Assembly (NCBI GenBank): GCA_018902385.1
Contig: JABSSW010000045.1
Location: forward strand, 339,717 to 403,716
DNA: 64,000 nucleotides
Direction: 5' to 3'
From: Physcia stellaris
Lineage: Eukaryota; Ascomycota; Lecanoromycetes; Caliciales; Physciaceae
This document shows positions 1-64,000 of this stretch, piece by piece. The notes under the pieces are model-generated. The model ran no database searches. It was not told where the DNA came from and worked only from the letters and a program-made list of their open reading frames with translations. Numbering within the stretch: the first letter of the stretch is position 1; each line of letters begins with the position of its first letter. The position numbers and the translations under genes were made by a program.

Positions 1-282
1 CATCTACTGTCACAATCATAACGCTTCCTCGCCAAGTTTCTCGCTCTACCGTCGATCTTCCACTCTCAACTCTAGGGTTTTGAAGTCTGTCACGCTTCAA
101 GCCAGTATACCGTAACAGAGGCCCGCATTTGAGATATAGCGGAGGGGCGAAGGATTTTCTTTCTCCTAGTGTTCTGGATTAGTTCTCCCATTGCGACTCG
201 GTTGAGAAAAAGAGTCAGGGATGATTGGCAGAAAAGCTTGAAGACCTTGCAAAGCCCTTCAGTAACGAAATTGCGTACATAC

Positions 283-2179
283 CGTAAACTTTAGGAAAGC
301 CCCCATCAACTGAACTCTGATCGATGGCTTGTGCTGCAAGCTTTGCACCCTTCCCCCTTTGACTCCCTGATCTGTTCCTTTCCCACCACGCCTTCTGGTC
401 GTTGGCACCATCTAAATCGTTGACGAGGTCCGCGGCCGTAAGACGAGCAGTCCCGCCTTGCCTCCATTCATCAAGATGTCTCGGTTGGGTTTCGTACGCG
501 GGCGCCTGAGTTGGCACATTCGCATGGCCATGGTGCAATATCTTGGAAAGCCGATTTTTGTGATGCTGAGCAGGGGCAGGAAGAGCCCCAGCAGGGTCAC
601 CCCCGAAACCAACCTTTTGTCGAGCTTCTATCCCAGCTGCGGTTTGCGGAGGTACTTCATATTCGAGTGCATGATTTTGAGTGCGGACTGAGCTCTTAGG
701 GACCGGATCAGGAGCGCCTCCATATGCAGCTGGATCATCTGTTTCTACATATCGCTGGGCTTTACTACTGTACAGCGTCTGCTGCTGACTGGGAACTTCT
801 TTTGAATGTCTAGTACCCTTGGCTAACTCTTGTTGAAGTAAATTCTGCTGTGGGCCATTATTGTGCACGCTTACGATATGAGCATCCTGCGGCACTTCAG
901 AATTTTGTTCATCTCGTGACACGAAGTCACTCACCTCTTCTTCGCTGCTGCTGCTACCTCTTTGAAATCGTACCCCTCTCCCCGTTTGCTGTTGAGAGGC
1001 CAACTCACTTGAGGCGGTCTTCACTGGTCGTTGAAGCTTGCCTTGCGGTAAGGAGCGAGCCGACACTACTGTAGCTTTCTGGCTGCTTGGTTGCTGCTGC
1101 CTCTCTAGTTGTTGTTGGTCGATGTCCTCAACGTAGGTTGGTGCAGTGTGACGATTTCGAGACTGCCTGTTATTCCTTCGTGAATCTGGATTCGGATCTG
1201 GCATTACCTCGTGAGGGGGTGCTTTAGTCTCATTCTTCGTCGCGCCCGGCCCCTCTCTAATCTCTCCAACGCTGGTGTTTGTCTGGAGGTTTTGTTCTTT
1301 CTTTCGCCGTTCTTCCTCGGCCTGCCGTTCCCTCAATCTTCTTTCGGCTTTCTCTACCCGTGCCCGCTTTTCCTCTTTACTAATATCATTCAGCTTAACC
1401 TCAAGCTTCTGCAATGGAGAGCGATCTGGGGCCCATTCCTTGAGCGGGTCTGCTGCACCTGCCGAAGATCTCCTGGTGCCTGAGCGAGCAGGAACTGGTG
1501 CTGAGTTGATGTACGGTCCGGGCGTGTTCGCGCTTGCTTGATTGTCCATTGCATCTGCGACCTCGCGCTTTTGGGGGGCTTTGGCAGCAGTAGATTGCTG
1601 TATGGGGAGACCATCAATGGGTGTAGGGGGTTGTAAGGTTGCTGGCTCTTGCCTTTTATTCAGCAGATCAGGTTTTGCTGCCTGTGAATGTCGATCGATG
1701 CTCTTACGACGACTCTGTGACGTAGGTTGCGCAATGGTTTCTGCTTCTGGGGAGAGCCCCGCTGTGATCATGTCTTGCTCTTCAGCGAAACCTCGCGCTC
1801 TAGCCGCAAAGGATGTAGGATTTCCGATGGTAGGGCTCGTCCCATTACTTGTATAGGATCCACGATAAGAGACAGGTGGAGCTCGTGGAACCTCGGGTGC
1901 TGCCGGAGGCTGCATGTTATTTTCAAATTGAGACTTCCTATTACCACCACCTGTTCCGCTTATCCTCCGCTTTCGAGAGGTTGTTCTTGCCGCCGGCACT
2001 GTAGCAGATACGCTGTTCATCTGGACTTCTTCCGGCCATGAAGCACTTTCACCAATGGGCTGCGGAAGCGGCGAGGAAGTCGGCAGAGGCGCAAAGGGGT
2101 CAACGCGCAATGGTCTCGAGTGGACGTCCGAGGGCGGTGGGGGGAATTGAGATCTTGCTGGGTCACGGCTTGTCGCCAT
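283..2179 (-). CDS. Hypothetical disordered/coiled-coil protein, 3' part beyond first exon unresolved
   Basis: I do not recognise this gene. The reading frame starts at an ATG at 2179 and stays open for about 630 codons. The protein is rich in Pro, Ser, Gln and Arg, with a strongly charged helical stretch around residues 250-300 (many Lys, Arg and Glu, KAERRLRERQ-type heptads) that looks like a coiled coil; the rest appears disordered. The frame runs on to a stop at 215, but a good donor (GTATGT, reading leftwards from 282) suggests that the first exon ends at 283. The last residues of the simple ORF would then be intronic, and the gene would continue toward or past the left edge of the window. 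Candidate acceptors lie between 170 and 250 but I could not choose one. It is transcribed divergently from the kexin gene, sharing 2180-2910 as promoter space. A scaffold or cytoskeletal role is only a guess. Confidence 0.6.
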
Positions 2180-2910
2180 TCCGTCTCGAGTAAAAGTGTG
2201 AGATCAGGATGGGTTGCATGCCGCGAAAGCCGATGAACGACGAGGTAGCACGGACAGACACCGAAGTCTGCCTCACAATTTTGAATTACTATTAGATGGT
2301 GTATTTTGTATATATGCCAGCCAAAGAGGACCAGTGAAGTGAAAGCTTCGAGTAAACAACGGTCTACGACAGCGATCTAGAAAAAGACTAAGGTGCAAAG
2401 CAAGATGAAAAGGTACAAGTTGCGAGAAAACAATAAATTATCGTCAACGAAGATCATCACCGTTCCAAGCTTCATCCAGCCTCTCCAAGCGAGCCACGGC
2501 ACAGACCAGGAGCTAGCAGGGATCCTGCAGATAGACTTTCCGGCTGTGCTAGACCCTTTACAGTCGAGGACGCCAAGCCAGGCGTCTCTCACAAAGTCTG
2601 GTGTGTGTCCTTTGATGCACAGCCAGTCGAGGATAGCGTAAATTTGGCCTCATGGCTCTTGAATTGAATACAAAATCACGGAGACTGTCCCACAGCTCAT
2701 CTCATTCATTGACGCTCTTTTACAGGTCCCCCTGAGAAGATCCTTCTGATCTGACCGTCATCACTTGACCCACAAACAACCACCTCTCTCAAACAAAGGT
2801 CTTCTATTCAAGACATTTACCATCCCAAATTGTTTTTCCCTCAACGACGCAAAGCGATACCATCTAAACCCCTGATGGCGGCATCATTGTAAACACCTAT
2901 ACATATCAAG
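2180..2910. promoter_or_regulatory. Divergent intergenic region between the left-edge gene and KEX2
   Basis: About 730 bp without a supportable gene. It must contain the promoters and 5' leaders of the leftward coiled-coil protein gene and the rightward kexin gene. Short ORFs here (2377-2641) overlap on both strands and look like chance. No specific operator could be assigned. Confidence 0.5.
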
Positions 2911-5515
2911 ATGCGAGTCGCACGTTATTTCGGCCTGCTGGCTTTGATTGGCACATCGTCTGCCGCCAACCTACACCCTCGAAACCACGAAACCCATGAA
3001 TATTACGCAGTTCACCTCCGTCCTGATGCCTCGCCGGCTCAAGTTGCATCCGCCCTTGGACTTGATCTGGTAGGAAAGCTTGGCGAGCTACCGGATCACT
3101 ATACCTTTTCTTCCCCCCGACATAGGCAACATGGGGCGGACGATGTTCTTGAGGATCTGCGACGCCGTCGTATAAAACGGGTAGCCCCGACAGGTCTCAG
3201 CGCTCTCGACGGTGTCCTCTGGCATCAGAAACAGAAGCCCAAACCGCGAATGGAAAAGAGACATGTGCTCCCACCTTCCCCTGCGAGGCAGAACATTGGG
3301 TCTGGGGGTGTCCCAACAGTCCTTCCAGTGGTAGCTCAGAGCTCTGCGTTACCCGCTGCGCAACAAGCAGCTATCGCTATGAGGGATGAGGTCGCGCGAA
3401 AGCTAGAGATCCAAGACCCAATCTTCGGCGATCAATGGCATCTCTACAATACCGTCCAAATTGGTCATGATATCAATGTGACGGGTGTCTGGACGCAAGG
3501 CATCACTGGTCACAATGCTACTGTGGTTATGGTCGATGACGGTATCGATATGTACAGTGACGACCTGAAGGACAATTATTTCGCCGAGGGATCCTACGAC
3601 TTTAACGATAATACTGCCGAACCGAGACCAAGGCTTTCCGATGACAAGCATGGCACAAGATGCGCTGGCGAAATCGCTGCTGTCAGGAATGGCGTTTGTG
3701 GAGTTGGTGCTGCCTATGACTCAAAAATTGGCGGCCTTCGCATCTTGTCTAAAGTGATAACAGATGAAGATGAAGCAGTAGCAATGAACTATGCCTTTCA
3801 GAAGAATCAGATCTACTCTTGCTCCTGGGGCCCTCCGGACGATGGGCGTTCAATGGATGCGCCAGGAATCCTGATCAAAAAGGCCATGTTGAACGCCGTT
3901 CAAAAAGGTCGACAAGGCAAGGGTAACATCTACGTTTTTGCTGCTGGAAATGGTGCCTCAAGTGGAGACAACTGCAATTTTGATGGTTACACCAACAGCA
4001 TCTACAGCATCACCGTGGGGGCTATCGACAGGAAAGGCTTACACCCATACTATTCCGAAAAGTGCTCGGCGCAGTTGGTCGTGACTTATAGCAGTGGCAG
4101 TGGCGATGCGATTCACACCACAGACGTTGGTACGAACGAATGTTACTCAAATCATGGTGGTACTTCGGCTGCGGCTCCTCTAGGCGCCGGTGTTTTCGCT
4201 CTGGCTTTGTCAATACGGCCTGACCTCACATGGCGCGACTTGCAACACATCCTTGTTCAAACCGCTGTCCCGGTGAATGAACAGGATGACTGGGATACTA
4301 CATCCATTGGGCGAAAATATAGTCACACTTATGGTTATGGCAAGCTAGATGCTTACGCAATTGTTGAGAAAGCGAAGACCATTGAGCTTCTCAAGCCACA
4401 GGCGTGGTTTAATTCACCATGGCTGCACGTCAAACACCCAATCCCGCAAGGTGTTGAAGGTCTTCTGAGTACTTTTGAAGTCACCAAAGAGGCTCTAGAG
4501 AAAGCGAATCTAGAGCGGGTGGAGCATGTTACAGTGACTATGAACGTAAACCACACACGGCGAGGTGACCTCAGCGTTGAACTCAGAAGCCCAACCAAAA
4601 TGGTTAGCCACCTGAGTGTGACAAGGAGGCTTGACGATGCGGCCTTTGGGTACGTTGACTGGACTTTTATGTCGGTAGCGCATTGGTAAGTACAGGCACG
4701 TCAACTTGTCAAAGAATCATTTCACTGATGGGCTTCCCAGGGGCGAAACCGGTATCGGCAAATGGAGTGTTGTGGTCAAAGACACGATGGTCAACGAACA
4801 CAACGGGACCTTCACAGACTGGAAACTGACGCTCTGGGGTGAGAGTATTGATGGATCTAAGCAAGAACTGCTCCCAATGCCAACCGACCATGATGACGAT
4901 GACCACGACGTGATATCAGCTTCTGCTTCCACAGCAATAGTTTCAAACACTGCAGCTGCAACGCCGTCGACCAACCCGACAGACCACATTGACCGTCCCG
5001 TGAACGCCAAACCTACCGCTCCCGCACCCATCACTGAACCCAGCACTACTCCCGATACCGCTGTGACATCCAAACCAACATCCACACCAACTACATCTGC
5101 AAGTCCATCTGCGAGCACGACCGCAGCAGCAGACAGCTTCTTACCACATTATTTCCCCACCTTCGGCGTGTCTAAAAAGACACAAATATGGATATATGGT
5201 TCATTCGCTATAATTGTCGTTTTCTGCATCGGCCTCGGTACCTACTTCTTCGTCCAGCGAAGGAGGAGAGCTAACATTAATCGCGACGACTACGAGTTTG
5301 AGATGGTCAATGATGATGACGCGAATACTGGTCTCAGAGGTCGTTATAAGGGTAGACGAAGCAAGCGTGGAGGCGAGCTCTACGATGCTTTTGCCGGAGA
5401 GAGCGACGACGAGCTGCTGTCCGATGAAGAAGAAGGATATCAGGACGAAAAACCAGACGACGCGGACAAAGGAAGCCGACGCTCCTCACGAGAAGAGCTC
5501 AACGAAAAGCAATGA
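2911..5515 (+). CDS. KEX2: Kexin, Golgi subtilisin-like prohormone-processing protease
   Basis: Two exons, 2911-4685 and 4741-5515 (55-nt intron, GTAAGT to CCCAG, phase 2), encode 849 residues, the usual kexin length. In order they encode a signal peptide (1-19), a propeptide with Lys-Arg sites (KR at 89-90 and 116-117), an S8 catalytic domain and a P domain from about 490. A Ser/Thr/Pro-rich stalk, one membrane segment (about 741-762) and an acidic cytosolic tail follow. The triad is visible: Asp209 in VDDGID, His247 in KHGT and Ser419 in GGTSAAAP, with oxyanion Asn347 in AAGNG. The family cleaves after Lys-Arg/Arg-Arg in late Golgi cargo such as pheromone precursors, secreted enzymes and cell-wall proteins. 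The intron lies inside the P domain. The tail probably carries late-Golgi retention signals, but I did not identify the motif. All key residues are intact. Confidence 0.97.
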
Positions 5516-6150
5516 ATATCTCCAAATGTACGGTAATAAAGAATATGGTTGAGCGATCTTAGCGGTTCTGAGCATCTCTCGGCGTCTTGGTGGGATCCAG
5601 AAGGATGAAGTGTTGGTTTGTACTCTAAACATAGTTGGCTCCACGTTGGCTGTGCGTTTCATAACGATACCCCAGCTGTTGCTTTGCGACTCAATGGACG
5701 GCTAGTCTGTTCTTCTGATTTGTCTCATTTTACTAAATGCTCGCTGGGCAATGCACAGCCCTGTTCCCTTGAACTACCTCCAACTAGATGTTCTCTACTA
5801 TCCGGGTTGTCAATGACAGAGGAACGTTGCAACCGAACAGGTCCGCATAATTCGTTGTTGCCGCTGTTTCTCGAATGACTTCTCTCCATACGCACCCAAC
5901 CTCACAGCACTTGTCGACAAACGATATTTGAAAAAGGACAGCATACAATACCTTAGGATCACGGTTGGTCACTATCTCATTTCATTGAACCCACGTTTCC
6001 GCTTCACCGGGCGCAGGAAAGCCACGCCTGCCAATCTCCACTGCCATCTCATAATCTCTCCACCCTCCTTTTTCCATTCTTCTCTTCCCTTCCGGCTGCC
6101 GGCCAGCCCGCGTCTCCTCCCAACTCACCATCTCATTCTCCTCAACCACC
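5516..6150. other. Intergenic, no convincing gene; pyrimidine-rich end
   Basis: About 635 bp following kexin. The first part is probably its 3' UTR. From about 6040 to 6150 the + strand is C/T-rich, as in many fungal core promoters and leaders, and it runs directly into the small ORF at 6151. The 160-codon frame crossing this stretch (5928-6410) is Pro/Leu-rich and best explained by the C-rich sequence. Confidence 0.4.
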
Positions 6151-6534
6151 ATGTGCACCTGCTTCTGCGAAACCTTCTGCTGCTTCCTCCTCCGCTGGCG
6201 AGACAGCCTGCACCAACGCCCCAACAACCGCTCATCGACCTCCCTAACCTCGTTCCATCCGCGCCCAAGCACCTCCCCCCAGCACCAGCAAGACTTCCAA
6301 TCCTCCATCCCGCCCTTCCTGACCCCGTCCCCGGAACAGATCTACCTCCCCCCGCAACCCATGCCGACGCGAACCCCGCAGGACTTGCAAGTACCGGATT
6401 CGGGCTCTAGGGGTAAGAGGATCCTGGTACGGACTACGTGTGAGGGTGCGCCGAGTCCGTTGGGGAGCGAGGGGGCGTTTTTGGCGAGTCAGAAGGGGGA
6501 TGGGGGGAGGTTGGGGAATAGTTTTGCGAGATAG
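6151..6534 (+). CDS. Small hypothetical protein with Cys-rich N-terminus
   Basis: A single-exon frame of 127 codons starts at an ATG in a good fungal context (ACCACCATGTG) immediately after a CT-rich leader. The first 11 residues contain five cysteines next to bulky hydrophobics, followed by basic residues. That is the kind of N-terminus that can be palmitoylated and tethered to a membrane. The remainder is Pro/Ser/Gln-rich and probably disordered. I recognise no family. The competing overlapping frame (5928-6410) lacks such a start. It could also be part of a longer spliced transcript. Confidence is moderate because the composition alone could keep the frame open. Confidence 0.4.
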   Translation: MCTCFCETFCCFLLRWRDSLHQRPNNRSSTSLTSFHPRPSTSPQHQQDFQSSIPPFLTPSPEQIYLPPQPMPTRTPQDLQVPDSGSRGKRILVRTTCEGAPSPLGSEGAFLASQKGDGGRLGNSFAR

Positions 6535-6904
6535 GGGGGATGGGGGCGGAGGGGTAATGGGCTGGTCGTGTTGTTGGGTTAAATGATAGCGAGTTCAGAT
6601 GTGATGTCGGTTAATGCAAATCAGAATTGTGAAGAGTCGAGCGGTTGTTGAACTCACAACGGATCCGATCCTCAAACAAGATTACCTGCTAGTTGCTGAG
6701 TCCTTTCAGGTTGAGTTGAGTAGGTAAGGGAAATTTCAAGGAGGATATTGCACTCAGAGTAGTCAAGCCAGAGATGTTCAATATCTGAAGGTGATGATTG
6801 TTCGATTTGCTATGTCAGGCTCATTGATCCCAAGCGCCTTATCATGCATGCTTCGTTGAGCTCATTCATACACATATCGATGTGGACACTCACCCCTAAT
6901 CTAC
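6535..6904. other. Intergenic between two convergent genes
   Basis: About 370 bp between the small + strand ORF and the 3' end of the SNX4 gene on the - strand. It presumably holds both 3' ends. I see no further coding signal. Confidence 0.4.
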
Positions 6905-8393
6905 TTACCTCCCTGCGTCGTCCTCTTCCATATCCTTTATGTACCTTTCCCAAGTCTCTATAACCCCTTCATAGAACTCGCAGTGCTTGTCAGCCAGCCC
7001 CCCGAGGGTATCTCTGAATTCCACAGCTTTGATCCTCTCAAACTCCGCAACCTCTCTCATCACCTGTTCATCCAACATCTCCGACTCCTTTCTCGATTGC
7101 TCGACTTCGCCCTGGAGTCGGAGTGTCTGGAGCTCCAATTTGCGGACCCTTTCCCTTCGGCTCTGCTCGTGATCCACACCCCTGACATCCTCTATCTTCG
7201 AGCGAATGAAATTTCCGGGTCCGCCGAGCCCACCGCCATGCGCGGATGAGGCGAGCGTATCGCGGTCGTAGGAGGCTTTGGTGAGATATTCGGTCAACTC
7301 CTCAAAATCGATCTGCTTCTGTTCTCGGGATTTGAGTAATGACTTTACGGCTATGATATAAGCTTCCATGTCTTTGAGGCTGCTCAGGTAGTTTTGGTCG
7401 GTGTGCTCCTTTAGTGAGGTGAGGCCTTTTGCCGTCTGCTCTACACTCTGAGCGAAAGAATGAACTGGAACTTCCACACCCGGTTCTAGCACTGCTAAGC
7501 GCATGAATTGTGTGGAAAGGTCCATGTAGTCGCTTTCGAGATCTGCTTCCCTGCGAGCGACCCGCGCCACAATCTTCTCGACATGGCCAAGGTCCTCGTC
7601 GAGCTTGTCTGACTTCTCCCGGACCTCGATGAAGCGTCTATCCGGCTTGTGTACTTTCGAAAATGCATTCACGAATGTGTCGGTGAAATTATCGAAGACA
7701 GAAGTCCCTGATTCGGAGACAGAGGGGCTTCGTAGACGATGACTCCGCATATGGGCGTTCCAGTCTGAGCTCTCGAGGAAGATGAGAAACGGAAGTTGCC
7801 GGCGAAGGAACGGATGGAGTGCCAGACGTTTTATAAAGCGATGCAGAGAGTGTGCGCGCCGTGAAGTAAAGTCTGGTCCAAAGCGGTCACCTCGGACGTA
7901 TTCCATTTTGTGTTTATCCGGTAATGGAGGTATGGCATTGGCGGGGAATTGTTTGCAGAGGGTCTTGTAAAGGAAGACGAAGTCGGTGAATCGTCGACGA
8001 ACGCTGAACGAAGGTTTTTCGAAGGTTGCAAAATCGCTCTGACAGCTGATCAGCATTAGGCAATCCCGAGATCGTCCCATGGATGGCTTCGACTCAGGGC
8101 AAAGCTACCTGTGTGGTCACCAAGTATGAGATGTAGGCATCTTTTGAGCCGTCATTCTCTTTTATTGGAGACCCAACCGTACAGTCTAGCCTTCCATACT
8201 CTCCTATACCCGCAAGATCCACAGCATCGGCATCCTGTCCCGCTTGCAGTTCTTCATGGCTTGATCTTCGTTTAGATCTTGACCTGGCGTTCGGACTGCT
8301 TGGACTTTGCACAGACGCTGAAGTATTTGGGCGGGATGCCTCATTGCTGGGCTCGTTCCTCCATGAAACGTTGTCGAAATCGTCGTTGTCCAT
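6905..8393 (-). CDS. SNX4: Sorting nexin-4 / autophagy protein 24 (PX-BAR)
   Basis: Two exons, 8393-8109 and 8038-6905 (70-nt intron, phase 0, GTAGCT to GTCAG), give 472 residues, the normal length for fungal Snx4/Atg24. After a disordered Ser-rich N-terminus, a PX domain spans roughly residues 66-190, with the phosphoinositide-binding RRRFTDF motif near 108 and a conserved PPLPDK loop. The rest is a long helical BAR-type region. The family binds PtdIns3P on endosomes, recycles SNAREs to the Golgi, and is needed for selective autophagy and pexophagy. The start MDNDDFDNV also matches the acidic opening usual for this orthologue. The intron falls inside the PX domain, so a frame starting at 8080 would lose its first strand. 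Confidence 0.93.
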
Positions 8394-9033
8394 AGTACTT
8401 GCGTACTCAGTTCATATGTAATTTGCTGTCACTACTGGCTTCGATTCCAATGAATGTTCGATGATGTAAAACTACGTACGTACAATTCGCGCGCTTGAGC
8501 GCTGAAGGCTCGCACCAACTGAGGTGCGGATCCACATTCCACTGTCCCTAGTTCAACCCTTACCCTGGGTTTTTTTGGCAGTATCTAAAAGTTGGGCAAT
8601 CGGGTCACGGTCATCCTGATCCATGTGTCAACGTTCTAAGTGCGATGTTGTATAACATAGATCATTTGAATGGATAGAAGCTGCGCATTTCTCATGCTCA
8701 TAATGATAGTTCCTCGACTTTGGAAGTTACCGGCTTATTTTTTGGGCACCCCGGAAGCCGTCCAAAGGATACGTACCGTAGTCTAAAACTCAGCACGGAG
8801 TAGAAATGTGAGGATCATCTAGATCTTTGACCACAGTAAACGCATACTATACTATCCAGACAAAGGCAGGCGAGTCATTCCGGCTCCTCCATTGGAATTC
8901 ATCCTTTCTGTTGTACTCCGTAGATCATATCTATTCCAGGATCTATTAATTCTAAAAGGTGAAATTGCGACGTACGCCATGTAATGCTAGCCCTGCTGCC
9001 CATCAACGCCATTGCTGTCTATCATTGAGAATG
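8394..9033. other. Intergenic, nothing recognised
   Basis: About 640 bp between the SNX4 start and the TVP38 stop, both on the - strand. It should contain the SNX4 promoter and the TVP38 3' UTR. I found no coding frame or RNA gene. Confidence 0.4.
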
Positions 9034-10310
9034 TCATCGTCGTGACGGCTGTCGGACGAGATTGATTGCATCTTCCTCGTCAGCATCCGCAGACCTAAAA
9101 ACATCATCTTCATCATCAGTGAACTCATCGCGATAAAATCCGTTGCGTTCTTCGTGATCGGGAAAGTCAATCTCATCGTCTCTTAGCAAATTAGCGGCTG
9201 CTTGCTCATCAGACTCATCCGAGAATCCAGGCCTATGAGCTGTGTATGTTCCATGGTTGTTTCTCTCCTCAGCTTCTAATTGCTGCGAGCGAGCAATGGT
9301 CCTGTGGGTTTTCAGTAATTAGTACCTCAAATCGCCTGCTGAGATCCGTACCTTCTGTATATGAGCCAACCAGTTACTGCCCCTATAATCATGCCTACTA
9401 TGATACTGATCCAGTTGATTGCTTTGGTTCCAGCATCCATTTTCTCGCCGCTCTTCGCAATCACTGCCAACCTTGACCCAATGAAAACGTGGATGAGCAG
9501 CTTGGGAGTGATAATTGCTGTAGCCAATGCATACATGGCTGGTTGTACCGTTGGAAAAGTCGAAATCGCCCCGTTGGAAATGGAGTAAGGGAGCGGACAC
9601 AACCGAATCATACATAGCAGTTTGAGCCCATCATGCTTCAACACCAAGGAGAGTGCTTCAAATCTAGTGTCGTTCGCCACTAGTCGCTGGACAAACTTTG
9701 AGAGAAGTGACCTAGACGCAATGAAAGAGCATGTAGACCCAGCAATAGTAGCGGTTGCGGCAATGAACCATCTGGATCCGAGTCTGTCAGTAAAGATCAC
9801 CCATGGCGATGTGCTCTGTGCGCCTTGTATGCGGTTCTGGGCAGCTTACCCCTCAGGAACCCCGTATACAAAGCCCGCGATAGTAATGCAAGAGGAATAG
9901 CCAATGGCTGGGGGAAATGCGGTGATGAAGATTATGCCCCATAGGATAAGCCAACCTCCCTTCAAATCCTTCCATTTAACGGCAATAGGTTCTAACCGGG
10001 CGAAGATTCGCTCGTTAAAGACTAGGAAGAGGATACCAACAACTAAAGTGACAATGCCAGCAAAGGCGACCAGCGCTCGCTGTAGTGGTGTCAACTTCTC
10101 GATGGTGCGATAAACCTTCCTGTTCAGATTCTCGGCATTTTCGAGCAGGCTGTCTGCTATGTTTTGACCTTGCCTTCCACGTGGCTGATCATGTTGGCGA
10201 GAAGGTGGGTTAGACTGACGGGGTTTGGAGTGTTGTGGAACGGGTGGTGTATTTGGTGGGGAGATAGGTAAGGCTAAAGCACGAGCGGTAGAATTGTAAT
10301 CTGCAGGCAT
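9034..10310 (-). CDS. TVP38: TVP38/TMEM64-family Golgi membrane protein
   Basis: Three exons, 10310-9850, 9771-9352 and 9301-9034, join in phase to 382 residues. The second acceptor was set at CCAG before ATGG because it gives the family's G-W-F junction and leaves a TACTGAC branch point 12 nt upstream. The last exon is easily missed: it has no ATG and encodes a Glu/Asp-rich cytosolic tail. After a Pro-rich N-terminus there are several membrane segments (about 79-97, 119-137, then three more). They contain the VTT/SNARE-associated signature FPPAIGY...GFVYG near 130-150. The family is related to DedA/TMEM41 proteins, and lipid scrambling is reported for some members. Yeast Tvp38 sits in Golgi vesicles. 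The neighbouring SNX4 gene is co-oriented but separately promoted. Confidence 0.9.
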
Positions 10311-11427
10311 CTTGTGGGGCCCACTAGGTGATTAGATGCTTTGGTATACGGGGAGCATACGAGGACTTCGTGCAGTTGTCAACATGGTGACGCTGTTGCA
10401 AGAGAATCTGGCCATAAGCCTTGTTGTAACCTTGCAGGATTCACGAGTCGTGGAATGTCACGTCAGCCCTAGCGTCTAGCTGTCGAGGCTGTCTCACGCC
10501 GAATAGATTGCGTCATTGCACTTCCTCAGCCGCACGTTCCGGACCGGGTCCCGAGCATGGACTTTCCTTGTAGTACTTCATGGGTATTTGGGCAAAGTCA
10601 CATAGCATGGATCACGATACCTTGACCGAAGAACTCACATCTAACCTGGCGGCGAAAGACTTGTTGGTTGTCGGCCTTATCCTCTAGTGTGTGTTTCAGG
10701 TTCGATCTCCTCTGCATAAAGTAACTTTGTTTGAGGCTAGTTCTAGAGGAATGCCAGGTACCGTTCTGCTAGACTGCTGCGGCCTTTCTTGATCGGCACC
10801 ATTTAATTTCCTCGAGTTACCTTTCAATCTCACCACGATCACTCGGATCACTGATTACCATGACAGTAGCAACATCGTATTCCCTTGTTCTGAGTTCGAG
10901 GGTGGGTGATCACTTCTCTTCCACTGCATGACTACTATACAACAACCATTCTTCTTTTTACATGTTGGTGACCTCACACCATCGATGTTCATAATTGTTG
11001 GTTCCGGTTGGGTATGCCGAATGCATCATTGGTGTCGTCGTGCATGGGATGTTGGTATTACCAAATCTAGTAAAAATTTGCGTTTTCCTACTACTGTTGG
11101 CGTTGTTGGTCTTTTCATCATTGAATGTTCCCCCCTCACTGCCTCAGACGTAGTTCGACCTGAACTTATTAGCGCTACATCTTCTGGCTGTGCCTGCGTT
11201 AGTATCCCACTATGTCTGCTACCACTGCTTTCCTAATGACATTATTTCCCGTTTCAAATCTCTTTGCAAAGACAGGTCACTGGCCGCTGTTGGAGTACTA
11301 TACTAGGAGGCTATGGCGGACTCAATGGCCTGCTGGACTTGTGAAACTATATATTCGCCCTGTTTTGCCATCTGATTCCGGTTTGTCTTCTTACTCTCTC
11401 ATCCCCTAGCCTAAATCATTCTTCAAT
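10311..11427. promoter_or_regulatory. Divergent intergenic region TVP38 / secreted protein
   Basis: 1.1 kb without a credible gene. It separates two divergent genes and must contain both promoters. The short frames at 10928-11236 and 11212-11409 lack codon structure or homology that I can recognise. Confidence 0.45.
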
Positions 11428-13790
11428 ATGAGGTCCATCTCGTTGAGTTTATTGAGCAAGCTCTTTCTTGTTGGTATTGCTACGGTCGAGGCTCAGATTA
11501 CCTTGTCCGATGTACCACAAGATTCTTGTGCTGGCAATGCAGCCACAGGGTAAGTCTTCCCGGAGCTTTGTTCTCTTTTCACATCTGTTGTTGAACTGTA
11601 GGACATGAGTGGTCTATGTAGAAGTCATGTTTCGCAACGCAATGGACCCTTAGGAATTGCGATGCTGACTCCGAAGCGACATATAGCACTGCAACGTATT
11701 CAACTTCCATGACGATTGAGACAGGGTCCCAAAGAATTCCAGCAGGCGACTTTTGGGAGCAGATGGGCGCCGTTTGGGTGTTTTCAACTGACAGCGAAGG
11801 CATCGAATTCAGTGGCCTCGGTATCCCCGGGACAGGAGCGCAATCAGATATTCCGCAGATGGACATCGATGCTCTGGTACTCGATGACAGCAAGACGGCC
11901 TGGACATTGAACGTGCCCACAGCAAGCGGCGCCAATCAATATGACATTGTCTTTCAAGCTGCGACCCCTACAGCAACTGGTGCTGCTACTTCGACCCCTG
12001 CACCCTCTACTACTCCAGCACCTCTCTCGACCAGCGCTTCTGCTGCGGTTGAACAGTCTAGTACCGTGTCTGCCACTACGACTGCTGTGCCGGCTCGATT
12101 TAGAAGACGCGAGCCCTTCGGGGCGCAGCTAGCACCTCGTGCTTCAGCAACAGGCGGTACCTTCAACCTTATCATTTCGGGAGTCTATAAATGCAACTTG
12201 AACCCCTCAATCGGCCTGGTTCCTGGCCCTACTGTTACAGGCGGTAATCCCACGGTGGCGGCGCAGTGCTCGAAGAACAGTATATCGACTAACAAAGCAG
12301 CATGGACGGCGTATGCGGCAAACAATTATATGTCAAGCGTCTTGAAGGCAGCGGCACCTGCACCTACTGCACCCCAAGTTGATGCTGCTTCATTGTTCGC
12401 GCATGAGGTTGGCGCCCAAGACCTCTGCACGTACTCTTCCAAGTGTGACGCTATTCAATGTGGAAACATTGCAGACGCTAGCACCGGTGCAAATATTGTC
12501 ATCCAACGCTATCTCACCTATACCTCTTTAGTCAACTTCAACAACTATCTCAATGCAATGTATGAAGCTCTCTTTGACTCCGGAACAATCGGCATAGCTG
12601 GTACTGGCGAATTAGTCAAGACATTCTTCACAAATCCTGACCCCCCGGTCACTTGGCAGCAGATTCTTTCTGTGCTGGGTCCGCTCCTTGGGATCTTTTC
12701 CGCAGCAGCAGGTGGGATCTCAGCAACCGTCTCCAGTGCTGTTTCAGGAATAGTCAGTGGTGTTGTTGGCGTTGCCGTCAATGCCGCGAATACCGAGACG
12801 AAGCCAGTGGCCGATAAACGGTTTGACGAGCTTGGAACGATCGACGAGTTCATTAAGGAGTTCTTGCAGGCTTCAGCCAACGGAATCGAAGCAGCTTATG
12901 AAGACTACATTGGTAACGCGTCCTCATCATTGTGGTCAGGCTCAGATATTTTGTCCGACGATGATCCGAATCGTAATGGTATCTTTGGCACTGGAGATTG
13001 GGTTGACTCAAAGAATTTCAACACAGCCAACATGCAGAAGACGATGCTCGACAACTTTGTGCGTATAATATCTTACAAATCGATCAACTACGCATGGAAC
13101 GACTCAAAGGCCTTCATCATGTACGTTCCGTACAACACGCCGATCAAGAACAAGGACGGGAAAATGGACAGCATAGACGAAAGTTACTGCACCAGTAACC
13201 TACAAAAAAATGACGACGAGAAGATACTCACCATTTGCAACGCTCCTGGCCCTGGGATGGCGAGGCTTTTCTCCGCAAGTTCGGATGATTCTGACACCGG
13301 CAACAATCTCCAAGCACCCAAAGGGTACAACGTCCATTATGAGACTGTTCCAGGGGAGACTTTCTTCACCTCGGCTGCTACTCACGGCTCAGTCGCTTCA
13401 TGGTTAGCCGGCGACTTCAATTACGACCTTGCGAAGTCGTTCGAAGGACTCACTACTGGGACGAGCTTGTCCTCGGACGACATTACCAAATTGACGTCTC
13501 TCGTAATCTCCCCTGAAACCGCCGGGTTTTTCAACATCCCAGTCTGCCGCATATTGGACTTGCGTGCATTCCCACCCGCTGGAGGCAAAACCTGCGGCTG
13601 CAACGACGCCGCAGCGGTGGGTGGAACCTCGGGCTCTACAGCTAAGTTCTCTGATAATGTCAGCAAAGACATTATGAAATGGCTTAGTCAGAAGACGCAG
13701 GCGGTGTGCATCAGTGTTCCTGGTCCTGCTGGAACGCCGCCCGCTTGCACCAATACCGGGGGCTGCCCGAAGGATCTCTATACGGGATAG
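11428..13790 (+). CDS. Large secreted protein of unknown function with signal peptide
   Basis: The main frame is open from 11622 to 13790. A first exon at 11428-11549 supplies a signal peptide (MRSISLSLLSKLFLVG...VEA then QIT). The only phase-compatible acceptor I found is TTAG before 11654, giving 752 residues. That acceptor has no good branch point, so the join is provisional. Mature parts are a Cys-containing N-terminal segment, a Ser/Thr/Pro linker (about 100-150), then a Cys-rich core. The core has conserved-looking features (a QCG...Y...FNNYLNAMY stretch, a hydrophobic Gly/Ala segment and a terminal C-x-C cluster). This resembles uncharacterised secreted ascomycete proteins seen in chitinase/killer-toxin-like loci, but I cannot name a domain with certainty. 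Whether it is an effector, a wall protein or an enzyme is unknown. Confidence 0.72.
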
Positions 13791-14519
13791 ACAGATGAAA
13801 TCTTCTGTCAGGACGTCAAATGGGTGTTGCAATCGGTGATCCGGCTGATAGTGCAGTGTATCATAGTCTGTGTATATTGGTCGTCTGTATTTATCTTCAC
13901 GAACATGAATCCTGAATAATGCATCTGCAAAGACCAGGCGCGAGAGGACAATAATACTCGACAGTCGCGCTAGCCGCGCTACCGCATCCGGCGATGGATG
14001 GAATGTATTATTTTCAACCTGCTTCGACAAAAAACATGAAGTACCACTAAACTTCACGGATAACCTGGCTTTTGCAGTTATACCCAGCGGTGCCATCTTT
14101 CGCTTTGATTGAGGGCGCCTTTTTTTTCCATTATTTCTTGATGTCCCCTAGACGGCGACGGAGTTCGTCATAATGCCATCATGTCTGCCTTCGAGTCTTC
14201 ACAGTGTTTCGCCGAGGCAATTGAGAAGGCTTCCAGTGATGCTCCGATCAGTCATAACTTTTGAAGCTCCAGACTCCATCACTTTACTATATGCAATGAC
14301 TGGATCTATGGCTTCTAGTGGCTTGTCTAATTTCTTTCTTTGTTGTCGAAACTATTACAGTCTTATAAGAAAGCATCATCTCTGTTCCTACGTCTTTGTG
14401 CCTTCTAGACTGGATCGGAAATGGTCCTTGTTTTCATCAAACAGACATCATGACCATGTGCTGCTAATCTTAACAATCCCACGCTCTGGCAAACTGCATT
14501 TCAAGTGAATTTTGCGACT
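13791..14519. other. Intergenic
   Basis: About 730 bp between two same-strand genes. It holds the 3' UTR of the secreted protein and the promoter of the next gene. The 230-codon antisense frame (13404-14096) extends into it from the coding region and is not supported. Confidence 0.4.
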
Positions 14520-15890
14520 ATGGCAAAACCAATCTTCAGTACTAACCCATCCTTTGGATTTCTAGAGCAATCAGTTAGCACACAGCACCAGAAGCCTCTG
14601 CCACCAACGCCTAGGAGACCATCCAGTGTATACACCCAGCCGTCTAACGAAAGGGTTCCCCAAAACGACGGTAGAACCTATGGTAGCATTGTGGATCATT
14701 ACTTTGCAAAAGAAATTTTGCAGCCAAAAACATACCGAGACAGCGCATCGAAGATTCCCGACCAAACTTCCTTGAGACCCAAGCTACTGCGAGACACTGA
14801 GGCTCACGCTGCCTCTGAGCCTATCATCGAAAGGAGACGAGCAGAACAAGAACAACAAATACACCCTGAAGAAATACCAGGTGCAAATAGAAACAATCAG
14901 AGGAATGGAAATGCAAAGCAGCACGCAGAAAACTATGAGTCGGTTTTACACACCAGGTCAGAGGTATTAACAAGCATAGTCCCCGATCCATTCTACTCAG
15001 ACAACGGACACTTACCATCCAACATGTCTCCACGAATCACCGATGTTGTGGATAATTCGCTAGTGCCTTCTCCGTTAAGGTTCAGCAGCGTAGACTACGA
15101 TGAACCAGAGAGTCGTTTCTCCTCGGATAGTTCGTCAGCGTCGGATGCAGAAAGCTGCCATAGTGGCCTTAGGAGCTCTGTCAAGTCGTATGCAAAAAAA
15201 ACTTTTTCCAAAGGTGGCATCGCACCAGAAGTTACGGATAGAGTGGCCTCGCCTCCGAAGCCAAAAGACAGAGTGGCCTCGTCTCCGAAACCCAAAGAAA
15301 AAGTTGCCTCGCCTCAAAAGCCAAAAAGTAGACTAGGCTCAATGGCAAGCCAAAGACGAGCAAGCTTACAGCACGGGATCGAGGAGATGTACGACACCAT
15401 TACCAGCTTTTCCTTGGGTTCAGGAAAACGTAAACCAGCAGCAATGGAGATCGCGGCCAACGGCAAAGCTCGCGTGCCGCGTGAGCAACGTAGCCCAGCA
15501 ATCCCACTCACGCCATACCAACTGATCGGAGCGAAAGCCTTCGAGGACACAGCGAGCACGAGGTCGAGTAAAACAAGCCTTTTGCCGTCACTTCATTCTA
15601 GAGGAGCAAAAGGGAAGCCAGGTACACCAACGCGCAGCCCAAACAGTGCATCTAAATTGGCAGGAAGCCCTCTCTCAGGCTCTGAAAGCCCTAATCCAAA
15701 GCGACCTATTATGAAGAAGCTGGCGGCAGCCTTTGGGAACAAGACAACGCAGATTGAGAGTGCCATGGGGCTAGAAACAAGTCGTGTTAAACGTTCAAAA
15801 TCCGAGAAGAAAAGAGCAGAGCTAAAGAAGAAGATCACCGTGGTGGGTCTTGGTGACGGACAGCATGCTAGCGGTGGCGGTTGGATGTAG
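14520..15890 (+). CDS. Ser/Pro/Lys-rich hypothetical protein
   Basis: A single exon from the ATG at 14520 (the frame is open a little further upstream, but only from a GTG) encodes 456 residues. It begins with a PLPPTPRRP motif typical of disordered SH3-binding regions. It carries a short tandem repeat near residues 245-275, three or four copies of a V-A-S-x-P-K-P-K unit, and ends with a basic Lys-rich tail and a Gly-rich terminus. I recognise no enzymatic domain. Such proteins are common in Pezizomycotina as cytoskeletal, polarity or signalling scaffolds, but that is only a suggestion. It lies convergent to the adenylate kinase gene, with about 250 bp between the two stops. Confidence 0.7.
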   Translation: MAKPIFSTNPSFGFLEQSVSTQHQKPLPPTPRRPSSVYTQPSNERVPQNDGRTYGSIVDHYFAKEILQPKTYRDSASKIPDQTSLRPKLLRDTEAHAASEPIIERRRAEQEQQIHPEEIPGANRNNQRNGNAKQHAENYESVLHTRSEVLTSIVPDPFYSDNGHLPSNMSPRITDVVDNSLVPSPLRFSSVDYDEPESRFSSDSSSASDAESCHSGLRSSVKSYAKKTFSKGGIAPEVTDRVASPPKPKDRVASSPKPKEKVASPQKPKSRLGSMASQRRASLQHGIEEMYDTITSFSLGSGKRKPAAMEIAANGKARVPREQRSPAIPLTPYQLIGAKAFEDTASTRSSKTSLLPSLHSRGAKGKPGTPTRSPNSASKLAGSPLSGSESPNPKRPIMKKLAAAFGNKTTQIESAMGLETSRVKRSKSEKKRAELKKKITVVGLGDGQHASGGGWM

Positions 15891-16142
15891 ATATCTGTTG
15901 TCTTTTCGTGAGCTCGGATCTCGAATTCTCGAATCGGATATTGTTTATGGCAGGCAAGATAAGTCCACTCGGAAGTTCTCACCGTTGACTCACAGTTGAA
16001 TGTAAGCAAATGTCCCGGCATGGTTATCGCTAGCAATGGAAAGTACACACGGCCGATATCGAAACCCACGAGCGAAGCCTCATCGCTACAGTAAATTGGT
16101 AACTCAACTAGCTAGAGCATGAAACTGGCTCTGTAGATTGAT

Positions 16143-16919
16143 CTAACAAAATCGGTTTTCAAATTCCTGATATAACTTCGGACTGATTTCGTTGCTACTG
16201 TTGCCTTTCACGGTCCACAGTAGTCCTTTCTTATCATAGTGCTCGAGTAGTGGCTCGCTCGTTTCATCAAACTTCTTCAATCTCTGTCTCCATGTTTCCT
16301 CGTCGTCATCTGCCCTCTTCGTCAACTTCTCTCCAGTAAGGTCGTCCTTGCCCACCACCTTGGGAGGGTTAAAGCTCGTGTTATACACTCTACCTGAAGG
16401 TGCGTGGATCCAACGCTCGGCAATACGCCCCAGAATGATGTCGATAGGAGTAACCAAAGAGACAACAAAATTGACAGGGATGATAGAGTCCAGCTTACAC
16501 GCCTGCACGGATGTTCGCGGGAAACCATCTAGAATGAATGACGCTGACGGCGAGGAAGATGGTGCAGCCGGAGTAGCATCGCTAATGGAAGATGTGGTCG
16601 AAATCCAGCGTCTAGCTTTGAGAGCGTCGAGGATAAGCTTCAAGATCATGTGATCCGGTACAAGGCTTCCTGCTTTTATGGCGCCCTCGGCTTCGATACC
16701 TGCACGCCTTCGGTTAAGGACCCTTCTCTCAATGGTAGTCTGGAGTCAAATACCAAGGGGAGTCTTGTTACGGACATTATCACGCAGTAGGTCTCCTGAG
16801 CTCACAGCGGACAGTTGAGAGTATCGAGTCATGAGACGCTCCGCTTGGGTGCCTTTGCCCACACCGGGGGCGCCAACCAAAATAAGACGAGCCGCCTTTT
16901 TGAGCTCCATCGCGGCCAT
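16143..16919 (-). CDS. ADK2: Mitochondrial GTP:AMP phosphotransferase (adenylate kinase 3 type)
   Basis: Two exons, 16919-16754 and 16699-16143 (54-nt intron, phase 1), encode 240 residues. The P loop [10 protein letters not shown] is at residues 16-25, the NMP-binding SSGDLLRD motif follows, and the FILDGFPRT signature lies in exon 2. The LID region ([11 protein letters not shown]...DDLTGE) is long and lacks the four zinc-binding cysteines of bacterial enzymes, as expected for eukaryotic AK2/AK3. The reaction is NTP + AMP to NDP + ADP; the AK3 branch uses GTP/ITP in the mitochondrial matrix. Next to it, divergently transcribed, is a mitochondrial LETM1 protein gene. An insertion of small Ser/Ala/Pro residues after KARRWIS is unusual in the NMP-binding core. 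An AK2-like assignment is the alternative. Confidence 0.9.
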
Positions 16920-17416
16920 TGATTAGAAGAATAGTAAGCAGTGGTTGGCAACCGAAAGTCGAAAGCAAGCGGGGGTTGGTCGTCGCAAAGGATAGAAGCA
17001 CGAAGCTCCTCTACTATGTGTTACAGATCCATGGCGCGATACTATAAGTAAATCGTGAATTGAGTTCAATCCACAAACGTCCAACTCTCCAATCCAAAAG
17101 CCAGTGAAACCGCGTTCAGAAGATTGAGGGGATGCGGATAAGTAGCAAAAGTAAAGTAGCTGGCGGGCGCCGAGCAGGTCGTCGCCGGTCGGCCTCTTCG
17201 GGCGATTCCCCGACTAGCTCCGCTAATTCCGGGACCCCTAAACAACTTAGTCAGGCTGCAGAGAAAACGAAACATCTCTGCGAGCAACACCAGTCGGCTC
17301 CTCGGTGTATCCTTGGGTACTCTGCACATCTCTCCATGAGAATTAGACCACACCGTTGTATCAATCAAAGTGACAGCGCCTTTTGACGCCGTCGTTCTCC
17401 ACACTCATCTGTTGAG
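16920..17416. promoter_or_regulatory. Divergent promoter region ADK2 / LETM1 gene
   Basis: About 500 bp between two head-to-head genes for mitochondrial proteins, so a shared regulatory region is plausible. Frames inside it (17066-17404, 17132-17386) lie opposite each other and look like chance. Confidence 0.45.
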
Positions 17417-19183
17417 ATGAGCGCCTCAACAAGGATTCTCCGGAATGGGTCCACTCACCAAGTGATGCGGTCAGGAGGTATATGTCGAGAGCTGCGAAGT
17501 AAATGTTTTATGAGGCTTATCTCGCGGACAGGAATACTTTCATCAAGGAACAACCTCTTACCATCTTCATCATACTCCGCATACCTTCGTCGCAATGCTA
17601 GAGGCCTACCCCAACAACTCCCGGCTTTCGCCATCCTCCTGTCTCGCAGAGCTTACTCTACGGAAACATCAACATCCGGCGGCGGAGGTGCAGGTTTCCC
17701 TCCTCCAGGCTTCAATGCTGAGCAAGCGAAAAAGCCACTTCCGAGAGACGAGCCGCAACGCCAGTCGCCACTTAAAGTGTCCTCCAACGCAAAAGCATCT
17801 GTCATTGAGCAGACAACCGCAGGAGTGCCGACAGAAGGTGTCACAGGTGCACCGAAGACCAAGGCAATGGAGGATCTGAGCTTAGCCGAGTTGGCGGCGG
17901 ATAAAGCAGCTAATGTCTCTGCTGAGGAGAAGAAATCCAACGAGGCGAAGAAAGAACAAAAGAAGATGACAATCATGCAAAAGATTAAACATGAGGTCCA
18001 GCATTACTGGGATGGAACTAAATTACTAGCTACCGAGGTCAGGATCAGCACAAAATTGGCGCTGAAGATGGCTGCTGGTTATGAGCTCAGTCGAAGAGAG
18101 AACCGACAACTGCAACGTACTGTGCAGGACCTTGGCCGTCTTGTTCCCTTTTCCGTCTTCGTCATTGTCCCATTTGCAGAACTACTACTTCCGGTGGCAT
18201 TGAAGTTGTTCCCAAATCTGCTCCCTAGCACCTACGAAGGCCAAATATCCAAGGACAAGAAGGCCAAGGATCTTCGGACCACCCGCAAAGAGGTTAGCAG
18301 CTTCCTTCGGGACACGTTAAAGGAGACTGGCCTTCCTGTCAGCGCGGTCAATGCACAAAAGGAAGAATTTACCGATTTCTTCCGGAAAGTGCGAGCAAGC
18401 GGAGAATCACCTTCACAAGCCGATGTCATCAAGGTTTGCAAAATTTTCAAAGATGATCTGACATTAGACAACCTGTCCCGACCCCAGCTTGTTGGCATGA
18501 CAAAATACATGAATCTGAACGCCTTCGGGACGGACATGATGCTCCGGTATCAGATTCGCCATCGGATGAGGCAAATCAAGCGGGACGATCGTGCGATCTC
18601 GTTCGAGGGCGTGGAGAGTCTCTCGGTCCCAGAGCTCCAGATGGCTGCTGCATCACGCGGTCTTCGAACCCACGGCATGAGCCCGGGCCGCCTTCGAGAC
18701 GATATACAGATGTGGCTCGATCTGCGTCTCAAATACGGTATTCCGTCAACGCTTCTTGTTCTCAGCAACGCATTCATGTATACGCAAGGGAAGGATTCAG
18801 AAATATCTTCACAGATTGACGCATTACAAGCAGTAATGTCGTCCATACCTGAAGAGCTCTTCCACGAGATTGAGCTCGAGGTCCATAATGCCGAGGGTGC
18901 TGCGACGAACAAACAGAGGCTTGAGGTACTGAAAGAGCAGCAAGAGTTGATCGAAGAGGAGAATGAGCAGAACGAGGAGAACAGCGAGTCCGGCCGCAGT
19001 TCGCCCAAAGATGATGAGAATATCGATGAAGACGATCAGAAAAAGGCGGACTCCAAACCCGAGGGTAAAGATGGGCAAGCTAGTGAGGCTGCTGAGGCAG
19101 AGCAAGAGACTGCTGCAGCTGCCGAAGATCAGGCGAAGGCGGAGAAACGCGAATCGCAAGAAAAAGGGGATGCCAAATCCTAG
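17417..19183 (+). CDS. MDM38: LETM1-domain mitochondrial inner-membrane protein (Mdm38/Ylh47 type)
   Basis: One exon, 588 residues. The first 80 residues are rich in Arg, Ser and Leu with almost no acidic residues, as in a mitochondrial presequence. A single membrane segment at about 243-262 (PFSVFVIVPFAELLLP) sits at the start of the LETM1 domain, which runs to about residue 470 and includes LRDDIQMWLDLRLK. The C-terminus is a long acidic, Glu-rich helical tail. Yeast Mdm38 binds mitochondrial ribosomes and supports K+/H+ exchange and insertion of inner-membrane proteins. Yeast also has the paralogue Ylh47, so the exact symbol is an inference. The gene is intronless and divergent from ADK2. 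Confidence 0.92.
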   Translation: MSASTRILRNGSTHQVMRSGGICRELRSKCFMRLISRTGILSSRNNLLPSSSYSAYLRRNARGLPQQLPAFAILLSRRAYSTETSTSGGGGAGFPPPGFNAEQAKKPLPRDEPQRQSPLKVSSNAKASVIEQTTAGVPTEGVTGAPKTKAMEDLSLAELAADKAANVSAEEKKSNEAKKEQKKMTIMQKIKHEVQHYWDGTKLLATEVRISTKLALKMAAGYELSRRENRQLQRTVQDLGRLVPFSVFVIVPFAELLLPVALKLFPNLLPSTYEGQISKDKKAKDLRTTRKEVSSFLRDTLKETGLPVSAVNAQKEEFTDFFRKVRASGESPSQADVIKVCKIFKDDLTLDNLSRPQLVGMTKYMNLNAFGTDMMLRYQIRHRMRQIKRDDRAISFEGVESLSVPELQMAAASRGLRTHGMSPGRLRDDIQMWLDLRLKYGIPSTLLVLSNAFMYTQGKDSEISSQIDALQAVMSSIPEELFHEIELEVHNAEGAATNKQRLEVLKEQQELIEEENEQNEENSESGRSSPKDDENIDEDDQKKADSKPEGKDGQASEAAEAEQETAAAAEDQAKAEKRESQEKGDAKS

Positions 19184-19825
19184 TGCAATCGCACTTGTAT
19201 CATATCACAGCTCATTTTTAGCATTAGGCGGCGTCACGGTACGTTGGCTACATGGCAATATATAGAGATAGAGATAGAGATGAATTTTCTCAGCATTTGA
19301 CCACAGCATTTGGATGGTGGACCGCCATTGGTTGAATGTACACGTTAGGGCTTTCAGAACAATGCAAGCTACGCAAATGAGAGCATCAAAATGCTCCGAG
19401 CAAATAACCCTTCTTCTACTTTGCATCATTTTTTTCTTGGAAAGTAATAGCCATGAAACGCTACTCATATCGTACTCGCACACCTGAAACTCTACAAGAG
19501 ATATCGGATGGATTTAGGGTTGAGGCTTATGCTCAGCCTCGAATGACGAACAACCTAAGTTTCCCGCTCTCAGCTCACAATAATGAATTGTGTCTAGGTA
19601 GTTCCGCAAATGGCAATGGAGCCTTAGTCAAGGCTTGTGTTCATCTCGTTGTATCACTTTTCACTTCAATCGTAATCCCCATCTCTCACCTTTGAATTCT
19701 CAGCCTCAACCGTCTACTCGGTCCCGTTCCCCGCCGGTCCTGTTCCCAGTCACATGTACAAAGAGGGTACATGATCTCTTTCGATTAGCCCCCTTCACGA
19801 TCGCTATCATACAGGATACTCCAAG
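19184..19825. other. Intergenic with a short GATAGA microsatellite
   Basis: About 640 bp. It contains a short purine repeat at about 19259-19282 (three to four GATAGA units) in what is probably the 3' UTR of the LETM1 gene, then the promoter of the CCCH/Smr gene. No further gene seen. Confidence 0.4.
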
Positions 19826-22187
19826 ATGGTTTCCGACGCTATGTACGAGCTTTGCTTGCCCGTGTTAGAGGATACCGCTGTCGATGAAGAAGAAAAGGCT
19901 GAAAAGCTTGAGGAACTTGTCAAAACCGGGTCGTCGCTGACTGGCAAACCTCTGGACGATGCGGTGCTCGGAATACTATGGCGCCACCGAGACTCCAAAA
20001 TAACCTCAAAGCCTTCACCTCCTGTCCGCCATGCTGCCCTGCACCAGAGCTCTCCGAAGCCGTGGCGAATATCAATGCCGCGCTCCCCTTTACCTCGTTC
20101 CCCTCTCGCCTCCCCTTCTATCAGTGGAGCACCGCCCCCAATACCATCAGGCCTAGGTGGTAGGCCAAATACCTTCAGCAGAAGTGCTTCATATGGTGCC
20201 GCGCAATCAAGTCCGTTCAGTTCGCCTCACGCATCCCCTCACCTAGCATTTGCTAGCCCCATACCTCATAGCCCAAGCTTGAGCTCATATGAGTTCAGCG
20301 ATCCCATTGCTGCCCAGAACGACTATGGCGATCTTGGAAGTGATACCGTGGATTGGCTAGTTAATGAGGAGCAGAATAGTAGGCCATCATCGTCAGGTGC
20401 TGGCAGTACGTACGAGAGTGGGCTTAGTGGTGCAGCAGCATCATGGATTCAACCACAGCAGAATGACATGTCTCCTTACGACATGCTCCGCTCTGTGATG
20501 GGGAATGGGAAGTCGGATGAGGAAATTGAGAGTGCGCTGGAAGCCAATGGCTACGATTTAAGCGCAACGCTCATATATTTGATGGGTCCCCAGGCTACAT
20601 ACTCAGAACAGCAGAATATGACACCACAGCAAGAAAACCAAATTCTCATTGGAAAGTCCATGGTTCCAACGCAACCGCTGGTGATTGATAAACCCACCGA
20701 GAAAAGCCGTAGCAGTACTGTTTGTAAGTACTGGTTGTCAAATGGCAATTGTTTGAGAGCAGACTGTCGGTTCAGTCATGATTTAAGTAAACATATCTGC
20801 AAGTATGTCAAGCCTTGTGTGCTTAGCTTTGCAGGGGCCAGTGTACTAACAGTGTAGGTACTGGGTGATGGGCAACTGCCTTGCTGGAGAGGCTTGCATC
20901 TTCTCACATGATCCTGCCCATCTAGTCAATGGCCTCAACATTCAGGATGGGAGTGCTATGGTGGGTACACCGCCGGCACAAGTCCATCCAAGTTTTCAAG
21001 TGCAGGATTACGACTTTCCATCTCTACAAGGAGGATCGACCTTCCAAATGGCCCAGTCCCCATTATCGCCAGCAGCCATGAACAGCTACTTTCCAGGGGT
21101 GCCAAATTCTAATGGCTATTTCCCTTCTGTGAGACGATCGTTTGACTCGAGGAATAATCAGCTCAGTGGAATGTCGTCATCACCAGCATCTCATGGCTCT
21201 CGCTCCAATAGCCGTCATCAATCTCGAGCACCAACTCCCTCCATTCCTCCAGTAGACGATAACGAAGCATTTCCAACGCTTGGAGCTGCAGGAGCTAAAG
21301 GCAAGAAGCATCATGGCAAACGGGGAGGTCATGGGCACAGTCATGGCGCCAAGGAGAACATTCCAAGTTCTCTTGCAGATGTTGTTAAGATGTCACCCTC
21401 TCCAGTCCCCAGCAAATTGAGACAAGGTCTGATAAAGAGAGGAAGCTATCAGAATACCAGAGAGAATAGCTTAGCGGCCCAAGCCATACACGCACCACAA
21501 CACGTGCCTTGGCTGGAAACGGGTCAGAAGACAAATCAAGCTTATCTGAGGATACGCCAGGAAGCCTTCAAGCATGGCGGTTTGCGGAACAAGTTTTTAC
21601 AAAGGTACGTCTATCTACGAAACCAGAATATCATACCGGGGCAACAATGGCTGACAGCGGACAGTGCCGCCCAAGCTTGGAATCGCAACGATGCCCGCGC
21701 TGCAAAAGCCTTAAGTCTCCGTGGCCAATCTGAGAATGATCTCATGCGAAAAGCTCACCGCGAAGCCGCTCGACTACTTTACGAAGAACGAAATAAAGAC
21801 GGATCATCCGGCGCAGAGATCTACGTGGACCTCCACGGCCTGCACCCGGAAGAAGCAGTCGATTACCTCGAACGCGTGTTAACCGAACAGCAGAAATCTA
21901 GCCGTCCTGTATACGCCATCACAGGGACAGGTCACCATAGCAAGAATGGCAAAGACAAGGTTGGGAAGGCAGTCAGGAACTGGCTGAACGAATGGAGGTA
22001 CGCGTGGAGGGAGTTTAGTGTGCAAGGGGATAATATTGGTACAGGAGGAATCCTAGGCATTGACCCCAAGAGCTTTGACAAGAGCGTAGGCGAGGAGAGA
22101 AAGGTGGAGGTGGCGGCTACAGAGGAGGAAATTATGGGTGGGAAGATTAGGGTGGTGAAGGAAATGCCTAGAGGTAAAGTTGGGTAG
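19826..22187 (+). CDS. CCCH zinc-finger, DUF1771 and Smr-domain RNA-binding protein
   Basis: Two exons, 19826-20802 and 20858-22187 (55-nt intron with a perfect GTACTAAC branch point, phase 2), encode 768 residues. In order they are an acidic helical N-terminus, a CUE-like segment near 240-265 (MLRSVMG...ALEANGYDLSATLIYLMG) and two CCCH fingers starting at Cys301 and about Cys325. The intron splits the codon just before the second finger. A His/Gly-rich disordered region, a DUF1771 helix (about 555-640) and a C-terminal Smr domain (about 645-730) follow. The Smr has both its hallmarks, D-L-H near 650 and TGTGHHSK. Smr domains with the D-x-H motif act as RNA endonucleases in no-go decay (yeast Cue2), so a role in ribosome-linked mRNA quality control is a reasonable inference. 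No orthologue symbol is certain. Confidence 0.9.
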
Positions 22188-22779
22188 CTTGAGTAGGGCA
22201 TCAAATGAAAAAAAGATGAAACAACCACCACGGATCCTTCTAAGTCCTCGGAACCTTGACATACCGAAGTCGTCGCGATTGCTACGATCTCCGAAACACT
22301 GCCTCATACATACTTCAAGCCGAAGGAGGGTTCGCGAGGGAAACTGATGGCAATGATGATTCTAGCATTCCGTATCATAGACACGGGAGGGACCGAGATC
22401 GCAGATCGGATCTTGCCGAGGCCCAGCCCTATGACATAATAATCTTTGATAATCGATTGATCCGTCATCTTCGACTTCGACATTCACTGTAATTCCAAAT
22501 TCCTAGACCTCAGCATTGCCTCTCTCATCTCACAAGCATAAAATCGGTCTACTATCCTAGATATCCTCTTCTCCTACCGATCAATTGAACCATCTCATCC
22601 GCCACCCTGTTCTCCTCCACTTTCCACCGCTTCCCTCCCTTCGCCCTTACCCTCCGCACCAGCCTCCCCTTCACCCTCGCCTGCTCCACCTCTCTAAACC
22701 GCCAAACCTCCCCTCCCCCACTCACCGCGCACCTGCGCCCCTCCTCCTCCTCCTCCCACCCCCGTCCCCTCCTCGCAAA
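22188..22779 (+). promoter_or_regulatory. Intergenic ending in a long pyrimidine-rich leader of the thioredoxin reductase gene
   Basis: From about 22,590 to the ATG at 22,780 the + strand is almost pure C/T, with only scattered purines, ending in CGCAAAATGCAC. Such CT-rich tracts next to the start are typical of strongly expressed fungal genes. The ORF crossing it (22585-22914) is a Pro/Leu artefact of this composition. Nothing is seen in the first 400 bp. Confidence 0.5.
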
Positions 22780-23903
22780 ATGCACACCCGCGTCCTAATA
22801 ATCGGCTCCGGCCCCGCCGCACACACAGCCGCAATCTACCTCTCGCGCGCCGAGCTCTCCCCGTCCTCTACGAAGGCATGCTCGCAAACGGGATCGCAGC
22901 CGGCGGTCAACTGACCACAACCACCGACGTGGAAAACTACCCCGGCTTCCCATCCGGCATCGGCGGCCAAGAGCTAATGGAGCAGATGCGGGCCCAGAGC
23001 GCGCGCTTCGGCACCGTCATCAAGACCGAGACCATCGAGCGCGTGGACCTGTCCTCGCGGCCCTTCCGCGCCTGGCCCGAATACGAGGACGCGCCCGTGA
23101 CCGCGGACAGCGTGATCATCGCCACGGGCGCGAGCGCGCGGCGGCTCGGGTTGGCGGGCGAGGACCGCTATTGGCAGAACGGGATCAGCGCGTGCGCGGT
23201 GTGCGACGGGCGGTGCCGATTTTCCGGCAGAAGCCGCTGGTTGTGATCGGCGGCGGGGACTCGGCGGCGGAGGAGGCGATGTTTTTGACCAAGTATGGCA
23301 GCCATGTGACGGTGTTGGTGCGGAAGGAGAAGTTGAGGGCCAGCAAGACGATGGCGAAGCGGCTGTTGGCGAATAAGAAGGTTACGGTGCGGTTTGAGAC
23401 TGTGGCTACGCGGGTGGTTGGGGAGGAGAAGGAGAGGGGCTTGATGACGGGGTTGGAGGTCAGGAATGTCAGGACTGGGGAGGAGGAGCGCTTGGATGCG
23501 AGTGGCCTGTTTTATGCCGTGGGGCATGATCCCGCGACGAAGATGTTTCAGGGCCAGATCGAGACGGATGCGGAGGGGTATATCCTCACGAAACCGGGCA
23601 CGAGTTATACGAATATTGAGGGGGTGTTTGCGGCGGGGGATGTGCAGGATAAGAGGTATCGGCAGGCTATCACGAGTGCTGGTATGTACAATCCCCCTTC
23701 CTGATTGTTGGCCGGATCGAGAGCACGGGAATGGGAGCTGACTGGTTCTAGGCTCTGGCTGCATTGCTGCGCTCGAAGCTGAGAAGTATCTCGCTGAACG
23801 GGAAGATACCGATGTACCTGATGGCATTGAAGGCGAGAACCAGGCCGTGAAGGCACAGTCCAATGGGGAGGCTCCGGAGTATAGGAGTAATCCCCTTCTC
23901 TAG
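22780..23903 (+). CDS. TRR1: Thioredoxin reductase (NADPH), reading frame broken by two apparent 1-nt deletions
   Basis: The encoded protein is a low-molecular-weight thioredoxin reductase: FAD-binding GSGPAAH at residues 9-15, [22 protein letters not shown], redox motif CAVCDG, and NADPH-binding [12 protein letters not shown]. The last exon starts at 23752 after a 70-nt intron (23682-23751). The enzyme reduces thioredoxin with NADPH in cytosol and mitochondria. The frame, however, shifts twice. Near 22861-22863 (TCTCCCCGTCC) one base is missing after the AELSP codons. Near 23208-23211 (GACGGGCGG) one G is missing after CDG. Reading across both sites gives conserved family sequence in all three frames, with no other damage. 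Both sites are homopolymer runs, so sequencing error is the simplest reading; a young pseudogene is the alternative. GC content is much higher here than in neighbouring genes. Confidence 0.88.
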
Positions 23904-24270
23904 ATTCTTCTCTCCGTCCTTTCAAATCCATGTTTAAGATAGCATAGCGTTGTCCGGTGTTTGGTTGCCATGATGAAAGCGTTGATAGAGATAGCTGTGC
24001 TCAAACAGAGATAGACTCTAGAAAATCCAGCTGTCAAACCTAATCACCAAAAGAGTGAAGTAGAAGTAGCTGTAGCTCTTGACCGTCAGGCCATACATTG
24101 GATCTGTACTACAAAGTCTCTGTTACCTCCTGAACCTCATCACTTGATTGCTATGGACTATACCTTAGTACATGTAAGAGAACGTACAGCTGCGTCTTCA
24201 ATACAACATATATGCCTAGACTACATTCACTCATATGCTCAGTAAGAGGAAACATTTCATTATCCATGTC
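23904..24270. other. Intergenic between convergent genes
   Basis: About 370 bp between the 3' ends of thioredoxin reductase (+) and the alpha-mannosidase (-). Nothing beyond 3' UTR sequence is expected or seen. Confidence 0.4.
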
Positions 24271-27200
24271 TCAGAGCTGCAACCTAAAGGTCTGCACCTC
24301 AAAAGCCCTCAAATCCACCGCCACTTGTCCCTTCTCAATATTCATTTCTTCCTGATCATCCTCAAGTATATTACATTTCCAAACCTTCCTCGCACCCAGA
24401 GTGCACTTCAACGTGCCTCGAGCCCTGCCACCAAGGCTCTCGTAGATCCGCACGATGATGCTCCTGCCCTTTCTCTTGGGTAGTTCCCCGCGTGAGACAT
24501 CTTCGTCGTCTTCGCCGCGCTTGATGCAGTCTAGGATCAAGGCCTTGGAGCCACCAAGCGTGATGCAGGATAGCAAATTGGCTGTGTTGGTGGAGATCGG
24601 GGAGGATGAAGAAAAGATCTTAAGGGGATGATTGAAATTGTAAGCGGTACGAACGGTGCGCGAGTCGAGAGGTCCAGCATGCGGCAGGATAGCGTAGCGA
24701 ATATGATGTCGACCTGGGAGGATATGTCAGCAAAGTACTAGTGAAACTGTCAATGAATTTCTTACCCATGTCAGCGTGCCCGTCTGGAGCCTTGGGTGAC
24801 CGCAACAATGATAGACGCATCATGTTTCCGCAGGTAGCGAAACCGTATTTGCTGTCGTTGAGGATGGACACCCCGTACCCATTCTCTGACAAGTCGGCCC
24901 ACTTGTGGCAGCAGACTTCGAATTTTGCCATATCCCAGGTAGTATTGTAATGGGTAGGCCGGCGTATGATGCCGTACTGTGTCTCGTATGATGCCTCGGT
25001 ATTGACGATATCCACTGGAAATTCGACCTTAAGGAATTTCCATTTCTCGTGCCATTCAACTTCACTAGCCATTTCAATATATGATGGCTGATCGTCAACG
25101 CTAGCCGCAAGACTGATTGTAGTCTTGATCCAGCTTTCTTCGCTGATCTTGGTCTCGGTGACGAGACTGACACGATGTGGTCCTTGTTCTGATATCTCGG
25201 TCTTGCCAGCCGGAAGCTCCTTTCGTGAATTCAGATGATAGACTTCCACGTCCCAGGCCTGCCAATACAGAGGCTTATCATCAAAAACAACCAACTGGTT
25301 GGCCTTTTCACCTTTCGAAACAATTTCACGGTTCTCAGATAAATCGATAAGCGAAGTTATGCTTCCGCCCTCGACTTCGATTTTGTACTGGTTATTTGTC
25401 ATCAGGAAGACGCCCTTCTTGACCTCCTTAACCGAGGCAATAGACTTCAAATTCTTAGTAGAGCTCGTCATTGTTTCAACTGAGGCTAGTCCGGGACCTC
25501 CCCTGACCAAGGCATATTGCGGGCTCAGAGACGTAATTGTCTCTGAAAGCTTGACAAGCTCGGCTCGAGGCCACGCGGTAGTATTGATTGCAGTCAGAAC
25601 ATCTTTCGATGCTTTGTCTCTCGAGAAACCTAGAGTCTTGAGTGCTTCCTTCATGCACTTATCGCCAGTATCGAAGACTTTTTTGTATAGCTCGTCCGAA
25701 TCATCATAGCACATCTCGATGGCGCTACCGGGAAGACAATCATGGAATTGACATAAGAGAACATTCTCCCACATGTCGTCGATGTCCTGCTTTGGATATT
25801 TGTACGAGCAGTCTTTCAGCGTAGCCAACGTGGCAAGATATTCAACGTCGTGCAACAGGATTTCGGTTTTACGATTGTTCCACTTGTTGTTCGCTTGAGT
25901 AGTATAGGTGCCTCGGTGAAGCTCCAAATATAGCTCACCATACCAAGTCACAAGCTTAGTGCCTTCGTTAACTTTCGTCTCAAGCCGATCAAAGAAGTCT
26001 TCGACAGAGTCACCCATCTTGACACGGGGGAGGCGTCCCTTGTTATCACTTATACCTCGACATCTTCGAAGCTTTTCGATGTGCTCCCAAGTTGGGCCCC
26101 CGCCACCGTCGCCTTTTCCGAACAACAACAACGATGTCGGATCTTGATCCATAGATTTGTGTTGGGTGATACTACGCTTCACGTCACCAAAATGGGCTTC
26201 AGCCGTATATGTATTAGATGGTGCCATATGACACATAACCTGACTTCCGTCGAGGGAGACCCAATTAAACGTGGTGTGAGGGAAGTTGTTTATATTGTTC
26301 CAGCTAAGCTTTTGGGTGAAAAAGCGACTCATACCAGCCAGACGAGAAAGCTGTGGCAATTGAGACGAGTACCCAAAGGTGTCTGGTAGCCAGAATGTCC
26401 TGCAACGTTCCCCAAAGTGGCTTTCAAAAAAACGCTGACCGTAAAGGAATTGGCGAACAAGGGATTCTCCACTGGGCATGTTTGTGTCATGCTCCACCCA
26501 ACTTCCCCCAATGAATTGGAAAGTGCCTTGTTTGACCTTTGACTTGACACGGTCGTATAATTTGGGGTAAATCTGTTCGAGCCATTTGAATTGCTGACCC
26601 TGGGAAGCGACAAATCGATGCTCAGGATAGCGGTCGATTAGGTCACATTGATTGGACCACGATCGTGCGATCTTTCGTTTCGTTTCCGCCCATGGCCACA
26701 ACCAGCAGGTGTCGATGTGGCAATTACCGACAGCATAAACGAGGTGTTCTTTACCGTTATTGTAGATGTCAGCTGTATCAACATTACCGCAATACTTACG
26801 AGCGATTTCGCGACATTTCACGATTGCTTCTTTGCTACCATTACCTGCAATGAATTGGTCCATTATAGCGTTCTCGATTTGCAAAGCCTCGTGCGAGTGC
26901 CAGTCATCCTCTGGAAACTCTCGAGCAGCATCTGCAGCATGTACATTAGCAGCAACCCTTAATTCTTTTCTAGAAATAATACCTCCAATGATCCAGAAAT
27001 CTATGTTCAACGCTCTGGCCTCAAGGTTGACAGCTACTATATCTGCCAAGTGTAGTTGGAAATACCGGTTCTTGATCGGGGGCTGTATCATGTCGCCACC
27101 AGGCGGATTGCCAAACATTCCATTACACGCCATCTCAATGTAGATGGTATGAAAGTTACCATCTCGGAAGCTCTGTGGAATCACCCACTCTATCCTTTCT

Positions 27201-27701
27201 CCGCCAGTCAGACCTTGTATGGGCTCACCATCCACGGTCCAGATCAGGCCCTCATTACCGGCATCCCAGTGAAGCTCCAGATGCTCCTTCTTCTGGAGAT
27301 CTGAGGGTACGCAGAGTTCGAGCCTGATCCAATGGGTAGACCAGCTAGGTCCGAACGAGGCACCCACATTTGTTTCTTTGAATTCATGTGCCGTTGCTTC
27401 CTCGAACGAAGGGCGAGACAGGTCAGGGGGCGAGTAGACGGACAGTTTCACGTGCTCTTTCCCAGTGGCCCGCCCTTCGTACATGGCCCTAGCGAAGTGT
27501 AAGCGATTGGGTCTCAAATGAACGAAAGCTGCCGGTGGACCAGACGTACCCCATAAGGTTTCCCGACTTGTACTGGCCATCGCTCGTGAATTGACCCAGA
27601 CGGCTCTTATAGATGCTGTGGATCTGTTGACCTACTGGACCGGTGGAATAACGTGGGATAGAGGATTGGGCAGTAGCCTTGTCTTTCGTTTCGCCACCCA
27701 T
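24271..27701 (-). CDS. AMS1: Alpha-mannosidase, GH38, cytosolic/vacuolar Ams1 type
   Basis: Three exons, 27701-27550, 27488-24766 and 24713-24271, join in phase to 1105 residues, as for fungal Ams1. The first intron (61 nt) lies between LMG and AMYEG; the second (52 nt) lies before GRHHIRYAILPH. Domains are an N-terminal beta domain, the GH38 catalytic barrel with zinc-binding HID (His308, Asp310) and nucleophile Asp420 in WLPDTFGY, a helical mid domain containing QFHDCLPGSAI, and a large C-terminal beta domain. There is no signal peptide. Yeast Ams1 reaches the vacuole by the Cvt/selective autophagy route and trims free oligosaccharides, hydrolysing terminal alpha-mannose. The 986-residue uninterrupted frame misses both true termini. 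A G-rich tract lies about 180 bp upstream of the start. Confidence 0.96.
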
Positions 27702-28177
27702 TGTAGCTCTATACTTCTCGTCAAGGATTGCGACGCTGTAGAATCGATGAGATTGATGATTTACTTGACCTTAAGTAGCTTGGGAGTCGAAGGTCAGCTG
27801 GTTGGATGGAGATGCATTCGATGGTACCTGCATCCACTAAGAGGCGGGGAATAGATCCAAGCGGGCACCAGCGGGGAGGTCCCCACCCCCACCCCCACCC
27901 CCACCCCTAGCGGAGCCAATTGACGTCCAGGAATCGAACACGCGGGGGAAGCACTTGTATTGGTATCCGAGACAAGAATATCCGTCAAACGAGGTGTGAG
28001 TTCAGATCGTTATTGATCACGAAGCCTTTGCCAGCAATAAGGTAAGAAAGCCAATAGATGCCGAAGAGGAACATAGAGTCATTGGTGGTTTTATACATGG
28101 TATCAAACGCTAAATGATATGCTGCTCCAAATCTTAACTCCAAGCGCTGTGACGGCCTTCACCTCAAGCCTTGCTTG
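27702..28177. other. Intergenic AMS1 promoter / kinase 3' end
   Basis: About 475 bp holding the AMS1 promoter and the 3' UTR of the kinase gene. It contains the C5A-type tract listed separately. The short frames here are not supported. Confidence 0.4.
27881..27907 (-). repeat. G-tract repeat with G-quadruplex potential upstream of AMS1
   Basis: Five C tracts of four to five bases separated by single A residues on the + strand, i.e. five G4-5 tracts separated by single T on the - strand, which is the AMS1 sense strand. Single-nucleotide loops are the most favourable arrangement for a G-quadruplex. The tract begins about 180 bp upstream of the AMS1 start codon. Confidence 0.85.
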
Positions 28178-29544
28178 TCATGAATCGTCTAGAATAGCAT
28201 CGTCTTCGGGAAGACTTGCCACGATATTCTCGATGATTGCGATCAGCTCGTCAATATCTGGTCTTTCTGCTGCCTCTACCTTCAAGCACCTTCTCACGAC
28301 ATCGCGTACAGGCTCGCTGATCCCGTGCTCGGACTTGTCAGTTGCCTTGGCCTTGGCTTTGCCATTCCGCTGCAACCCTTCGTCCGGAAATCTCCAGTCG
28401 CCACCGAGCACGCATATGCTCAGACTTCCTCCTGTCTCTTCACTTCGTGCCTCAAACGGGCTTTTGCCTGTGAGACAAGCATATAGAGTGCAGCCAAGCG
28501 ACCATATATCGACCTTGGTGTCCACGACCGAGCCCGTCTTTACATCGAAGAGTTCCGGGGCTCGATACGGCATTGTCGAATGTTCTGCAGCAGTGTCCTG
28601 AACGGCCAGCGCAAGGGATCGTGACGTAATAGGCGTTGGTGAAGGGGCTAAGGAGCCCAGATCCATCAGTACGGGAGTCCTCCCATCGTCAGCGATCATG
28701 ATGTTGCCTGTTTGTTCAGCTTCCGAACCCCAAATTTGCGTATTAGCGGTTCTTACCGGGTTTTATGTCCCTGTGCGCATAGGCGCGGGTCTCTCCCTCT
28801 TCAACCCCTTCTTGACTTTTGGTGACCTCTCCGACCATTAGCGGCTCCTGCTCGATATCCTCCTCAGCTCTTTCTGCTTCTGCATTTCTTCGCTTTTGCT
28901 TCGCTTTGCGCTTTGCATCCTGGTCTGCCTCTGCCCCTGCTTGTCTGACATTTCGCGCCTTCTTCTGCGCGCTCGCGCCTCCTGGTGCACCTTTGACTCT
29001 GTACTGATGCATTGCCTTTAGTGCCCTGGCGACCCCCAAAAATAAGATCATTAATCTCTTCTCAGGGAATTTCGTATGGTTAACTAGATTTGCGTTTATG
29101 GCATCCTGCAAGTTGCCTCTACGATAGTACGGTAAGAGTATATAGACGGTTTTGCTGCCAGGATCTGATCTGTCGTTGGCTGAAGCGACGGAATAGTCCA
29201 CGGAAGTTATGATGTTGGGATGCGGATTGAATAGTGTGTATGCCTCCACCTCCTTCAACGCTAGTGAAACCGACTCCTGGCCGAATGGGCATCTTATTTT
29301 CTTGAGCGCGTAGAGCTCAGAGGTAGACGTATCCTGAACCAGATAGACGTAGGAAAAGCCGCCCTGATGTCCGATTGGCCGTCAGTTGAGCCTAATGAAG
29401 CTGGATGATGTGGCTGACCTCTCCTAGTAAGCGTAGCATTTTGAAACTTCTGCTATTGATCTTGAGCTTTGGGGAGCTTGGGAAGCAGAACATGCAATTG
29501 GTGAGCGTGTAGAGTAGCTCTTTGAAATAGTACTGCATCGACAT
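28178..29544 (-). CDS. ENV7: Ser/Thr protein kinase, NAK family (Env7/STK16-like)
   Basis: Three exons, 29544-29419, 29363-28757 and 28707-28178 (55- and 49-nt introns), give 420 residues. The first exon encodes a short N-terminus with two cysteines (TNCMFCF), matching the palmitoylated N-terminus of yeast Env7, and the start of the Gly-rich loop LLGEGGFSYVY. Catalytic Lys63 (YALKK), the HRDIKPGN catalytic loop, a DLGS in place of DFG (as in STK16) and the APE motif (YRAPE) are all present. A charged insert of about 75 residues, Lys/Arg- then Glu-rich, sits just before the catalytic loop. Yeast Env7 acts at the vacuole membrane and restrains fusion; STK16 is at the Golgi. The second intron splits the P-G-N codons of the catalytic loop. 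Confidence 0.93.
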
Positions 29545-30254
29545 TGTGGCGGTAGTGAGTGTTCAGAGTGGAAGTGGCTAAAGAGCATCAGCTGGTGACA
29601 GGGCATTTGAGTCGCCCCAGAGTAAGCATTCAATTGACAACGTGATTAGTGAGGATCTTGAATCTGCCTTGTGGGAAGGCCTTCGGACGTCTAAAGAAGC
29701 TGATCGCTTTACCATAGGTACACCAAATGGAGCTTGGCTTGTCAAGCTGTCTGATACCTATAATTAGCTCAAGGCGAGAAATCCTTGCTTGTCTCGGGAC
29801 GTAGTTCCGTTAGCGTCAAGATAGTTCTATGAGGGTATTGCTTTGCAGTACGGAAAGGTACCGGAGTTTCCCTCATTTACAAGGGGGTCCAGTGGGCCAG
29901 GATCACCCAGGAGTACTCAAGAAGCATTCAGGTGGTGCAGGCCCGCACGAGAGTCACCCGCGTCGTGCGAGAATACAACAGCGCTCACCCTAGGCGGTGG
30001 AGGGGGTGATTTTGGGAAGCCCTTGGGTGCGATCAATCTGGAAATCTAATTATCATTAATTATTATTGGTTCTGCTCAACTACTTGGGTATCTGACCAGA
30101 CCGCAACGCAAATATTCTACTAGAAGTATTTCAAAGAATAATCATACTAATATGTACGAGGATGCAGAAGTACAAAAAGGCGGAGAACTTCTTTCGCAAA
30201 ACTTGATCCCCTCGGACGGGTTGATACCGTTCGATTCCCCCATGAGAAGCCGGA
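29545..30254. other. Intergenic, no gene supported
   Basis: About 710 bp between the kinase promoter and the 3' end of the CAP-Gly gene, both on the - strand. The 68-codon frame at 29843-30049 is not convincing. No tRNA-like fold was found despite a GTTCGATT string near 30230, because its flanks do not pair. Confidence 0.4.
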
Positions 30255-32880
30255 TTAGTATGCATCATCAAAGGGGCAATCCACGCTCTCGTGCCCATCC
30301 CGTTCACACAATGCGCACCACCTCGAAGCGTCAATCACCCCACTAGCCTTTCCAGCTACCATGTCCTGGTTCATCGGATTAGGCATCGCTGTAGACTGCG
30401 CTCTCGGTGTAGAGTTGGAAGCAGTAGTAGCAGATGCCGGTTGCATAGGAGGGTGGTCGGCCTGCACACCCTTCAGACCTTCTGCTATCACATCTCGCCC
30501 AGTGTGTTGCGCATTTGGACCGGGTGTTAACGGCTGGCCATTCCTAGGAGGGTTGCCGAACACATTCGTACAAGTCAGAAGATCATGGCCGGGAGCATCG
30601 CAGATTTCGCACCAAAGATTGCTCCCGTCGGTGACTTCTGAATGAGAGTCTGCTTCGGGCATTGTCTCAAGGGGAGCCGCGCGGCGATGAACCTCTGGCG
30701 ACAACTGCTCCCGCCAGTCATTCGAGTTACCTCTGCTTAATCGCCCGGAACCCCTATTGCCAGGCGAGATAGTCTGCTCAGAGCGGCCATTACTACCTAA
30801 ACTCGCATGTTTCTGCGCAGCACGAAGTTTCTTCAGCTCGTTTTCCAGTTCTTCTTCCCGATAGGTCTTGGCGTCTACAAGATTCTCAAGGTCCTTCACC
30901 TCACGCTCGAGCTTGTCCCGAGCTTTGCGCTCTTCGGCTAGTTGCTCATCGTTATGACCATTCGACTGTGCATGTCCGCTGTGCCTTTGCTTGGAGACTC
31001 GTTGATTCCCTGGTCTCGGACTGCCATTGTCTGGGACAGCATCACGGCTTAGCGAATGAATGATGGCTTTGAGACCCCTGATCTCGTCATCTCTTTGTTC
31101 CACTTCTCTGGAAGATCTGTGGGAATTGGCGCCTCCATCCATTGTGCTGCCTGGACTTCTTGATACCAGAGCTGCCTTTTCCCGCTCTCTCTTGAGCTCT
31201 GATCTTCCTCTCTCTACCTCACCCCTCAGGAATTCAACTTCTCCTCGGGCTTCTGCTTCTCCTCTGCGCGCGTCCTCTAGTCCCTCCTCGAGTTCCTGGA
31301 CCAAGTCTTCCAATTGCTTCAACTGCTGCGCTACACTCTCAACATCGTCGCCTCTTTCTTGGTATTCTCGTAGCTCTTGCATAAGATCTTCGACCTTCTT
31401 TTCGTACACACGCTCAGTCTCCGTACTTGCCAGTTCTAACGTGTCTATTGTGCTTCTGAAGTCAGCTCGGTGAGTGTCGAAGTCAGCCGTCAGCATGGCG
31501 ATTTTCTCATTCTTCTCTCTTAGTAGGCCTCGCAGATGGGCTGCATCTGCATCGTCAACACTGGTAGTTCGTGACAAACGCCCTGGCCGATCAAAGCGCT
31601 GATTAGGCATGAGTGATTGTAGCTCCGTCAAAGTTCGTTCCATCTCTGCCAAGCTCGATGCTTGCTCCTTCACTTGTTTGTCCCTTTCTTCGAGACGAAG
31701 TCTTAGGTTTTGAACGCTATCCTCTTGAGAAACACGCCTTGAACCGAATCTCGTACTTTGCGTGCTAGTACTCGTCCTAACAAAACCAGATGGGGTATCA
31801 TCTAGGTCTTCATCGAACCTCAGGTCGGGCCCAAGACGAGATTGGCTTCTTGAAGCAGGCCGATGGGTAGCTGGAGTCCGACCACCAGCTGCTGTGGTTT
31901 TGAGCATCCGCTTTCCTGGGTCACCTGCTGCTGAATCTCTTCCACCGCGAACACTGCCTCCGAGCTTACCTGGTGTTGGACTTGGGGCATACCTCGGCGT
32001 GCCGTTGAGCCCCTTCGATAACGTGGGAGCGCCCAACGAAGGCCGTTTGGCAGGGGTGGTAGATGTAGCAAGCTGAGCTTTTCGAAGAGGCGATTCGGGA
32101 CGAGGTAAAGATGGTCGAGATCGAGGCTTCAATGCCGGACTAGCAGCCCTTCCTGGCCCAACGGACTGGCTCAGCTTTGAAATCATAGGCGTGGTTGCTG
32201 TTACATCAGCCTTCTCCCCTCGGCCCCCAAGGTTAAACGTGGTCAAAGACGGCGTAGTTGGCGTGGCTGGGGAGGAATTGTATGATGCTGCAGGTGACAA
32301 GCGTTTGTATGCTTTGCTCGAGGGAAGAAATATGCCCGCACCAGGTATTGAAGTTGTAAAATATCGTACACTGAGCATTCAAATCAGATAAATCTTCTAC
32401 TATCGAATCCAGTTTGACCTACCCTTCAACATCACCATCATTCTTTCCCCTTGCCGCCCAGTCTTTGTTGAGCTCCACGCCAGCGAATATGCCCTTCTTG
32501 CCTTTGACCTCGCCAATGAACTTGACTATGCCATGCATACCACCAGGCACATCGACAGAGTCGCCGACATCGAGGTCTTTGTTGCCCACCACATCTCCGT
32601 TTATCGTCCTGTTGGTGCCTAGGGCAGCGGGGCGCATGGTGAACGGACTGGAATCTTCGTCCTGGCTATAAGACGCGTCGTAGTCCTCACGGCCATCCGC
32701 GATAGTAGCTAAGGCGCCGTAGCCAAGAGACGGTTTGCGTGTGGAATAAGTATCTGGCGGTTGAACTCTAAGTGAAGTGAATGCGGCGCCTAAATTGGGA
32801 GATGATGCTGTGTTGATGGCGGATTGGCCTAGAGACTGGCGAGGTCGGGCTAAAGAGCGTCGCTGTGGTGTCGAGGCCAT
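30255..32880 (-). CDS. CAP-Gly microtubule plus-end protein (CLIP-170 / Tip1 / Bik1 type)
   Basis: Two exons, 32880-32423 and 32370-30255 (52-nt intron, phase 2), encode 857 residues. The CAP-Gly domain spans about 100-170 and contains GKNDG at 145-149, the motif that binds EEY/F tails of tubulin and EB1. The intron splits the domain between DVEG and VRYFTT, so an unspliced model would lose half of it. A basic Ser-rich segment follows, then a long coiled coil (about 370-680). Two C-terminal CCHC zinc knuckles (WCEICDAPGH and WCALCERDGH, the second at the very end) are the arrangement of CLIP-170. The family tracks growing microtubule ends and links them to dynein and polarity factors. Orthologues are S. 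pombe Tip1 and yeast Bik1. Confidence 0.93.
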
Positions 32881-33825
32881 CCCGTCGTTTCTCGAAGTCG
32901 ACGGTCCGTTGTTTATTTCTGTGCTACATCCGGCCCGAGAAGCCGTGATTTGTTGCCCTTGTTAAATCGCAGCTGCAACTCAACTAAGACAATTCTCAGA
33001 CAAGGGTATTGTACTTATTGTTTGTCGAAGGAAAGAGCGAGACCACGGCAAGTCAGAACGTGTGATGAAAACTGCAGGAATGCTTGCTCTTGCTGCATCT
33101 CGGCGAGTTCGGGCACCATCGCAGTGACCAAAGGCAAGTTTTGCCGGTTTAGTACAACACCCTCATCACCGGAGGGACCCATGGTCCACAGGTTGTCCAT
33201 ACTTACACACGTACGCTGATATCTCAAGAAAGGCTCTGCTTTCACTGTGCACAATATTCAGGGACTGGACATCTTCTTCGACTTTATTCTCTTTAGATCA
33301 AGAGCGCGGAAACAAGTCTCGCTCTGGGTCTCGGTCGTAGGTTCGTTTGAATCTGAGCCTCTACCGTCAACGCCAAAGTCTCTGGTTCATTCCCAGTTGG
33401 TTGGTCTCTAAGCATGGGGATAACACACCTTTTACCAGCTCACATTATTTGCAGCTGGATGGTAGATCCATTGTTACCCGTCGAACCCTCTTCCTTGTTG
33501 TCTGAAGTCGCTCCTACGAGGCAAAATTCCGTTCATAGCTCCGCGTAGAACGTTCCATGAAGCTCTTTCAGTATCATATTATTGCGTAAGCTTGGCTCGA
33601 CTTGTAGTTAGATCCAGGCTACCAAAAAGGGCCTGAGGCTTTATGTAGAATCCCCCTTTATCGAGAGTTGTCGGATGGTTGTTAACTGCTCAGAAGACCG
33701 ATTTGACGTAGCTGTTCGTGCATCCTTGGAGAGGCTAAGTCTCCCGTGTCTCTCTTCAACCATCAGAAAGCGCAAATCGCCTTGCCGGGCATTCGGGGTC
33801 TAACAAGATGAAATCCTTCAGGTCC
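32881..33825. other. Intergenic, no gene supported
   Basis: About 945 bp between the CAP-Gly gene start and the RCL1 stop, both on the - strand. Frames at 32950-33254 oppose each other. Nothing else recognised. Confidence 0.4.
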
Positions 33826-35034
33826 TCAAGCAATCTTGCGTCCCACGTTACCAACGCCACGTCCGACAACGCTTACGATGAAGTCGGTCCCTTCGTCAGT
33901 CGCTTCTCGGACTCCCCACCCACTGGCTCCAAAGGCTCTTAAATCTCTCCCTAGAGAGATGACCTGCTCGTTTCCAAGAATTTCTTTTCCTACCTGCAAT
34001 CGTCCAACATCCTCGGAGCCCATTGCCATTAAAATCAACATTGTTGGCACGGCAGCCAACGAAACGGTTCCACCCAGCGATATGGTCTCAAGGAGCTGGT
34101 AAGCACACTGTTGTCCCAAATCTTCGGGAGTCACACCTCCAGCAGGAGGCGAAGCGAGATCTGCTGAGTAAAGGCAACCTGTGGAAGATTCTGCTACCAG
34201 CGAAAGGCCGAAACCAATACCGGTCTTTCTCTTTGCGTTGAGGTCCGATGTGTTCGCTTGGGGTAGCAATGGCGCCGAAGAAACGTCGGAGAAGATGTAG
34301 GTGTCCCCTACCAACGAATTCAGTACACCGCGAGCAGTCTCAATCATTCGGGCATTATTCGAAGCGGAAACTCCAGTACAGTAGGCGACACCTCTAATTT
34401 TTTTAATCCGTCCGGGATTCAAGAGATGTATAGTCTTGGGGAGCCGAATTTGGTGGCCGAACACAAGCTGGACTTCTCCAGCGCCACCTTTTCCATTGCT
34501 ACCCGTGTTCGATCTTCGTAAGATTCTGACTTCAATATTGTTTGTGATTCCAAAATTTGCATACAGTGGAAGAATAGCTGTTCGCACAGTATCGGCGGAC
34601 ATGTCGCCTGCAGCGGTTGCAGATGTTATGACGCCTGATCCTGTGAACAACACATTCATTGGAGCTTTGGAGAATGGTGCAAGTAGACATAAAGGAAGTA
34701 AAAAATAGCTGATGCCTCTTGTACAGCCAGCAGGTAAATCATGTCTAATTACTCCACCACTGGCGCCTCCACCAGGCGCACTTCCCGTGATAAGACCTGG
34801 CTGATACAGAAGAGTTGTTCCCGTATAGGATATCTCAATGTTAGATCCATTGGTTACTGCCTCCAAAAGGCGAAGAAATGAGATCTCATGCGGGGCAAGT
34901 CCAGGGTTGGTGTGTGAAGAAGGTCTAATTTGCGAGACATGAATAGCCCTTCCTGTCAATGTTGAGAGGATAAGGCGCTGGGACAATGCTTTTTGCGTTT
35001 TAAATCGGATTGGGGCTTGTGGAGTACTCGACAT
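33826..35034 (-). CDS. RCL1: RNA 3'-terminal phosphate cyclase-like protein, 18S rRNA processing
   Basis: One exon, 402 residues. The sequence follows the RtcA/Rcl1 fold throughout: QRLILSTLTGRAI near residue 18, SFLRLLEAVTNGS near 52, GTTLLYQPG near 70, and a PRG-less C-terminal part with GLSLVAEST and QCAYQLLETI. It matches Rcl1 rather than catalytic cyclases: the segment where active enzymes carry the catalytic His reads as the Rcl1 type. Rcl1 is not a cyclase. It works with the GTPase Bms1 in the SSU processome at site A2 of pre-rRNA in the nucleolus. It is divergent from the kynurenine-pathway gene at 35346 with about 310 bp between the starts. Confidence 0.93.
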   Translation of the reverse strand: MSSTPQAPIRFKTQKALSQRLILSTLTGRAIHVSQIRPSSHTNPGLAPHEISFLRLLEAVTNGSNIEISYTGTTLLYQPGLITGSAPGGGASGGVIRHDLPAGCTRGISYFLLPLCLLAPFSKAPMNVLFTGSGVITSATAAGDMSADTVRTAILPLYANFGITNNIEVRILRRSNTGSNGKGGAGEVQLVFGHQIRLPKTIHLLNPGRIKKIRGVAYCTGVSASNNARMIETARGVLNSLVGDTYIFSDVSSAPLLPQANTSDLNAKRKTGIGFGLSLVAESSTGCLYSADLASPPAGGVTPEDLGQQCAYQLLETISLGGTVSLAAVPTMLILMAMGSEDVGRLQVGKEILGNEQVISLGRDLRAFGASGWGVREATDEGTDFIVSVVGRGVGNVGRKIA

Positions 35035-35345
35035 AGCAGTGCTACTCAGGATCTTGAGTCCTTGAGTACAGTTGGATTAGAATCGCAGATGAAGCATATC
35101 GAAAGCGAAATTCAGCTCGACTCCGTACTTTTTGATGAATATTCAACGTGGTACAGCTAGAACTACCTTAGCGTAGAGCTAAATTAGCTCCGGACGCACG
35201 AAAGCTTGATTCAAGGAAGACGCCGAGGACGCCACATGGAATTATTCATCCTCAACCTCTCGTCATAATACTCTTCCCATAACTTCGTGATGCTTGTCTT
35301 CTTGATTTACTCACTTACAATCAAATCAACGCAACCGACGATAAG
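35035..35345. promoter_or_regulatory. Divergent promoter RCL1 / 3-HAO
   Basis: About 310 bp separating two head-to-head genes; both promoters must lie here. I could not define individual sites. Confidence 0.45.
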
Positions 35346-35974
35346 ATGCTATCAAGTCCACTGAATTTGCCAAAATGGTACGTACATGCTTTGTCAACTT
35401 GCCATTCACTAATAAGATGCAGGCTCGAGGAAAACTCCCATTTACTACAACCTCCAGTCAACAATTACTGTGTCTACAATGACGACGTGACAGTAATGGT
35501 AAGCGCGAGCCTCTCAAAAAAGCCCAGAAAAGATCGTGACTGATGCTTTTACAGATTGTTGGTGGGCCTAATGCTCGATCAGACTATCATATAAATGAGA
35601 CTGCGGAATGGTTCTATCAGTATAAGGGTTCCATGCTTCTCAAAGTGGTGGATGAAGGCTCGTTCCGCGATATCCCCATCCGCGAAGGTGAAATGTTTCT
35701 TCTTCCACCGAATACGCCTCATAATCCCGTCCGGTTCGCAGATACCGTTGGGATCGTCCTCGAACAGCCCCGCCCTGCAGACAGTAAGGACAGGCTCAGA
35801 TGGTACTGTCAAAATTGTAAAGAGGTTGTCTTCGAAGACGCCTTTCACTGCACCGATTTGGGAACACAGATCAAGGAGGCAGTCAATGCATTCAAGACTG
35901 ATGAAAAGAAGAGAGAATGCCGCAATTGTGGGGAATTAGTAGCGATGGCACCCCAAGGACTGGTTGCGCCGTAG
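35346..35974 (+). CDS. BNA1: 3-hydroxyanthranilate 3,4-dioxygenase (kynurenine pathway to NAD)
   Basis: Three exons, 35346-35377, 35423-35498 and 35555-35974, give 175 residues. The first exon is only 32 nt. The junction W-LEENS restores the family N-terminus. This cupin enzyme opens 3-hydroxyanthranilate to 2-amino-3-carboxymuconate semialdehyde, the precursor of quinolinate and NAD, in the cytosol. Fe(II) ligands are His48, Glu54 and His92, whose spacing (6 and 38) equals that of characterised enzymes. A second rubredoxin-like metal site is given by Cys121/Cys124 and Cys158/Cys161. Active-site Arg in RPAD is also visible. Everything looks intact. No other kynurenine gene lies in the window. 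Confidence 0.96.
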
Positions 35975-38797
35975 AGGCTACAGCTAGGTCTGCGTTGAGT
36001 GATATCGGTTGAGAATCGTTTCAGATCTCTATCCTTTCTGTCTAACCACAACAGACTGTGTTTGATGGTTTCAATGCGACAGACTTCGCCTTCTTTTAAT
36101 AATCTTCACAATTTGGAGCATGTCCGAATCGTTTATCATTCATGCAAGCGATGAAACACTCTCTAGCAATACTCGTCGGTCATTTTCATGCGTCGGGTAG
36201 CCGATGCAGCACCGATCACCTCATAAGGCAAGCATCGTAGATGTTCTGATTACTAACGTATCGGCGCAATGTCACGCGACTTTGCTCGTACTTTGGCTCC
36301 GCCTTTCCTGCGCTTTGGACAGGATTGAGTACCGTATCAATGCGTATTTCGCCTCAATCAGAATCTCGGCGTTCGGTGCTCATTGACTGTAGGTGACTTG
36401 AGTGGAACCACAAAATGTACCGAGGTACCATCTGTCCGGTGACATTGATTCGGTTGGAGGATATCTTACTGTACTGTAATTTACGTCGTATCAAGGTAAC
36501 AATATTACAAGAGACCAAACATCATGTCAATGGAGGGCTCCATGCATCACCATTACCAAGATACCTTGCAGGGTTTCGTCGATTTTCAGGCTTCGCCGTT
36601 AAGACTCTGGCAACTAGATACAATGTATGGGGCAATTCCTCATATTTGCAGGATTCGCCATCCTGAACTTGCTAATCTACTCAGCCTAAGAGTAAGTATC
36701 CTGGACTCCACGAGCATTCACTGGGAAAAGGCGCTCCATCAACCATATCAACATGGAAGAAGTCACCTTTCCTGGATCCGAACTAGCTTATTCCATAACT
36801 GCGAAGACCCTCGTATCCCTTCAAGGCCCTGCTTCCTCGATAAAAGCCATTGTTTGCGGTACTGGATACTGAAGCCGTGGACCAGGCCATCGTCAGCTGC
36901 ATGGAGCAGCCTCCGCATGTTATGGGAAACCCCAAAGCTCTTACTATCTTCTTGAGGATCCATACAATCGTGAACCCTAGGATCTACGAAGTCCCAGAAT
37001 AACGAGGTTATCTTGGCTCACGTTGTCCACCGCGGTGGAGCAATTGCGGTTCAAGGGCCATACAATTGGTGGATGGGCATTACAATCACCATAATGCTTT
37101 GATCTACGTAATCGCTTTGGTAGGCTCTCCGAAAGTGTAAGCCCACGTCTGTTTTGAAGCTTCTGTCATGTTGCATGTTGCCGATGTGCATCAAGGTTAT
37201 TCTACTTGAGGAGTACCGTAGAATATCTCTCTTCGTTTCCCCTCTAGTCAAAACCAGCTATTACCAGGATGACCAGATATCAAGGCATTTGAGATTAAGT
37301 TCGTGACAACAAAACCATGTCCTTAGTTTCGTGCTTGACTCCAAGTTTCCCCCCAAAAGAAAGGAAATCTGATGTTTGTACTCAGTCAAATCTGCTTCTT
37401 CTGAGCTGAGGTTATGTCATTTGACAAGGCTCTCGACCTTTGACATAAGCTGTTGTTCGACTTTGTAAGTCACTTCTCTTCGGCTCCAATTCCTCAATGA
37501 CCTTTGTTCTGCGCAATATTGTAGGGGATGTTGAGCAGACCTTGCTGGGCATATCACTCGTAGGAGTGGGCTTACAAGCAATTCTCCTTACTCTTCTATT
37601 AGTGAAAATATATGTCTATGTCTTACCTAATACCAGAATCTCCCGTGTGCGGCGGCCTCTAGCTACACGTTGTCCATTGTCGATGTTGATGCCAGGAGAA
37701 CATCACTGAAATAACGACTACTTATTTTGTACTTCGAAGTAAACACGTTGAAAGAATCCCAATGACAGCTTCTTTCTACTGAGCAAGTCTGCAAAAGCAT
37801 CCAGAAGAAATTGAGCATTTTCCCCGTTGCATTTTCACGGAAGGAAAGTCGAGGTCCGTCTCCCAAGTCACGACATGGACTCGTAATTCCATTGCCGACA
37901 GAACACCCCATAGTAAGTAGAAGGTCTAGCAAATGCCGGGCTCCAAAGGTACGTCTGCTCTCCTGTCGTCAAATATTTTCAAGTATTGATCGTTTTTCTG
38001 CTCGAGTATGTCAATGGAGATGGTGGTCGAGAACTTGCACAAGGGTGCTCTGCACACGGAGAGATTCCATGATCAAGTGGCTTCGACGGTCCCAAGGAGA
38101 AAAACAGCGAGGGTGCACTCAGTAGGACCTCGAGACTCCAGCAATACTAGAGATCCAAATAGCAGATAGTTTCATGGTGTGATAGAGGAAGCTCACGTGA
38201 GTTATGAGGAAGGAGCTGCCGATTTGCGCTTCACCTTTGAGTAGACGAAGCACTAGCGGCTTAAGTCCGGTCAATTGCCTGCTGTTCTTGGGCTTGGCTG
38301 GAGTTTACACCTTCAACTTCTTCCGCGACATTTCCATCAACACAACGACCATTTCATCGACTACTACCATCTGCCTCTCTTTTTGCCATTGGAGAGCACG
38401 AGGTGTACAACTGTATGCAACGTAAATAAGATCAAGCCCCTGCTTGATAGTCAATCTCGCGTAAGTACGGAGTACCGCAATCTTCTTTTCTCCCAGACCG
38501 ATCTTTGCTAGGGCTGTAGGGTTACAGGGGTAGAATCCGAGCTCATTTTTGTCTGGGGGAAGCCAACCTCAAGACACCAACTTCACTTCGTTTTCTCATC
38601 TTCTCTGCTTGATCCCAGTACACCACCTTCATCCTCACCACATTTGGTGCTGCTTTTTGCTTACACCTTTCTCACCTTTCCCACATCAAACAACCCTATT
38701 TTCGCATAATTTCATGCCGTGGTAGCCGCAAAACACACGCGTCGAGCTCACATCCCTCATAGTACGCCACCCTCCCTGCACACCGTATCAGTATACG
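35975..38797. other. 2.8-kb gene-free interval with short unexplained open stretches
   Basis: This is the longest stretch in the gene-rich part without a credible gene. Several short open segments occur in different frames on the + strand between 36520 and 37110, including one starting at about 36752 (M-E-E-V-T-F-P) and another just after 37000 (V-I-L-A-H-V-V). I could not join them by canonical splicing. It could be a decayed gene, a long UTR, or regulatory DNA. Pyrimidine-rich sequence near 38580-38720 probably belongs to the promoter of the PWWP gene. Confidence 0.45.
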
Positions 38798-40906
38798 ATG
38801 GCCGAGAAAACGGATGCTGCTTCTTCTCCGCCCACGACGACTGATCATGGCCAACCCGCACCGGCTGTGAAGGGAAGCAAGCCAGCAGACGTCACAACCG
38901 AAGATGAGGAGGCACAGTCTACACGTGAAGGTACGAAATGACCCATGTCAATCTCTTTCCGATATAGTCGCTTAAGATAAACATACATCACTCGCGCTTT
39001 GCGCTAACAATGACTTGTTATTGTAGCCACCAAAGTCAATGGTGATGTAGAGGCTAACGGCAACGACACCTCAGTCACGCCGGCCCCTGCAGAAGATACA
39101 GAGATGAACGACGCCGAGGAGCCACCAGCCACCGCTGCATCAGGCTCTAGCCAAGCTGCCGCGCCGACAAACGGGACCCCGGCATCATCGAAAAAGGCCA
39201 GCAATGGATCCTCAAAGAAGAAGTCATCAGGCGTACCAGAGCACAAGACGAAGAAGCTAAACAAGAAGAGGTCCAAAGCACAGCTTACTCAGCTGGATGC
39301 TCAACCTGGAGAGTACTACTTTGCGCGTATGAAGGGTCACCCACCCTGGCCGGCTGTCATCTGTGATGAGGAAATGCTCCCTCAAAGCCTCCTAAACTCT
39401 CGACCGGTGACCACCAAGCAGCCCGACGGCACCTTCAGGAAGCCTGAGTACGCGGATGGCGGCAAGCGTGCGCATGAGAGAACCTTCCCGGTCATGTTCC
39501 TGTGAGCTTACTCCTCCTACAACGTCGGAACCTCGCTAACAAAGACACAGCCATACCAACGAATTGTAGGTGATGCGTTCTCCTAGCCATGAGAATAAGC
39601 ATATATGATGCTTGGAGTAAAATCGTACTGACATATTCAACAGCGCCTGGGTCATCAATACAGAGCTCTCTCCACTGGATCCTGAACAATGTAAGGATAC
39701 TGATGCGAAAGGGAAGAAGCAAGACTTAGTCTCAGCGTATGCGATCGCCGCGCAGAATCACAGTCTTGACTATTACAAGGGCTTGTTGAATGATCATCAA
39801 GCGGCACTAGAGGCAGACAAGGACGCCAAAGCAGAGCGAGACGCCAAGAAGGCCAGCAAGTCGAAGCGGAAGAGTGTTGATGTTTCTGCACTGGCTGACG
39901 ACGCCGACGAGATGGACGTTGACGAGGTGGCTCCCGAGAAGAAAACCAAGAAACGTAAGAAGGAGGCGGATAGTGATGCAACAGAGGAGAAGGTGAACAT
40001 CTTAACGTAGTCGTATTTCTAATTGCTAATTGAACCACAAGCCTGCAAAGACACCCAAAACCGGCACAAAGCTCAAGCTCTCGACACCGAAGAATCCAGT
40101 TGCTGAGTCCAGCAAAAAGACTCCGAAGACGAAGGGTTCTACGGCAAAAAAGAGTAAGAAAGCAACAGCAGATGAGGACGAAACACAAGTCGAAGAAGAA
40201 CCGAAGCTCACACCAGCCCAGCAGAAGGAAAAGAGTCAAAAACTGGGTCAGTTTTCGTATCTCGCTCGTTCATTTGATGAGTTTTAACCGTTCACTAGTC
40301 CTCTATTGGCGACACAAGCTTCAGCGAGGCTTCCTCTCTAGAGACACCGTTCCAAAGAAAGAAGAAATGAAGGTATGCTATATCTACAGTGTATCCCAGG
40401 TATTTACTGAGCTCTTTTAGGACATGTCTGAATATCTCGGAGGTCTTGAATCTTACAAGGAGCTGGATGGTGCGACCATTCGCAGCACCAAAATCCACAA
40501 AGTCCTCAAAGCCATGCTCAAGCTCGACACCATCCCTCTTGACGAAGAATTCGAATTCAAAGATCGTTGTAGGAAATTGCTTGCCATGTGGGCAACTATT
40601 CTAGAGAGTGATCCTAACGACGCTGGTGACAAGGATGATAAAGCTGAACCTGCGACGGGAGCTGATGGAACAAATGGTGAGATGAACAACACAGGTGAGC
40701 AAGCGGAGAAAGGCGAAGCTGCTGCTCCAGAAGAAGAGAAAGAGGAGGCTGTCAAAAACAAGATCGGTACTACGACAGAAGGTGAAAAAGAGGAAACTGG
40801 CAAAACTGAGGAGACCGCCGAAGAAAAGAAGACCGATGGACCAGCGGTGGACAGTGCTCCAGCAGAAGAGTACAAGCCGCCTGCGGTTGAGACCGCTGAG
40901 GAATAA
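38798..40906 (+). CDS. PWWP-domain chromatin reader with C-terminal IBD/TFIIS-N-like helical domain
   Basis: Seven exons: 38798-38930, 39027-39501, 39551-39565, 39644-39992, 40042-40246, 40299-40372 and 40421-40906. They join in phase to 578 residues. The third exon is a 15-nt micro-exon (H-T-N-E) inside the PWWP domain. After an acidic/Lys-rich N-terminus the PWWP domain (about 138-215) shows ARMKGHPPWPAVI, whose family binds H3K36 methylation and DNA. A basic nuclear-localisation-like middle follows. Then comes a helical domain starting L-Y-W-R-H-K-L-Q-R-G-F-L and continuing through the YLGGLESY and STKIHKVLKAM segments, reminiscent of the LEDGF integrase-binding/TFIIS N-terminal fold. The C-terminus is acidic. 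Yeast Ioc4 and Pdp3 are PWWP proteins of the Isw1b and NuA3b complexes; equivalence is an inference. Confidence 0.9.
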
Positions 40907-41801
40907 ACACAGTCTGGACCTGGTCGATCTGTATGCCCGAGTACCTCTACCCTCTCCCCGCCCTGTCTGTTCGTTGAATGTCGGGAACGCCTGCTGCTGG
41001 GATTCGGCATACTCTCCGGATTCTGCTCATCTAACTTAATATTCGGAAGCGCTCAGATATGATCTCATGCTTTCCAAACTCTACGAATTGATTTTCTACA
41101 CCCTTTGGCTCGATATCCGGGAATCAAGCTCAGGCGCGATGTCCAAGTCCAGGAGTTTGTGTGAGGACAAGATACCGCATGCGAAAAGAAAAGAAGAAAA
41201 ACAATTTGGTAAACAGGACGGAGGTTTGACTGGCAATTTTCATGTTCTGATGTACATAAGTTTCCTTTTTTTTTTGTATGCATGAGGTGTGGGAATGAGA
41301 AAGGGAGAAGGGAAGGGAGGGGAGGTGGAGGCGGCAAATGAAACTTTGTCTATGCATGTTTTTTCTTGCAATGCTCCTAATCAAACTGTGTTTAGATCAT
41401 GATCTGCTACGAAATGGGATGGGGTTTTGAATAATATTTTACTCTGTGACTGTCCTGGGGAAGAGAATCGATGCTTTGGATCGATGATCTGACGAAATTT
41501 GAATACAGAGATGCTGTATCTCTGCCGTCAATGTCTTTCAATTTTTAGATCAACCGGACTAGGATCATGTCCCATCCTCGATACCGTCGACCTTAGGCTG
41601 AGACGAATATATACCCCCGCGAGCCTTGTTGATCATAGATGGTAAAGGACAGGATTTAAACGGAGGCAATGAAATGACCGCAAGAATTGCAATTGCTATC
41701 TTGGATTAAAGTCTATTTAAAAGCGCAGTATTTGAAGCTTGTCCAAGCAGGACCTCTCTAAGAAGAAATTCCGTTGTGCCACACTGTCCCTCCCGGGGAG
41801 T
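40907..41801. other. Intergenic between convergent genes
   Basis: About 900 bp between the 3' ends of the PWWP gene (+) and the SRRM1-like gene (-). It contains A/G- and T-rich runs (41190-41340) but no supportable gene. This is long for a convergent 3' region in this window. Confidence 0.4.
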
Positions 41802-43663
41802 TTACTCTATTGCGTGATCCTTTGAGTTGCTGCTTGATTTCCTCAGTGCCATGACCTTCTCCTTGAGTAGTTTCTCTCGTAATTCACTCGCTGTAAGGGT
41901 GGGTGAGTTCCTCTAAAAAGCCATCACAGTGTTAGCTTTGGTACAACAGGTAAGGAAAGGGGCGGGAGTAACGAGAGCTCTGGGGAAGGAAATGAGATTT
42001 GGGCAGTACTTGTTTTGACAGATCTATGAATCGCTACCCACCTCCTCGGGTCTTTTGGCGGCATCAGCGACTTTTTCTGGGCTCGAGCTTTGGACGACGG
42101 GCTCAGGTGGATGGTTCCTGCTTCCCTCGTCCCCAGAAGAGTCAGCAGCCATCTTCTGTCGTTTCTCGGCGGGTGAAGACACGGAGGATGTATTGCGTCT
42201 CCTTCTTGCACCCGGTACATATCTTTCTATGGAGCGATGCTTCCGTGGCCTCCTCTCACGTTCTTCAGCAGTGGGACTTCTGGGGCGGACCCCATTGGTG
42301 GCTCTGACGCTTCTCGGTCTGCTGTAGCCTCGACTCCGGCTGCGGCGACGGTCATCATTTGTTTTTCGTCCCTTGCGATCATTAGCGCGTATATCTCCAG
42401 CGTCGCTGTTAGTAGAGTAGGAAAGAGATCTTCGTGATCTGCCCGAACGCCTATGATCTCTGCCTAATGAACGAGAACGAGAACGTGACCTTGATATAGA
42501 TGGCGATCGGCGCCGCTGACGTTCGCGTCTTGCCCTAGGTGCAGGGCTTCGGCTGCGAGAGGAAACTGAAGACCTGTGTCTTCTTCGGGTTCTTCTGGGA
42601 GATCGTGAGCGAGAGGTATCTGACGGTGTAAAGGATCGCGCTCGATCACCACGCCTTGGACTCCTAAGTCCTACTTCTCTTCCTACCGCTCGGCGCTCTG
42701 GAGTAGCTGATCGTGAACGTGAACGGTATCGACGCCTTGCTTGTGGTGCCCCATCGTCTCTATATCGACGCCGCCGTGGCGGGCTCCTAGAGCGAGACCG
42801 TGAGAGGGATGCAGGTCTTCGCACCAATGATGACCTTCGAATCCTTCTGTCATCTGATCTATGTCCACCACGACCACCGGGTATATAAGTGTCTATTTCG
42901 CGCCTCGGCGGAGGACCACGATAATCGGACCTTGGGGGCGGACTACGACGTCTCGGAGGTGGTGACCTTGAGTATCTACGAGGCCGGCTGTCCAAATCGT
43001 GATTGCCTCTGTCACCTCTACCACGGCCGCGACCCCGTTCCCCACGTTCACGCTGTCGGATGCTGTCCACATTTTTATCCCGGGTTTTCTCCTGCTCTTT
43101 GCGGCGCTGGGCTTCCGCGGCTGCTTTCTCGGCTTCGATCTGACGACTCGTGAGCAAGTGGCCTTTTGATTTAGGAAGGGTACTGACCTTCTCTTGTATT
43201 AATTCAAGCTTCTTGGCCTCTAATAGCTCTTTGGGCACCCCTTGTGGATTGCTTTGGGCACTGAGGCAAAGACTCCACAGCTCTTTGCAGAATTTGGCGG
43301 TGTCTTTATCAAGGAAGCCAGTCAATTGGATTTGAAGGACCTTTATTTCGGGCTGCCACAATTGTATTAGCGACAAAGCGTAGGTTGGACACAGAGTCAT
43401 CGCTCACGAAGCGCGAACCCTCGAGCAGGTTGAAGCAAAGCTCGATCACAACGTCGTCCTCATTCCCTAGAATATCTGAAATTTTACCTGCTATCCATCT
43501 GTATTCATAGAATTGGTCAGTGAAGGGCGATCGCTGAGCGTCGAGGGTAGAGAATTCACTTCTTCATGACCTCGACGTTCACTTTCTTCATATCAACCTT
43601 TTGATTGAACTCTGTGGGGAATTTGGTCTGCTTCAGCAGCTTCGCGTCCACGCTCGAGGCCAT
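41802..43663 (-). CDS. PWI-domain and RS-rich splicing factor (SRRM1/SRm160-like)
   Basis: Five exons: 43663-43560, 43498-43408, 43352-43188, 43139-42042 and 41912-41802, giving 522 residues. The PWI domain (about 20-115) has the diagnostic KWIAGKISDILGNEDDVVIEL run and the FLDKDTAKFCKELW helix. A charged linker and a long Arg-Ser/Arg-Arg region follow. The protein ends in a short conserved helix (LREKLLKEKVMALRK), which only the last exon supplies. PWI/RS proteins bind RNA and support exon definition and mRNA 3'-end processing in nuclear speckles. The 48-nt third intron (43187-43140) is a multiple of three and has no stop, so retention would be silent for the frame. Retention of the 129-nt last intron would end the protein after six more residues. 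Confidence 0.92.
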
Positions 43664-43967
43664 GGTAGACAGCAATAAGGATAGTAGATAAGGTTATAAG
43701 GCAAGTTGGGGGATGATGGGCAGCGATGGCGCGAAACCTCTAATCTTTGCAAGAGAGGCAGGAGCAACGGGCGGATTTAAGCGAGGTCAACCGGCTCTTG
43801 CCGATCGCGATTATTGCAGCGATGAGGGAAGGACGATGGAAGGCAGGTACATAGCACTTATTTACGTTTATTACACCTTTTGGATTGATCAACCCTCTCC
43901 GTTCCCTAATAGCTACACTCACTCTATACGTTCGTTTACTGCTGCTCGACAGCTACTTTTATCTAGC

Positions 43968-46448
43968 ATGTTCAATACAGACCATGCTCCTCGTCACCCC
44001 AAAGGGCCCAGCCGCCCAGGTACTCCTAATAACCGTCCTCGTCCACAATTGAAAGCCGAGCCATCACTAAGCCAGTCATCTTCGTCGGGGTGGGGCTGGC
44101 CTCGCCGTGTGTCCGTCGAGGTTGATCTCGAGGGAAAACGTCGTAAAGACTCCCATGATAATCCCAGAGAACCTAAAGCCGAGAATTTGGTCAAGGTAGG
44201 AAGTGCTAAAAGCATCGTACCTAACGAATCTTCGGAGCGAGTTGCGTCTACTCAAGAGGACAAAATGTCGGTGCAGAAGCGAACCCCTGAGTTGGGGACA
44301 CAGAATCCTGGAAACCCCCTTGAGCAAGAATATCAGGATCGAGGTTCCTCTGTTTCAGGCCATCATGATCCGTCTCAAAGACAGTCGCATGGTTTGCACA
44401 GTCCGAGCTTCGCCCGTAGTGATGCCTCTCACCGCAGTCTTGGAGCTGTCACAGCTGACGAGTACCCAGCGTCTGAGTCTTCTCGATCGCAGCCTGCATC
44501 GGTCAACCAAACCGATACTGAATCTCCCAATTCGGAGAAAACGACGCAGCTGTCACACACAGATAGCAATGATCAGACCACTGAGCCTGAGGGTACGCCA
44601 CGAGAGGAAAACAATCAAACCCACTCTTCAGATCAATTGCACAGGAATCAGCCAGTTGCAAGGAATAACCAGGTCAAAGATCTTAAAGACCAGAGTTTCA
44701 AGAACAAGAATGGGCCTCCTCCAACCGATATTAGGACTGAGGCAAAGTATGAATCCGATAACCGTTCATCGAGATTTGACTCCAAGGGGAGCAAAAGGTC
44801 ATCCGTGTCCATTAGCGGAAGCAAACCTCCTGGTTCGTTTCCCGGCGCTGATAGTTCGTCCGAGGAACCATCTGCCGCACGTGAGGAGAAGCACGATGCT
44901 AGCCAACCAGCAATAGCGCCTCAAGCATCGGATGATAACCACGAAAGGGACCCTGCAGGTGCTGAGATCAAGACTAGCAGCAATACTCATTCGCCTTTCA
45001 AACCAGGGAGTCCAAAAGAGCCTAGCAGTGATTTGAAAAAGTCCTCTAATGATCAGTCTCAAAAGGGTGCAACGGCTGAGCAAAATAATAAAAGTATGGC
45101 AGAGCCAGCAAGTACAGACAACGAGAGCAGCGAACCTCACGTGAAATTCAAAGGAGACAATGCACACCAGCACGCAACTGAGCCTGCAGCATTGCCGCAT
45201 GACACTCACGAGACCACTCAGAATCATCTGCATAATACAGATCCTGAGCAAATTTCAGCCGATCCTACAAAACGGACTGTCGAAGAGGCGGATACACCAC
45301 CGAGCGCGGCCGCCCCCTCGAAACCAAATCAGATACGACGCTCAAGCAGAGATTCTCTACGAACCAGAAGCAGGAAACCTTCGGTTTACATCCCTTTATC
45401 GAAAGTGGCAGAAGCCAAAGGAAAGATAGAATCTGCAAATGTACAGCCGCCGCGTTCAGGAATCATTGTCAACGGGGAGGAGGCGCTAAATCCGGAAAAT
45501 ACTACGGAATCTGGGGAAAAAGGTTCAGACTTACATGAAGCGAGAGAAGACAAAATAGAAAAAGCCACCTTTCTAGATTACGGAGATTTACTTCGTGATT
45601 CTCCAACTGACCACAAGGAGCTGGAATCAAAGCCTCTAGTATCTGAGGACAAGGGTACCGAGAGCGTGCCCAAGGATGTAGAGCCTGTCCGCAAGGTCGA
45701 TTTTGCTGACCAGCAGGCCAGCGTCACCCCATCACCTAAGAGTGAAGTTTCGCAGGAAGATGCTATGAGCAGGCGTGGTAGCGTTATACGAAAGCAACCG
45801 ACTCTGGAGGGTGCCAATCAGCGCATAGGTATCCCAGACGATCTGCTAGGTCTGGACTCGCCTGTCAAAAAAAGCAACAGCTCACGGCGATCAACCAAGA
45901 TGTCCCTTCCACCCCCAAGGATCTTTGTACAGAGCCCTAGCTCGGCTTCAGAATTACCGGAGCCACTACCTACGCCAGCGGTTCCTAGTCACCCGGACGA
46001 GTACAAGGTCAAGACTCGATCTGGTACCATCATATCTGTTGAGCACACAGTGCACGGGGCGGCAGACAAGTTGTCACAATCTCCGCCAAAAAAGCGAAAA
46101 CTCTATCTTCGGAAGGTCAGGAATTTGGCCGCTCGCAAGGTATTTCTTAATGCTACCCTTGGCCGGCAGATGGGAGGTCGAACAAAGCAAAGGTTGCGAC
46201 AGCTTGCGAGAGGCGAGAAAATTCCTAGCTCGCCAATCCCAGCTCAAGAAAACGCTCCCGACCTCCCACCTTTGAGAAAGCGAAAGTCTTTCATTAGGAA
46301 GGCAAGAAATTTGGCAGCCAGGCAGGCATTCCTAGACGCAACTCTGGGACGACAAGTTGCAGCGGAGACAAAGCCAGTGCTGAGGCGTATGGCCAATGGG
46401 GAAATGGTCGTGGTGGAGGAGGGTCATAGCGTTGATGTAAAGCGTTGA
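43968..46448 (+). CDS. Large disordered protein with a duplicated basic C-terminal module
   Basis: From the ATG at 43968 the frame encodes 826 residues. It stays open further up to an ATG at 43713, but that would start only 50 bp from the divergent SRRM1-like start codon, and the extra 85 residues have a different composition. I therefore prefer 43968. Most of the protein is Ser, Glu, Lys, Asn and Pro-rich and probably disordered. Near the C-terminus two copies of an approximately 45-residue basic module occur about 185 nt apart (R-N-L-A-A-R...F-L...A-T-L-G-R-Q), each preceded by a K-R-K cluster. No known domain is recognised. The modules could bind nucleic acid or an acidic surface, but this is a guess. 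No introns are needed. Confidence 0.75.
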   Translation: MFNTDHAPRHPKGPSRPGTPNNRPRPQLKAEPSLSQSSSSGWGWPRRVSVEVDLEGKRRKDSHDNPREPKAENLVKVGSAKSIVPNESSERVASTQEDKMSVQKRTPELGTQNPGNPLEQEYQDRGSSVSGHHDPSQRQSHGLHSPSFARSDASHRSLGAVTADEYPASESSRSQPASVNQTDTESPNSEKTTQLSHTDSNDQTTEPEGTPREENNQTHSSDQLHRNQPVARNNQVKDLKDQSFKNKNGPPPTDIRTEAKYESDNRSSRFDSKGSKRSSVSISGSKPPGSFPGADSSSEEPSAAREEKHDASQPAIAPQASDDNHERDPAGAEIKTSSNTHSPFKPGSPKEPSSDLKKSSNDQSQKGATAEQNNKSMAEPASTDNESSEPHVKFKGDNAHQHATEPAALPHDTHETTQNHLHNTDPEQISADPTKRTVEEADTPPSAAAPSKPNQIRRSSRDSLRTRSRKPSVYIPLSKVAEAKGKIESANVQPPRSGIIVNGEEALNPENTTESGEKGSDLHEAREDKIEKATFLDYGDLLRDSPTDHKELESKPLVSEDKGTESVPKDVEPVRKVDFADQQASVTPSPKSEVSQEDAMSRRGSVIRKQPTLEGANQRIGIPDDLLGLDSPVKKSNSSRRSTKMSLPPPRIFVQSPSSASELPEPLPTPAVPSHPDEYKVKTRSGTIISVEHTVHGAADKLSQSPPKKRKLYLRKVRNLAARKVFLNATLGRQMGGRTKQRLRQLARGEKIPSSPIPAQENAPDLPPLRKRKSFIRKARNLAARQAFLDATLGRQVAAETKPVLRRMANGEMVVVEEGHSVDVKR

Positions 46449-46784
46449 TTGGAATACTCTTGTTGGTGTCATCTTGCTGGCTGAGATTGTTTATGGCTGA
46501 CTTTCGAGTATGGCGCTCGGCCTTTGGTGATGTTCAGAAATCCATCGATGAGGGTGGTCTGTACTCTGTGGCTTTCCTTTCTTTTGTTATTAGGATTGGA
46601 ATGAGTCGCCGTATTCTTATCGAGCAGGCAGCCTATTCTTATAATTCCATAGCCATAACCTAAGGAAATTGACTCAGTAAGCTCCAAATCAGTGTAACTC
46701 TTGCTGTATTTGATAGTCCTTGTCGTCGAGCCCTAGAACTCCGGCAGCGATCATCATCACCAATCCAGAGCCTCAAGCATCCCC
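46449..46784. other. Intergenic between convergent genes
   Basis: About 335 bp separating two stops. Both 3' UTRs; nothing else seen. Confidence 0.4.
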
Positions 46785-47162
46785 TCAACCCCTTTCCCTC
46801 TTTCTCAAATCATCCAGCACCCTTTGGACATCTCTCCTCGCCTGCACAAGCCGATCGTCCAGCCCCTGCGCATGCTTGACCTTAACCCCGTAATGCAACT
46901 CCAGCAGATCAGTAGCGCGCTGCATATCTGGATCTTCGGCTGCAGATTCTTGGGATACCAGCTTTGGCTTTGCGGCCGGAGAACTGGTGGTTTGGGATTC
47001 GGAGGAGGGTGTGCGTGCGTTTACTAGGTTGAGGGCTGCGGAGTGGTCCTGTTGTGCGGGGAGGGTGGGGTGGTTAGATTAAGGTGCAGCGAGAGGAGAG
47101 GTGGGCATGCATACGCAGACTTGTAGGGAATTTAGATCGGAGAGGATGGATGCTATTTGCAT
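46785..47162 (-). CDS. Small spliced protein, 103 residues, unknown function
   Basis: Two exons, 47162-47115 and 47048-46785 (66-nt intron, GTATGC to ACAACAG, phase 0), give a 103-residue protein. Neither exon is obvious alone: the second has no early ATG. The joined sequence reads as a compact helical protein. It opens with M-Q-I-A-S-I-L-S-D-L-N-S-L-Q, has a Ser/Pro-rich middle, and ends with a helix containing L-L-E-L-H-Y-G-V-K-V-K and D-D-R-L-V-Q-A-R-R-D-V. The heptad-like Leu/Val spacing suggests a coiled-coil subunit of some complex. I recognise no family with confidence. It is divergent from the FAH-family gene 260 bp away. Support comes from the in-phase splice and the amphipathic pattern on both sides of it. 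Confidence 0.65.
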
Positions 47163-47423
47163 GGTTGCGGGTGGGAGTCATTGGAGATGTGGAGGAATAG
47201 ATCTAAGTTGGAGGGAGGTCAATATGACTTGGTATGTCGACAGTCAGGAAGGGGCTGTAGATCTAAAAAGAGAATGAAGCCGAGTTCAACCGTCGTCTAC
47301 CGCCCGATATCTCAGAACAATTCCTCGAACCTTGAGACTTATTTCTTTGCAGCGCTCGTTTGCTTCTATTACATAATCATACCCAGTCACCCCAACTAAG
47401 CCCACGGCGAAAGCTTCTCTAGC

Positions 47424-48274
47424 ATGGCCTCCATCAAAGCCAATTGCCGCAAAGTCGTCTGCATAGGGCGCAACTATGCGTAGGTGGCCCATCACCCCAA
47501 TTGCCTGCTTCTTAAAGTCACTCATCCTTACTGACATCTCAAGCTTCTCCGAAGCGATCACATCCAAGAGCTCAACAGCGCCCGCCCCAAAAGACCATTT
47601 TTCTTCCTGAAGCCTCCGTCCTCCATCCTACCACCGAACAGCGGTCCGGTGTTGCGCCCGAAAGGCGTGGATCTGCATTATGAAGCCGAGTTGGCGCTGA
47701 TCATGGGAAGGGAGGTGAGAGACTTGAGAGAGGATGACGAAGAGGGGGCTATGGGGGCCATTGAATGTGCGCCGGCCCATTCCCAGTCCAAGATTCGATC
47801 CGCGCCGGAGATATCGTAGGCGTGGAAACTGATCGCTCGAGAGCAGCCTATGCAATGAGCATTGACCTCACGGCGCGCAATGTGCAGAACGAGGCTAAGA
47901 AGAAAGGGCTTCCGTGGACGATTGCTAAGGGGTTTGATACCTTCCTTCCCATCTCGGCATCTATCCCGAAAGCTAGGATACCGGATCCACATGATGTGGA
48001 GGTGTTCTTGAAAGTGAACGGGGAGACGAAGCAGGATGACAGCACCAAGCTGATGTTATTTCGGATCCCGAGGCTGCTGAGTGATATCAGCCAGGTCATG
48101 ACGCTAGAGAAGGGAGACATGGTACTGACAGGGACGCCGAAAGGGGTAGGAAGCGTGCAAGTTGGCGATAGGATGAGTGTGGGGCTTAGGGTGGGCGGAA
48201 AGGAGGTGGAGGAGGGTAAGATCGAGGTAGAAGTTGCGGAGAAAGGAGGTCTTTATGTATATGAAGAGACTTAA
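47424..48274 (+). CDS. Fumarylacetoacetate hydrolase family protein (FAHD1/acylpyruvase-like)
   Basis: Three exons, 47424-47479, 47555-47766 and 47847-48274, give 231 residues, typical of FAHD1-type acylpyruvases/oxaloacetate decarboxylases rather than the longer tyrosine-pathway FAH. The start I-G-R-N-Y-A-D-H matches the family, and the metal-binding acidic residues are Glu62, Glu64 (HYEAEL) and Asp96 (SIDLTARN). The KGFDTFLP and LTGTPKGVG motifs complete the active site. The enzyme class cleaves acylpyruvates or decarboxylates oxaloacetate with Mg2+, usually in mitochondria. No clear presequence is seen here. The second acceptor (GAGAGCAG) was chosen because it restores the A-I-E-S-Y-A-M segment. 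Confidence 0.92.
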
Positions 48275-48465
48275 GGTCGAATTTTGCAAGAACGAATTAG
48301 CCCTCAGCTTTATATCTCAATACGCCAAAAAAACAATGTCTGGAAGAGCTTCCAGCCAATCTCTTCCTCCAAATGTCTTCAAGCCAAAGCCCGTACGACG
48401 CTAATTAGCACAGCAATTCCTCCATTGGTGAGTATTAGAATCGCGAGATACTCCCAGCTCTCAGT

Positions 48466-49050
48466 TTACCAATTCTTTCTTCTTCTACGTGTCTTCCTTT
48501 GAACCCTTGATTTTGGGGCTGATCGTTGCGCTTCACGCTCTGACTCCTCTTCTCCTTCTCCTTCTGCTTCGGCCATGCCTGCTGCTTCTGCCGCCCAACG
48601 CCTTGCCAGCCCTCCCACTCCTTGGGGTTCGAATTCTGCTTGGCAAATTGCCGTAACCTGTTGTTTCGCGGTCTTCAAAGTCCAGGCCGTGTGGTTCAAT
48701 CTCTCCACAAGCATGCTTCTCTGATCGGCATCATCCATATCATTGATGAAATCGTTAACCAGTTTTTTCTCAACGTCTCGGAGTATAGCTTCGATCGTAT
48801 CTCCACGCATGATCATATATTCGGCAAGTTCAAGAAAGCCTTGAGGCTCGCAGTCGTCTCTTCGCCGCAGATCTGGGGCATAGGCACGTGCTCTGTCTGA
48901 ACGACGTCTGATAGCTGATGACTCGTTACGTGGTAGAGCAGGCTGGGTCTCATCCATCTGCATTGGGGACGGAACTGCCCCGTCTAATGATCCATTAGCC
49001 AAGACGCCATAAGGGAATAAGCAGTAGAACAAAATTACAGGACTGATCAT
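48466..49050 (-). CDS. Small secreted-type hypothetical protein
   Basis: The frame is open to 49074, but starting at the ATG at 49050 gives a clean hydrophobic N-terminus (M-I-S-P-V-I-L-F-Y-C-L-F-P-Y-G-V-L-A) followed by small residues, i.e. a signal peptide, and a 194-residue product. The middle holds two cysteines about 65 residues apart flanking a helical region (about 75-150) that looks folded. The C-terminus is Glu-rich then very Arg/Lys-rich. The family is unknown; a small secreted protein is the most economical reading. The basic tail would be unusual for an apoplastic effector. It sits just downstream of another uncharacterised gene on the same strand, and the two could be one spliced gene. 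Confidence 0.5.
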   Translation of the reverse strand: MISPVILFYCLFPYGVLANGSLDGAVPSPMQMDETQPALPRNESSAIRRRSDRARAYAPDLRRRDDCEPQGFLELAEYMIMRGDTIEAILRDVEKKLVNDFINDMDDADQRSMLVERLNHTAWTLKTAKQQVTAICQAEFEPQGVGGLARRWAAEAAGMAEAEGEGEEESEREAQRSAPKSRVQRKTRRRRKNW

Positions 49051-49235
49051 GTGGACCCGCACGAGAATTTCCATCTGAGCTCTGACTTGTACCTAATCCA
49101 TCTGATGGCATTGAGGAATGACCTAGAGTATTGTGCTGGCCAGCTGCGTGGGTCGGCATCGCTGACGCTGCGTTGATCACCGAATCGCGAGGGTCTAGTA
49201 AAGTCGTCAATAAGGCTTTCACTGACTGGTTGAAT

Positions 49236-49736
49236 TCAATTGCAATTCACCTTTGTTGTGCGTATTTGGAGTCGAATTTTCAACTTGAGATTTGCCCCTT
49301 TCGACCGCACGAAGAAGGGCTTCCAGTTTTTCTCCACGGTAGAAAAGCGTCGGTTGGTCTTATTGAACTCAACATTACAATGTGTCTCTACCGTACCAAC
49401 GGCATCTGAAAGCCGATGCAGATCCTCTCGAATGACCTTAGTCCTATCATGTACTTCAGAATGGCTGACGCTTTGATCTCTGATCTGCTCCTCAAGTAAT
49501 TCGATCCGAGCGGTAGCCCCAGAAAACTGCTCCTCAAGTATCCCGGTTCGAGCGATCGCTTCAGTGTTGCGAGCGGTAGCCTGAGAAAGCTGCTGCATGT
49601 GGTGGAGATGCTCGTTGTGAAAAACGCGAAGCTGTTGTGCCCATATAAGCCATTCTGGGCCTGGATCCTCTGGCCTCGGATCAGTGGTTAATAGATTGTT
49701 ACGGAAGTCGAGATTAGCGTGCGAATCATGAGCCAT
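49236..49736 (-). CDS. Coiled-coil hypothetical protein, 3' end uncertain
   Basis: From the ATG at 49736 the frame encodes 166 residues. The N-terminal part is polar with a Pro-rich stretch. From about residue 45 to 130 it is a long amphipathic helix with an internal imperfect repeat (ILEEQFSGATARIELLEEQI), i.e. a coiled coil. The simple stop at 49236 may not be real. Splicing from a GTGCGG donor near 49310 to an acceptor near 49222 would keep phase and add a Ser/His-rich tail ending near 48995. No family recognised. In several fungi similar short coiled-coil proteins occur in lineage-specific sets. Confidence 0.5.
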   Translation of the reverse strand: MAHDSHANLDFRNNLLTTDPRPEDPGPEWLIWAQQLRVFHNEHLHHMQQLSQATARNTEAIARTGILEEQFSGATARIELLEEQIRDQSVSHSEVHDRTKVIREDLHRLSDAVGTVETHCNVEFNKTNRRFSTVEKNWKPFFVRSKGANLKLKIRLQIRTTKVNCN

Positions 49737-50333
49737 TAAAGGTATAGAAATATGCAAAGAGACAAGCTGGGATGGGAGAAGGCAGGGATGAAAATGCTGT
49801 AGATAGCTACTTGATGTGAATACATGAAGTGTAAAGAGAGCAATGGTGAAGGGGATAGATGATTTCCTTTCGATCCGAGGTAGCCCTTGACCTTATGCCG
49901 ACGTCATGCTATCATGTTCACGGCAAGGCAACGTTGAAGAAATTCTATGCATGCATTTGACCGATCTATTTTGGTATTGAAAAGGTACATTACCGCCATT
50001 GTGGGCGAAACTTGCTTCAAGATCGTGAGATCTAATTGCACCATCTCGCCCATTTATCCTTAAAGCAACCCAGGGCACGACTCCTGAGCATGCGAGGACT
50101 AAGCGTGACTTTTCGGGGAGCATGACAAGCCATTGCGGCCAAAGGAAAAATACCAGCTCATGCCGGAAAACAACAGTTTGCATCAGATTTCTTGCGTCAA
50201 ATTCTCCTCTCCACCGAAGCCTCTAGGCCCAGTAGATCAATTCTATCTTTTAGAAAGCTCGAAAGCCGGGTCAATCGTCGGAGTAAACACCTGGATGCCG
50301 TTAATGACACCAAGGTATCGTTTGGGTGTAAGT
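49737..50333. other. Intergenic
   Basis: About 600 bp between the coiled-coil gene start and the eIF4A stop. The frames listed across 50133-50480 run antisense to the eIF4A end and are not supported. Confidence 0.4.
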
Positions 50334-51842
50334 CTAAATCAGGTCTATGGAAGTGTCAGTATGCATGTGACGTTATTATCCGACGATTTGGCTTACCGGC
50401 AACATTCATTGGCATCTCTTCAATTTGAGTGCTGTAGAATTGTTCAATCTCTCGCATCATTCGTACGTCGTCAGCCGTAACAAAGTTGATAGCGACACCC
50501 TTTCGCCCAAAGCGACCACCTCGACCGATCCGATGGATGTAATTCTCACGATTGGCAGGCAAGTCGTAATTGATGACCAAGGATACTTGCTGGACATCGA
50601 TACCACGGGCCAAAAGATCGGTGGCGATCAATACACGGGAAGATCCTGAGCGGAACTCCTTCATGATCAAGTCGCGCTGACCTTGATCCATGTCCCCGTG
50701 CATTGCAGACACCGTAAAGTCACGAGCAGTCAGCTTGTCGGTAAGCCAGTCAACCTTTCTACGGGTGTTGCAGAAGATGACGGCTTGAGTGATGGTCACG
50801 GTCTCGTACAAGTCCGACAGAGTGTCCAGCTTCCACTCTTCTTTCTCTACAGCAATGTAGAATTGTTTGATACCCTCAAGGGTAAGCTCGGCCTTCTTGA
50901 CTAGGATACGAACAGGGTCACGCATGAATTTGGTGGTGACCTCGAGGACATCTTGCGGCATGGTTGCAGATAGCAATACAACCTGGGTGGACTGGGGCAG
51001 CAGCTGGAAGATGTCGTAGATTTGTTCGGTGAAACCGCGCTACAAACCATATTAGCCTTGGATTAGCCGAGAGAAAATCAATCATTCAGCTTACAGAAAG
51101 CATCTCATCGGCCTCGTCGAGGACGAACATCTTCATGGAGTCGGTCTTGAGCACACGGCGCTGAATCATGTCTTGAACACGACCAGGAGTACCGACAACG
51201 ACTTGGGGGCCATCCTGAAGCGCCTTCATGTCATCGCGTACGCTTGTTCCTCCAATACAGGCGTGGCATTCCACGTTCATGAAGTCACCGATAGCCACAA
51301 CGACTTTCTGAATTTGCTGTGCAAGCTCGCGGGTTGGCGCTAGAATCAGCGCTTGACATGCCTTGACATTGGGATCGAGTTTCTGAAGAACTGAAATAGA
51401 GAAGGTTGCGGTTTTGCCAGTGCCGGACTGCGCCTGAGCAATGACATCGGAGCCTGCGGTTTTGGTTGAGCATCGAGCGCATCAAGTGTGTGGTGCCAAA
51501 CATCATGGAATTTACCTTTGATCACAGGCATGATGGCGCGCTGCTGAATAGCAGAAGGACGCTCGAAACCATATGCATATACACCTGAATACAGTTATTA
51601 TCTTGCACCCGTTGCAGGCGCATTTTGCCCCAAGTACCTCGTAATAGCTCGCTCTTCAGCGACATTGAATCGAAGGAGTCCGTAACCTCGTCATAGTTGG
51701 ATTCGATCTGAGCTATTAAGCATAAGAATCAGCCGATATTCACGGCCATATGATAGACACGGGGCTTTAATGCGCCCCGGCTCTGAAGGGAGTTGTACAT
51801 ACTCTCTGGGATCTCCTCAAGACCCTTGTCTGTAGAAGCCAT
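50334..51842 (-). CDS. TIF1: Translation initiation factor eIF4A, DEAD-box RNA helicase
   Basis: Six exons: 51842-51803, 51712-51638, 51584-51516, 51453-51095, 51039-50397 and 50344-50334. They join in phase to 398 residues, exactly the eIF4A size. The final coding exon is only 11 nt and supplies D-L-I-stop; without it a false tail is read. Motifs in order are FERPSAIQQ (Q motif), AQSGTGKT (Walker A, about 69-76), [12 protein letters not shown] at 174-177, SAT, a VIFCNTRRK segment, RGIDVQQV and [13 protein letters not shown]. It is the ATP-dependent RNA helicase of the cap-binding eIF4F complex, unwinding 5' UTR structure in the cytosol. The related FAL1/eIF4A3 is excluded by the C-terminus and by the overall eIF4A pattern. 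Strong expression is expected, and the intron-rich 5' end is typical. Confidence 0.97.
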
Positions 51843-52353
51843 GATTACGAGTTGAGTTCTGGAAGATCACGACCGAAAGGACCGTGATCTACTGTAAATC
51901 TTGAAGATATTGTAGTGGGGTTGAGATTTTCTCAGGTAAGGCTGCTGTGAGCTTTCACCTGGCTATTGTGGAAGTAGTTGGTTTTGGAAGAAATATCAGA
52001 ATGCTCTGGATGAGCAGTTTTCTGATATTTGTGGGAAGTTTTTGTGGTTTTGTTGTTTGCTTGAATAAAGCCGAGTTGAATAGGAAGGCGGAGTAGAAAT
52101 ATTTCACGTCAAGGAATTTTTGCTGACGCTAGCAGCGGCTCGCCTTGTGGGTGGCGTTAGACTTTAATTCACCACGTTACAGTAATTCCCTTCTTTTTCA
52201 TGGCTACTATGTCCTGTTTTCAACTTTGACTCGTAGTACAAAATAACCCTCTCACTTTTACACAATATTCAACAAATCGAAATTATGGGAAATTCGAGAT
52301 GACAAATCCGCTTTGAGAACAATGAAAAATTGACTCCTCCCAGTCTAGATGAT
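51843..52353. promoter_or_regulatory. Divergent region eIF4A / F-box-JmjC gene
   Basis: About 510 bp containing the eIF4A promoter and leader on the - strand and the promoter of the JmjC gene on the + strand. T-rich stretches occur near 52010-52060. No gene seen. Confidence 0.45.
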
Positions 52354-54471
52354 ATGGGCCACCTCTGGAACAAACTAAACAGTACCTTATGCCTACGTAC
52401 TATGTTAGAATACCGTGAGGGACTCGGACATGAGGATGAGGGTTTCCAATCTCAGGAGTCCACCTATCACAATTGCCAACATCAACAAATAAGCTCTATG
52501 ACTCAAAAAACGCCTCAAGATAAAAAAAGCCTCGATTATCAAGGATCTTCTGAGGCAGTCATTCCTTGCCATCCTGCGGGCATCAAGCCGAATGGGAACG
52601 TCTACGTAGCAAGGCATAATATCAAGAAAGCCGCTGGTCTCTTTTCCTATTTCGCTGATGAGCTTCTGATCCAAATTCTTGAGTTTTGCGAGCCTCTGTC
52701 ATTAATTCAGCTTGGCGCTACTTGCAAAGCGCTATGGGCATTCACTAGATTCGAGGACCTGTGGAGAACATATTTTGTAAAGTATTGCTCTCTTTTCAAG
52801 TCTATGCCCGAAAGCTTCCATTAATACATTGGGCCTTGACAACCTGCAAATACTGTTTATTGGTCAACTCATTCAAAACAGTATGACTGCTTCTCTGAGT
52901 GAGCACAGCCTTCCTGTCGCAGCCACTGATAGATACTTTACATCCAACAGAAGTCATGTGTGACTTGTATCTTTGGTTGAGCTGGAAAAGAGACCATCAA
53001 TGACTCATTCAGCTCTTCCCGTCTCGTCAATTCATGACTCACACTTGATGTAGTCCAGCACAAGCCCAATTTGCCACCGTTCCATGAGCGTTGGATATGC
53101 CAACAGGCAGAATGCTTGCTAACGGTTTTTTTCCCACGTAGATATTCTCATTCGAGCAAGGTTTGGAGAGGAAGTTGGCTTCATACAGTTCTAGATTTTC
53201 CTTTGAAGCAACCCCAGTCAAACGTCATATGCGACAACTTATTCTCAGATGTATTGCATCGCCCGTTTCTATGCTTGAGCACACCGCTCTCACCATTTTC
53301 CAAAGACATACCTCCCCAGAACGAAATCCCGCGGTTGGAAGACCTTAGTACCAGCCAATTCGCGGCTACTTGGGTCAATAAACCGTTTATCTTGACGAAT
53401 GACATCATAGAATGGCCCGTATGCAATTCATGGTCGTGGCAATCGTTCCGAGAACACTTCAACGAGGTGACTTTCACCGCCGAAGCAGTCAGTTGGACCC
53501 TTGACAGCTATCTTGACTATGCGTGCAAAAACCTAGACGAGAGTCCGCTGTATCTGTTCGATCATGCCTTCGCCGAGAAGATGGGTCTCAGAGTGGGCAA
53601 GCGCCCGGGCGACGGGGATTATTGGGTTCCTGAGTGCTTTGGGGAGGACTTTTTCTCGGTACTTGGTGACCAAAGACCCGACCATCGCTGGCTTATAGTC
53701 GGACCCGAGAGAAGTGGAAGCACCTTTCATAAAGACCCAAATGCCACAAGGTATGTAATAAGACGGACATCGTTACTATGGGTGTGAACTCATACCGTTT
53801 ATCGTAGTGCCTGGAACGCTGTTATCCGGGGTTTGAAATATTGGATAATGTTTCCCACTGCTCCCAACTTTCCACCTCCACCCGGGGTTTTTGTATCTGA
53901 GGATCAGAGCGAAGTTACAAGTCCTGTCAGCCTCACTGAATGGCTGCTAGGCTTCCATGCCGAAGCAAGGAAAACAAAAGGATGCTTGGAAGGTTTGTGT
54001 CACGAGGGTGAAGTAGTCCATGTACCGTCTGGTTGGTGGCATCTCGTCGTCAACCTAGAGCCAAGTATCGCAATTACCCAGAATTTCGTGCCGCGAGGAC
54101 ATCTTGCCGAAGTCTTAGATTTCTTGAAAAATAAACCAGGTCAGATCTCGGGATTCAAGAACGATGTAAAAGACCCATATAAGACTTTTGTTGACAGATT
54201 GCAAGAAGCCCATCCGGAGGCACTTCAGGAAGCATTGATTGAGCTGGACAAGCCGAATAAAAGAAAGAGAAAATGGGACGAGGTAGTCGGGTTCAGCACC
54301 AATGAAGGCGACCCACTCAGGCCAGGTTGCAACCAAAAGATAGGCCAAACGCAGCAGGCCAGATCCAAATCGTCTGACCAAGAGGACCCGCAAAGCAGAG
54401 CCCAACCCGCAGAAGCAAGCTTCAGCTTTGGATTTGGAGACGGCGAAGCTAGCGATGAAGACATACCATGA
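52354..54471 (+). CDS. F-box and JmjC-domain Fe(II)/2-oxoglutarate oxygenase
   Basis: Three exons, 52354-52781, 53142-53750 and 53808-54471, join to 566 residues. The first ATG of the frame is at 52354. An F-box (about 97-142, FADELLIQILEFCEPLSLIQLGATCKALW) precedes a cupin-type JmjC domain with iron ligands His339, Asp341 (F-H-K-D-P-N) and His424 (G-W-W-H). The second intron falls right after the HxD motif. The C-terminus is disordered, with a Lys-rich KRKRKW segment and an acidic end. The JMJD6-like branch includes lysyl hydroxylases and arginine or histone demethylases. The F-box suggests an SCF ubiquitin ligase link. The substrate is unknown. The first intron, at 360 nt, is several times longer than others in the window and may hide a small extra exon. 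Confidence 0.88.
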
Positions 54472-54546
54472 ACTCTCCGAAGAAGGGACTGAATCAATGA
54501 GCAAAAAGTACAAAGTCATTATGACTACAATGCTTGAGATGAAAAA

Positions 54547-55225
54547 CTAATGGCAAGCCACGCTCTTCGTCGGACTCGAGTTACCAAACGCTAGATATCC
54601 AACAAAGGCTCCAACAGCGACCGCTAACATAACCCAACCGTTATACGTCATAAACAAAAGCCTAGACCGTCAGCTCCCGTGTCCATATCAAGGCCGAAGG
54701 GCCACTTACATGATGAAGAAGCTATAGAAAACCTGGACGGCGTACAACGCCGCCTTGATGAGCTTGACTTTCGTCTCTGCTTGCTGAGCACTCTTCCCTG
54801 ACCAGAGTAATGAGCTGCGTTCTTGATCCCCATCACCTTTCAAAAGGCAGGCTTAGCCCATTGCCCAGACAAAGATATCGTCTTGATGCTCAGATCTCGC
54901 AATCACTTACTTGGTAAGCTATTCATGTACTCCGCGCTTGATGACTCATAGCGTCTGCTGGCGTCCCGTACCAATTCGTAGCCAGCTGTGAGGAGTATAA
55001 CACCAAGGAGGGAGATGATCAGGGTGAATGTAGAGTAGATGTGCCAGCCGGGGAAGATTATACAGAGGTCTGTGGTGTCCCAAGTAAACAGCATCTGGAC
55101 CATGTTAGAAGCTTCTTGGGACACTGGGTATCAACCTAAGTGAAGCTCACGCTCATCTGGCATTTGGAACCCATATCCATCCCGCCATGACCCATACCTC
55201 CGTGGTCCATGTGGCTGTGATCCAT
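54547..55225 (-). CDS. CTR-family copper transporter
   Basis: Four exons, 55225-55151, 55094-54911, 54836-54710 and 54661-54547, give 166 residues. The N-terminus is Met/His-rich (M-D-H-S-H-M-D-H-G-G-M-G-H), the extracellular copper-binding type. Three membrane segments follow, with the diagnostic Met129-x3-Met133 in the second and Gly146-x3-Gly150 in the third. The family forms trimers and imports Cu(I). The short length and vacuole-like sequence resemble Ctr2/Ctr3-type proteins; whether it acts at plasma membrane or vacuole cannot be read. A C-terminal C-H ends the protein, a common copper-relay feature. It is the last gene before the AT-rich retroelement block, with its start codon only about 400 bp from the composition change. 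Confidence 0.95.
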
Positions 55226-55882
55226 CGCAGCTTGCTGGTTGCAGTTCGTGCGATTTGTGAACCTTGCGACAGATTTAGGACTGTCTTTGAAAATCAACTC
55301 TGCAAAGAACCTTGACTCTGAGAAGGATGGCGTAGGCGGTTATATGCGTGACTGAGTGAGAAAGACACAGCGTCATACGATCTCCAATTCGGCAAACACC
55401 ATCTCAGGGTCCAGACCGGCCACTAGGGGACGACCTTCAGTACATCTTCAAATCGACTGTCAGACTGCATGGAGTCGTAAATCATTGATTGCATGATGTT
55501 CTATCCAGTGCTAATTTCCACGTTTCTAGCATTTAATGTCATTGGAGTGCGCACTAGTTACTAAGCTCTTGGCGGCCTCTGATTGGCCATTTAATTCTAC
55601 ACATCTTTTTAGGAGGAAATATCTGATATTTCGTTTTATTTTTGATGTTTTATTCATTTTTCGATGTGATTTTTGATGCGATTTATTCGATTTCTGATTG
55701 ATCGAATTCGTTGTTTTTTTCGATTTTGATATCGAAATAAATTCTAAATCAATCAGTTTCACGAATGTTTTCTGTTTTTGAAATGATAAAATCTTGATGA
55801 AATCATCGATCAAAATATTCGCTGTAAAAATTTATTGAATGTTGATCGTGTTTTTTTGCGTTTTTTTGACGTAATTAATGAT
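55226..55882. other. Transition from gene DNA to AT-rich repeat DNA
   Basis: Copper-transporter promoter to about 55,600. From about 55,610 base composition falls sharply and CC, GG, CT and AG become scarce, although less extreme than inside the element. This looks like the edge of an older repeat into which the LTR element inserted. No gene. Confidence 0.6.
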
Positions 55883-56076
55883 TGTTATGACGCAAAATCA
55901 AATTAGATGATTTGAATTTAGATCGAATATTTTTGCAAGACATTTGACAAGAATTCTGTCATCATTTCATATTAAATGAGCGATGATTAAACAACTAATT
56001 CGCAATTATTGTACATAAATTGGAATTTTGATCATCATAATTTTTAAATCAATTCATTCACACATTAAGCATAACA
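55883..56076 (+). repeat. 5' long terminal repeat
   Basis: About 194 bp, starts TGTTATGACGC and ends AAGCATAACA, with short terminal inverted repeats TGTTATG/CATAACA. It matches 63142-63336 closely apart from scattered, mostly transition-type differences and small indels. It keeps a few more CT and AG dinucleotides than the interior. Confidence 0.9.
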
Positions 56077-57128
56077 ATTGATAACATCATTCAAGCGATG
56101 ATTTGTACGTAAACAAAACGACATCATTTTTTGTCTTTTAACGTATCAATCTTCGAACAGTTTTGCATTTTGTACGCAAATCATCTGTTCATCAGTATTT
56201 TTTTCGCTGTCGTTGTTGAAAGTTTTATTGCTCGCTCGACTCGACGTGTCGATCGAAATCAATTATCAGTAACAAACATTTAATTGAAGATGAGAATTTC
56301 AATCAAATTTTCTCAATTTTCTACAATTTTCAACAAAGACGACTGATTTTTCATTCAAATATTCAGAACATTTCGATTTTTCGTGAAAATTCGCATTGTC
56401 ATCGCTCAATGACGACACATTTGAATGTCAATTCACATTTGAATTTTTGTTTGATTCGAACAATTTAATTCAACGATTTCATCTGTTTTTCATCAACAAA
56501 TAATTTGTTCAACAAGTCTTGAAGACTTCAATTCGTTTTTTTTTTTTTGTTTTGTTTATCATCATTTTATTTCAGATTTCAATACGACACATTTTTTTCA
56601 TTTAAGTCATTTTGATTGTTTTCATATCACAAATCATTCGCATTGCGTTTGAATTATTCGATTACATCGATACAATTGATTCAATTTATTTTGTCAATAC
56701 ATCGACAGAAATTACTGTGAACAACATCGTAATTAATTGTTTTAAATCAACATCGTTGTCAATTATTAATCATTCAATTTCGACAAACATTGTTTATTCA
56801 GCAAAATGAATCGTCGACAAAATTCGTTTTCGCAAAAATTTTAAAACTTTCGTGATCGTCACAAAAATTTATCGAAATAATCAATCATTTTTCGATTAAA
56901 TCAATGATCGTGTTACGTCATTCATTTTTGATTTAAAATCGACGATTGCAAATATTTTTTTTGATATTTTTTACATTCATATTTCGAAAAATTTACGTCG
57001 TAAATTTCAAATCATCTCGTCGATCTCGTTTTTTCAACGACGAAACAACATCATAATTTCGCTGAATATTATTTTTCGAAACACAAAAAATATCGAATTT
57101 ATTTTCGCATTTAATACAAACATGACGA

Positions 57129-58660
57129 ATGAAAATAACAATTGACAAAACATTGAATTCATTCAACAACAATGACAAACATTTCAGATTTTGTTCGAAA
57201 ATATCAAAAACAACATTCAAACAAAATTTTCAAAATTCGTCGAATCATCAAATTCAATCGAATTTTTTGACAATGATGATGACGTCAAATGAAATGTTCA
57301 AAAAACAAAATTTTTTGATTCGTGATACGAAAAAAAAAACGTTATTATCGACAATTCGATCGAACATTCGAACAAAAACATATATTTTCGAAATGTTCAT
57401 TTTTACATTGAAAAAATTAAAAATATGACATTGTTCAAAAATGTTGATATAATTCGAACAAATTTTTATAATTGCATGCGTGATCACGCGTTACGTTGAT
57501 ACACAAAAATAATCAACGACAATTAAAAACGATTGATCAAATTCGAAAATGACGTAAAAAAATGAAAACGTTTGTTGTTGAAACGATGAAAAAATTGTTA
57601 TCGACAACGTTGACGATTATCACGAAAAAAAAATACACGATAAAAAATGTTCGTCGATATCGCGAATTATTCGATTTCGTTAAAATTATAATCAAAAAAA
57701 TTAAATCGACAATGATGTCAATTTATTCGCAATTGTATTTAATTTACAATGAATTGAAATTGAAATTTCGACGAAATTTGATCAAATCGACAAAAAAAAT
57801 TACAATGAACGAATTTTTTCAACAATTTGATGATAAAAAAAAAATATGATGAAACATCGAAAATCGATATCGATTTTATCATTCGTTCGAAAAAAACATC
57901 GTTTTCAATTTATTTATCGTTTTCAATTATCAATTTTGTCAACATCATTCGATTCGTATAATATTTTTTGTTATCAATGAGCGTGTAAATTACGAAAATT
58001 TCAATGAATTTTTTCGCAATTTCGTCAAATTCAATATTCGATATCGTATCAATTTGAAAAACAAAATAACGTTTATATTTTTCAACAACGTTCGTATCAA
58101 TCAAATTATTCAAATCGACAACAATCGACACAAAATATGCAAAAACGTTCATACGAAAATCAGCAATATCGATTTCAACAAACGCAACAAAACGAAATTC
58201 AAAAAAATCGAAACACGTTCGATTCGCGATTTCAATATTCGCAATTTTTACGTTTGAATAATTATTTTGTTGATTTTTCAACATCATTTTCGTTTTCGTC
58301 AAAACAAAATATTTATTTCAATCAAAATGAAACGTTTAATCAAAATGAAACATTATATCGACGAACGTATTTTGCGAATGAAAAAACAAAAAACAATTAT
58401 TCGAACGACGAAAAAAATTATCAAAACGATCACAACATGAATATTGAAAACGCGTCGAAAATATTTGCGATAAATGATGAATATCATGACGAAAAACATT
58501 TCGAAATTCAAAAATTTAACGAGAATTTTGTGAATCATGAATTATTCGAATATTTTGTGAATATTTTTGTCAAATAAACGAAAATTTATTCGTGCAAACG
58601 TTGTCAATCGAAATTTTATTTTAATAATAAATTTCATCGATATTTGCGTTCGTCTCAAAT
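57129..58660 (+). pseudogene. Gag-region relic with zinc-finger-like motif
   Basis: Several open stretches (57129-57428, 57562-57849, 58137-58577) in different frames are very rich in Lys, Asn, Phe and Ile, as expected from an AT-driven gag gene. Near 58585-58650 a Cys-x2-Cys...His pattern (Y-S-C-K-R-C-Q) followed by N-N-K-F-H recalls the zinc finger near the gag-pol junction of fungal gypsy elements. It is non-functional. Confidence 0.65.
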
Positions 58661-58787
58661 AATTTCGATTAAATTTGACACATCGTTAACGAAAAATGTT
58701 CACGATCATCAAATATTTATTATACAATCAAACGTCAAAACAAATATTAAATTCAATTTTGAATTTCGTTCGTGACGTTACGTCACG

Positions 58788-61700
58788 ATGAAAACAAACA
58801 TTGAACAATGTTTGATTAATATGTGCGTCGATACAAAATGCGATGCGTCATTAATCGATCGTAAATTTTTTATGCAAAAAATATTTGATTATCGAATTCA
58901 TGCGCGACAAATTATGAAATTTTTCAAAATTCGCGACATTGAAAACGTCGTTGTCACAATCATTAATTATATTTCATTAATTTTTCGAATTTTCGAAATT
59001 TCAATTAATGACGAAAATGCGATTGTCACGTTCACTCGACAAATTTACATAATGAAAAAATTGAAAACAAAAATTTTTTTTGACAATGATATATTGAATT
59101 CAAAACGAATGAATATAAATGTAAACAAACAAATGATTATCATTGAAAATTGCAAAAACATTAAAATACAATTGAATGTTATCAATGCAAATTCACAAAT
59201 CAAACGCGTGACTCGTGTCAACGAAATTATTAAAATATCAATTGAATCAACATTTACGATTTTTTTCAAATTACGTGAAAAAAATAATCTATTTATTGAA
59301 CGCGATTTTATGTTCACGTTTTCGCGAATTGAACGTTTAAATCAAAATGAAAACGTATTTTTTCATATCATTGATGCACATACAAAAATGATTCAAACGA
59401 ACAACGTCAATTTTGAAAATGTTTACATTTTCAAAAATACGCGTTTGAAATTCGTACAAAAATACGAAAAAAAAAATATTATTTAGTTAATTCGAAATAC
59501 GCGCATTTAATTGTTAATGTTCATAAATTTGTTTCACGCAATTGATTCAAACAAATTATGAAATTTGATGTTTCGATTTTGATCGTTGACGCGATTATCG
59601 CGACTAATTATGAAAATTTGCACGATGCGATCGCGTTTAATTTCGTCGTTTCAAATTTCAATTTTACGATCAATTTTGCAATTAATTCGTGCGAGAATTT
59701 TAACAATTCTGTTTCAAATTCAAACATTAATGTTGAGAAAATTTTGTTCGCAAATATCACGATTTACGATGATATTAACGCACGAATTAAGTTTGCAAAT
59801 GTAATCGAAAATTATTCAAAATTGTGAAATGATAATGAATTTATTGTACGAATTTCGCTTGAAAAATGAATGTCAATTGAATTCAAATTCGACGCGAAAA
59901 TCGAAACAACGAAAATTTATTTTTTGAATTTCGCAAATCGAAAGTTTGTTGATGAAATTTTCGATAAATTGCACGTTCAAAATCGCATGAAATACATCAA
60001 TTAATTCATTTCGCATGATTATTTTGTTTTCATCGTTTGAAAAACAATATTTGAATCGAATGATTCAAAACGCAAAAATCGAATTGTCGTCGATATACGC
60101 GAATTAAACAAAATCATTATTATCGATTTTTATTCAATGTTTTTTCAATTTAACATTATTGCAATTGTCGTCGAATGCAAATTCATTTTCGTTTTCGACG
60201 TAACAAATTTTTTTCATCAATAATTGATAAAATTTGCAAACAAATATAAATTTATTGTCGTTTCACATAAAAAACAAAAACAGTTTAACGTCGCAATGAT
60301 AAAATTCAAAAATTTTTCATCATACGTACAACGACGAATCGATTTTATTTTTCGAAATTTTCGCGAATTTGTTCGCGTTTACGTAAATGATATTGTTGTT
60401 TTTTTCAATATTTTTGAAAAACATATCGTTTATTTACATTCGATATTCGAACGATTGAATATTTATGAAATTAATTTTTCGTTCAAAATTTTTTTTCGAT
60501 TATTTTACGATCGCATTTTTTGATCAAAAAATCGACGTTTTCGATTTAATTATCGCAATTGACAAATTAAAAACGATAATCAAATTGAATTTTTTTTACA
60601 TTTTGAAAAATTTGAAAATTTATTTAAATTTAACAAATTGATTACGAAAATTCGTCGCGTTTTACGTTCAAAAAACGAACGCGTTACAACGTCGCAAAAT
60701 TTTATTTTTACGACAATCATTTTTCAACAAAAACATCATTCGCAAAATTTATTCGCAAAAAATCGTAATGAACAATTTTTCAATTGAAAAATTAAAATCA
60801 TATCGATTATTGCAAAAAACTTTTAACAAAATTTCATTTTTGATACATTTCAATTTCGATCGACAATTGTACATCGACATTGACGCGTTTAAACGACGCG
60901 AATTCGACGCGATAATATATTATTTTAAAACAAACAACAATTTCGACAAATTCAAAAAAAATGATATCGAATTCATTTTATTTTTAAATAAAATGTTGAA
61001 CGAAATCGAAATCAAATATTGATTTATTGAATTTAAAATGTGTGATTTAATTTGAATTGTCAAAAAAATTCGATATATGATAAAAACAATCAAAAATATT
61101 ATCGTTGTTTTTACAAATTATATCGTTAATATTTTTATCGTTAAATAAATCACGATAAATTCGAACAACACAAATAAATTCAATTTTCGTTTCGTTCGTG
61201 TTTTCGTTTATTTGTCGCAATTTAAATTGAAAATTAAATATAAATTAAAAAAAAATCATGTTGTATCGAATGCGTTATCAAAATTAACGTTTGACAATAA
61301 ACAAATCGACGTGAATTCAAAAAATAAATTTGATTTGAACACATATCATGAAAAAATGATCGATTTTTCGAATAATTTCGATTGTTACGTTTTTCAAAAC
61401 ACATTCATCGCAATGTCGAAAAATTTAAAAAAAAAAATCAAAAACGAATATCAAAAAAAAAAACGTGACGAAACATGATCGAAATGTTAAAATCGTTGAC
61501 GATTCGAATGCAAAAAAAAAAAAAAATTGTCGATTCGAAATTTTCAAATTTCATCGTCGTTCGAAAACAACGTAATGAAACGAAACGTCAATAAACAAAA
61601 AAAATGACGATACGAAATTTATATCAAAAAAATTCAAAACAAAAATCAATTTCGCGTTGAATACGAATGACATTATATATCATGTTGACATTGACACGCA

Positions 61701-62990
61701 TCGATCGTGTATATTTGTTGTTGTGAAACGCGAAATATTTCGTTTAATTCACGATACGAATTAGCACTCAAAAATTCATCGATGTTATGACAAAATTTTT
61801 AATACGTTATACATATTTCGATTTTCGCGAAAAATTAAAAAATACATCGAACATTGTTTTATTTGTCAATTGACACAAATCAAACGTCATCGATTGTACG
61901 AAAAATTTATGTTTATTATATTCGTTTCGCGTTCGTTTCATATCGTTGTCGTTGATTTTTATTCTAATTATGTTCGACGAAATGAACATTGTCATATTCG
62001 CAACATGCAAACATTTTCGTCGAATTTCATTGATTTTCGACAAAAACATTTATGAAACGAAAAAATGAATCAACGCATTATTGAACAAATTATTAATCGT
62101 CGATTGAAAAATGTTTGAAATTATAATTTTCGATCGTGATTCAAAATTCATGTCGAATTTTTGACAAATGTTTTTCATCAAATTAAACACGAAATTGTTA
62201 ATTTCAATGACATATCATTCGCAAACGAACGATTCGTCAAAACGAATCAATCAAATTGTTGAAATTGTTATCAAATATTTCGTCATCGAATTTTCGAACA
62301 TCGATTACATTTTAATTTTTTTGCAATTCAAACTCAAATTAAATAACACGTTTAACATCGTTACAAATTTATCATTCAATGAAATCATATACGAATTTAA
62401 AATCAAAAACGCGATATTAAATTTAATTGCATTTAACACAACAAATGTACAAAATTTGTCAATTTAACGCATAAAATATCAGCGAAAAATTGTTGATATC
62501 ACGAATTTCGCGATTGTTAAAATCAAAATATATTATGATTCGCGTTATATTTCGATTCGATTAAAACAAAACGAAAAAATTTATTTACAATTTAACAAAA
62601 ATTACAAATTGTTTGACAAATCAAATTCGAAATTATTTCAATAACGTTGCGAATCATTTCGAATTTTGAACGCATTGAACGTTTCGCGTACAAATTGAAA
62701 TTGTCATCAACATGACGAATTCATTTCGTTGTATTTATTGCGACAATTCGAATTAATATTCGTTAACGTTGATTTTTACAATCGTTTTCGTTTTCATTAT
62801 TTTGATTTCATTGAAATTGAAAACGATACGAATCAATACAAATTTTATGAAATCGAAAAATTAATCGACAAACGTATCAAAAAATACAACAAAATTTTCG
62901 TAATTCAATATTTAATCAAATGAATCGATTATGAATCGAAATATGACGAATAACGATTTATTTTCGAATTACAAAATTTTCAGAATTTCA
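58788..62990 (+). pseudogene. Pol relic: protease, RT, RNase H, integrase, chromodomain
   Basis: The protease active-site block is near 58820-58850 (C-V-D-T then A-S-L-I-D). The reverse transcriptase lies at about 60200-60530, with the catalytic box reading Y-V-N-D-I-V-V-F, where one catalytic Asp has become Asn. RNase H is at about 60770-61030 (L-Y-I-D-I-D-A). The integrase lies at about 61800-62470, with the Cys-x2-Cys of its zinc site and the Y-H-S-Q-T-N block. A chromodomain at about 62830-62990 shows the Y-E-I-E-K-L-I-D start, with two expected Trp codons now TGA and TAA. The pieces lie in different frames and contain many stops. The observed changes fit G-to-A after A or G and C-to-T before C or T. 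Confidence 0.85.
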
Positions 62991-63141
62991 TTGAGCAATA
63001 CGAACTCAATCATTCGCAAAATTTTGATGATCGCAACGACAAAAAAAAACGAAAAAATAAATTGATGCATGATATGATTACGCATGATAATAAAACATAA
63101 AATTCAATAAAAACATTGATTTTTTTTTTTGATTGACAAAA

Positions 63142-63336
63142 TGTTATGACGCAAAATCAAATTAAATAATTTGAATTTAAATCGAATATTTTTGCAAAAC
63201 ATTTTGACAAAAATTCTGTCATCATTTCATATTAAATGAATGATGATCAGACAATTGATTCGCAATTGCAATACGTAAATTGACATTTTGTTTTTCATAA
63301 TTTTTAAATCAATCAATTCACACATTACGCATAACA
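63142..63336 (+). repeat. 3' long terminal repeat
   Basis: About 195 bp, begins TGTTATGACGC and ends ACGCATAACA; direct copy of 55883-56076 at an offset of 7,259 bp. The differences suggest that both copies mutated after insertion. Confidence 0.9.
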
Positions 63337-63494
63337 ATGACGATGTATATCGACATGACGTAATTTAATGATTAATTTAATCGTTGACATAATAAACGTT
63401 CGTATAATTTGACGATTATCGCATTGAATGTGAATGAATTTTTTATATTCATTTGTATTGATTCAAAAAAATGATTTCATCACATTTTGATGTT

Positions 63495-63594
63495 TGTTAT
63501 GAATAAAATCTGAATTGATTGATTTAAAAATTATGAACATCAAATGTTAATTTATGTACAATAATTGCGAATCAATTATCTGATCATCATTCAT
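63495..63594 (-). repeat. Truncated inverted LTR copy
   Basis: On the - strand this stretch matches the distal half of the LTR (63236-63336) base for base over long blocks, ending at the CATAACA terminus (TGTTATG at 63495 on the + strand). The other half is missing. It is a third family member, inverted relative to the full element, about 160 bp beyond its 3' end. Confidence 0.85.
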
Positions 63595-64000
63595 AGTACA
63601 CTTTTTATAAAAAAATGTTCAGTTTTTTTTTATGAGAAAATGTTATTTCGATCGAAGCATCAGTTGTAAAGATTCAGAAACATCAACTTTCATCGCATTT
63701 TCATTCACAATCAATCACAATGCACACGAATTCATGAAATCATCAAATTGTAAAACTAATTCAGCGCATTTCAACGCATCAACAATCATTAAAAACGAAT
63801 ATATATCAAGAATGTTGTGAAGTTCAGAAATATCGAAATTTTTTGGCTCGTCAAGCTTGTCCGCAAATCAAGATTTGATTTCGACTCATTCAGAATCTTT
63901 TGTTAAATTCGATGTTTTTCATCAATATTTAATTCAGATTTTCAATCAGAAAATATATCATTGCACTTTGAAACTAGCACGAACATCAAAACAACTCGAA
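63595..64000. other. AT-rich sequence to the window edge, nothing identified
   Basis: AT-rich DNA with a 62-codon frame (63632-63820) that I do not consider a gene. Unlike the element interior it retains AG, CT, GG and CC, so it is either a less mutated repeat or ordinary AT-rich intergenic DNA. Confidence 0.4.

Follow-up and report, generated by a model that had tools for sequence, protein, structure and literature searches.

A probable RIP-type process with CpY specificity in transposons of the lichen fungus Physcia stellaris

Described RIP contexts and their relation to Physcia

RIP is described as directed at CpA/TpG, and according to a kingdom-wide k-mer screen from 2025 a CpA preference is common to RIP-like defences (PMC12543289). 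C-to-T signatures at CpA and CpT were reported in transposons of Botrytis cinerea, Sclerotinia sclerotiorum, and Magnaporthe oryzae, while Microbotryum and Tuber display CpG-directed C-to-T changes in transposons; the term CpC is absent from the main text of that report (PMC4352252). Loss of CpC is known from Stagonospora nodorum, where CpC and GpG are among the depleted dinucleotides (PMC2621366), and from Monilinia, where CpC-to-TpT double mutations occur (PMC8959702). Among lichen fungi, Cladonia rangiformis carries RIP-mutated, AT-rich repeats (PMC12542154; the available text contains neither "dinucleotide" nor "CpA", and no dinucleotide context was found in it), and Cladonia metacorallifera and Gyalolechia flavorubescens are classified as RIP-affected by CpA-based indices (van Wyk 2021, PMC7882544).

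The present analysis covers one genome, that of the lichen mycobiont Physcia stellaris, and is based on a stretch of 64,000 nucleotides (the window) together with 47 loci, picked as transposon or methyltransferase matches rather than at random. As in Neurospora crassa RIP (RID, with DIM-2 for older repeats), C-to-T changes affect both strands of transposons and approach saturation in the most mutated copies, transitions are far above transversions, and RID- and DIM-2-like genes are present. Unlike in N. crassa, CpC is hit first, CpA is over-represented, and TpA is scarce. In Botrytis, Sclerotinia, and Magnaporthe CpT accompanies CpA, whereas in Physcia the leading target is CpC and few CpA sites are changed. 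S. nodorum and Monilinia share the loss of CpC in transposons, but there CpA-to-TpA is given as the dominant or classical form; Microbotryum and Tuber share a non-CpA context, but CpG is the least affected context in Physcia. Like the three lichen fungi named above, P. stellaris contains mutated AT-rich repeats. CpA-based indices (high TpA/ApT, low (CpA+TpG)/(ApC+GpT)) flag C. metacorallifera and G. flavorubescens, whereas none of the 345 low-GC 1-kb windows of Physcia (47 loci and the window) passes them, i.e., no CpA-to-TpA preference is found. No report of a CpC-first, CpA-sparing RIP was found among the open-licence papers searched; the subscription literature on RIP contexts (e.g., Clutterbuck 2011) may contain related observations.

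The CpY-depleted zone and its Ty3/gypsy element

The hypermutated zone (positions 55,601–64,000, no strand assigned), delimited by a 100-bp profile of CpY/RpG and by the observed/expected ratio (o/e) of CC in 1-kb bins, has a sharp left edge: 23 CpY/RpG are present at 55,501–55,600, and the next bins contain 7, 4, and 1. From 56,001 onward CC o/e is 0.00–0.06 in every 1-kb bin, up to the window end. The zone exceeds a degenerate Ty3/gypsy LTR retrotransposon on the plus strand (55,883–63,336), recognized by paired LTRs and weak RVT_1 and Integrase_H2C2 pieces. These limits, proposed by an earlier sequence-only reading, do run from LTR to LTR: the 5′ LTR (TGTTATG...CATAACA; 55,883–56,078) and the 3′ LTR (63,142–63,338), both on the plus strand, are 87% identical over 197 blastn columns, the final two aligned bases of which may fall outside the LTR. 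A possible 5′ target-site duplication of only five bases, ATGAT (55,878–55,882, plus strand), has the 3′ counterpart ATGAC (63,337–63,341); the mismatch is possibly that expected from a CpT-to-TpT change beside the first T of the LTR, the C of the 3′ copy preceding G. An inverted partial LTR copy (63,494–63,594, minus strand; 80% over 102 columns, E 6e-22) lies in the mutated right flank.

The usual reverse-transcriptase motif is YVDD; the plus-strand reverse-transcriptase piece at 60,224–60,520 (weak RVT_1, E 0.044, below cut-off) contains YVND, as read by eye, which corresponds to a G-to-A change after a purine and agrees with the Asp-to-Asn replacement proposed earlier. The integrase zinc-binding piece (Integrase_H2C2, PF17921; 61,765–62,052, plus strand; E 6.7e-5) reaches 23.4 bits, just below the cut-off of 25.5. 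For the middle part of the element, 40 of 152 candidate matches in the genome were scored, self and partial pieces included; the non-self matches among those scored are 85–96% identical.

Within 57,241–57,960, CC, GG, CT, and AG are all absent, as the sequence-only reading had claimed; 1,000 mononucleotide shuffles of this segment gave a mean of 20.3 CC+GG (minimum 11) and 67.8 CT+AG (minimum 48). The whole element contains one CC/GG against about 220 expected and 70 CT/AG against about 708 (shuffle means). The sole exception for CC/GG is a GG near 56,022, inside the 5′ LTR, and of the 70 CT/AG that remain, 42 fall within 55,883–57,100 (5′ LTR and leader). Among residual plus-strand CT, 13 of 34 stand in CTC. 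The dinucleotide count suggested by the same reading gave o/e values of 0.00 for CC, 0.10 for CT, 1.31 for CA, 3.72 for CG, and 0.44 for TA: CA, TG, and CG are in excess and TA is low, in keeping with its description of surviving CpA and non-dominant TpA. The GC content is 25.7% in the element and 49.8% in 1–55,882; across 1–55,500 the lowest sum of CC, GG, CT, and AG in any 720-nt window (20-nt steps) is 130.

Direction, context, and tempo of the changes

The direction of change was polarized in 28 mutated copies of another Ty3-like family that retains an intact copy, rather than in the family of the window's element. C-to-T changes affect 12,090 of 12,752 CpC sites (95%), 9,678 of 11,906 CpT sites (81%), and 1,065 of 12,296 CpA sites (9%), and CpG-to-TpG changes 549 of 12,088 sites (4.5%). 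Rates per copy range over 0.77–0.99 for CpC, 0.44–0.98 for CpT, 0.03–0.13 for CpA, and 0.02–0.08 for CpG. The effect of the 5′ neighbour is small (0.93–0.97 for CpC, 0.77–0.85 for CpT), and both strands are mutated. These rates bear out C-to-T change at CpC and CpT on both strands, the explanation offered by the sequence-only reading, and CpA-to-TpA, which would have contradicted it, is not the dominant change. Decay of CpG methylation was rejected as an explanation in view of the same CpG-to-TpG count and the excess of CpG in the element.

That the family always lacked CC and CT, or that the whole genome mutates in this manner, is hardly credible. AT-rich DNA looks superficially similar, and no support for such compositional bias was found. 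The intact copies L016 and L017 (the same loci as L002 and L003) have normal CC and CT, the opposite of what would have contradicted the sequence-only reading; they are 95% identical over 3.4 kb, their differences are free of context bias, and C-to-T rates in L017 are 0.02–0.04 in each context. The gene-bearing windows examined are clean: CC o/e falls below 0.3 in none of 159 gene-bearing 500-bp windows (window 1–55,500 and three methyltransferase loci, all non-random), as opposed to 374 of 378 low-GC 500-bp windows. CA o/e is below 0.8 in none of the latter.

A slow loss of 5-methylcytosine left by DIM-2-type methylation with CpT/CpC preference, acting over long times without RIP, is very unlikely. 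A DIM-2-like gene is present in the genome, and a 2026 review credits Neurospora DIM-2 with methylation chiefly at non-CG sites, CpT being preferred (PMC13297926). Against such decay, copies can be as little as 3 transversions yet up to 371 transitions apart (L018 versus L036, 3,453 bp), a ratio that between close copies indicates hypermutation. In L036, CpC and CpT are nearly exhausted at 0.6% transversions to the intact copy: estimated hits per site are 4.2 for CpC, 3.9 for CpT, 0.08 for CpA, and 0.03 for CpG, compared with 0.006 transversions per site from L016, a several-hundred-fold excess. In the distant pair L032/L036, 312 transitions stand beside 93 transversions; C:G-to-T:A transitions dominate in both comparisons, as in RIP. 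Several copies (L032, L034, and L045, among others) stand about 90 transversions apart from most others, and the family therefore does not consist of young copies alone.

DNA methyltransferases typically respond to the 3′ neighbour of the target base, AID/APOBEC enzymes to the 5′ neighbour, and the latter edit only DNA that is reverse-transcribed or single-stranded. A cytosine deaminase of the AID/APOBEC kind, working on single-stranded cDNA or on R-loops, would account for strong C-to-T hypermutation of retroelements, but it is the 3′ neighbour that sets the context here and both strands are mutated. CpY depletion or its stop-codon trace is found in gypsy, copia, and DDE_1 DNA transposons, and the equal involvement of the last makes an editor tied to reverse transcription less plausible; such a deaminase is very improbable. 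In the most lightly mutated copy (L018), the strands are unequal by region (41/54 versus 6/37 in one 300-nt block), a pattern that would fit a strand-processive enzyme.

CpA changes are raised in the most mutated copies, with a maximum of 60/448 in L042, as would be expected if canonical CpA RIP also operated and the CpY changes formed a second layer made by a second enzyme. This combination is quite improbable, given that, across the 47 loci and the window, no low-GC window shows the CA depletion considered above or passes the CpA-based indices.

Repeat-directed hypermutation by a RIP-type process with CpY specificity (CpC > CpT >> CpA > CpG) is the most probable reading of the sequence patterns, and the different-context RIP-like system envisaged in the sequence-only reading gains support from the 28-copy alignment of the other family. 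The enzyme would pick cytosines by their 3′ base, taking C before a pyrimidine, CpC first and CpT next, on both strands, until these sites are near exhaustion in the most mutated copies, while CpA and CpG are almost spared. The presumed agent, a cytosine-5 methyltransferase of the RID/Masc1 or DIM-2 type, would attack duplicated DNA during the sexual phase, with C converted directly or via 5-methylcytosine. The sequenced culture was derived from ascospores (PMC7513301), an origin that shows sexual reproduction only. Two mutated families, the only ones with copy number shown, are multicopy. Since the intact pair escaped, either repetition by itself does not suffice in every case or these copies have not passed the relevant phase. 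The RIP context described elsewhere, CpA, counts against RIP with CpY specificity.

Candidate methyltransferases and implications

The search for RID/Masc1- and DIM-2-type methyltransferases, advised by the sequence-only reading, recovered both types: RID1 of the EQT type, its EET-type paralogue RID2, and a DIM-2-like gene, all of which, where checked, have reading frames interrupted only by apparent introns. Two TGA codons seemed to break RID2; both lie inside 54–60 bp insertions absent from the Heterodermia orthologue, apparently introns. Among the named lichens matched other than Physcia, an EET-type RID2 occurs only in Heterodermia. The EET triad is also found in B. cinerea Rid (PMC6709928). 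As a sole determinant of CpY choice it is unsupported, because Aspergillus RIDs (and those of Talaromyces) are also EET and the context given for A. niger and A. fumigatus is CpA and CpG (PMC4352252). The mutator may be any of the three: DIM-2, the EQT-type RID, or the EET-type paralogue. A tentative and rather doubtful possibility is that RID2 took over as the working RIP mutator, with CpY specificity, and that the lineage swapped CpA RIP for CpY RIP; if so, surveys using CpA indices would have taken such lineages for RIP-free.

The sparing of CpA sites causes the usual RIP indices to score heavily mutated DNA as untouched (0.43 and 1.40 for the element at 55,883–63,336). Most of the gained stops arose as TGG became TGA, in line with the Trp-to-TGA changes listed in the sequence-only reading, and not as TAA or TAG; gene prediction and the calling of RIP therefore need other settings in the P. 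stellaris genome. Physcia presents a C-to-T mutator that works on transposons to saturation and avoids CpA, in contrast to the conclusion of the 2025 k-mer screen. In vitro activity of the RID family is so far undetected (review, PMC13297926). If the process is RIP, its dinucleotide rule would be evolvable, CpA-based indices would have blind spots, and the natural pair of RID paralogues would offer a route to asking what determines target choice.

A CpY-depleted element, probably within mutated repeats

The element at 55,883-63,336 of the window bears out the near-loss of CC, GG, CT and AG claimed in the sequence-only reading: it retains a single CC/GG and 70 CT/AG, whereas 1,000 mononucleotide shuffles average 220 and 708; 57,241-57,960 contains none of the four (shuffle means 20 for CC/GG and 68 for CT/AG). 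CpA and CpG survive and TpA is not dominant (observed/expected, o/e, 1.31, 3.72 and 0.44, respectively). The 5' LTR and leader (55,883-57,100) hold 42 of the 70 residual CT/AG, and the differences between the LTRs include transversions; this end could be of more recent origin, a product of recombination or less exposed to mutation.

Between the paired LTRs (55,883-56,078 and 63,142-63,338, 87% identical), a Pfam scan in eight pieces found part of a reverse transcriptase (weak, E 0.044) and, at E 6.7e-5, part of an integrase zinc-binding domain; both scores fall under the Pfam cut-off, and the remaining six pieces had no relevant match. From these sequence features the element is read as a degenerate Ty3/gypsy retrotransposon. 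Its middle has at least 40 matches in the genome at 85-100% identity, itself and partial pieces counted. The presumed target-site duplications, ATGAT (55,878-55,882) and ATGAC (63,337-63,341), differ by exactly the change expected of CpY (CpC + CpT) mutation beside the LTR. As the mutated zone sets in within about 100 bp at 55,600, ahead of the element, extends to the window end and takes in part of an LTR, in inverted orientation, to the right of the element, the latter is probably nested in older mutated repeats.

Target and direction of the mutation

The intact Ty3-like element L016 (also cut out as L002) is normal in composition and keeps an open frame of 1,024 codons, so that intact copies are not themselves poor in CC and CT. 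A DNA search with it (40 of 254 candidates scored) listed 44 matches, the best 30 of which were cut out as loci: L016 itself; L017, likewise open and 95% identical to it; and 28 mutated copies (L018-L045). Summed over these 28 copies, C-to-T changes affect 12,090 of 12,752 CpC and 9,678 of 11,906 CpT sites, as proposed for both contexts, and the dominant change is not CpA to TpA (1,065/12,296 at CpA; 549/12,088 at CpG). Rates per copy range over 0.77-0.99 for CpC, 0.44-0.98 for CpT, 0.03-0.13 for CpA and 0.02-0.08 for CpG; between L017 and L016 they are 0.02-0.04 in all four contexts. The 5' neighbour shifts the CpC rate only from 0.93 to 0.97.

The lightest mutated copy, L018 (CpC 360/466, CpT 191/430, CpA 14/451, CpG 10/446), identifies CpC as the first target, with CpA on a par with the intact pair. 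Since the CpA rate reaches 0.13 in the most heavily mutated copies, CpA is targeted weakly, not avoided altogether. Few sites that are T in the intact element are C in a mutated one (for example, 19 in L036, none of them before C or T); the direction is therefore C to T.

The process is hypermutation, not slow decay. Between L018 and L036 there are 371 transitions and 3 transversions, and between L036 and L041 there are 64 and 3; estimated hits per site in L036 are 4.2 at CpC, 3.9 at CpT, 0.08 at CpA and 0.03 at CpG, with 0.006 transversions per site to L016. About 90 transversions separate L032 and the other members of a more distant group from most copies. Some of the mutations may be shared among copies through common ancestry. 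Strand inequality is regional in L018 (e.g., 41/54 versus 6/37 in one block, where L019 has 42/53 versus 25/37).

Against the 28 mutated copies, L016 (G000:C5:1165021-1168497) and L017 (G000:C12:58811-62278) are open and unmutated. They are 95% identical across 3.4 kb, dN is 0.0045 and dS 0.199 (775 aligned residues), and the protein appears strongly constrained by purifying selection. The two may be recent arrivals, may be protected, or may have the mutating phase still ahead.

Breadth within the genome

The genome searched, in which the window is G000:C45:339717-403716, comprises 44 Mb in 147 contigs. The P. stellaris genome paper describes axenic cultures grown from ascospores and an assembly from nanopore and Illumina reads that totals 46.57 Mb with 43.32% GC; in its accessible text no statement on repeat-induced point mutation (RIP) was seen, the three matches to 'rip' being RiPP peptides (PMC7513301). 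Given that assembly GC and the mean GC of mutated and normal windows in the examined loci (28% versus 50%), about 30% of the genome would be mutated, the loci being a non-random sample.

Of the reverse-transcriptase loci, L005-L008, which lie on four other contigs, carry the CpY signature (partly weaker in L006), whereas L001-L004 are without it. Eight of ten DDE_1 transposon loci, representing seven places (L051 and L055 overlap) and including the mixed L053, drop to a CC of zero or nearly zero in one or more 500-bp windows; the effect is weak in L049 and absent in L046. Normal DNA adjoins the mutated part in L051 and L052. TGA, the expected product of TGG to TGA, lies inside 138 of 150 RVT_1 domain matches (150 scored of 527 candidates), 131 of 137 for RVT_2 and 9 of 10 for DDE_1; stops gained in the 28 copies are TGA 335, TAA 43 and TAG 2.

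Window statistics, drawn from the window and 47 loci (55 less eight that overlapped others), gave CC o/e below 0.3 in 374 of 378 low-GC 500-bp windows and CA o/e below 0.8 in none; depletion was absent from all 159 windows taken from three methyltransferase loci and the gene-bearing stretch of the window. CpA-based RIP indices, at cut-offs of 1.1, 0.9 and 0.01 (looser than the stringent ones in the available text of PMC7882544), called none of 345 low-GC 1-kb windows, and no window had a composite index above 0. CpY/CpR below 0.4 called 343 of the 345, along with 10 of 25 intermediate-GC and none of 201 high-GC windows. Of 53 flanks (1.5 kb each) adjoining the 28 copies, 51 are mutated, which is no sign of spreading because the query is part of a longer element.

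Known RIP contexts and candidate methyltransferases

In the accessible sections of the literature, RIP is described as CpA-directed, with CpT added in some species and CpG in others (PMC4352252; PMC2621366), and CpC-to-TpC is among the four possible forms that RIPCAL distinguishes (PMC2621366). Pyrimidine contexts are not without precedent, given that CpC is among the depleted dinucleotides in S. nodorum, where CpA nevertheless dominates, that CpT exceeds CpA in Neurospora Tad1 (both PMC2621366), that Monilinia has CpC-to-TpT double mutations alongside classical CpA changes (PMC8959702), and that CpT-to-TpT is mentioned as the dominant change in alignments from RIP-capable control fungi (van Wyk 2021, PMC7882544). 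CpA is less preferred in Monacrosporium haptotylum (PMC3828140). The text available of a 2025 survey still has CpA preference as common to RIP-like mutation (PMC12543289). No case in which CpC leads and CpA is spared turned up in the searches of open-licence literature.

A PF00145 profile search for the suggested RID/Masc1- and DIM-2-like methyltransferases recovered three genes. L014, open over 1,118 codons with an ENV triad, matches the solved structures 9bap and 9baq (DNA (cytosine-5-)-methyltransferase; E 5e-188) and is read from its sequence as DIM-2-like. The triads are EQT in RID1 (L015) and EET in RID2 (L013), both known in RID-like proteins according to the accessible text of PMC6709928. 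The open frame of RID1 matches a Physcia stellaris protein at 99% identity across 95% of its length. An ENT triad replaces these in the RID-like proteins P0098 (Circinaria calcarea) and P0086.

RID2 (G000:C6:788500-796500), the second RID-type gene, is apparently intact with two small introns. Its homologues are up to 94% identical, one being in Heterodermia, which like Physcia belongs to the Physciaceae. A tree built from 160 RID-like proteins (search restricted to 0.55-1.75 times the query length) places RID2, along with Aspergillus and Talaromyces, in a group of 39 EET proteins. Of these, 33 form the branch with RID2, where Physcia and Heterodermia are the only named members; ten further EET proteins outside the group indicate that the triad is not unique to it. 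RID2 is the favoured candidate for the mutator on a weak association: among the named lichens matched it occurs only in Physcia and Heterodermia, and the DNA data come from a single genome.
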